From assembly GCA_029243005.1 (NCBI GenBank), contig JAQWSV010000019.1, positions 1-40,710 on the forward strand: a stretch of 40,710 nt of DNA. Direction: 5' to 3'. Position numbers and translations under genes: made by a program. The stretch is from Woeseiaceae bacterium. Its GTDB lineage: Bacteria; Pseudomonadota; Gammaproteobacteria; Steroidobacterales; Woeseiaceae. Shown piece by piece: positions 1 through 40,710 of this stretch. The notes beneath the pieces are model-generated. The model did no database searches. It was not told the DNA's origin and saw only the letters and a list, made by a program, of their open reading frames with translations. Every line of letters starts with the position of its first letter. The stretch's first letter is position 1.

Positions 1-180
1 CCTATAGGACACCGGCAGCGCCGCGATGAAGGCATACCGGTGCTGATGAAGAAATTTGAAACGAGCGTGTCCTGTAAACTGCAGCAAGGTCAGTGGCGGG
101 TACTGCGTGAAGCTTCGACCGACCGTGACAAACTACAAGCAATGCCGGTGGACGATTTCATGGCACTGTTGGTCGCCTGA
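1..180 (+). CDS. C-terminal end of an unrecognised protein (5' partial)
   Basis: An open frame runs in from the left edge and ends with TGA at 178-180, giving the last 59 residues of a protein. The tail is charged and ends in a hydrophobic stretch (MPVDDFMALLVA). I do not recognise the family. It does not resemble the C-terminus of MnmG or MnmE, the usual neighbours upstream of rsmG in gammaproteobacteria. The next gene starts 28 bases later on the same strand, so the two may be co-transcribed. Confidence 0.55.
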   Translation, partial: PIGHRQRRDEGIPVLMKKFETSVSCKLQQGQWRVLREASTDRDKLQAMPVDDFMALLVA

Positions 181-207
181 TTTGGACACGACGATAAGAG
201 GGTGGGC

Positions 208-2184
208 ATGAGCAAATACACGATCCCTTTTCTGATGGCGGCGAGCCTTGTTGCGATATCGGCGCTCGCTGCCGCTCCGGTCACCACGACGGCGAACAAC
301 GGAAACCTTGTCATGGAAGACATTCCTGACATTCCGGCCGAAATCGTCAACGACCTGAATCGCTATCAGAATGTGCGTTCCGCGAGTTTTCGCGAGTGGA
401 CCGAAGATGGTCGCGGCATCTACATCTCGACGCGGTTTGGTGACGTCAGCCAGATTCACCGTGTTGAAATGGCGGGCGGCGCCCGAACACAGGTTACTTT
501 CTATAATGAACCGATAGGTGGCGTGACGCGCCAGCCGGGCGGGCGCAACATTATCTTCACTCGAGATGCCGGCGGCAGCGAATTCAGCCAGGTGTTCTTG
601 CTCGATCCCATTGACGGCAGGACGACGATGCTGACCGATGGCGAGTCGCGAAATCGCAGCGTGCAATGGGATCGTAATGGTCGCCGAATCGTGTATACCA
701 GCACAGCGCGTAACGGTCGCTCGAATGATGTCTGGATGATGGATCCGGAGGACAACGGTAGCGCTGAAGTGGTCCTTGAGTCACCGGATGGTTCGAGCTG
801 GAGCGCGACTGAGTTCAACGCCAGTGGCACTCGTGTCCTCGTTTCCAACTATGTCAGCATTGCGGACTCGCGGGTCAATCTGCTGGACCTCGATACCGGC
901 ACAGTCACGTTGCTGGCCGGCGGTGATGACAGCCGCAGCGCGAATTTCGCATTCGCGTTCGACGATGCCAACGACGGCTTTTGGTTTGTTACTGACCAGG
1001 GCAGCGAGTTTCGCCAGCTCGCTTGGCAGGCGGCAGAGCCTGGTGCAGAACCGGAGATCCTGACCGGGGACATTCTCTGGGACATTGGTGCTGGTGCTAT
1101 TAGCAACGATCGGACGAGATTGGTGTTCACAGCCAATGAAGGCGGTATGTCACGGGTCTACTTGATGGACACGGATACACACGAGTATCGTGCCGTCGAC
1201 AACATTCCCACTGGCCTGGCTTTCGGTTTCGAGTTCAGCCCGGACGACAGCCAGCTCGCCATGACCCTGAACACGTCGACAACACCGAGCGACACGTTTG
1301 TGCTGGAGCTTGGTGATGACGCGCTGGCATACGGCGAACTCGTTCGCTGGACCACCAGCGAAGTCGGTGGACTAAACACTTCAGTGTTCCGCGCGCCGGA
1401 GCTTGTCAGCTTTCCGACGTTCGACCAGGTTTATGGCGAGCCTCGACAGATTCCGGCCTGGGTCTACAAGCCGGCCGGTGCAGGACCGTTTCCTGTCGTT
1501 GTCTCGATTCACGGCGGGCCGGAAGGACAGTCGCGACCCGGGTTCTCCAGCGTCTACCAAATGTGGCTGGACAAGCTTGGTGTGGCGGTCGTCATACCCA
1601 ATGTGCGCGGTTCGACGGGCTATGGTAAGACCTACCTGTCGCTCGACAATGGCTTCAAGCGCGAGGATTCGGTTCGCGACATCGGTGCGCTTCTCGACTG
1701 GATAGAAACGGAGCCGTCGCTCGACCAGGATCGCGTCGCGGTCTTCGGTGGCAGCTACGGCGGCTACATGGTGCTGGCCAGTTCCTTCCACTATAGCGAT
1801 CGCCTGAAGGCAGCTGTGGATATCGTGGGTATCTCCAACTTTGTCACTTTTCTGGAAAACACTCAGGATTACCGACGCGACCTGCGACGGGTTGAGTACG
1901 GTGACGAGCGCGACCCGGCGATGCGCGCGTACCTGGAGCGCATTGCGCCGGTTAATCACGTCGACAAAATTCGGCATCCTATGCTGATTGTGCAGGGCGA
2001 AAACGATCCGCGCGTACCGGTAACGGAATCCGAACAGGTTGTCGCCGCGCTGCGGGAGGCAGGTCAGGCGGTGTGGTACATGAACGCGCTGAACGAAGGA
2101 CACGGCTACCGGAAGAAGGAGAACCGGGACATCTACCAGCAGGCGACTATTTTGTTCCTGAGAGAGCACTTGGTCGGCCCGTAA
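208..2184 (+). CDS. Exported S9 family peptidase (prolyl oligopeptidase/acylaminoacyl peptidase type)
   Basis: The gene encodes 658 residues. An N-terminal signal peptide (hydrophobic segment about 5-22, ending near ALAAAP) suggests export to the periplasm. Residues about 50-370 look like the WD40/TolB-like beta-propeller of S9 enzymes, and the C-terminal third is an alpha/beta hydrolase. Family position points to the catalytic triad Ser516 in GGSYGGYM, Asp600 in GENDPRVP and His632 in NEGHGY. Such enzymes cut short peptides, often after proline or at acylated N-termini. I chose ATG 208 over GTG 202 because the purine-rich AAGAGGG sits at the right distance for 208. The next gene, rsmG, begins about 70 bases downstream. 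Confidence 0.9.
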   Translation: MSKYTIPFLMAASLVAISALAAAPVTTTANNGNLVMEDIPDIPAEIVNDLNRYQNVRSASFREWTEDGRGIYISTRFGDVSQIHRVEMAGGARTQVTFYNEPIGGVTRQPGGRNIIFTRDAGGSEFSQVFLLDPIDGRTTMLTDGESRNRSVQWDRNGRRIVYTSTARNGRSNDVWMMDPEDNGSAEVVLESPDGSSWSATEFNASGTRVLVSNYVSIADSRVNLLDLDTGTVTLLAGGDDSRSANFAFAFDDANDGFWFVTDQGSEFRQLAWQAAEPGAEPEILTGDILWDIGAGAISNDRTRLVFTANEGGMSRVYLMDTDTHEYRAVDNIPTGLAFGFEFSPDDSQLAMTLNTSTTPSDTFVLELGDDALAYGELVRWTTSEVGGLNTSVFRAPELVSFPTFDQVYGEPRQIPAWVYKPAGAGPFPVVVSIHGGPEGQSRPGFSSVYQMWLDKLGVAVVIPNVRGSTGYGKTYLSLDNGFKREDSVRDIGALLDWIETEPSLDQDRVAVFGGSYGGYMVLASSFHYSDRLKAAVDIVGISNFVTFLENTQDYRRDLRRVEYGDERDPAMRAYLERIAPVNHVDKIRHPMLIVQGENDPRVPVTESEQVVAALREAGQAVWYMNALNEGHGYRKKENRDIYQQATILFLREHLVGP

Positions 2185-2252
2185 TTCCGTCAAAAATAGG
2201 TATCAGAGCCTGGCCGCGAGCTGGTTTCACTGTGCTCGGTTACACTATCGTC

Positions 2253-2891
2253 GTGGAAGGAGTCCAGGACAACATTCAAAAGGGCGTTGCTGATTTGGGT
2301 CAGGCGCTCGACGCGGACACGTGCGCGCACCTGGCGATCCTCCTTAATGAACTCGAGCGCTGGAATCGACGCATCAATCTGACCGCAATACGCAATATCG
2401 GTGAAATGGTCGGTGGCCATGTACTGGACAGCCTAGCGGCCCGTCCAGCATTGCGCGGATCGGTGGTGCTGGATATCGGTACAGGGGCAGGATTTCCCGG
2501 CCTTCCGCTGGCAATCGCTGAGCCGGCAACAGAATTCGTGCTGCTAGACAGCAATGGAAAGAAGATCAGTTTCGTCAATCACATCATTGCTGAACTGGGC
2601 TTGAGGAACGTGGAGGCCGTCAAAGCACGCGCAGAGGACTATGCACCCGGCAAACGCTTTGATACCGTGATTGCCCGGGCCCTAGCAACGGTACCGCGAT
2701 TGGTGGCGCTAGCCGCCGACCTGATCGGAGAGGACGGTCAGTTGCTGGCGCTCAAAGGGAAGTATCCGGCCGAAGAGCTGGAGTCGATAACAACATTAGC
2801 CCAATGGGAAGTCACAGTGACGCCTATAGCAGTGCCAGGCCTCGAAGCACATGCGCGTCACCTCGTGAGCCTGCAAAGGAAGAAGGCGTAA
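2253..2891 (+). CDS. rsmG: 16S rRNA (guanine527-N7)-methyltransferase RsmG
   Basis: RsmG methylates N7 of G527 in 16S rRNA using S-adenosylmethionine. The SAM-binding motif VLDIGTGAGFPGLPLAI and the family blocks around NLTAIRN and HVLDSLAARPA are present. The frame is open far upstream into the S9 gene, so the start is uncertain. GTG 2253 gives 212 residues, close to the usual 205-215. GTG 2232 (219 residues) and TTG 2295 (198 residues, preceded by AAAAGGG) are alternatives. No ATG fits. The gene is four bases from parA, in the classic rsmG-parA-parB order of the origin-proximal region. Confidence 0.88.
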   Translation: MEGVQDNIQKGVADLGQALDADTCAHLAILLNELERWNRRINLTAIRNIGEMVGGHVLDSLAARPALRGSVVLDIGTGAGFPGLPLAIAEPATEFVLLDSNGKKISFVNHIIAELGLRNVEAVKARAEDYAPGKRFDTVIARALATVPRLVALAADLIGEDGQLLALKGKYPAEELESITTLAQWEVTVTPIAVPGLEAHARHLVSLQRKKA

Positions 2892-2895
2892 GCAA

Positions 2896-3681
2896 ATGGC
2901 GCGAATAATTGCCATTGCAAATCAGAAAGGTGGTGTCGGAAAGACGACGACCTGCGTTAACCTCGCGGCGTCGCTGGCCGCGACGCAGCGCCGTGTATTG
3001 CTGATCGATCTCGACCCCCAGGGCAATGCAACAATGGGTTGTGGCATCGACAAGATGGCGCTGGAACGCACCAGTTGCGACGTGTTGCTCGGAGATGCGG
3101 ACGCCGCGGACACAATCCTGTCCACCCCGGAAGGTGACTTTGCAGTCATGCCGGGCAACGACGACCTGACCCTGGCAGAGGTCAGGCTCTTGCAGGAGAT
3201 CGGTCGGGAGCTGAAGCTCCGCAAGGCACTGCAGCCGGTCGCTGGCATGTATGACTTCATCCTGATTGATTGCCCGCCCTCAATAAACATGTTGACGGTG
3301 AATGCGCTGACTGCGGCGGACGGCGTCCTGATTCCGATGCAGTGCGAGTACTATGCATTGGAAGGGCTGAGTGCCCTGCTCAATACCGTCGAACAGGTCC
3401 GCGATTCAGTTAACCCGGGGCTCTATGTCTACGGCCTTTTGCGAACGATGGTTGACCCGCGCATCAACCTGTCGAACGAGGTTTCGGAGCAGTTGATCAA
3501 CCATTTTGATGACAAAGTATTCCGCACTGTGGTGCCGCGTAATGTTCGCTTGGCGGAGGCGCCCAGTTTCGGTCGTCCAGTCCTTTATCACGACCGCAAA
3601 TCCCGCGGCGCACTGGCCTATCTTGCTTTGGCGGGTGAGGTGCTGCGACGTGAAGATGAACGAATGGCCGTGACGCACTAG
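2896..3681 (+). CDS. parA: Chromosome partitioning ATPase ParA (Soj)
   Basis: This 261-residue P-loop ATPase works with ParB to segregate the origin region. The deviant Walker A motif KGGVGKTT is at residues 11-18, with the signature lysine before GGVGKT. The Walker B-like LIDLDPQGN follows near residue 37. DCPPSINMLTVNAL is the expected downstream motif. ATG 2896 gives the standard MARIIAIANQKGG N-terminus, and the AAGGAAG stretch at the end of rsmG serves as ribosome binding site. parB follows 25 bases later. Confidence 0.96.
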   Translation: MARIIAIANQKGGVGKTTTCVNLAASLAATQRRVLLIDLDPQGNATMGCGIDKMALERTSCDVLLGDADAADTILSTPEGDFAVMPGNDDLTLAEVRLLQEIGRELKLRKALQPVAGMYDFILIDCPPSINMLTVNALTAADGVLIPMQCEYYALEGLSALLNTVEQVRDSVNPGLYVYGLLRTMVDPRINLSNEVSEQLINHFDDKVFRTVVPRNVRLAEAPSFGRPVLYHDRKSRGALAYLALAGEVLRREDERMAVTH

Positions 3682-3706
3682 GCTGGACGGATTTAGACAA
3701 CCCACG

Positions 3707-4594
3707 ATGACAAAGAAGAAAAGACTCGGCCGCGGCCTCGATGCCCTATTATCCAAACCTGTCGCGGAAACGATGGCGGTGACCGGCGCACCGGAAGAAG
3801 CAGACGGTCTGCAGAATATCCCGGTTGAATTGTTGCAGCGCGGGCAGTACCAGCCGCGCGTCGACATGCGCCAAGACACGCTGGAGGAACTCGCCAGGTC
3901 GATCCAGGTGCAGGGCGTGGTGCAGCCGATCGTTGCCCGCCCGATCAAGAGGACGGGCGAGACCCAGCGCTACGAGATTGTCGCTGGCGAGCGTCGTTGG
4001 CGTGCTGCTCAAATGGCCGGTCTGCATGAGATTCCAGCCGTTGTTCGAGCTATTCCGGACGAATCCGCGATCGCTATGTCGCTCATCGAGAACATCCAAC
4101 GCGAGGATCTGAATCCGCTGGAAGAAGCTCGCGCGCTCGATCGACTGATTCGGGAATTCGACTTGAAGCACCAACAGGCCGCCGATGCGGTGGGGCGTTC
4201 GCGCGCCAGCGTCAGCAATCTCCTGCGTTTGCTCGAGCTCTCCGACAAGGTGAGGCCAATGCTCGAGTCAAGAGATCTGGAAATGGGTCACGCACGTGCA
4301 CTGCTTGCGATCATCAATGAAACACAGCAATACGATGCGGCGCGCCAGGTAGTGAAAGGCGGGTTGTCGGTTCGCGCGACAGAGCGACTCGTTCGTCGCA
4401 TGACGGCAGCTCCCGGCAAAACCAAAAAGAGCGCGGCTGCAAAGGACAAGGATATCCAGCGCCTGGAAATGGACATGTCCGATAAGATCGGTGCGAAAGT
4501 TCGCATAGATCATTCAAAGAGTGGCAGTGGCAAGCTGGTAATTGCCTATAACAGCCTCGATGAGCTGGACGGTATTCTCAAGCATATCAAATAG
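3707..4594 (+). CDS. parB: Chromosome partitioning protein ParB (Spo0J)
   Basis: The 295-residue ParB begins with the short basic LGRGLDALL peptide that stimulates ParA ATPase. It then has the CTP-binding ParB/Srx fold with GERRWRAAQ and the ENIQRED box. A helix-turn-helix (about AADAVGRSRASVSNLL) follows for parS recognition, and the C-terminal dimerisation region ends at LDELDGILKHIK. ParB spreads from parS sites and recruits ParA and SMC. I found no match to the parS consensus (TGTTTCACGTGAAACA) in this window, so its sites must be elsewhere or diverged. The length is normal for the family. Confidence 0.96.
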   Translation: MTKKKRLGRGLDALLSKPVAETMAVTGAPEEADGLQNIPVELLQRGQYQPRVDMRQDTLEELARSIQVQGVVQPIVARPIKRTGETQRYEIVAGERRWRAAQMAGLHEIPAVVRAIPDESAIAMSLIENIQREDLNPLEEARALDRLIREFDLKHQQAADAVGRSRASVSNLLRLLELSDKVRPMLESRDLEMGHARALLAIINETQQYDAARQVVKGGLSVRATERLVRRMTAAPGKTKKSAAAKDKDIQRLEMDMSDKIGAKVRIDHSKSGSGKLVIAYNSLDELDGILKHIK

Positions 4595-4822
4595 ATCGTC
4601 CGTCGATAGTCGACTATTTCTCCGGGGGCATGGGACGGATTTTCTGTTTCTTTTAGGTCCTCCTGATCGGATCCGGCGTCCTTGCTGATTTCGAGTATTC
4701 GCCGGTGGTATTTGCGCATTGCGGAAAATATCTTCTAAACAGGGCTTGAATCGGTTTGAAAGGGCCCCCGGAACCCACATGAAATCCCTGCAAAAATAGG
4801 GGTTGTAGAGTGTTCTCGTCGG
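4595..4822. other. Intergenic stretch parB-atp promoter; 12-bp palindrome
   Basis: With the promoter and leader, the gap between parB and atpI is 361 bases. This first part holds no convincing gene. A 12-bp perfect palindrome, ATAGTCGACTAT, lies at 4606-4617, 12 bases after the parB stop, followed by TTTC. It could act as a weak transcription end for the par genes, but the lack of a loop and U tract makes this unclear. A short - strand open frame across the region has no recognisable content. Confidence 0.4.
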
Positions 4823-4851
4823 TTGCCATGGTCCATTGGCACCACTATAAT
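4823..4851 (+). promoter_or_regulatory. Sigma70 promoter of the atp operon
   Basis: The -35 element TTGCCA (4823-4828) and a perfect -10 TATAAT (4846-4851) are separated by 17 bp, the optimal spacing. Transcription should start near 4858, leaving a leader of about 100 nucleotides before atpI at 4956. This is the clearest promoter in the window and fits a highly expressed operon. Confidence 0.8.
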
Positions 4852-4890
4852 GCGCGGCCTGAACAGGGCCCGCCTGGAAGTACAGATATC

Positions 4891-4934
4891 AAAACGCCAC
4901 AAACCGCCGGTTAGCCGATGGACGTGGCGTTTTT
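4891..4934 (+). terminator. Terminator-like hairpin in the atp leader (possible attenuator)
   Basis: AAAACGCCAC at 4891-4900 pairs perfectly with GTGGCGTTTT at 4924-4933 over 10 bp. The loop of 23 nucleotides contains a small inner stem (CGG/CCG). The stem runs into TTTTT at 4930-4934. It lies inside the expected 5' leader of the atp mRNA, upstream of the atpI ribosome binding site GGAGG (4941-4945). By shape it is an intrinsic terminator, so it may limit transcription into the operon. It could instead be only a stabilising 5' hairpin. Confidence 0.6.
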
Positions 4935-4955
4935 AGTGCCGGAGGCAAGCGACAA

Positions 4956-6481
<1,526 letters not shown>

Positions 6482-6524
6482 ACGACCCGACACCCACTTA
6501 AAGACTTAAACCAAGGAGTCTCCT

Positions 6525-6995
6525 GTGGATATTAATATGACCCTCATCGGTCAGACGGTTGCGATGATCGTATTCGTCTGGTTCTGCATGAAGTTCATCT
6601 GGCCGCCCATCATGGAGGCGATCGAGGAACGTCAGAAGGAAATTGCCGACGGACTCGCTGCCGCAGAAAAGGGCCAGCAAAGCCTCGACAAAGCGAAGGC
6701 AGAAGCTGACGAGATCATTGGTGATGCGCGCAAGCAGGCCACCATTATTCTCGACCAGGCAAATGCTAGGGCAAACGAGATTGTTGCGGAAGGCAAGGCG
6801 GACGGCATCCAGGAACGCGACCGCCAGCTTGCTGTTGCGACAGCCGAAGTAGAGCAGGAAACCAATCGGGCGCGCGAAGAGTTGCGTGGTCAGGTATCTG
6901 CCATTGCGGTTGCCAGCGCAGAGAAAATTCTGCAGCGCGAAATTGACGAGAAAGCTCACGAAGACATCCTGAGCAAACTTGCGGCAGAGTTGTAA
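6525..6995 (+). CDS. atpF: ATP synthase Fo subunit b
   Basis: Subunit b (156 residues) is the peripheral stalk: one N-terminal membrane helix (residues about 7-27) followed by a long, highly charged, alanine- and glutamate-rich helical region. The start is GTG 6525, because AAGGAG at 6513-6518 lies six bases upstream and the resulting MDINMTLIGQ matches family N-termini. The internal ATG 6537 is too far from that site. atpH starts 15 bases downstream. Confidence 0.96.
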   Translation: MDINMTLIGQTVAMIVFVWFCMKFIWPPIMEAIEERQKEIADGLAAAEKGQQSLDKAKAEADEIIGDARKQATIILDQANARANEIVAEGKADGIQERDRQLAVATAEVEQETNRAREELRGQVSAIAVASAEKILQREIDEKAHEDILSKLAAEL

Positions 6996-7010
6996 GGTGG
7001 ACGATCGGTA

Positions 7011-7574
7011 ATGGCTGACAACAACACAATTGCCAGGCCCTACGCCCAAGCGGTATTTCGGGTGGCGCAGGACAACGATGCGCTCGCCGAAGTGGCGGCA
7101 TCTCTGGATGCGGGCCGACAGATCCTGAGCGATGGCCAGGTCGCGAAGTTTCTTGCGAACCCGTCGTTCTCGGACGATCAACGGCTCGAGATTTTGACGG
7201 ATCTTTTTGGCAAGGCTGCAGGCGAGGATTCTGTGTTTGCTGGCAACAGCGAACACGGCGTCAATTTCCTAAAGCTGTTGCTCGAATACGGCCGCGTCGA
7301 TGTGTTGCCCGAGGTTGCGGATCGTTTCGACGCGCTGAAGGCGAATGTCGAAAATACGCTCAACGTGACCGTGACGTCGGCCGTCACGCTGTCCGATGCC
7401 CAGCAGAAGGAAATCGAGGCGGCCTTGAAGTCCCGCTTGGGTCGTGACGTCAACCTTTCAACAGAAATAGATGAAGGCCTCATCGGTGGCGCTGTGGTTC
7501 GTGCTGGCGACGTGGTTATTGATGGATCAGTGCGTGCAAGGCTAGAAAGCTTGTCGAACGCGCTGGTCGCATAA
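7011..7574 (+). CDS. atpH: ATP synthase F1 subunit delta
   Basis: Subunit delta (187 residues) links the b stalk to the top of the alpha3beta3 head. The N-terminal ARPYAQAVF motif is a family hallmark, and the C-terminal half has the LIGGAVVRAGDVVIDGSVRARL signature region. It sits between atpF and atpA with short gaps (15 bases each side), as expected. Confidence 0.95.
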   Translation: MADNNTIARPYAQAVFRVAQDNDALAEVAASLDAGRQILSDGQVAKFLANPSFSDDQRLEILTDLFGKAAGEDSVFAGNSEHGVNFLKLLLEYGRVDVLPEVADRFDALKANVENTLNVTVTSAVTLSDAQQKEIEAALKSRLGRDVNLSTEIDEGLIGGAVVRAGDVVIDGSVRARLESLSNALVA

Positions 7575-7589
7575 AAGAGGAATACAAAA

Positions 7590-9131
7590 ATGGCACTCAA
7601 AGCTTCTGAAATCAGCGAACTGATTAAAGAGCGCATCGAGAAATTCGAGTCATCCGCGGAGGCGCGAGACGTTGGCACCGTAATCGGTGTGACCGACGGC
7701 ATCGTCCGCATCCATGGCTTGGCCGATGCTAAGTACGGTGAAATGCTCGAATTCCCGGGCAACACCTTTGGTATGGCGCTGAATCTCGAGCAGGATTCAG
7801 TCGGCGCTGTTGTTCTCGGTGACTACAAGCACATTTCAGAAGGTGACACTGTCAAAACGACAGGGCGCATTCTCCAGGTGCCTGTGGGTGAAGCAATGCT
7901 TGGGCGCGTCGTCGATGCATTGGGTAACCCAATTGACGGCAAGGGTCCGATCGAAGCTGAAGCGACTTCGCCGATCGAAAAAGTCGCGCCGGGCGTTATC
8001 GAACGTAAATCGGTCGACCAGCCTGTGCAGACCGGCCTCAAGTCTATTGACTCGATGGTGCCGATCGGTCGTGGCCAGCGTGAGCTGATTATCGGTGATC
8101 GCCAGACAGGTAAAACCGCTGTGGCTGTTGACACTATCATCAACCAGCGTGGCACCGGTATTAAATGTATCTATGTCGCGATCGGCCAGAAGGCTTCTTC
8201 GGTTGCGGGCGTTGTAAGAAAGCTCGAGGAAGAGGGAGCGATGGACCATACGATCGTGGTTGCAGCTTCCGCAGCTGACAGTCCGGCGATGCAATACATC
8301 TCGCCATACTCGGGCGCATCAATGGGTGAATACTTCCTCGACAAGGGCGAAGACGCACTCATTATCTTTGACGACCTCACCAAGCAGGCGTGGGCATATC
8401 GCCAGGTATCCCTGCTGCTGCGTCGTCCGCCGGGCCGCGAAGCCTATCCCGGTGACGTCTTCTACCTGCACTCCCGTCTGCTCGAGCGCGCATCACGTGT
8501 GAGCGAGGCGTACGTCGAAGACGTAACCGACGGCAAGGTCAAAGGCAAAACAGGTTCACTGACGGCGCTGCCAATTATTGAAACGCAGGCCGGTGACGTC
8601 TCGGCATTCGTACCGACGAACGTGATCTCGATTACGGACGGCCAGATCTTCCTTGAGACGGATCTGTTTAACGCGGGTATTCGTCCGGCGATCAACGCAG
8701 GCCTGTCGGTGTCGCGTGTAGGTGGTGCGGCACAAACCAAGATCATTAAAAAGCTGGGTGGTGGTGTTCGCCTCGCGCTCGCGCAGTATCGCGAGTTGGC
8801 GGCCTTTGCGCAGTTTGCGTCGGACCTTGATGCCGCAACGCGTCAGCAGCTCGAACGCGGTGAGCGCGTCACTGAGCTCATGAAACAGAAGCAGTACTCA
8901 CCGCTGTCGGTCGCCGAGATGGGGCTATCCCTGTATGCGGCGAACGAAGGCTTCATCGATCCGGTGCCAGTCAACAAGGTCGTGGATTATGAAGAGGCGC
9001 TTCACGATTACGCACGCTCGAACCACGCAGACGTGCTGGAGTCGATCAATGCGTCAGGCGATTACGACGACAACATTTCGGCGAACCTGCAGAAGATCTG
9101 TGAAGAGTTTGCGGAGAAGGGCGCTTTTTAA
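7590..9131 (+). CDS. atpA: ATP synthase F1 subunit alpha
   Basis: Subunit alpha has 513 residues, the same length as in E. coli. The non-catalytic nucleotide site Walker A GDRQTGKT is at residues 169-176. The [21 protein letters not shown] region and the [17 protein letters not shown] motif, which includes the conserved arginine acting on the beta catalytic site, are intact. The ribosome binding site AAGAGG precedes ATG 7590. Confidence 0.98.
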
Positions 9132-9157
9132 GAATGGTCGAACAGGTACTGTCATGC

Positions 9158-9199
9158 GGCGCTAGGTTTTTAGTGCCAAGGTTAGACAGCAAACTAACC
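9158..9199 (+). other. Two adjacent hairpins between atpA and atpG
   Basis: In the 88-base gap, GGCGCTA (9158-9164) can pair with TAGTGCC (9171-9177), one pair being a G-U wobble in RNA, with a six-base loop. Directly after it, GGTTAG (9180-9185) pairs perfectly with CTAACC (9194-9199) around an eight-base loop. They may set mRNA stability or relative expression of alpha and gamma. Neither is followed by a U tract, so termination is unlikely. Confidence 0.45.
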
Positions 9200-9219
9200 G
9201 ATTAGATTAGAGAAACTCT

Positions 9220-10092
9220 ATGCCAGGCGAAAAGGAAATACGCTCGAAGATCGCTTCTGTAAAAAACATGCAGAAGATCACCAGCGCGATGGAAAAGGTC
9301 GCGGCGAGCAAAATCCGTAAAGCGCAACAACAAATGGAAGAATCACGTCCATACGCAGAGCGCATTCGTCGTGTTGTCGGCCATCTGGCGCACGCGAACC
9401 CGGATTACAAACATCCGTTTCTGACTGAGCGTGAAGCAAAGCGAGCCGGTTACATCGTGATTTCCACTGACCGCGGACTGTGTGGTGGCCTGAACGCCAA
9501 TCTGTTCAAGACCGTGATCGGCGAGTTACAGAACTCGAAAGAAGCAAATATCGAGGTCGATATGGCGTTGGTTGGCGCCAAGGCGGTCGCTTTCTTCCGT
9601 CGCATGGGGGGTAATGTCGTTGGCACGGCGACACACCTCGGTGACAAGCCGGCGGTAAACGATCTGATTGGCTCGATCAAGATCATGCTCGATGCCTACA
9701 GCGATGGAAAGATCGATCGCCTGTACCTCGTGCACAACGAATTCCACAGTGCGATGAGCCAGGTGCCCGTTGTACGGCAGTTATTACCAGCCAGCGGCGT
9801 GGGAGAGGACAAGGAAAACCTGCAGGATCACTGGGATTACATTTACGAGCCCGATGCCGGGGAACTGCTCGAGGACGTTTTGATGCGTTACATCGAGTCG
9901 CAGGTTTATCGTGGTGCGGTTGAAAATTTCGCCTGTGAAATGGCGGCAAAAATGGTGGCGATGAAGTCGGCGACTGATAATGCCGGCGAAATCATCGACA
10001 AGTTGCAACTGGCGTACAACAAAGCCCGTCAGGCAGCAATTACGCAAGAGATTTCGGAAATCGTCGGTGGTGCAGCCGCTGTCAGCGGGTAA
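9220..10092 (+). CDS. atpG: ATP synthase F1 subunit gamma
   Basis: Subunit gamma (290 residues) is the central rotor shaft. The N-terminus has the [20 protein letters not shown] signature and the C-terminus the [21 protein letters not shown] signature, both forming the coiled coil within alpha3beta3. The middle contains [15 protein letters not shown]. Only weak Shine-Dalgarno similarity (AGAGAA) precedes ATG 9220. Confidence 0.97.
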
Positions 10093-10109
10093 CGTATTTA
10101 ATTAAAGAT

Positions 10110-10129
10110 TTCGAACGACGTCGTTCGAA
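10110..10129. repeat. Perfect 20-bp palindrome between atpG and atpD
   Basis: TTCGAACGAC (10110-10119) is immediately followed by its exact reverse complement GTCGTTCGAA (10120-10129). It lies 17 bases after the atpG stop and 20 bases before atpD. As RNA it would form a short stem; as DNA it is a symmetric protein-binding site candidate. No U tract follows, so it is not a typical terminator. Confidence 0.7.
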
Positions 10130-10146
10130 TAGGTTAGAGGACCTGA

Positions 10147-11529
<1,383 letters not shown>

Positions 11530-11574
11530 GAGCGCACTCAGTCCACGATAAACGCAACCAGGAAGAACGTTCTA

Positions 11575-11991
11575 ATGTCCACCATCCACGTCGACATCGT
11601 TTCTGCAGAAGGCGAAATCCATTCAGGCGACGCTGCCATGGTGTTTGCGCCCGCGAAAATGGGCGAGATCGGTATCGCACCGCGTCATGCACCCCTGCTT
11701 ACAGCCCTGAAACCGGGCGAGGTTCGCGTTGAGGACACGGAAGGCAAGGAACATTTCTTCTACATCACGGGCGGTATGATCGAAGTGCAGCCGCATCTCG
11801 TGACTGTTCTTGCGGATACCGCGCTGCGCGGGGATCAACTCGACGAGGCGGCAGCGTTGCAGGCACAGCAGGAAGCCGAAGAAGCATTAAAAGGTGTTTC
11901 CGAAGAGACGGATCTGGCGCGCGCCCAGACAGAACTTGCCGAAGCACGTGCGCGTTACCGCGCTGCGCAGAAGCTCAAGGGAAAGAACTAG
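11575..11991 (+). CDS. atpC: ATP synthase F1 subunit epsilon
   Basis: Subunit epsilon (138 residues) couples gamma to the c ring and can inhibit ATP hydrolysis. The N-terminal beta sandwich includes GEIGIAPRHAPLLTALKPG, and the C-terminal two-helix region is rich in alanine, glutamate and arginine. It is the last gene of the operon and is followed by a hairpin terminator. Confidence 0.96.
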   Translation: MSTIHVDIVSAEGEIHSGDAAMVFAPAKMGEIGIAPRHAPLLTALKPGEVRVEDTEGKEHFFYITGGMIEVQPHLVTVLADTALRGDQLDEAAALQAQQEAEEALKGVSEETDLARAQTELAEARARYRAAQKLKGKN

Positions 11992-12023
11992 CTGTCAGTC
12001 CTCACCGTAATCAACTGAAATGC

Positions 12024-12047
12024 ATCGCCCGCTCTTGCGGGCGATTT
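12024..12047 (+). terminator. Hairpin terminator after atpC
   Basis: ATCGCCCGC (12024-12032) pairs perfectly with GCGGGCGAT (12037-12045) around a TCTT loop, and TTT follows. It lies 32 bases after the atpC stop and is the likely end of the atp transcript, although the U tract is short. Confidence 0.65.
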
Positions 12048-12105
12048 GCGTTGTGCCATATCAAATTGGATGATGGGGACAATCCCATAACAAGAGAGGG
12101 TAGAT

Positions 12106-13641
12106 ATGCACATCCTCCGAATCACGCTGATCCCGTTTGCCGCCGTTGTTTTGCTGGCTGGGTGTACAGAGCCTCCTGCCGACACGGAATCGGTTACAGA
12201 AATACCGATGGAATCTGCCGAGTCGGCCATTCCCGCCAACACCATGGAAATGATCGCGCGAGCTGATCGACTCGAGCTCGACACGCCTTATGTGGCGCCA
12301 CCCGGGGATTCGGATACGCACCACACGATGGGTTTTGCGAGAACGATGTGTTCCGGCGTGTTCATCTCGGGCCTCGAAGCCGATTTTGCCGCGGAGAATA
12401 TCGGCTTTTTTACTTCGCCCCACGATACACGCAGCGTCGTCGTCGAGCGTGAAGTCGATTTTGAGAACAAGACAGTCAGCCTGACGACGAACAAGGGCGT
12501 AACCCGTGTCGCGAAGCACATTGGCGATCGTGGTTGTGTGCCTTTGCCGATCGGTGCAACGGATCCGTACTACGAGCCACCAGTGTTGCAATCATCATTA
12601 CCGGATGCTTTATCAACGCCTTGGCCGATGGGGGATGTTCTGCCCGACGATCCCGTTCCTGCGGAGATCAATCAGGACAAGCTCAGCGCGGCGATGGATA
12701 CATTCTTTACCGATGGCACCATGTCTGCATCACTAGTCGTGACCTACAACGGGCAACTGATCGCGGAGCGCTATGGCGAGGGCATCGATATGCACACCTC
12801 GCTGGAAAGCTGGTCGATGTCGAAGAGCCTCTCGGCGACTCTGCTGGGCGTTCTGGTTCAACAGGGTGAGTACACACTCGATGAGTCCGCGCCGTTTCCC
12901 GAGTGGCGGGAAGAAGACGACCCGCGTCAGGGTATTCGCATCCAGGACATCCTGCGTATGTCGAGCGGCTTGCGCTGCAGAAACATGGGTGACCCTGACT
13001 GGGATCCGGCACTCGGCTATCCCGATCATCTGTACCTGTACACCGGTACCGTCAATTCATTCGAGTATGCGGCGACACGACCACAACAATGGAAACCGAA
13101 TACCGTTGGGCGGTATCGGAATTGTGACCCGGTGTTGACCAACTATCTCATTCGTCTCGCGGTCGAAGGGCGTGGTGATGACTATCAGCAATTCCCGCAA
13201 CAGCAGCTGTTCGACAAACTTGGTATCAGGAACCTCGTCATCCAGACGGATCCGTACGGCAACATGTTGTTGAACGGATCGAGTCTCGGGCCCGCAAGGG
13301 ACTGGGCCCGCATAGGTAACCTGTATCTGAACGATGGCATGGCCAATGGTGAACGCGTATTGCCGGAAGGGTTTGCCGATTTTGTGAGCACGGTTGCACC
13401 CGCTTGGGCAGCGGACGGCCGACCCATTTATGGCGGATTCTTTTGGCTCATGGGTGCGAACTACGGGCTGGAACCGGGTGATGTTTATGCGATGCGCGGT
13501 GCCGGTGGACAGATCACCGTCATCGTGCCGTCAAAGGGCCTTGTCATGGCCAGGCTCGGGCACTATGCGGGTGCGCCAGTCTGGGGCGACGCATTCGAGG
13601 AAGGCATGAACCTGCTGATGGCGGCAGTTCCGGATATCTGA
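12106..13641 (+). CDS. Serine hydrolase lipoprotein, class C beta-lactamase/esterase family
   Basis: The 511-residue product starts with a lipoprotein signal peptide whose lipobox LLAGC predicts lipid attachment at about Cys20. The C-terminal two thirds form a penicillin-binding-like transpeptidase/esterase fold. The SxxK motif is Ser237-Met-Ser-Lys240 and the YxN motif is Tyr337-Arg-Asn339. The glycine-rich MRGAGGQITVIVP occupies the place of the third motif. Members cleave esters, amides or D-amino acid peptides; the substrate cannot be told. The N-terminal 150 residues are not recognised. AGAGGG precedes ATG 12106. It opens a run of exported hydrolases between atpC and glmU. Confidence 0.85.
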   Translation: MHILRITLIPFAAVVLLAGCTEPPADTESVTEIPMESAESAIPANTMEMIARADRLELDTPYVAPPGDSDTHHTMGFARTMCSGVFISGLEADFAAENIGFFTSPHDTRSVVVEREVDFENKTVSLTTNKGVTRVAKHIGDRGCVPLPIGATDPYYEPPVLQSSLPDALSTPWPMGDVLPDDPVPAEINQDKLSAAMDTFFTDGTMSASLVVTYNGQLIAERYGEGIDMHTSLESWSMSKSLSATLLGVLVQQGEYTLDESAPFPEWREEDDPRQGIRIQDILRMSSGLRCRNMGDPDWDPALGYPDHLYLYTGTVNSFEYAATRPQQWKPNTVGRYRNCDPVLTNYLIRLAVEGRGDDYQQFPQQQLFDKLGIRNLVIQTDPYGNMLLNGSSLGPARDWARIGNLYLNDGMANGERVLPEGFADFVSTVAPAWAADGRPIYGGFFWLMGANYGLEPGDVYAMRGAGGQITVIVPSKGLVMARLGHYAGAPVWGDAFEEGMNLLMAAVPDI

Positions 13642-13695
13642 TCATTTTAGAAGTTTTCCGCCATAGATAAATTTGGACGCCTGTCTCGGGGCGTA

Positions 13696-14949
13696 TTACT
13701 GGAGTAGCGGTACCAGTTTGTTTCGATCACCATCAATCGGTGTCGTGATTGGCAAACCCAGTATTTCCATCATCAGCGGATAGACATCAGTTACATGAAT
13801 CGGGCCAATTTTCTTCCCCTTCGGCAGTCGCGGACCGCTCGCCAGGAATATGGCGTGCATTCCTTCTACTTCCGGTGGCCAGCCGTGGTCGCCGCGAGAG
13901 CGGCGATTGATACGCCGTTCGGAGGAATATACGAGGTAACCGGGGTCACCTATGGCTATAACATCCGCAAAGCCCGCCTCAGCCGTCAATCGCCAGTCTT
14001 GCGGGGCTTCCTCCCGAAGCATCGCCTTGCCGTGCGACCAGGCTCCGTTTATTGCATCCCGAATTTCGACGGCGCGTGCTCGATTCGGCTTATCCAGGTA
14101 CAGGTAAATCGACGCGGCATGATCGACGATACTCATATCGTCCGTATCGATGATGTCCTCGATGATAAGAATGTCCTCGTCCAGGTTTTTCGCCAGCAGG
14201 CCATGATCCGAGACGACGACTAGGTAGACCTCGTCGGCAATGGGTAATTGCTCGATACCAGTGAGTAACTGGTCGAGATAGGTGTTCACCTTGGTAATTG
14301 CCCCGACGCTTTGCTTCGAGCCCGGCCCATACCCATGCGTCATTGTGTCCACGTCCTCGAAATAGAGCGTGATAAAGTGGGGTTGCTCGTCTTCGGGCAT
14401 CGTAAGCCAGTCCAGCACCTGTTGTACGCGGTCTCCGCCGGGAACGGACGCATCAAACACGTTCCAATGCGACATTGGGAAGCCCTGCACATTTGCCTCG
14501 GTACCGACGAAGAAATACGCGGCTGTAACCATCCCTGCTTTCTCGGCAGCCACCCAGACCGGTTCGCCAGAATACCAATCGCCATTTTGCACCGCCTCTC
14601 GGTCGCTCAGCGAATACCAGGCGCTCTTGTCCTTGTTGGGAAAGGTATTGCCTATCAATCGATGATTGGCGGGATAAAGCCCGGTGGCAATCGAGTAGTG
14701 ATTCGGAAATGTCAGTGTCGGAAAGACCGGGATCATCCGCTCCGCCTGAACTCCATTCGCTGCAATTCGGTCCAGCGCGGGGGTCTCATACAGGTCTTGG
14801 TAGTCCCAGCGGAAGCCGTCCAACGATATGAGGATCAGGTATGGCTTGTCGCGTTGCTCGGGTGCGTTGATGCCGCCAGAGCCCTGCGCCAGCGCGGTTG
14901 AACTCAAAAAGAGCAACAAAAAGAGTGTTTTAGATAGCTTCCAACTCAT
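13696..14949 (-). CDS. Exported nucleotide pyrophosphatase/phosphodiesterase (alkaline phosphatase superfamily)
   Basis: The 417-residue product has a clear signal peptide (LSKTLFLLLFLSSTALAQ). The fold is that of the ectonucleotide pyrophosphatase/phosphodiesterase family. Metal ligand Asp44 lies in SLDGFRWDY, and the nucleophile Thr80 lies in PTLTFPNHYS. Further metal ligands come from DVDTMTHGYG, VVSDHGL and RGDHGW. The probable role is periplasmic phosphate release from nucleotides or phosphodiesters. I chose the ATG at 14949 because it places the signal peptide at the N-terminus; an upstream ATG at 14994 would add 15 residues and overlap the divergent gene. It is divergent from the CocE operon and convergent with the serine hydrolase. 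Confidence 0.85.
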   Translation of the reverse strand: MSWKLSKTLFLLLFLSSTALAQGSGGINAPEQRDKPYLILISLDGFRWDYQDLYETPALDRIAANGVQAERMIPVFPTLTFPNHYSIATGLYPANHRLIGNTFPNKDKSAWYSLSDREAVQNGDWYSGEPVWVAAEKAGMVTAAYFFVGTEANVQGFPMSHWNVFDASVPGGDRVQQVLDWLTMPEDEQPHFITLYFEDVDTMTHGYGPGSKQSVGAITKVNTYLDQLLTGIEQLPIADEVYLVVVSDHGLLAKNLDEDILIIEDIIDTDDMSIVDHAASIYLYLDKPNRARAVEIRDAINGAWSHGKAMLREEAPQDWRLTAEAGFADVIAIGDPGYLVYSSERRINRRSRGDHGWPPEVEGMHAIFLASGPRLPKGKKIGPIHVTDVYPLMMEILGLPITTPIDGDRNKLVPLLQ

Positions 14950-14971
14950 ATCTCTGTGTAGATTAGGTCGC

Positions 14972-15004
14972 GTGGCAGGCTGCCTACGATACAATGCCTG
15001 CCAC
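14972..15004. promoter_or_regulatory. Inverted repeat in divergent promoter region (operator candidate)
   Basis: GTGGCAGGC (14972-14980) and its exact reverse complement GCCTGCCAC (14996-15004) flank 15 bases. Within the spacer, TACAAT at 14990-14995 resembles a -10 element for the + strand operon, although no good -35 is visible. The dyad sits between the phosphodiesterase gene (-) and the CocE gene (+), so a regulator bound here could control both. Confidence 0.5.
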
Positions 15005-15035
15005 TAAAAGCATAAAAACCATGATGGGGGACACC

Positions 15036-16913
15036 ATGCTGCAGTGCACCCGCGCCGCCCGCGGCGCATTCCTGTTTGTTTCCTTATATGCGCTGAGCGC
15101 CATGGCGCAGGATGACAGCGCCGATCTCGCCAAATTCAGGTCGATGTCGGAATCCGACACGATGATCATGGTGCCAATGCGTGATGGTGTCAGGCTTGCG
15201 ACCGATGTACATACACCGAAAGGGGATGGCCCCTTCCCAGCGATCCTCGTAAAAACGCCATACAATTTCAATAGCATGGGCGGCTCTACACTGATGTTCG
15301 CCAACGAGGCGATCGAGCGTGGCTATGCGGTCGTTGTACAGAACGAGCGCGGTCGTTATTACTCAGAAGGTGAGTGGGAGATTCTTGGTAAACCGCGCAG
15401 CGATGGCTATGACTCGTTAACCTGGATCGAGGAACAGCCATGGTCTGATGGCAAGGTCGCCACCTGGGGTTGTTCATCAACTGCTGAATGGCAGATGGCC
15501 CTCGCGGCACAAGACCACCCGGCTCATGTGGCGATGGTCCCGATGGCGTCCGGCGCTGGCATCGGTCGCGTCGGCGAATACTACGAGCAGGGCAACTGGT
15601 ACAAAGGCGGTGTTCACCAGACCTTATTCACAGTCTGGCTCTATGGTGTACAGCAGAACATCCGCCCGCAGTTTCCACGAGGCCTGAGCCAGGAACAGCT
15701 GCAGCGGTTACGCAAGGCCTATGATCTCGCTGCCTCCATGCCCGAAATGGACTGGGCGAAACATATGCGCAAGCTGCCTTCCGTCGATTGGCTACAAGAC
15801 GCCGACGGCAATGACGGCCCAGGCGCCGACTTCATGACCCGCAAGCCGAACGATCGGGGCTGGTATCAAGGCGGTCTCTATCATGACGACGAGGACTTCG
15901 GCGTCCCGGCTTACTGGTTCAACAGCTGGTTCGATGTGAGCCAGGGCCCGAACCTCGCGCTTTACAATCACGCCCGCAATAACGCCAGTATGCAAACGAT
16001 TCGGGACGGTCAGTACATGATGATCGCGCCGACCTTGCACTGCGGGTTCTATCGTACTCCGGAGCACAACGACTACATTGCCGGCGACCTGAATGTCGGC
16101 AACGCCTACTACGATTACTGGGAAACGATCTTCGCCTTCCTCGGCTACTACATGAAAGAAGAGGAGAACGGCTTTCATGACAATACGCCGCGCGTGCAGT
16201 TCTATACGATGGGCCGCAATCAGTGGGAGTCGTCCGACACCTGGCCGCCCGAAGATGCAGTTATGACGCCGATGTATCTCGACAGTAGCGGTAATGCTAA
16301 CAGCGTGTTTGGCGATGGAATCCTGTCTGAAGAGATCGCGTCCGGCGGTTCGGATACGTTTACCTACGATCCAATGAATCCGGTGCCGTCACTGGGCGGC
16401 GGCGTGTGTTGTAATCGTGGTGCGTCACTCGGTGGCAGCTTCGATCAGCGCGGCATCGAAGCGCGCGCGGATGTACTCGTTTATACATCTGAGCCCCTGG
16501 AGTCAGCCATCGATGTTACCGGCTTCGTGCGTGCGAAGCTCTTCGTTTCATCGGATGTGCGTGATACGGACTTCACGATCAAGTTAGTCGATGTACATTC
16601 CGACGGCAGCGCCTGGAACGTGGATGACACTATTTTGCGTGCACGTTACCGTGAGGGCTTCGACCAGGAAGTTTTCATGGAGAAGGGTAATGTCTACGAG
16701 CTTAATCCGACGGCGATGTCGACCAGTTACGAGTTCAAGGCCGGCCACCGGATTCGTATTGAAGTAGCGTCCAGCAAGTTTCCGCAGTACATGCGCAACC
16801 TGAACACCGGTGGCAACAACTACGATGAAATAGAGGGCGTCATCGCGACGAACACGATTCATCATTCAGCTCGCCATCAGTCTCAGATCATCCTGCCAAT
16901 CAGACTAAGGTAA
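15036..16913 (+). CDS. CocE/NonD family acyl-peptide hydrolase (S15-like), exported
   Basis: This 625-residue hydrolase has a signal peptide (AFLFVSLYALSAMAQ). The N-terminal block MVPMRDGVRLATDVHTPKG and the following PAILVKTPYN are typical of cocaine esterase and X-Pro dipeptidyl peptidase relatives. The nucleophile is probably Ser147 in TWGCSSTAEW, a variant of the usual GxSxxG. The C-terminal part is the jelly-roll domain of the family (TGFVRAKLFVSSDVRDTDF). I chose ATG 15036, preceded by GGGGGA; ATG 14994, 15021 and 15024 are in frame upstream. It is the first gene of a three-gene operon, with the next ATG only 10 bases after its stop. Confidence 0.86.
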   Translation: MLQCTRAARGAFLFVSLYALSAMAQDDSADLAKFRSMSESDTMIMVPMRDGVRLATDVHTPKGDGPFPAILVKTPYNFNSMGGSTLMFANEAIERGYAVVVQNERGRYYSEGEWEILGKPRSDGYDSLTWIEEQPWSDGKVATWGCSSTAEWQMALAAQDHPAHVAMVPMASGAGIGRVGEYYEQGNWYKGGVHQTLFTVWLYGVQQNIRPQFPRGLSQEQLQRLRKAYDLAASMPEMDWAKHMRKLPSVDWLQDADGNDGPGADFMTRKPNDRGWYQGGLYHDDEDFGVPAYWFNSWFDVSQGPNLALYNHARNNASMQTIRDGQYMMIAPTLHCGFYRTPEHNDYIAGDLNVGNAYYDYWETIFAFLGYYMKEEENGFHDNTPRVQFYTMGRNQWESSDTWPPEDAVMTPMYLDSSGNANSVFGDGILSEEIASGGSDTFTYDPMNPVPSLGGGVCCNRGASLGGSFDQRGIEARADVLVYTSEPLESAIDVTGFVRAKLFVSSDVRDTDFTIKLVDVHSDGSAWNVDDTILRARYREGFDQEVFMEKGNVYELNPTAMSTSYEFKAGHRIRIEVASSKFPQYMRNLNTGGNNYDEIEGVIATNTIHHSARHQSQIILPIRLR

Positions 16914-16923
16914 GGAGACCATC

Positions 16924-17823
16924 ATGAAGTTTTCAAAAATTGTCTTCCTGGGTATCTCGTTGGGCGTTGGTCTAAGCGCCCTTGCCCAGGATGACGGCCT
17001 GAAGATATATATATCCGCTGATATGGAGGGTGTCGTCGGTGCAGTCACCGGCGAGCAACTCAGTCCCGGTGGTTTCGAGTACGAGCGTTTCCGGCAGTTC
17101 ATGACCGACGAGGTCAACGCTGCGATCGATGCAGCCCGTGCCGCAGGTGCGACGGAATTTCTCGTCAGCGACTCGCATGGCAACGGCCAGAACCTGCTCA
17201 TTGAGCAAATGCCGGATGACGTAATGATCGTCCGATCGTGGCCGCGACCGCTCGGCATGATGGAAGGTATCGATGATACGTTCGATGGCGTTATCTTCAC
17301 GGGCTACCACGCGAGCACCGCGAATACGCGTGGCGTCCGTGCGCACACAATGTCGAGCGCCAACATCACGAGCCTGCGCCTCAATGGCATCGAGATGACC
17401 GAGGGCAGCATAAATGCTGCCATTGCAGGCTATTTCGGTGTACCCGTGATTCTGGTCACGGGGGACGATGCCGCAGTTGCAGAAAACCAGGTCATCATCG
17501 GCGATATCGAAGGAGCTATCGTCAAGTGGTCCTATGGTTTTCACTCGGCAAGAACGCTGACGCCGGAAGCCGCGTACGAGGAGATTCGTACACGAACGGC
17601 ATCGGCTATCAGCCGTATCGACGATTTCGATCCTTACGTGCTTGAGACACCCATCGAACTGGAACTAAGCCTCAAGCACTATATGCCGGTTGAGACGCTT
17701 TCTTACCTGCCCAATGTGGAGAAAGTGAATTCACACACAATTCGCTACATCGGCGAAGACATCATCGATATTTCGAAGTTTTTGCGGGTGGCGACTGGCT
17801 ACCGGGTGGATCTGCAACCATGA
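16924..17823 (+). CDS. Exported M55 family D-aminopeptidase (DppA-like)
   Basis: The 299-residue zinc enzyme matches DppA-type D-aminopeptidases, which remove N-terminal D-amino acids from peptides. Zinc ligands by family position are Asp33 and Glu35 in ADMEG, His85 in SDSHG, His129 in GYH and Glu160 in MTEG. The catalytic His141 is in VRAHTMSS. Unlike B. subtilis DppA, it begins with a signal peptide (KIVFLGISLGVGLSALAQ), so it should act in the periplasm. AAGGAG precedes ATG 16924. Its TGA overlaps the ATG of the next gene. Confidence 0.9.
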   Translation: MKFSKIVFLGISLGVGLSALAQDDGLKIYISADMEGVVGAVTGEQLSPGGFEYERFRQFMTDEVNAAIDAARAAGATEFLVSDSHGNGQNLLIEQMPDDVMIVRSWPRPLGMMEGIDDTFDGVIFTGYHASTANTRGVRAHTMSSANITSLRLNGIEMTEGSINAAIAGYFGVPVILVTGDDAAVAENQVIIGDIEGAIVKWSYGFHSARTLTPEAAYEEIRTRTASAISRIDDFDPYVLETPIELELSLKHYMPVETLSYLPNVEKVNSHTIRYIGEDIIDISKFLRVATGYRVDLQP

Positions 17824-19253
17824 ATATAAAAGTAATGAAGTCCGTAACTTCTCTCATGCTCTGCGGAATGCTGGTAGCCGTGGTATCTGCATGCCAGCCT
17901 GCACCATCCGGAACGGCCATCACAAACGTCACCACTATCGACGCGGTTAACGGCGTGCGAGCGAACCAGACCGTTGTTTTTGACGGCGACGAGATCACTG
18001 CGATCCAGGGTGCCGGCGCGGATCTCAATGTCGTCGAGACCATCGACGGCTCGGGTAAATTTCTGATTCCCGGTCTCTGGGACTTCCACGTACATCTTTC
18101 CTACGACGATCGCTTCACACCGTCGATGCCGGCGCAGTTCCTTTCTTATGGGATCACGAGTGTCCGTGACACCGGTGGGCTGATGCACAAGATGTTGCCG
18201 GTAATCGAGTCAATGCGCGCCGAAGATGCCGTTGCGCCGCGTGTGTTCTTCGCTGGCCCGCTGCTCGACGGCCAGTATGTCGTCTATGATGGTGACGACC
18301 GTCCCGAAATCGGTGTGCAGAATGCGACGCCGGAGCAGGCGCGCGAGACGATCCGCGGGCTCAAGGAACAGGGCGTCGACTTCATCAAGATCTACGAAAT
18401 GGTGTCGCCCGACGTTTTCGAGGTGATGGTCGAGACCGCTAACGAACTTGACCTGCCGATTGATTCGCACGTGCCGCTGTCGTTGCGTGCCAGTACTGCG
18501 GGCCCTTCCGTCGATTCGATCGAACATCTCCGCAATATCGAGATGGATTGCGCCAGCAATTCGCCGGAGCTGCATGAAGAACGTATGGAGCGTCTGAGAA
18601 ACTCGGATGGGCTGTCAGGTTTCGAGTTGCGTTCGTCCTTACACAGCCTGCAGCGACTGCCTGCGATCGCGAATTACGACCAGGAGCGTTGCGATGAAGT
18701 CATCGCTGTACTCGAATCGACGACGCAGGTACCGACCTTGCAGCTCTTTTCGACCAGCGTTGTGCCACCCTGGGTCCGCGATGACTGGGATGACGCACTC
18801 GACCGGCTGCCGGCTGCTGCGACTGAGGAATGGCGCGAGATCACCGCCGCGGGTCGTGCCAATCCACGGGAAACCGGAGACACCACATTTGCGGAGTGGG
18901 GTCTCTTCCTGACCGGCCGAGCTTATGCCGCTGGCGTTCCAATCGGTGCCGGCACCGACACTCCCATTGGCCTGTCACCACCCGGTTACAGCCTGCACAC
19001 GGAACTCGAGTTTCTGGTCCGCGCAGGTCTCTCGCCGATCGATGTTTTGGCCGCGGCCACCGTCCGGCCCGCACAGTTCTTCTCACTGCAGGACGAGATG
19101 GGCACGATCGATATTGGCAAGGTCGCCGACCTGGTTCTTCTTGACGGAAACCCCCTCGATCACATTGCGAACACGAAGTCGATCTCGCGCGTCATCAGTA
19201 AGGGCGTCGTATACGAATCGGAAGCGCTTGTTCAGGCAAGTATGGAACGGTAA
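17820..19253 (+). CDS. Amidohydrolase family lipoprotein (imidazolonepropionase-like)
   Basis: The 477-residue product has a lipoprotein signal peptide with the cysteine in VVSACQP (about Cys25). The metal-binding HxH motif is in GLWDFHVHL, a late GTDTP supplies the aspartate ligand, and the C-terminal PAQFFSLQDEMGTIDIGKVADLVLL region is typical of the family. Related exported enzymes act as Xaa-Pro or Xaa-Arg dipeptidases or on other amides; the substrate here is unknown. The ATGA overlap with the M55 gene indicates translational coupling, linking this enzyme to D-peptide or dipeptide breakdown. Confidence 0.87.
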   Translation: MNIKVMKSVTSLMLCGMLVAVVSACQPAPSGTAITNVTTIDAVNGVRANQTVVFDGDEITAIQGAGADLNVVETIDGSGKFLIPGLWDFHVHLSYDDRFTPSMPAQFLSYGITSVRDTGGLMHKMLPVIESMRAEDAVAPRVFFAGPLLDGQYVVYDGDDRPEIGVQNATPEQARETIRGLKEQGVDFIKIYEMVSPDVFEVMVETANELDLPIDSHVPLSLRASTAGPSVDSIEHLRNIEMDCASNSPELHEERMERLRNSDGLSGFELRSSLHSLQRLPAIANYDQERCDEVIAVLESTTQVPTLQLFSTSVVPPWVRDDWDDALDRLPAAATEEWREITAAGRANPRETGDTTFAEWGLFLTGRAYAAGVPIGAGTDTPIGLSPPGYSLHTELEFLVRAGLSPIDVLAAATVRPAQFFSLQDEMGTIDIGKVADLVLLDGNPLDHIANTKSISRVISKGVVYESEALVQASMER

Positions 19254-19515
19254 CGTCAAATTCTATCTGGAGCTGCGAGTCCGAGATATTCATACGGACC
19301 AAAAAATCCTCCCGGCGATCCATACTGTCCGGGACTTACAAGTTTCGCCAATCCTCTCTGATTCTTCGTGTGTCGTTGCTGGCTGCTTGCTGCAGCGGCG
19401 AACTGCAGGTCACGCGTGAACCGGCCTTGAAGCAAGTCTCAATCCGGGCATTTATCACATAAATCAATGATCTACATGCGGTATCATCCGCAGCATTCGT
19501 CATGGGAAACCGCGC

Positions 19516-20868
19516 TTGAGCACATCCATCATCATCCTAGCTGCCGGTCAGGGCAAGAGAATGCACTCTGCCTTGCCGAAGGTGTTGCAGCCACTCGCTG
19601 GCAGGCCGTTGCTTGCTCACGTCATCGATTATTCCAATGCGCTTGGAGCTGAGGATATCTGCGTGGTTTACGGACATGGCGGGGACGAGGTACAGGCGGC
19701 GTTCGCTGATGTCCCGCTTCGATGGGCTCTACAGGCTGAACAGAGAGGTACCGGTCACGCCGTGCAGCAGGCGATGCCGGAGACCCCCGATGACAATATA
19801 GTTATCGTTGTATACGGCGATGTACCGTTGCTGACGCCCGGAACACTTCAATCGCTGCTCGATGGCTGCGGCGATGGCGAAGTTGGCCTGTTGACCGTCG
19901 ACCTCGACCATCCTTTCGGCTATGGTCGGATAATCCGCGAGAGCGGATCGATTCAGAGAAGCGTCGAAGAACGTGATGCGACCGGCGATCAAAAGAAGAT
20001 TCAGGAGGTCAACACGGGCGTTATGTGTTGCTCAGCGCGGCAGCTTAAACACTGGCTCGGGCAATTAAGTAACGATAACGCGCAGGGAGAGTATTATTTG
20101 ACCGACGTCATCGGCATGGCGGTTGCCGACGGCGACGTGGTTAACGGCGTCAAAGCGAAAGACCAGGTTGAAATCATGGGCATCAATGACAAGAAGCAAC
20201 TGGCCGATGCGGAGCGTGCATTGCAGCGCCGGCTCGTCGATCAGTTGATGGAGCAAGGCGTCGCTTTCGCTGACCCTTCACGGGTGGATATTCGCGGCGA
20301 CGTGACCTGTGGTACGGATGTCTTTATTGACGTCAATGTCGTCCTTGAAGGCACCGTTACGCTTGAGAACAACGTGCGCATCGGTATGAATAACCTGGTT
20401 CGCAACAGTCAGCTTGGCGAAGGCACTGTCATTCGCGCCAATTGCCATATTGAAGAAGCAAGCACGGGCAAGAACTGTATCGTAGGCCCGTTTGCCAGGT
20501 TACGTCCGGCGACCGAGCTTGCTGACGATGTTCGCGTTGGTAACTTTGTTGAGATCAAGAAATCGCAGATTGCTGACGGCAGCAAGGTAAATCACCTGAC
20601 CTACATTGGCGACGCTGACGTTGGAAAGGGCGTGAACGTTGGCGCTGGCACTATCACTTGTAACTACGATGGCGCTAATAAGCATGTAACGAAAATTGGT
20701 GACGGAGCATTCATCGGCTCCGGTGTTCAGCTGGTCGCGCCCGTCGAAGTCGGTGCGGGCGCCACGATCGGTGCGGGGTCGACGATTTCGAAATCGGCTC
20801 CTGAGGGTAAATTGACCCTCGCGCGCGTCAGGCAAACTACCGTGGATGGCTGGAAGGCGCCGAAGTAG
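19516..20868 (+). CDS. glmU: Bifunctional UDP-N-acetylglucosamine pyrophosphorylase / glucosamine-1-phosphate acetyltransferase
   Basis: GlmU (450 residues) acetylates glucosamine-1-phosphate and then forms UDP-GlcNAc for peptidoglycan and LPS. The N-terminal uridyltransferase domain shows LAAGQGKRMHSALPKVLQPL. The C-terminal left-handed beta-helix shows hexapeptide repeats and the acetyltransferase region HLTYIGDADVGKGVNVGAG. The start is TTG 19516; no in-frame ATG would keep the IIILAAGQG motif, and the ribosome site (GGGAAA) is weak. The 262 bases before it hold no recognisable gene or clear promoter. It precedes glmS, as in many gammaproteobacteria. Confidence 0.95.
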   Translation: MSTSIIILAAGQGKRMHSALPKVLQPLAGRPLLAHVIDYSNALGAEDICVVYGHGGDEVQAAFADVPLRWALQAEQRGTGHAVQQAMPETPDDNIVIVVYGDVPLLTPGTLQSLLDGCGDGEVGLLTVDLDHPFGYGRIIRESGSIQRSVEERDATGDQKKIQEVNTGVMCCSARQLKHWLGQLSNDNAQGEYYLTDVIGMAVADGDVVNGVKAKDQVEIMGINDKKQLADAERALQRRLVDQLMEQGVAFADPSRVDIRGDVTCGTDVFIDVNVVLEGTVTLENNVRIGMNNLVRNSQLGEGTVIRANCHIEEASTGKNCIVGPFARLRPATELADDVRVGNFVEIKKSQIADGSKVNHLTYIGDADVGKGVNVGAGTITCNYDGANKHVTKIGDGAFIGSGVQLVAPVEVGAGATIGAGSTISKSAPEGKLTLARVRQTTVDGWKAPK

Positions 20869-20883
20869 CAGTAGAAATCAGCA

Positions 20884-21026
20884 TATAATCAAAGAGTTAT
20901 TGGTTATGCTGGAGAGTGTGACCTGGATCTTGCAGAGTAGCGTGAACTGTTTCACTCTGGCCCACCGCGGAACCTGCGACAATGTCAGGGAGTCCTGTGG
21001 CATTCACTTCCGGGAGTACTTTTTAG
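20884..21026 (+). promoter_or_regulatory. Possible promoter and structured leader of glmS
   Basis: A perfect TATAAT lies at 20884-20889, 16 bases after the glmU stop, but its -35 region is poor. Downstream, GTGAA (20942-20946) pairs with TTCAC (20951-20955) around CTGT. CCTG (20973-20976) pairs with CAGG (20986-20989), inside a looser outer pairing of CCAC with GTGG (20997-21000). GGGAG at 21012-21016 is the ribosome binding site. The leader may give glmS its own control apart from glmU; it does not look like the Gram-positive glmS ribozyme. Confidence 0.35.
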
Positions 21027-22859
21027 ATGTGTGGAATCGTCGGTGCCGTTGCCGAAAGAGACGTCGTTCCGATATTGATGGATGGCCTTCGCCGCCTCGA
21101 ATATCGCGGCTACGACTCCGCCGGTATTGCTATTCGTAATGGAGATGACGTCAATCGCCTGAGACGTGTCGGCAAGGTCCAGGAGTTGCAGAACGCGCTC
21201 GACGAAAGCCCACTGCAAGGTCACATCGGCATTTCTCACACGCGTTGGGCAACGCATGGCGTGCCGAATGAAGCGAACGCGCACCCACATCTTTCCGTTA
21301 ATGACGTCTCGGTCGTTCATAACGGGATCATCGAGAATTTCGAGGAACTGAAAGAAAAGCTTTCAGGGCTCGGCTACACGTTTGAATCTGAAACCGACAC
21401 AGAAGTCGTTGCCCACGCCATCCATCATCGTCTGAAGGACTCCGGTGATCTCGCCCAGGCAGTTCGTGAGACGGTTGCCGAACTGGAAGGTGCGTACGCG
21501 CTCGCGGTCATGAGCGTGACCGATCCGGACCGGCTGATCATTGCGCGGGTCGGTTGTCCTGCAATCGTAGGCGTAGGTGAGGGTGAAAACTTCGTTGCGA
21601 GCGACGTCGCTGCGTTGTTGCCGGTAACGCGCAACTACCAGATTCTGGAAGAGGGCGACATCGCCGTCGTCGATCTCACATCGATCACAATTTACGATAA
21701 AGACGGCAATGAGGCGGACCGCCCTGTCATCGAAAGTGAACTGACGGCAGATGCTGCCGAACGTGGTGACTTCGGTCACTACATGCAGAAGGAGATTCAC
21801 GAGCAGGCTAAAGCTGTCGCGCATACTCTCGAAGAGCGAACTGCGAATGGCAAAGTGCTCGACGCGTCATTTGGCCCGCAGGCAATAGACGCGCTCGATG
21901 CTACCCGGGGCGTGCATATTGTCGCCTGCGGCACGAGTTTTCATGCGGGCCTTATTGCTCGCTACTGGATCGAGGACTTGTGCGGTCTCCCCTGCAGTGT
22001 CGAGATTGCGAGCGAGTATCGTTATCGCTCCCCGGTGGTTCCGGAGAACACGCTTTTTGTCACGATCAGCCAGTCTGGCGAGACGGCTGACACGTTGGCT
22101 GCCTTGCGTGCCGCGAAAGAGCGCGACTACGAGTCCACCCTGGTGATCTGCAACGTGCCGGAGAGCTCGCTGGTGCGCGAATCCGAACTCGTCATGATGA
22201 CGCGGGCAGGCCAAGAGATTGGTGTTGCCTCGACCAAGGCGTTCACGACCCAGTTGGCGGCGCTCGCGTTGCTGACCGTGTCGCTGGCGCGGCGCAATGG
22301 ACTATCCGCCGAAGACGAAGAAACCTTGGTCAACCAGCTGAACGAACTGCCCGCCCTGATCGAGCAGGTTCTAATGCTGGATTCGGCTATCGAGGTGCTT
22401 GCGGAGCATTTCGTCAACAAGGACCATGCGCTTTTCCTTGGCCGTGGCGTGCAGAACCCGGTGGCGATGGAAGGTGCGCTGAAACTGAAGGAGATCTCTT
22501 ACATTCATGCGGAAGCATACGCTGCCGGCGAACTGAAGCACGGGCCACTTGCACTCGTGGATGAAAACATGCCGGTCGTCGCAGTTGCGCCGGATGACGA
22601 TCTGCTCGAAAAGCTGAAGAGTAATTTGCACGAAGTTGATGCGCGTGGCGGTGAGTTGTATGTCTTTGCGGATCCGCGTGTGCAGTTTGGTGATCGTGTT
22701 GGCATCAAGACGATGCATATGCCGGCTGCAATCGAAGACTTTCAGGCGCCGATTCTCTACACGATCCCTTTACAATTGCTTGCCTATCACGTTGCCGTCC
22801 AGCGAGGCACGGATGTTGACCAACCCCGCAACCTAGCGAAGTCGGTCACTGTGGAGTAG
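21027..22859 (+). CDS. glmS: Glutamine-fructose-6-phosphate aminotransferase (isomerizing)
   Basis: GlmS (610 residues) makes glucosamine-6-phosphate from fructose-6-phosphate and glutamine. After removal of Met1, Cys2 in MCGIVGAV is the glutaminase nucleophile. The N-terminal class II amidotransferase domain shows HTRWATHGVPNEANAHPH. Two SIS domains follow, including TISQSGETADT and the C-terminal PRNLAKSVTVE. It lies 158 bases after glmU. Its last codons form the conserved attTn7 recognition region. Confidence 0.97.
   Translation: MCGIVGAVAERDVVPILMDGLRRLEYRGYDSAGIAIRNGDDVNRLRRVGKVQELQNALDESPLQGHIGISHTRWATHGVPNEANAHPHLSVNDVSVVHNGIIENFEELKEKLSGLGYTFESETDTEVVAHAIHHRLKDSGDLAQAVRETVAELEGAYALAVMSVTDPDRLIIARVGCPAIVGVGEGENFVASDVAALLPVTRNYQILEEGDIAVVDLTSITIYDKDGNEADRPVIESELTADAAERGDFGHYMQKEIHEQAKAVAHTLEERTANGKVLDASFGPQAIDALDATRGVHIVACGTSFHAGLIARYWIEDLCGLPCSVEIASEYRYRSPVVPENTLFVTISQSGETADTLAALRAAKERDYESTLVICNVPESSLVRESELVMMTRAGQEIGVASTKAFTTQLAALALLTVSLARRNGLSAEDEETLVNQLNELPALIEQVLMLDSAIEVLAEHFVNKDHALFLGRGVQNPVAMEGALKLKEISYIHAEAYAAGELKHGPLALVDENMPVVAVAPDDDLLEKLKSNLHEVDARGGELYVFADPRVQFGDRVGIKTMHMPAAIEDFQAPILYTIPLQLLAYHVAVQRGTDVDQPRNLAKSVTVE
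22818..22859 (+). other. attTn7-like sequence at the glmS 3' end
   Basis: The final codons encode PRNLAKSVTVE, the segment that TnsD recognises in Tn7 insertion, which happens some 25 bases beyond the stop. Sequence composition changes sharply just after this point. No Tn7 end repeats or tns genes are visible here. Confidence 0.55.
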
Positions 22860-23415
22860 TTTTGAACAGAGAATTATGAAAATTGTTTATGTAGACATGG
22901 ATAGTGTCTTAGTAAATTTCCAAAGCGGCATCGATGCCTTAACAGAAGAAGAAAGGACGGCATTCAAAGATGACTTAGATGATGTGCCTGGAATATTTTC
23001 AAAGATGAAACCTGTCGACGGTGCAATCGAGGCATATGAAATACTTACAAAACACTTTGATGTTTATATTTTATCTACTGCTCCTTGGAATAATCCTTCC
23101 GCATGGACAGACAAACTCCTATGGGTTCAAAAGCATTTGGGTGATTTAGCACACAAAAGACTCATACTTAGTCACAATAAAAATCTAAATGCTGGAGATT
23201 TTTTAATAGATGACAGAACGGCAAACGGTGCTGGAGAATTTAAGGGTGAGCACATCCATTTTTTGAGTGAAAAATTTAAGAACTGGAATGATGTGCTTAA
23301 TTACTTAATCCCTAATGAGTATCAATGAAAGAAAAATATAAGAAGTTTTATATGATGTTTGATAAGAGATTCAAGAATCTTATTCTCTGTTCAAAAACAC
23401 TCAATGACCGTCGAA
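22860..23415. other. Low-GC island downstream of glmS
   Basis: Composition drops abruptly after glmS. By hand count GC is 26/60 at 22921-22980, 18/60 at 23041-23100 and 18/60 at 23161-23220, against 31/60 at 22381-22440 inside glmS. The island holds the deoxyribonucleotidase gene and a small AT-rich ORF, and ends before the DUF454 gene at 23431. It looks horizontally acquired. The right boundary is approximate. Confidence 0.65.
22876..23328 (+). CDS. 5'(3')-deoxyribonucleotidase family protein (NT5C type, HAD fold)
   Basis: The 150-residue product resembles the cytosolic 5'(3')-deoxyribonucleotidases, which dephosphorylate deoxynucleoside monophosphates. The HAD motif I is VYVDMDSVLVNF (nucleophile Asp in DxD; most relatives have DMDGV). 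Motif II is ILSTAPWNN, the lysine region is HKRLILSHNK, and motif IV is FLIDDRTANGAGEF. Codon use is AT-rich and unlike neighbouring genes, which suggests transfer, possibly from a phage or a low-GC bacterium. It starts 17 bases after glmS. A small ORF overlaps its stop (ATGA). Confidence 0.85.
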   Translation: MKIVYVDMDSVLVNFQSGIDALTEEERTAFKDDLDDVPGIFSKMKPVDGAIEAYEILTKHFDVYILSTAPWNNPSAWTDKLLWVQKHLGDLAHKRLILSHNKNLNAGDFLIDDRTANGAGEFKGEHIHFLSEKFKNWNDVLNYLIPNEYQ

Positions 23416-23597
23416 TAAAGGTAGTTCGCTATGTTCGAAAAAGGCATCCGTCTATTGTGGCTACTTGCCGGATTGCTGTCTGTCGTCGTCGGTGCCATCG
23501 GCGTTGTTTTACCGCTCTTGCCGACGACGCCGTTCTTGCTCGTTGCCGCGTTTGCATTCGCACGTTCATCCGTTCGACTGACCCACTGGTTGCATGA
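23325..23597 (+). CDS. Small AT-rich ORF, probably a truncated passenger gene
   Basis: ATG 23325 overlaps the TGA of the deoxyribonucleotidase gene. The first 33 or so residues are lysine- and phenylalanine-rich (MKEKYKKFYMMFDKRFKNLI) and fit the low-GC island. Beyond about 23425 the frame runs out of phase through the DUF454 gene and is arginine- and cysteine-rich shadow sequence. I read it as the start of an imported gene cut off at the island's right edge, though a coincidental open frame is possible. No family is recognised. Confidence 0.3.
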   Translation: MKEKYKKFYMMFDKRFKNLILCSKTLNDRRIKVVRYVRKRHPSIVATCRIAVCRRRCHRRCFTALADDAVLARCRVCIRTFIRSTDPLVA

Positions 23598-23928
23598 GCA
23601 TCCCAAATTCGGGCCGCTCATCTACAACTGGCAGAAGCACGGCAGTATCGACCGTAAATCCAAGCAAATGTCGATGGTCCTCATCGTTGCAACGCCGATT
23701 ATTACCTGGTTTTTCGGCACCCCATGGTGGGCTATTGCCAGTCAGGTCGCCGTACTGACCTGTTCGGCAACATACATCCTGACCCGGCCTTTACCACCGG
23801 GCGAGCGGCAGGAGTGCGCTAGCGCGGAAGCATGCGGACGCCGGCAGACCACGAGTGTGCCAGGAATGTCTTGCCGACAATACAAAACGAGCCATCACCA
23901 AGTAAGTGGTATTCTCCGCAGGTCATGA
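23431..23928 (+). CDS. DUF454 (YbaN-like) inner membrane protein
   Basis: The 165-residue protein matches the YbaN/DUF454 family of small inner membrane proteins of unknown role. The N-terminal half has GLLSVVVGAIGVVLPLLPTTPFLL, the family signature, and then ARSSVRLTHWLHEHPKFGPLI. There are about three membrane segments (residues 8-28, 30-46 and 85-115). The last 35-40 residues are polar, exceed the usual family length and are of doubtful origin. AAAGGTAG precedes ATG 23431. The TGA overlaps the ATG of the next gene. Confidence 0.82.
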   Translation: MFEKGIRLLWLLAGLLSVVVGAIGVVLPLLPTTPFLLVAAFAFARSSVRLTHWLHEHPKFGPLIYNWQKHGSIDRKSKQMSMVLIVATPIITWFFGTPWWAIASQVAVLTCSATYILTRPLPPGERQECASAEACGRRQTTSVPGMSCRQYKTSHHQVSGILRRS

Positions 23929-24872
23929 TAACCGCGGATGCACAGACCCTCTCACGGGCACTACCTTACGACCAGCTCATCAACGCACTCGACAAGGCAT
24001 TTGCCGCAGATATAGAGGTGCCTTTGCGTGCCCACCACACGGTGCCGGTGCCAGGTGGAACAGACGGCACCTTAATGCTAATGCCGGCGTGGCAGGCCGG
24101 CAAGAGTATTGGTATCAAGATCGCTACCGTCTTTCCCGACAATGCCAAGCTCGATTCATCCGCTGTATTCGCCAGCTATTTGTTGCTAAGTGCCGAGTCC
24201 GGTGTGCCGGTCGCCCAGCTGGATGGTGCGGAGCTCACTGTTCGCCGTACGGCAGCAGCGTCGGCGCTGGCATCCCGATACCTGTCCCGCGAAAACTCGT
24301 CGCGCCTGCTCATGGTCGGCACCGGTAATCTTGCGCCACAGCTGGTCATGGCACACGCAACTGCGCGACCAATTTCCGATGTATTGATCTGGGGTCGGCG
24401 TGAATCTGTTGCGAATGATCTGGCCATGCGTATTGCGCAGAGCGGACTGACGGCACAGGCAACCGGCGATCTCGAATCGGCGGTCAGTCAGGTGGACATC
24501 ATCAGCTGCGCGACGCTCGCGAGCGATCCGCTCATTAAGGGTGAGTGGCTGTCGGAAGGTCAGCACCTTGATCTTGTGGGCGCATTTCGACCAGACATGC
24601 GTGAAGCTGACGATGAAGCGCTTCGACGAGCCGACGTTTACGTCGATACGCGTACCGGTGGCTTGTCTGAAGCAGGGGAGATTGTGCAGGGGATTGCCAG
24701 CGGCGCAATAAGCAAGGGCGATATCTGCGGGGAGCTATCGGACCTGGCCATGGGAGGGGTACTGGGCAGACAGGACGATGCTGCGATTACCTTGTTTAAG
24801 TCTGTGGGGACTGCCCTCGAGGATCTCGCGGCGGCAGAGCTCGCGGTGCAAAACTTTAGCGGGGCAGGCTAG
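23925..24872 (+). CDS. Ornithine cyclodeaminase / mu-crystallin family protein
   Basis: The 315-residue NAD(P)-dependent protein shows the substrate-domain motif LMPAWQAGKSIGIKIATVFPDN and the Rossmann motif LLMVGTGNLAPQLVMAHA. DTRTGGLSEAGEI lies near the C-terminus. Members include ornithine cyclodeaminase, alanine dehydrogenase-like enzymes and pyrroline-2-carboxylate reductase (proline and hydroxyproline catabolism). The exact reaction cannot be fixed from sequence alone. ATG 23925 overlaps the stop of the DUF454 gene (ATGA). A longer frame starting at 23832 would add 31 unconserved residues. Confidence 0.85.
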   Translation: MITADAQTLSRALPYDQLINALDKAFAADIEVPLRAHHTVPVPGGTDGTLMLMPAWQAGKSIGIKIATVFPDNAKLDSSAVFASYLLLSAESGVPVAQLDGAELTVRRTAAASALASRYLSRENSSRLLMVGTGNLAPQLVMAHATARPISDVLIWGRRESVANDLAMRIAQSGLTAQATGDLESAVSQVDIISCATLASDPLIKGEWLSEGQHLDLVGAFRPDMREADDEALRRADVYVDTRTGGLSEAGEIVQGIASGAISKGDICGELSDLAMGGVLGRQDDAAITLFKSVGTALEDLAAAELAVQNFSGAG

Positions 24873-25245
24873 CGGCCGAGCAGGGCGTCCTCACGCAACT
24901 GTTCAGCGACTGTAACCACCCTCTCCGCGAGCAGTTCCGCGGCAGTTTGCTTGCGGACACTCAATCTTTGATCGCCCACACTTTTCTTTGCGTTGTAGTG
25001 TCGTACACCTCGGTGATAAAGGTATGGGCTAACGCTTCTTTGGCGTTGATATCCAGATTCAGTTCAACGTAGTCGCAGACGAACAGGTCGAATGTGGGTC
25101 CGAGAGGTTGCGTCCGTGCCAGTTCTTCCCGTTTCTGACTCTTACGGCGGGTGAAAATGACAGCGTTGAATCCACGGTTCCGAATCGCATCATGGGCGAC
25201 AACATACCATCGGCGCAGTTGTAATATACTGCGCTGGATCACCAC
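24869..25245 (-). pseudogene. Frameshifted - strand gene, convergent with the cyclodeaminase gene
   Basis: Reading the - strand, one frame gives about 94 codons ending TFITEVYDTTTQRKVWAIKD and a stop at 24961. The -1 frame then continues naturally as QTAAELLAERVVTVAEQLRE...LLGR to TAG at 24871-24869. YDTxTxKxVW followed by an amphipathic helix is the usual ending of small secreted or lipoprotein families, so one protein appears split by a one-base indel near 24965-25000. No convincing start codon or signal peptide is visible (GTG 25245 is the best), so the 5' end may also be lost. A sequencing error is possible. Confidence 0.5.
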
Positions 25246-25261
25246 TGTCCGCTCCCAAAAA

Positions 25262-25792
25262 ATGTTTCGATTGAAGCAAAAATACGGTCAGAAGCGTGGC
25301 GAGCGCCTGCCGCCCGCTGACGGCCGCAAGCTGATTGCGGAACAGTCCGTATTGTGGGGGTTTCTCGGCACATTGGGCGTTGCGCTGTTGCTGTGCTGGA
25401 GCTGGGCGCTGTTCGTCATGGCAACCAACCGGCTTTTTCCCTGGTTCACGATCGTGATGGGAACCCTGATTGGCCTCGCAATGCAGCGGTTCGGCCGTGG
25501 GCTGGACTGGCGGTTCCCCGTCGCGGCTGTGATGATCGCCGGTGTTGCCGCTTACTTCGGTAACCTGATGATCGGTGTGCTGGAAACCGGGCGTTATATC
25601 GAGGCTGAGCCGATGGAGGTGCTGAAAGGTTTGTCCTCAGACACGATGCGAAATTTCTTTCGCAACACCATCGGGCCTATCGATCATATTTACGCGTTCT
25701 CCGCCTGCGGTGTCGCGGCGTTCTTTGCCAACCGCCGATTGAAGCGCCATGAAGTCTTTGGATTGCGGACTATGCAAAAGGACGATTCATGA
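25262..25792 (+). CDS. Unknown multi-pass membrane protein
   Basis: The 176-residue product has a basic N-terminus (about 25 residues) and about four hydrophobic segments: residues 35-56, 60-77, 84-103 and a weaker one near 148-160. I do not recognise the family. ATG 25262 is chosen because upstream in-frame sequence overlaps the - strand pseudogene and looks non-coding; no ribosome binding site is evident. The stop overlaps the first ATG of a decayed GST gene (ATGA at 25789-25792), suggesting the two were once translationally coupled. Confidence 0.65.
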   Translation: MFRLKQKYGQKRGERLPPADGRKLIAEQSVLWGFLGTLGVALLLCWSWALFVMATNRLFPWFTIVMGTLIGLAMQRFGRGLDWRFPVAAVMIAGVAAYFGNLMIGVLETGRYIEAEPMEVLKGLSSDTMRNFFRNTIGPIDHIYAFSACGVAAFFANRRLKRHEVFGLRTMQKDDS

Positions 25793-26001
25793 GTAACGGC
25801 TAGATCCGGATGCACGGTGACCATCGATCCTGAAACTGCTACAAGCTGAAATTCGTCTGTTCGGAACTGGGCATCGGCTACGACTGGCAGTAAGTCGATA
25901 TCCCGAAGGGTTATAAACACACGCCCGATCTCTTGGCAAAGGATCCTAACGGCAAGATTCCCTTGCTCGAATTAGCCGACGGCCGTTGCCGGGCCGAGTC
26001 A
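25789..26001 (+). pseudogene. Decayed glutathione S-transferase N-terminal domain
   Basis: One continuous frame from ATG 25789 reads as a GST thioredoxin-like N-terminal domain: MHGDHRS*NCYKLKF, then CSELGIGYDWQ*VDIPKG, then DPNGKIPLLELADGR and AES. Stops interrupt it at 25801 (TAG), 25831 (TGA where glycine is expected in RSGNCYK) and 25891 (TAA where glutamate is expected). Similarity ends at about 26001, four bases before the stop of the converging HD gene, so the C-terminal helical domain is gone. The family match is by motif recognition. Confidence 0.8.
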
Positions 26002-26005
26002 TATT

Positions 26006-27040
26006 TTACGATGTTGCGGCATCCGGGCCCGAGTGCTCGCGCGGAATCACGGAGAGCAGTTTGTAAGCCGCTGTGCCCATCTTTTCCTCGGCATCGACTT
26101 CGCCAACAAAATACGGCGGTTCACGTCGCAGCATATCCCAGCTGTCGGTTCTCAACACTTTGAAGAGATGTGTCAGGTTGCGCTTGATGGCGGTGACATA
26201 AGGGTTCTGTCCGTCAAACAACACCTCGAAGTAGCCATAGGCACGATTGAATTTTTTCTGCAGCCGGTCCTTGGTTGCCGCCTGGTAGAACATTGGCGTT
26301 TTGCGCAGTAGATCGATGCCGGATTCGTAGCGAACCATGTACTCCCCGGGTGAGGCATTCTCAATGGCTACTCCGCCAACCACGAATTCTGTATACAAGC
26401 GATCCCGGCACTTCTCGAGGTAACAGCGATCCGCCATCTGCGCGACGAGGTCCGCCGTGCCAAGCAGGTGTCCACATATGGCGTCGCGGGGATCATCTAG
26501 CTCAATTTTGTCGATGTCCAGTTCATAGCCGGTGTAGTGCACGATCATGCTGGAGACGGCGACGTCGCGGGAAAGACCGAGTTCGGGCAGGTAGCGACGT
26601 AAAAAGTCCGCGCTCCTTGATACATGATATAGCGTGAATTCGGCGCCGTTCGTAAAGTCCTTATCACGTTCCTTGTGTCGGATGTAACCGGCGTCGTGGA
26701 ACAGCGAGGTCACGATCGTCATTTGCGCCCGGTGTGCACCGAGCCGCTCTGCCGGATCGACTGTCTGCTCGTAGCCTGCGATCAGCCGCGCCAGTGCGAG
26801 CGTCATATCAAGTGTGTGTTGCATGTCATGGTAGGTCGTGTCGCAACCGAGATAGCCCGGGTACTGGCCCATAAACAGGCGTGCGAAGTCGTAGAAGGCC
26901 AGCCAGAGTTTGTCGAACGAGGCACCTGGGAAGGTTTCTGTGAACAGCTCGGCAACCGCGTTTCGAACAGCAGCAGGATCGCTTACCTGTACGGTATTCG
27001 TCACGTCAAAATCGTTGCGTCGATCCTGGGAGTTATGCAT
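26006..27040 (-). CDS. HD-domain phosphohydrolase
   Basis: The 344-residue protein contains an HD metal site: YHDMQHTLDMT (about residues 74-84) and LFHDAGYIRHKERD (about 122-135). The spacing and the YHxxxH start resemble class I cyclic nucleotide phosphodiesterases, but the substrate is not certain. The C-terminal 150 residues are conserved-looking and unassigned. I chose ATG 27040 (MHNSQDRRND), preceded by AAAGAG; ATG 27109 would add 23 residues without clear support. It converges with the GST remnant. Confidence 0.75.
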   Translation of the reverse strand: MHNSQDRRNDFDVTNTVQVSDPAAVRNAVAELFTETFPGASFDKLWLAFYDFARLFMGQYPGYLGCDTTYHDMQHTLDMTLALARLIAGYEQTVDPAERLGAHRAQMTIVTSLFHDAGYIRHKERDKDFTNGAEFTLYHVSRSADFLRRYLPELGLSRDVAVSSMIVHYTGYELDIDKIELDDPRDAICGHLLGTADLVAQMADRCYLEKCRDRLYTEFVVGGVAIENASPGEYMVRYESGIDLLRKTPMFYQAATKDRLQKKFNRAYGYFEVLFDGQNPYVTAIKRNLTHLFKVLRTDSWDMLRREPPYFVGEVDAEEKMGTAAYKLLSVIPREHSGPDAATS

Positions 27041-27235
27041 GTTGCTCTTTTTCTGATATGACCGAGCGGGCGCCGTGAACGTTGCCGTTTTCCCCGCGAC
27101 GCTGCTCATACGCCTGATTCTTCTCGGTACTTTATCGGAAAGATGCAGTAATTATGGGGCCTTGCAGGCCTTCTTGCCGGAACTGGAACGCCCACCCCTG
27201 CCCGAAAAGTGACCTGGTTCCGGGAATATGTCATA

Positions 27236-28003
27236 TCAGCTCGAAAACTCGGCAATCACGGGCGTGTGGTCCGATGGACGCTCCCAGGTACGGGGCTCCT
27301 TGTCGATGTAGCTGGCTATGCAGCGGCCCGCCAGCGCCTCGCTGGCCAGGATCAGATCGATGCGCAAGCCGGCATTTCTGCGGAGTCCGGCAGCCCGGTA
27401 GTCCCACCAGCTGAAGCTCTGTTCCGGCTGATCGAACTGGCGGTAGACGTCCGATAGCCCGAGATCGATTAGATCTTGGAGCGCCTCTCGCTCGAGCGAA
27501 CTACACAGGATGTTGTCGCCCCATTTCTCCGGGTCGTAGACATCGCGATCGTCCGGGGCGATGTTGTAGTCGCCCAAGACGACAAGATCTTCGTGCTCCC
27601 TGAGTTCGCTCTTCAAGAAACCATGCAGTGCCTTGAGCCAGCCCAGTTTGTAATCGTACTTTTCGGAGCCGACGCTATTGCCGTTCGGCACGTACAAGTT
27701 GATGACCCGAACGCCGTCGATCGTCGATGCAAGGATACGGCGCTGCGGGTCCTCGAAGCTCGGAAAATCGGTCACGACATCGGTGGGCTCACCCCGGCTG
27801 ATAATGGCCACGCCGTTGTAGGTTTTTTGACCGTTAGCCACGCCGTTGTAGCCGACACCCTCAAAGGATTCCCGGTCAAATGCTTCTGTAACCTGTTTGA
27901 TTTCCTGCAGGACCAGGACGTCGGGGTTGGCTATATTTAACCACTCCATCACGTGTCCGTGGCGCACGTTCAGTGAGTTGACGTTCCAGGTGGCGATCTT
28001 CAC
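27236..28003 (-). CDS. xth: Exodeoxyribonuclease III (AP endonuclease)
   Basis: The 255-residue enzyme nicks DNA at abasic sites and trims 3' ends in base excision repair. Motifs of the exonuclease III family are all present: MKIATWNVNSLNVR, LQEIK with the metal-binding glutamate, INLYVPNG, VLGDYNIAPDDRDVY, RIDLIL and the terminal SDHTPVIAEF. The start is GTG 28003, which overlaps the TGA of prlC (GTGA), so the two genes are translationally coupled. Confidence 0.94.
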   Translation of the reverse strand: MKIATWNVNSLNVRHGHVMEWLNIANPDVLVLQEIKQVTEAFDRESFEGVGYNGVANGQKTYNGVAIISRGEPTDVVTDFPSFEDPQRRILASTIDGVRVINLYVPNGNSVGSEKYDYKLGWLKALHGFLKSELREHEDLVVLGDYNIAPDDRDVYDPEKWGDNILCSSLEREALQDLIDLGLSDVYRQFDQPEQSFSWWDYRAAGLRRNAGLRIDLILASEALAGRCIASYIDKEPRTWERPSDHTPVIAEFSS

Positions 28004-30024
28004 GCAGCTTTGCCTATGCCGCTTCGCCGGAGAAATGCATCGAGGGTTGGTTTCCGGCCACGGAACGCGACATAGGCTTCCATGAAGTCACGGCTGCCGC
28101 CCACCTCGAGAATTTCCCGGCGAAAGCGATCGGCAATTTCCGCGTCGAATATACCCGACTCCTCGAAGGCTGAGAATGCGTCGGCAGCGAGCACCTCGGC
28201 CCACTTGTAGCTGTAGTAGCCCGCTGCATAGGCGCCGGCAAAGATGTGCGAAAAGCTGTGTGGCAGGCGGTTATAGTCCGGATAGCGGATCATCGCAACG
28301 TCCTCCCGCACCTGGTTCAGCGTTTCCATCACACGCCCACCCTTGTCGGCGTCAAAGCCCGCGTGCAGTCGAAAATCGAACAACGCGAATTCAATCTGCC
28401 GCAGCATCGCGAGCGCTTCGCCAAAGTGGCGGCTGGCGTCCAGTTTCGCGAATACATCGACAGGTAACGAGTTACCGGTCTGGTAATGCGAAGAACACTG
28501 CTCCAGAACCTCATAGCACCAGGCGAAGTTCTCCATGAACTGGCTTGGCAATTCGATCGCATCCCACGGTACGCCATTGGTGCCGGCGATGCTGGGATAG
28601 TCCACCCGCGTCAACAGGTGATGCAGCATGTGGCCGAACTCGTGAAATAGCGTCACGATGTCGGTATGGGTCAGCAGAGAAACACCCGTGACATCCGGTG
28701 GCGGGAAATTGCACACGAGATAGCCCACCGGCGTTTCCGATATGCCGCCCAGGTTCTTGCGAACGATGCACTCGTCCATCCATGCGCCGCCCCGTTTTCC
28801 ACTGCGCGCGAAGAGGTCCGTGTAGAAGCTGCCGATGGTTGCACTATCGGCGTCCTTTATCTCGTAATAGCGAACGGTGTCGTGCCAGCGGCTGACTTCG
28901 TTATTCTCGACAACCCGGATGCCGTAGAGCTTCTCGGCTAGGCCGAACATGCCCCTCTTGACCACCATGAAGGGGAAGTACTTCCGCAGCTCCTCATCCG
29001 AGATCGCAAACTTCTGTTGCTTGAGCTGTTCGAGGCAATAATGCACGTCCCAGGCGGCCAGTGGTTTGTCTGTGACAGTCTGAATCTCGTCCAGCTCGGT
29101 TTGTGCGGCGTTTCTGGATTTCGTTGCAAGCTCCGTCAGGAATTCGAGCACCTCACCGACCGTGCCGGCCATCTTGGTCGCCAGGGAGTAGTCTGCATAG
29201 TTGTCGAAGCCAACCAGTGCAGCGGCTTCATGCCGGAGCGCGAGGATTCGCTCGATGATCCGAGAATTGTCCCACTGGGGACTGTCGCCCTGCTCTGAAC
29301 CGCGGGTCGACCAGGCGCGATAAAACGACTCACGTACGGATCTCGCTGCGCAATGCGTCATGACGGCATGATAATTCGGGTAGTCCAGTTTGAACCACCA
29401 GCCTTCCATGCCTTCGCTGGTTGCATCCTCCACAGTCCGCTGCAGGACAGACTCTGGGATGCCGGCAACGTCTGCTTCATCGGTTGTGTGGAAATGCCAT
29501 TGATCGGTCGCATCCTGGACGTTCTGGTCGAAGCGCGCCTGCAGGCCGGCAATCTCCTGGCGAATCTCTTTGTAGCGGGCCTTCTCCGCGTCCGGCAACG
29601 CGACACCTGACAGTCGAAAGTCCCGTAGCGCCTGTTCGATCAGCATTTGCGTGGCAGGCGCCGCGTCATCGGACATCGCATCACTGACCTGCTGGTAGGC
29701 TTCCTGCAAACGCTTGTTTTGTGACAATTCGGTGCCATGTTCGGTCATCAGCGGCAGCGAAGCGTTGTAGGCATCCCGCCATTCGGGACTGTCGAGAACA
29801 CTTTGCAGATGACTGATCGGCGACCAAATCCGACCCAGTTCATGACCCATCTCCTCTAATGGAGCAACGAGCGAATCGAAGTTGCGTGCCTTCGGATCGT
29901 CGAGCAGGGCTGCAAGCTTTTGCCGATGTGCTGCGATAAGCTCCTTGATCGCTGGCACAGCGTGCTCGGGCCTGATGTGGTCAAATTGCGGCAGATCAGT
30001 GGTATTGAGAAGCGGGTTCGACAT
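28000..30024 (-). CDS. prlC: Oligopeptidase A (M3 family metallopeptidase)
   Basis: The 674-residue cytoplasmic zinc peptidase degrades short peptides, including cleaved signal peptides. The HExxH motif is in TLFHEFGHMLHHLLT with the third ligand expected in the following NGVPWDAIELPSQFMENF block. Length and N-terminus (NPLLNTTDLPQFDHIRPEHAVPAI) match PrlC/OpdA. Translation of xth is coupled to its end. It is divergent from gor, with 82 bases between the start codons. Confidence 0.95.
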   Translation of the reverse strand: MSNPLLNTTDLPQFDHIRPEHAVPAIKELIAAHRQKLAALLDDPKARNFDSLVAPLEEMGHELGRIWSPISHLQSVLDSPEWRDAYNASLPLMTEHGTELSQNKRLQEAYQQVSDAMSDDAAPATQMLIEQALRDFRLSGVALPDAEKARYKEIRQEIAGLQARFDQNVQDATDQWHFHTTDEADVAGIPESVLQRTVEDATSEGMEGWWFKLDYPNYHAVMTHCAARSVRESFYRAWSTRGSEQGDSPQWDNSRIIERILALRHEAAALVGFDNYADYSLATKMAGTVGEVLEFLTELATKSRNAAQTELDEIQTVTDKPLAAWDVHYCLEQLKQQKFAISDEELRKYFPFMVVKRGMFGLAEKLYGIRVVENNEVSRWHDTVRYYEIKDADSATIGSFYTDLFARSGKRGGAWMDECIVRKNLGGISETPVGYLVCNFPPPDVTGVSLLTHTDIVTLFHEFGHMLHHLLTRVDYPSIAGTNGVPWDAIELPSQFMENFAWCYEVLEQCSSHYQTGNSLPVDVFAKLDASRHFGEALAMLRQIEFALFDFRLHAGFDADKGGRVMETLNQVREDVAMIRYPDYNRLPHSFSHIFAGAYAAGYYSYKWAEVLAADAFSAFEESGIFDAEIADRFRREILEVGGSRDFMEAYVAFRGRKPTLDAFLRRSGIGKAA

Positions 30025-30106
30025 TGAGTCCTGACCAATGGAATACGCGGCGGGATGTTATCACAAGGCCGTCTGGCGACGACTGAAACAAGTGAAAGGA
30101 AGCGCA

Positions 30107-31453
30107 GTGACAACACATTATGAACTGCTGGTGATCGGTGGCGGCAGCGGCGGACTTGCACATGCACAGCGTGCTGCTGAGTACGGCGTTAATACGGTAG
30201 TTGCAGAGGCGGGGCCACTCGGTGGCACCTGTGTGAACGTTGGCTGCGTGCCGAAGAAACTGATGTGGTATTCGGCACACTACGCCCACCAGATTCACCA
30301 TGTGGCCGATTATGGATTCGATGTCTCCGTGAATGGCCACGACTGGTCGGTACTCAAAAAAAGTCGCGATGCCTACATTCTGCGACTGAACGGAATCTAC
30401 GAGAACAACCTGGACAAACGCGGCGTCACGCACCTTGAGGGCCATGCCAGTTTTGTCGATGCTCACACCGTCGCTGTCGGCGATAAACAGTACACCGCCG
30501 ATCGAATCGTGATAGCTACGGGCGGCTACCCTATTGTGCCGCGCATCCCGGGCGCCGAGCTCGGGATTACTTCGGATGGTTTCTTCGAACTCGAGGAGCG
30601 CCCCCAGAGGGTGGCGCTGGTCGGCAGCGGCTATATTGCCGTGGAACTGGCGGGTGTGTTCAATGGCCTGGGATCTGACACGACCGTACTGGTTCGCAAG
30701 GAAGGCGTACTACGCAGCTTCGACGGTATGTTGCGCGAGGAACTGGAATTGGCGATGCAGGAGAGCGGTATCCGGCTCGAGACCGGCGTCTATCCGAGTG
30801 AGCTGCGGAAGACCGACGACGGTATCGTCATCAAGGGTGAGGACAATCGAGAGTTTGGTGCCTATGATGCCGTCGTATTGGCCATCGGCCGGGCGCCCAA
30901 TGTTGAATCCCTCAACCTGGAAGCCGCCGGAATCGAGCAGGATGGTTACGGCTTCGTCCCGACAAACGAGTGGCAGAAGACCAACGTTGACCATATCTTC
31001 GCCCTGGGCGACGTGACCGGGCGCGATGCGCTGACACCGGTCGCCATAGCGGCAGGTCGGCGCCTTGCGGACCGTCTCTACAATGACATGACGGATCGCC
31101 GCCTTGAGTACCACACGATTCCGACCGTGATATTCACGCATCCACCGATGGGTACCGTCGGCCTGACAGAAGATGAGGCCCGTGCACAGTACGGCGACGA
31201 TGTGAAAATCTACGAGTCACGATTCAACCCGATGCGCTATGCGTTCAGTGAGGAGAAGGCGCCTGCGCGGATGAAACTTATCGTGACGAGCGACGACGAG
31301 AAGATCCTTGGCTGTCACGTGATTGGCGATGGCGCCGACGAGATGCTGCAAGGCTTTGCCGTCGCGGTGCGGATGGGTGCGACCAAGTCAGACTTTGACG
31401 ACACGGTGGCCATTCATCCGACCAGTGCTGAAGAATTCGTGACGATGCGATAG
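30107..31453 (+). CDS. gor: Glutathione-disulfide reductase
   Basis: The 448-residue flavoenzyme reduces glutathione disulfide with NADPH. The FAD motif [16 protein letters not shown] is at the N-terminus and the redox disulfide is Cys42-Cys47 in [13 protein letters not shown]. The NADPH motif is [11 protein letters not shown]. The dimer-interface domain ends with the catalytic His-Glu pair in [15 protein letters not shown] 30107 is the start: AAGGAAG lies just upstream and the result aligns with E. coli Gor (450 residues). An ATG at 30038 would add an unconserved 23-residue leader. Confidence 0.95.
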
Positions 31454-31503
31454 CAAGTCCTCAGGTTCAAGCCCTGGCACTGACCCCGGGCAATCAGCCG
31501 TCG

Positions 31504-32340
31504 CTATCCGATGGAAACAGTGAGCTGCTTAAGCACCGGTGTGGTATCCGGCCGCACGCTACGCCAGATGTGAAAGGACTCGGCAGCCTGCTCGACCAGC
31601 ATGCCCCAGCCCATCACCGACTTTGCAGCGCCGTGGCGCGCCGCCCACCTCGAGAATGGCGTCGGCCTCGATCCGTAGGACAGGTCATAGCAAAATGTCG
31701 CGGGGTGAATCGCTTCTTCCGGGTAGGGTGGCACTTCCCCCTTTAACCCGGCGGATGTTGCGTTGATGATCAGGTCATAGATCGGTAGCGACCGCACATC
31801 CTCGAATCGACATGCATCGACCGGTCCCTGGTTGGCAAAGTGATCGGCGAGACTGCGAGCCTTGGGAAAGGTGCGATTCGCAATAATGATCGATCCGGGC
31901 TCAGCCTCAAGAAGGGGTGACAAGATGCCACGCGTTGCGCCACCGGCGCCCAGAATCAGGATGTTTGCACCTTTGAGTTCCAAGCTGTTATTAACCTGCA
32001 GATCGTGCATCAGCCCGACACCGTCTGTGTTGTCGCCATACAGACCGTCGTCATTGAACACGAGCGTATTGACGGCACCGGCGATCGATGCGCGCTCACT
32101 CATGTCGTCGACGAGTCTTGCGACCTCGCTCTTGTGCGGCACCGTGATGTTGAGGCCTTTGCCGCCCGTGCGACCAAACTGCTTGACGGCGGTTTCCAGT
32201 TCGTCGGGTGCAACCTCGAGGAGTTCGTAGTGGATGTCCTGCCGGGTCTGGATTGCGAAGAGGCGATGGATAGCAGGCGAACGACTGTGGGAGACCGGGT
32301 ATCCCATGACCCCATAACGGTCTGCCTCTCCTTCGTCCAT
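31504..32340 (-). CDS. aroE: Shikimate dehydrogenase (NADP+)
   Basis: AroE (278 residues) reduces 3-dehydroshikimate in aromatic amino acid synthesis. The substrate site SHSRSPAIH and the catalytic lysine in NITVPHKSE are present, as are AVNTLV, DNTDGVGL, the nucleotide motif LGAGGATRG and the NRT motif. I place the start at ATG 32340 (MDEGEADRYGVMGYPVSHSRSP), five bases after the hemB stop; the longer frame would overlap hemB. It is in an operon with hemB. Confidence 0.94.
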   Translation of the reverse strand: MDEGEADRYGVMGYPVSHSRSPAIHRLFAIQTRQDIHYELLEVAPDELETAVKQFGRTGGKGLNITVPHKSEVARLVDDMSERASIAGAVNTLVFNDDGLYGDNTDGVGLMHDLQVNNSLELKGANILILGAGGATRGILSPLLEAEPGSIIIANRTFPKARSLADHFANQGPVDACRFEDVRSLPIYDLIINATSAGLKGEVPPYPEEAIHPATFCYDLSYGSRPTPFSRWAARHGAAKSVMGWGMLVEQAAESFHIWRSVRPDTTPVLKQLTVSIG

Positions 32341-32344
32341 CGGT

Positions 32345-33674
<1,330 letters not shown>

Positions 33675-34271
33675 ATGGTCAGGAAACTCACTCGCTGTGG
33701 CTGGGTAGGCGATACCAGCGTTGATTACATGCGCTATCACGATGAAGAATGGGGCGTCCCTGTTTGGGATGACCGGACTCAATTTGAATTCCTGATCCTG
33801 GAGGGCGCACAGGCGGGTTTAAGCTGGTCAACCATTCTGAAAAAGCGCGAAGGCTACCGAAAGAACTTCGCCGACTTCGATCCAGCCAGGGTCGCCCGGC
33901 TTACACAGAAACGCATCGACAAGATCCTGCAGGATCCTGGCATAGTTCGAAACAAGCTCAAGGTGAATTCCGCCGTTAAGAATGCACAGGCTTTTCTCAA
34001 GGTCCAGGAGGAATTTGGCAGCTTCTGCAATTACGCCTGGGAATTCGTCGGCGGTGCACCGATCCAGAACAAACACAAAAAGATGTCGGATGTACCTGCG
34101 ACGTCTCCTGAGTCAGACGCGTGGAGTAAGGACCTCAAGAAGCGAGGATTTAAGTTTGTTGGCAGTACCATCATTTATGCCCACATGCAGGCTACCGGCA
34201 TGGTCAACGATCATGTGACGGGTTGCTTTCGTCGCAAGCCCTGCGCGGCGCTGGCAAAAAAGAAGCTATAG
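33675..34271 (+). CDS. tag: DNA-3-methyladenine glycosylase I
   Basis: Tag (198 residues) excises 3-methyladenine from alkylated DNA. The N-terminal RCGWVGDTSVDYMRYHDEEWGVP supplies the first zinc ligands (Cys and His) and the C-terminal VNDHVTGC the others. The core LEGAQAGLSWSTILKKREGYR and LKKRGFKFVGSTIIYAHMQATG match E. coli Tag closely. The C-terminus is lysine-rich. ATG 33675 is used; no strong promoter or ribosome site is evident. Confidence 0.95.
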   Translation: MVRKLTRCGWVGDTSVDYMRYHDEEWGVPVWDDRTQFEFLILEGAQAGLSWSTILKKREGYRKNFADFDPARVARLTQKRIDKILQDPGIVRNKLKVNSAVKNAQAFLKVQEEFGSFCNYAWEFVGGAPIQNKHKKMSDVPATSPESDAWSKDLKKRGFKFVGSTIIYAHMQATGMVNDHVTGCFRRKPCAALAKKKL

Positions 34272-34421
34272 GACCCCGACCCGCAGGCAATGACTGTAGA
34301 CGCCTTCTTCTGCCCACAGGTGTCACGCTCTGCGGGATATACCTGCCCCGGCGGTCAATCCTCAGCAATCCTTCGTCGGTCTTGGGGCTTGCGCTTATCT
34401 TGGAAGTATGTAGATGGCTCG

Positions 34422-35330
34422 CTACAAGCCGGGCATCTCGAAGCTCTGACAGCGAAGACTTTCCGCGAGCCGACCGCTGCTGTCTCTGTCCAGTGCTACC
34501 AGCGGTGGCCGAACTGTGCGCCAGGCATCTTCACCCGAGAATTCGGCAACCGTGGCCTTGAGCGCTGGGATCATCGGGTAGGCCATCACCGCCTCGCGAA
34601 TGTTGTTCAACGATTGCTGCTTAGCATCGGCGTCGTCGGCCTGCCAGTGCTGATACAGATGATCGATTGCGGCGGGATTCACATTCGCTGTAGCCGAGAT
34701 GCAGCCGGCGCCGCCGTTGCGCATGTTGGTGAGCAGGAATGATTCACTGCCGACGAAGATGCGGAAGTCGTCCCACTTACGCTCGAGCATCGCATGCGTG
34801 TTATCCCAGTCGCCTGAGCTGTCCTTGATGCCGGCGATCGTGTCCGGGTAATCGGTGATCAGCCGTTCGATCAGGTCTACGGAGAAGCCGACCTGCGCAA
34901 TGGGCGGTATGTGGTAGAGATAGATTTGCAAGTCGCTGTTGCCAACGCGCTCGATGACCTCAGCAAAGTTTGCGTAAATACCGTCATCACTGACGCCCTT
35001 GTAGTAGAACGGGGGCAGCATGAGGGTGCCGGCACAACCCATTTGCACCGCGTGCGCTGTCAGTTCGACCGTGTCCGACAAAGCGCAGCAACCGGTACCA
35101 GGCATCATGCGCTCGGTATCGACGCCGGCTTCCTTGAGGCGGTCGAGCAACTCGATCTTCTCGCCAATAGAAAGCGAGTTCGCCTCGCTGTTGGTGCCGA
35201 ATACGGCGAGGCCGACGTTCTGCGACAAAAGCCACTGGCATTGGGCGATCAGGCGATCGGCATCAGGCGCGAGGTCATTGGTGAAGGGTGTTACGATCGG
35301 CGACAATACACCGGAGAGTCGATTGGGCAT
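34422..35330 (-). CDS. DapA-family (class I) aldolase/lyase, probably not a lysine biosynthesis enzyme
   Basis: The 302-residue protein is a TIM-barrel member of the dihydrodipicolinate synthase/N-acetylneuraminate lyase family. The Schiff-base lysine is in AGIKDSSGDW and the tyrosine is in LYHIPP. The usual GTTGE loop is GTNSE, and the NVPxRT segment with the arginine that binds the aspartate semialdehyde carboxylate in true DapA reads HIPPIAQ. These changes point to another 2-keto acid substrate. The gene lies 78 bases after hemF on the same strand. Confidence 0.82.
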   Translation of the reverse strand: MPNRLSGVLSPIVTPFTNDLAPDADRLIAQCQWLLSQNVGLAVFGTNSEANSLSIGEKIELLDRLKEAGVDTERMMPGTGCCALSDTVELTAHAVQMGCAGTLMLPPFYYKGVSDDGIYANFAEVIERVGNSDLQIYLYHIPPIAQVGFSVDLIERLITDYPDTIAGIKDSSGDWDNTHAMLERKWDDFRIFVGSESFLLTNMRNGGAGCISATANVNPAAIDHLYQHWQADDADAKQQSLNNIREAVMAYPMIPALKATVAEFSGEDAWRTVRPPLVALDRDSSGRLAESLRCQSFEMPGL

Positions 35331-35381
35331 GGCGTGATCTATCCGTTGGGGTTCTGATCTGCAGCGCGTGAGTCTGTCAGG

Positions 35382-35406
35382 AAAATGCGGCTTCTGCTAC
35401 GCGCAT
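35382..35406 (-). terminator. Weak hairpin with T tract after hemF
   Basis: On the - strand ATGCG (35406-35402) can pair with CGCAT (35389-35385), followed by TTTT overlapping the stem end (35385-35382). It lies just beyond the hemF stop and may partly end that transcript before the DapA-like gene. The stem is short. Confidence 0.3.
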
Positions 35407-35408
35407 AC

Positions 35409-36323
35409 TTATTTTTTCAGCCAGTCGCGCGGCCGCAGGTAGTTGTCGTAAAGGTCAGCCTCTGGCGATCCGGGCTCGGGCTTCCAGTCATATTCCCAGC
35501 GCACGCGCGGTGGCAACGACATGAGGATCGATTCCGTTCTGCCGCCTGACTGAAGCCCAAATAAAGTGCCACGGTCATAAATCAGGTTGAACTCGACATA
35601 GCGGCCGCGCCGGTAATGTTGAAACTCGCGTTGACGCTCCCCGTAATTGTGTTTGCGTCGTGCTTTAACGATCGGCAGGTAAGCGTTAAGGAATTGGTCG
35701 CCGATGGACCGGGTCAGTTCAAACGACTTGTCAAAGCCAGATTCGTTGAGATCATCGAAGAACAGGCCACCGACACCACGCGTCTCGTTGCGATGTTTCA
35801 GGAAGAAGTACTCGTCACACCAATGCTTGTACCTGTCATACACATCGTCGCCGAAAGGATCACAGGCGGCCTTTGCGGTTTGATGCCAGTGGAGCACGTC
35901 CTCGTGAAACGGATAATAGGGCGTCAGATCGAAGCCGCCTCCAAACCACCAAATGGGCGCGTCGTCATCACTATCGGTCGTGAAGAAACGAAAGTTTGCG
36001 TGCGTGGTGGGTACATAGGGGTTTTCCGGATGCAGCACGAGCGATACGCCCATCGCCTGGAATCGTTTGCCGACAAGTTCGGGACGGGTCTTTGTGGCCG
36101 ACGGCGGCATCTGGTCGCCGTATACATGTGAAAAGCCAACGCCGGCCTGCTCAAAGACCGCGCCACGCTTCAGTACGCGGCTCTCGCCACCACCGCCACC
36201 CGGCCGGCCCCAGCGATCGTGCTGAAATTTCGCCGCGCCGTCCAGGTCCTCAAGCAATGAGCAGATACGGATTTGCAGTGAGCGCAAATACTCTTCAACA
36301 GCTTTGATGTCGACGTCGCTCAT
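35409..36323 (-). CDS. hemF: Oxygen-dependent coproporphyrinogen III oxidase
   Basis: HemF (304 residues) oxidatively decarboxylates coproporphyrinogen III to protoporphyrinogen IX with O2. Family blocks include [44 protein letters not shown] and the C-terminal [20 protein letters not shown]. Presence of the O2-dependent enzyme indicates aerobic life. Its ATG overlaps the TGA of tsaC (ATGA). Confidence 0.96.
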
Positions 36324-36874
36324 GCGGGTCTCAGGATCTTGCCTGTTTCAAGGATACGAATCTCCGATGGTCCATGCGCAGGGCCGCATTCGCCCGGTAT
36401 GACATAGTCTACTAAAGCGCCAAGCGTGCGGCGCAGCACATAGGGCGTCCGGGCGGGGGGTCGGCCAGAGACATTCGCGCTGGTCGACACTAGGGCGGAA
36501 TCGGTTGCCTGGCACAGAGCTTTTGCAACGGGATGTTCTGTCTTGCGCACGGCGATGCCAGCGTGTTTCCCACGAATCCACCATGGAGCCTCTTCGCTGG
36601 CCGGTACAATCCACGTGACCGGTGCCTCGAGTGACGACGCCAGCGAGTCATCGTCGAGTTTTGCGCCGGTCCAGCCGTCGAGCTGGTCTACATCGGAAAT
36701 AATCAGCACCAGGCCCATGTCGGGGCCGCGCTTTTTTATAGTCAGTAGTCGGGCAACGGCGGCGAAATCGCCGGGAAGACAGCCGAGACCGAAAACCCCT
36801 TCTGTCGGATACGCAATGACGCCACCACGGTTGATGACCCGCGCGGCGTAGCGAATGTTCTGTGATATGACCAT
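36320..36874 (-). CDS. tsaC: Threonylcarbamoyl-AMP synthase (Sua5/YrdC family)
   Basis: TsaC (184 residues) makes threonylcarbamoyl-AMP from threonine, bicarbonate and ATP for the t6A37 modification of tRNAs. The N-terminal [16 protein letters not shown] and [13 protein letters not shown] motifs are those of short YrdC-type enzymes, and [11 protein letters not shown] follows. There is no Sua5 C-terminal domain, as usual in this lineage. It begins 24 bases after topA and its end overlaps hemF. Confidence 0.95.
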
Positions 36875-36898
36875 GGCGTCAGTGACGCGCCTTTGCGA

Positions 36899-39334
36899 TC
36901 AGCTCTCGCTCGCTTCCGCCGCTTTCTTCTTCGCTGCCTTTTTCTTGCCCGCTTTCTTTTTGGATTTCTTCTTCGCGGTCTTCTTTTTCGCCGCCTTTTT
37001 CTTGGCTTTCTTCTTGCCGCGTTTGCCACGAACCGGTGCTGCCGCGAGCAGCTCCTTGCATTCCTCGAGCGTCAGCGACTTCGGTTCCCGATCCTTCGGC
37101 ACCCGCGCATTCTTCTCTTTGTTCGTAATGTAGGGACCGTAGCGACCATTCAGTACCTGGATGCCTTCGTCCTCGAAATCCTGGATGATGCGATTCGCAT
37201 CCTCAATTTTTTTCGCTTCGATCAGTTCAAGTGCGCGCGGCAACTCGATTGTGTACGGATCATCGTCACCACGAATCGAAACATACTTGTCGCCGTAGCG
37301 AACGTAGGGGCCGAACCGTCCGATACTTGCAGACACGGGTAAGCCGTCCGGCGTCTCGCCCAGCTTCCTAGGGAGCTTGAACAGCTCCATCGCGGTTTTG
37401 AGGTCGAGGTCCGCCATCTTCTGGCCGGGCCGCAGGCCGGCGAATTTCGGTTTTTCTTCGTCGTCCTTGGTGCCGATCTGCACAAACGGCCCGTAGCGCC
37501 CCATGCGTACCGTGACCGGCTTGCCGCTTTTGGGATCGGTGCCGAGTTCGCGTGCCTGGGCAACCTGTTCCCGCGTGACGCTCTGTTCCTTGTCGTCGAC
37601 GAGATCATGGAAGGGTTGCCAGAAGCCCTCGAGCAACGGTACGAGGTCCTGCTTACCAAGCGAAATCTCGTCGAGGTCATCCTCGAGACGTGCCGTAAAG
37701 TCGTAGTCGACGTACTGCGTAAAGTGTTCGGTCAGGAAGCCGTTGACGATTCGTCCGATGTCCGTCGGGATAAATCGTTTGCCGTCCATCTCGACGTACT
37801 CACGATTCTTCAGTGTTGCAATGATGTTCGCGTAGGTCGACGGCCGGCCGATGCCGTATTCCTCCAGCGTCTTAACGAGGCTGGCTTCCGTAAATCGGGG
37901 CGGCGGCTCAGTGAAATGCTGTTCAGGTCGCAGTTCGTCGAGGCTGATGACGTCGCCTTCCGAGACCTCCGGCAACAAACGATCGCCGTCGTCGTCCTTC
38001 GAGTCATCCTTGCCCTCGTGATAAACGGCCATGAAGCCGGGCTCGACAAGGACAGAACCGTTGGCACGGAATCGATGCTGGTCGTCTGCCGCATCGACCG
38101 CGGTCTCGCCGGGGGAGAACTCTAGCGCAACGGTGTCAAACACTGCGGGTACCATCTGTGAGGCCATCGTGCGTCGCCAGATCAGCGTGTAGAGCTTGAG
38201 TTGCTCCTCGTCGAGCTTGCCTTTGAGTGACTCCGGCGTACGGGCGACCGATGTCGGGCGAACGGCTTCATGCGCTTCCTGCGCATTCTTGGCCTTTGTC
38301 TTGAAGATTCGCGGCTCGTCCGGCACGTTCTCGGCGCCATAACGATCTTTGATTGTGTCGCGGATCTCGCTCAGCGCGACTTCCGCTAGCGTGACCGAGT
38401 CGGTACGCATATAAGTAATGAGTCCGACGTTGCCTTCATCCGGCAACTCTATGCCCTCGTACAATCGCTGGGCAACGCGCATCGTCCACTGCGTATTGAA
38501 GCCGAGCTTGCGTGCTGATTCTTGTTGCAGGGTCGATGTCGTAAATGGTGCGGTCGGATTGCGGCGACGCTGTTTCTTGTCGATGCTGACTGTTGTCAGC
38601 TTGCCTCCAGCCGCGTCAAGAATGGTTTTCTCTACTTCACGCGCAGCATCTTCGTTTTCGAGACTGAATTGTTCGAGCTTCTCGCCCTTGTAGCGAACGA
38701 GTCGGGAGGCGAACGGCTGCTCGTTCTTGCTGACATTGGCTTCGATGGACCAGTATTCGCGCGGATTGAAGGCCTCGATCTTGAGTTCACGCTCGACGAT
38801 CATTCGAAGCGCCGGGCTCTGTACCCGACCCGCAGAGAGGCCGGGCTGCACCTTTTTCCAGAGCAAGGGCGACAGGTTGAATCCGACGAGGTAGTCGAGC
38901 GCCCGTCGCGCTTGCTGTGCACTGACCATTTCCGATGAAATACCACGCGGGACCTTGATCGCTTCGCGCACGGCATTCTTGGTGATCTCATGGAAGATGA
39001 CGCGGTGTACGGCCTTATCCGTAAGTGCCTTGCGCTCTTTCAGCAACTCGATGAGGTGCCACGAAATGGCTTCGCCTTCGCGATCGGGGTCAGTTGCGAG
39101 GTAAAGCGCTTCCGCTTTTTTGAGCGCGCGGATAATCGACTTGACATGTTTTTCGTTGCGCTCGATAACCTGGTACTTCATGGCGAAGCCCTGCTCCGGG
39201 TCAACGGCGCCTTCTTTCGGCACGAGGTCACGGACATGGCCATAGGAGGCCATGACATCAAAGTCCTTGCCAAGATACTTACTAATGGTCTTGGCCTTGG
39301 CGGGCGACTCTACGATGACGAGATTCTTCGACAT
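36899..39334 (-). CDS. topA: DNA topoisomerase I with lysine-rich C-terminal tail
   Basis: TopA (811 residues) relaxes negative supercoils. The Toprim domain has NLVIVESPAKAKTISKYLG and DPDREGEAISWHL, and the active tyrosine is in LITYMRTDS. C-terminal repeats of the GRYGPFVQIG / GRFGPYVRYG / GRYGPYITNK type replace the zinc ribbons of E. coli TopA. The last 45 residues are a tail of KK/KKK-alanine repeats ending in EASES (DNA about 36899-37025). Basic tails of this sort are known in actinobacterial and some xanthomonad enzymes and bind DNA. It lies between smg and tsaC. Confidence 0.96.
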   Translation of the reverse strand: MSKNLVIVESPAKAKTISKYLGKDFDVMASYGHVRDLVPKEGAVDPEQGFAMKYQVIERNEKHVKSIIRALKKAEALYLATDPDREGEAISWHLIELLKERKALTDKAVHRVIFHEITKNAVREAIKVPRGISSEMVSAQQARRALDYLVGFNLSPLLWKKVQPGLSAGRVQSPALRMIVERELKIEAFNPREYWSIEANVSKNEQPFASRLVRYKGEKLEQFSLENEDAAREVEKTILDAAGGKLTTVSIDKKQRRRNPTAPFTTSTLQQESARKLGFNTQWTMRVAQRLYEGIELPDEGNVGLITYMRTDSVTLAEVALSEIRDTIKDRYGAENVPDEPRIFKTKAKNAQEAHEAVRPTSVARTPESLKGKLDEEQLKLYTLIWRRTMASQMVPAVFDTVALEFSPGETAVDAADDQHRFRANGSVLVEPGFMAVYHEGKDDSKDDDGDRLLPEVSEGDVISLDELRPEQHFTEPPPRFTEASLVKTLEEYGIGRPSTYANIIATLKNREYVEMDGKRFIPTDIGRIVNGFLTEHFTQYVDYDFTARLEDDLDEISLGKQDLVPLLEGFWQPFHDLVDDKEQSVTREQVAQARELGTDPKSGKPVTVRMGRYGPFVQIGTKDDEEKPKFAGLRPGQKMADLDLKTAMELFKLPRKLGETPDGLPVSASIGRFGPYVRYGDKYVSIRGDDDPYTIELPRALELIEAKKIEDANRIIQDFEDEGIQVLNGRYGPYITNKEKNARVPKDREPKSLTLEECKELLAAAPVRGKRGKKKAKKKAAKKKTAKKKSKKKAGKKKAAKKKAAEASES

Positions 39335-39396
39335 TCGGGGCTATCAGTCCTTATTTCGAGGGGCGGGCAAAGAAATCCACGGTCAATGCCGCGGTT

Positions 39397-39425
39397 GAAA
39401 TACAGGCTTAAGCCCAGTGTGTCAA
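39397..39425 (-). promoter_or_regulatory. Candidate topA promoter
   Basis: On the - strand a perfect -35 TTGACA (39425-39420) is followed after 17 bp by TATTTC (39402-39397). Transcription would start near 39390, about 55 bases before topA. The spacer contains the perfect 10-bp palindrome GGCTTAAGCC (39405-39414). A second -10-like TATAAT (39451-39446) lies farther upstream without a good -35. The region 39426-39622 shows no gene. Confidence 0.5.
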
Positions 39426-39606
39426 GAAAACTTTATTTTGTCAGTATTATAAACTTGATCGAAGCCACTAATTGGTATCTGCGCTTCACCAAGTGCTGGG
39501 GGTCCTCAGTAGTGAGGAAGCCGAGGCGATAATCAACGAAGAAACGCGGCGTATAGCCCGAATACATAAGCGAACTATGTTGATTCTTGACGAATGATTA
39601 TGCCCG

Positions 39607-39626
39607 CTGAGGGCACGTGGGCTCAG
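39607..39626. repeat. 20-bp interrupted palindrome at the smg stop
   Basis: CTGAG (39607-39611) and CTCAG (39622-39626) flank a central CACGTG (39614-39619), giving a dyad-symmetric site that overlaps the smg stop codon. It may form a hairpin at the end of the smg message or bind a dimeric protein. It does not match parS beyond the CACGTG core. Confidence 0.35.
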
Positions 39627-40099
39627 TGAATCTGGGCGTCGCCTTCCTCGAAGACGAGATCTTCCATCCGGGCGTACGCAAGCTCCTGTCCAGGCTGGCT
39701 GAAAAGGACCATCAACACCACCCACTTGATCTGTTCGACGTCGATATCCGGCGTCTCAAGCGCAAGCAGGCGATCGATCAGGATTTCGCGCTGCGGCGGA
39801 GACAGAATCCCGATCTGTTCTAGATAGGTGATAAAGCCACGACAGCCGACGTCGAGACGCTCGGTTTCGAGATCGTTATAGATGCGGGTACCGTGAGCTG
39901 TCTGCGGGTTGCAGATGAATCGTTCGTGATCGTTGGTCAGACCGTCAAGCCAATCCAGGGCGCGGTCGATCTCAGAATCTCCAAAACCCGCCCGGGACAG
40001 CTCGTCTCTGAGCTCGTTCTGATCCGGTTCAGGCTCTTCCTCAGCGTCGATGTAGGTCTCAAACAGATACATCAGAACGTCGAGAACATTTTCTTTCAT
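39623..40099 (-). CDS. smg: Smg family protein (DUF494)
   Basis: The 158-residue protein matches Smg/DUF494, a conserved gammaproteobacterial and betaproteobacterial protein of unknown function encoded beside dprA. The N-terminal KENVLDVLMYLFETYID and the C-terminal WVVLMVLFSQPGQELAYARMEDLVF are family hallmarks. It lies 35 bases after dprA and 288 bases before topA, consistent with the dprA-smg-topA-tsaC arrangement. Confidence 0.92.
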   Translation of the reverse strand: MKENVLDVLMYLFETYIDAEEEPEPDQNELRDELSRAGFGDSEIDRALDWLDGLTNDHERFICNPQTAHGTRIYNDLETERLDVGCRGFITYLEQIGILSPPQREILIDRLLALETPDIDVEQIKWVVLMVLFSQPGQELAYARMEDLVFEEGDAQIH

Positions 40100-40134
40100 G
40101 CCTGGAGCATCTCCCTGTGTGACTTTACTTCCAG

Positions 40135-40710
40135 TTATTTATGCAGTCTTGAGTAGCATCCGCCGGCTTGCGCCTCAATTTTGCCCTCAAGCTCCAGGAT
40201 CAGAAGCATGGAGGAAACCTGGTCGATCGTCAATCCGGACCGGTCGGCCAGGTCTTCGGGCGTCGTAGGATCAAAAGCCATTGCGCCGAGTAGCATTTCA
40301 TAATCTGTATCGGGCTGTGTAGCTGTCTTTTCCGCAGGCGCCGTTGCATCAGGAATCCGGACCAGATGCTCCACGAGCGGTCCGAGTTCGCTGACGATGT
40401 CATCGGCGCTCTCGACCAGCTTCGCGCCTTGGCGGATGAGTTTATGACAACCACGCGACAGCGGATTATGTATCGAACCGGGAATAGCGAAGATCTCGCG
40501 CCCCTGTTCGGAGGCGTGTCTCGCGCTGATGAGGGAGCTACTCCGGCGTGCGGCTTCGACTACGAGCGTGCCTAGGCTGAGACCACTGATCAGTCGATTG
40601 CGTTGCGGGAAGTGCTCTCGTCTTGGTGGCGTGCCCGGTGGGAATTCGGTACAGATGGCGCCGTTAAGCCGGGCGATGCGGTCGGCGAGCTGCTGATTGT
40701 TGGCCGGGTA
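40135..40710 (-). CDS. dprA: DNA processing protein DprA, 3' part (5' end outside window)
   Basis: The frame enters from the right edge and gives the last 191 residues. The Rossmann-like part shows TEFPPGTPPRREHFPQRNRLI, SLGTLVVEA and AIPGSIHNPLSRGCHKLIRQGA, typical of DprA. The C-terminal winged helix (about 60 residues) reads TPEDLADRSGLTIDQVSSMLLILELEGKI and ends GGCYSRLHK. DprA loads RecA on incoming single-stranded DNA in natural transformation. It is the first visible gene of the dprA-smg-topA-tsaC-hemF group. Confidence 0.94.
   Translation of the reverse strand, partial: YPANNQQLADRIARLNGAICTEFPPGTPPRREHFPQRNRLISGLSLGTLVVEAARRSSSLISARHASEQGREIFAIPGSIHNPLSRGCHKLIRQGAKLVESADDIVSELGPLVEHLVRIPDATAPAEKTATQPDTDYEMLLGAMAFDPTTPEDLADRSGLTIDQVSSMLLILELEGKIEAQAGGCYSRLHK

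Follow-up and report, generated by a model that had tools for sequence, protein, structure and literature searches.

The low-GC island directly behind glmS in the window (the whole 40,710-nucleotide stretch of a Woeseiaceae genome analysed here) is, we suggest with good confidence, a single mobile gene cassette belonging to an integron-like system linked to glmS. The comparison of our full set, 143 cassettes in 51 arrays, showed that the attachment core is the end of glmS, that cassettes lie between successive cores, the first of which is the glmS end, and that most cassettes carry their own complementary arm pair. The term core is used below for the attachment motif TCNRTNACNGTNGARTAR, the glmS 3' end. 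The system appears to be unrecognised so far, and no description was found in the open-access text searched. We hold it to be new in kind, since none of the known families tested has all of its defining features in common with it; its working principle, however, is integron-like.

The glmS gene occupies 21027-22859 and the island starts 1 base 3' of its stop codon. The GC content of 22860-23396 is 33.9%, against a mean of 56.7% (sd 2.4%, minimum 49.9%) for 777 other overlapping 537-bp segments of the contig. An earlier note on this DNA had described a sharp GC drop right after the glmS stop, a deoxyribonucleotidase-like gene, a chopped small ORF and no transposase, and these observations were borne out: the gene lies at 22876-23328 and matches the NT5C profile PF06941 (E 2.7e-15, 57.1 bits, cut-off 24.8), the small ORF lies at 23325-23597, and no transposase was seen in the island. 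The island is a 0.56-kb single-gene cassette with NT5C cargo, with the following parts:

21027-22859, + strand: glmS, the host gene (610-aa ORF), whose last codons are the putative attachment site
22842-22859, + strand: left core, the glmS 3' end TCGGTCACTGTGGAGTAG (from the core motif and the crossover map)
22860-22874, + strand: left arm, a 15-bp inverted repeat (from the inverted-repeat search)
22876-23328, + strand: cargo gene, 5'(3')-deoxyribonucleotidase-like (NT5C), 150 aa (PF06941)
23325-23396, + strand: conserved right-end segment with the start of a small reading frame MKEKYKKFYMMFDKRFKN running into arm and core (DNA identity to locus L180)
23382-23396, - strand: right arm, the inverted copy of the left arm (15-bp stem with the left arm in the modelled circle junction)
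23401-23418, + strand: right core, a displaced glmS-end copy TCAATGACCGTCGAATAA (second exact core match in the genome)

The inverted repeat TTTTGAACAGAGAAT is perfect over 15 bp at the two island ends (22860-22874 and 23382-23396) and grows to 21 nt at 90% identity (22854-22874 and 23382-23402). An arm search allowing 2 mismatches returned 2 matches in the window, both exact, against a mean of 0.05 in shuffles, and the longest separated inverted repeat was 15 versus 14 in 300 mononucleotide shuffles of the region. The right core reads S-M-T-V-E-stop, another glmS 3' end, and has 7 differences from the left core over the 18 positions; the two 15-bp arms, by contrast, have none. In the left core of the window, the left half would be host DNA and the right half (GAGTAG) cassette-derived; in the right core, the left half would be cassette-derived and the right half would be the original host glmS end.

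NT5C proteins strip phosphate from deoxynucleotides. The window copy has DMDSV...DDR motifs, the HAD motifs, that look intact by eye, suggesting that it may be functional, and, judged by its family, it probably trims deoxynucleotide pools. The best 20 phage relatives listed were all from Vibrio phages of ~250 kb, at 62-64% identity. The gene was missing from all 11 same-genus genomes searched and was detected in 1 of the other 48 relatives, at 60% identity. The earlier note had proposed the remnant cargo of a Tn7-like element or a phage-derived gene. The part of this proposal that stands is a horizontal insertion at the glmS 3' end with a phage-like nucleotide gene, backed by the Vibrio phage matches and by the absence of the gene in the same genus; vertical inheritance in close relatives, which the note had named as the contrary outcome, did not come true. 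The Tn7-like part did not survive and is discussed below. DUF454, the gene beyond the island, yielded no empty-site reference among the 11 relatives, being present only in G004 and G007, and in G004 on another contig than the glmS-end core.

The NT5C protein is 93-94% identical in amino acids to the copies in MAGs named Gammaproteobacteria TMED226 and SAR86B. At the DNA level, the TMED226 copy (L008) matches the gene segment at 89.6% identity over 473 bp, and the right end of the window cassette (23324-23395) is 93.1% identical over 72 bp to the right end of another cassette, in array L180 of the SAR86-like genome G579. No single fetched relative spans the whole length of the window cassette. 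The cassette, with parts close to SAR86 and SAR86-like sequences, would have brought in the phage-type deoxyribonucleotidase. A peptide-pattern search of IMG/VR confirmed no NT5C relatives, and the island DNA had no match in plasmids.

The small ORF has no Pfam match. A micro-ORF, M[KE][ED]KYxKFYxxFxKxF, is kept at some right ends (window 23325-23396; L180 before 5596; L221 before 2984 and 4157), and the strict peptide motif is present at 5 of 143 right ends, the window included. An ATG frame enters the SVTVE-like end of the core in frame at 35 of 143 right ends, a count that carries no chance estimate.

Repeated glmS-end cores in SAR86-like and other genomes

Small genes between repeated cores were detected in the TMED226 genome and in the SAR86 MAG bin311, where the series begins behind glmS. 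The 3.3-kb SAR86B contig with an NT5C gene had no exact core. The 197 genomes around the window's (its own included) mostly have at most one core; at least two cores on one strand and one contig were present in 8 of them (read off the table), including the window's genome and the same-genus G005, the glmS of which is 81.0% identical to that of the window. G035, with seven cores spaced 1.0-1.7 kb, is also among the 8.

Two of these 8 genomes differ in kind: second glmS 3' ends of at least 45 bp, free of cassette arms, were observed in G026 (L079: 2005, 6297) and G055 (L080: 2100, 10112), 4.3 and 8 kb behind glmS, respectively. These copies may be relics of large islands of the ordinary type that inserted at this site.

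The order of G482 is called SAR86-like here on the strength of its array glmS proteins, which share 62-90% identity with the glmS of a SAR86B MAG; the low end of this range is non-discriminating, since L125, L077 and L075, from the window's order, reach 60-62%. The identity to the named SAR86B MAG is 82% for the glmS of G482 and 52% for that of the window. In the SAR86-like order, whose genomes as searched are ~1 Mb, the core was detected in 155 of 203 genomes, with at least two same-strand cores in 111, at least three in 57 and up to ten; the count of 111 is per strand of a genome, and in some genomes, such as G570, the copies are on different contigs. A reversed-pattern control reached at least two in 2 of the 203 genomes. 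The array genomes include metagenome assemblies.

According to a class-wide sample of 369 genomes, the non-glmS core pattern is present in 8 and the reversed control in 13 (read off the table), and of these 8 genomes the window's and G482 are real, while G550 has a second core behind glmS with arms that do not pair. The non-glmS core is therefore at background across the class, and the system looks confined to certain lineages, no wider spread being shown.

Forty arrays of the SAR86-like order were chosen from genomes listed with several cores, and 11 other loci were added. The first core is the glmS end in 39 of the 40 fetched SAR86-like arrays, the remaining piece being without glmS. A core was counted at no more than one mismatch, with the exception of one L128 core with two mismatches, which is in all three sets (25, 98 and 143 cassettes); under this rule some of the long cassettes are probably two. 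L117 and L122 are in the 25-cassette test and absent from the sets of 98 and 143, and the single-core loci L118-L121, L124, L126 and L129 yielded no cassette. For a set of 75 cassettes we excluded two cores, one that precedes glmS in L180 and one in L189 that overlaps another; for the set of 143, all cores before glmS or within 40 bp of another core were excluded.

Core halves and cassette arms

The core consists of inverted half-sites, ANTC and GANT, around a 10-bp centre (A-N-TC-NRTNACNGTN-GA-R-TAR). We mapped the crossover by comparing the wobble-position core letters in cassettes shared between genomes, and averages by family were used instead of the raw pairs (38 and 35) because the pairs are not independent. 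The agreement at positions 3/6/9/12/15/18 was as follows:

Left core, 17 families:.35/.25/.59/.74/.94/.88
Right core, 13 families:.85/.95/.30/.55/.49/.43
Chance agreement:.33/.28/.31/.38/.53/.52

In the left core, positions 15 and 18 travel with the cassette, 3 and 6 are at chance and 9 and 12 are intermediate; in the right core, positions 3 and 6 travel with the cassette and 9 to 18 are at or near chance. The right half of a core thus goes with the left end of a cassette and the left half with the right end, and this segregation puts a reciprocal crossover in or close to the centre of the dyad, around positions 7-9; positions 9-12 are mixed. The mixed inheritance of 9-12 would fit, without proving, a several-base staggered cut of the kind that tyrosine recombinases make. 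The two cores of one cassette agree only at background (.36/.39/.28/.38 at the N positions, 143 cassettes), which excludes a target-site duplication, and the segregation of core halves across shared cassettes excludes a Tn7-style insertion.

The arms were analysed separately. The own-arm complementarity sum over 143 cassettes was 1417, against 874.7 (sd 21.7) in permuted sets and a maximum of 959 in 10,000 permutations. Smaller sets gave 258 against a permuted 154.9 (sd 10.1) for 25 cassettes and 752 against 461 (sd 16.5) for 75, with many individual cassettes at background in both of these tests; we tentatively read the background-level pairs as old or merged cassettes. Arms that face each other across 55 array junctions scored at the background level (6.33), while own pairs scored 10.03, so the pairing of a cassette's two ends is preserved and no fixed sequence is. 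The spelling of the arms differs between cassettes, and the arms form no single common family. Their position-by-position composition, taken without gaps over the 26 nt next to the core in 134 left and 131 right arms of unique sequence, has no conserved AAC/GTT boxes. A single base is nearly invariant, the A that stands two bases before the core and is kept in 98% of right arms; the next-best position reaches 73%.

The DNA folding energy was -9.13 for the circle junction, versus -5.02 for the real array junction and -5.26 with a random cassette's arm. Of 98 cassettes, 72 had a lower energy for the circle junction than for the real array junction (p 2e-11); in the other 26 the circle junction was no more stable, and these too we tentatively read as old or merged cassettes. 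Core plus arm matched no viral contig in IMG/VR; the core alone matched 14 stretches, 12 of which are two repeated sequences, and none looks arm-like by eye.

Based on these data, we propose that a cassette would excise as a small circle with the junction right arm - core - left arm, which would fold into a hairpin with the core in the loop. A recombinase acting in trans would pair this hairpin with a target core, either the glmS end or one further along the array, and exchange strands in the core centre. The integration would restore the glmS C-terminus (SVTVE-stop) and push the old end outward. The likeliest enzyme class would be a tyrosine recombinase tolerant of mismatches at wobble positions.

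We lean towards the broader view that this is a second, independent invention of the gene-cassette principle: single-gene circles with structure-defined hairpin sites, loaded by a trans-acting recombinase (perhaps host XerC/D) into the last codons of an essential gene, would be a main gene-capture platform of SAR86, leaking into neighbouring Gammaproteobacteria including the host of the window. In the SAR86-like order, over half of the genomes have repeated glmS-end cores, and the arrays that were read hold varied cassettes at one fixed address. SAR86 is one of the most abundant surface-ocean lineages. If this view is true, a platform of exchange comparable to integrons moves restriction-modification, nucleotide and stress genes among ocean bacteria, and it is easily overlooked because its sites resemble the glmS end. 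The core and hairpin system could yield a small site-specific integration tool, and it poses a sharp question: which enzyme recombines a wobble-tolerant core within a cassette-specific hairpin.

Candidate recombinases and alternative explanations

No tyrosine recombinase was detected in the arrays: 58 phmmer queries from these genomes had 0 matches among 784 frames of the 51 arrays. In the control, XerC/D-like frames were found by 50-51 other queries, and the most divergent ones by one to four. The whole-genome PF00589 search, which covered 20 of the 51 arrays, likewise had no match within an array. At 90% completeness or more, the SAR86-like order is represented by 40 genomes: exactly two XerC/D-size tyrosine recombinases are present in 32 of them, one in 1, and three or four matches in 7; among the 23 near-complete genomes with at least two cores, 18 have at most two, of XerC/D size. 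G482 and G062 have only two Xer-size tyrosine recombinases each. Outside this order, a third or further match was found in 8 of the 11 genomes searched.

XerC/XerD is a weak candidate, because most near-complete SAR86-like array genomes encode no other tyrosine recombinase. The enzyme would be XerC/D, a protein from a different class, or one that a mobile helper brings in; we favour, on a roughly even balance, a tyrosine recombinase acting in trans. The third recombinases of the 7 genomes were rejected as not general.

A divergent phage-integrase-like protein of ~424 aa is present at L155-L159, in five genomes of one family (G192, G187, G134, G178 and G048). Its chromosomal place is fixed, with a short-chain dehydrogenase gene on one side and a zinc alcohol dehydrogenase gene on the other (both named by eye). 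It matches PF00589 with 31.7 bits and has K for the first catalytic R (TGLKKSD, by eye). It is perhaps a domesticated integrase; as the enzyme it was rejected, since it seems to be without the first catalytic arginine and is not general. Small proteins with a serine-recombinase-like helix-turn-helix were also observed in or beside cassettes, three times in the first cassette behind glmS (L181:5133-5486 and L193:4552-5010, both in array orientation, L187:6488-6883, L190:4589-4951, L076 and L122). One of the two tried matched PF07508 at E 0.0044, below the cut-off, and six loci found by motif are too few for the enzyme.

It is rather unlikely that the cassettes are satellites, that is, deletion derivatives moved by the integrase of a helper, either an island or a phage, with its attachment site at the glmS 3' end. 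Integration at a 3' end with a displaced copy of the gene end is typical of tyrosine-integrase islands, and the long second glmS-end copies of G026 and G055, 4.3 and 8 kb away, agree with such islands at this site. Tyrosine-integrase islands at gene 3' ends are described for tRNA genes in PMC4383910, and SGI1 at trmE is described, in PMC8409611, as a site-specific island at a gene 3' end. The glmS cassettes are like SGI1-type islands in that integration is in the last codons, the element restores the gene end and the old end is displaced. They differ in being 0.1-4 kb, arrayed and bounded by element-specific inverted arms, with no integrase gene found. The integrase-bearing member that the satellites would need was not found by the 58 queries in 784 frames of 51 arrays or by PF00589 in 20 arrays, the arms vary per cassette, unlike the sites of one integrase, and no viral contig has core plus arm. 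In the open-access literature searched, glmS was not met as a target of 3'-end islands.

Exchange by the host XerC/XerD, as filamentous phages do, is in our estimate unlikely. CTX-type filamentous phages integrate by XerCD through a folded attP, a hairpin attachment site, and the cassettes resemble them in the hairpin attachment site on a small circle, the use of a host enzyme being a candidate only. An enzyme borrowed from the host in the same way would explain the missing recombinase, and the counts of tyrosine recombinases, no more than two in 33 of the 40 near-complete genomes and in 18 of the 23 with arrays, are consistent with it. However, the target is glmS and not dif, the core does not appear to resemble dif, and the arms are too variable for fixed Xer half-sites.

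The preferred glmS-linked system has to be distinguished from an ordinary integron without an integrase (CALIN), with attC cassettes that happen to sit behind glmS, which we consider very improbable. The attC sites have the R''/R' boxes RYYYAAC ... GTTRRRY. Integron arrays likewise have small, often one-gene cassettes with a same-strand bias, varied cargo that includes restriction-modification genes, and variable sites that form hairpins; attC sites share little sequence yet fold, as described in PMC8946536. In the glmS arrays, however, the palindrome is split between the two ends of a cassette and is not whole at the 3' end, the 26-nt arms have no AAC/GTT boxes by ungapped composition, the conserved centre is supplied by the last codons of glmS, an essential gene, and the crossover is near the dyad centre. 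No integrase was found beside an array, and within the SAR86-like order the tyrosine-recombinase counts give no sign of an integron integrase: 33 of the 40 near-complete genomes have two or fewer, and so do 18 of the 23 that carry arrays, with proteins of XerC/D size.

We give still less weight to a transposase-free mini-transposon (a MITE or a mobile insertion cassette) that duplicated the glmS end as its target site. MITEs and mobile insertion cassettes are small, transposase-free and bounded by inverted repeats, the latter with a passenger gene, and the glmS cassettes share this form of a small element with terminal inverted repeats and a cargo gene. The cassettes are without a target-site duplication or a common end family: the flanking 18-mers of the window differ at 7 positions, yet the 15-bp arms are perfect, the left and right cores agree at background over 143 cassettes, and the arms are not one family.

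A remnant cargo of a Tn7-like transposon at attTn7, the source suggested in the earlier note, is hardly credible: the address is the same, since the Tn7 targeting protein likewise reads the conserved glmS codons, but Tn7 inserts some 25 bp beyond the glmS stop and the island is inserted at the stop codon between two non-identical glmS-end copies, its ends differ from cassette to cassette, the flanking cores agree at chance only and exchange reciprocally and site-specifically, not by transposition, and the island shows only NT5C and the small ORF.

Cassette contents and sharing between genomes

The cassettes have a median length of 812 bp (interquartile range 486-1281, range 83-4169, n=143). 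Exactly one ORF of at least 60 aa is present in 82 of the 143 and none in 10, and 187 of 214 ORFs have the same orientation as glmS. The 193 ORFs of at least 80 aa form 128 families, of which 23 recur across arrays. The domain scan of one representative per family (128 of 128), with the results taken from the 25 most-matched families of each library, detected DNA methylases, an MvaI/BcnI restriction endonuclease, Vsr, an SRA domain and HNH nucleases among the cargo, along with methionine sulfoxide reductases, MORN repeats and short-chain dehydrogenases. An MvaI/BcnI-type restriction gene with a methylase and a type III-like helicase are carried in glmS cassettes at L178:5608-7146 and L191:4274-8351, and further methylase- or Vsr-like genes were seen by eye in the L193 and L195 cassettes and at L127:8969-9836.

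At least one cassette is common to two bacterial orders, with the identity running from core to core. The L177_6914 cassette of the SAR86-like order and the L076_582 cassette of G187, from the window's order, are 91.3% identical over 483 bp, and the match runs from the core start to 11 bp past the far core; the product is presumably a DUF805-like protein. Eleven cassette pairs match end to end in a single alignment. One cassette is present in three genomes (L180, L185 and L227) at 96-98% identity, in the fourth, second and fourth places of the arrays. From these comparisons we infer that cassettes probably move.

A leader of ~150-200 nt is common to cassettes of mostly different cargo, across bacterial orders. 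It was observed in eleven cassettes of the set of 98 plus one more locus, with copies at:

L074: 3547-3740, 6394-6590 and 8635-8830
L116: 8883-9070
L129 and L084: behind glmS

A piece of the leader region had no DNA match in phages, the leader had none in IMG/VR, and an Rfam scan of seven array loci gave no match. The leader contains two inverted repeats, a short GC-rich one close to its beginning (CCTCGCATTCTGCGGG) and one of 8 bp (AAGTCATA...TATGACTT), and it could be a promoter or a regulatory RNA that travels with the cassettes.
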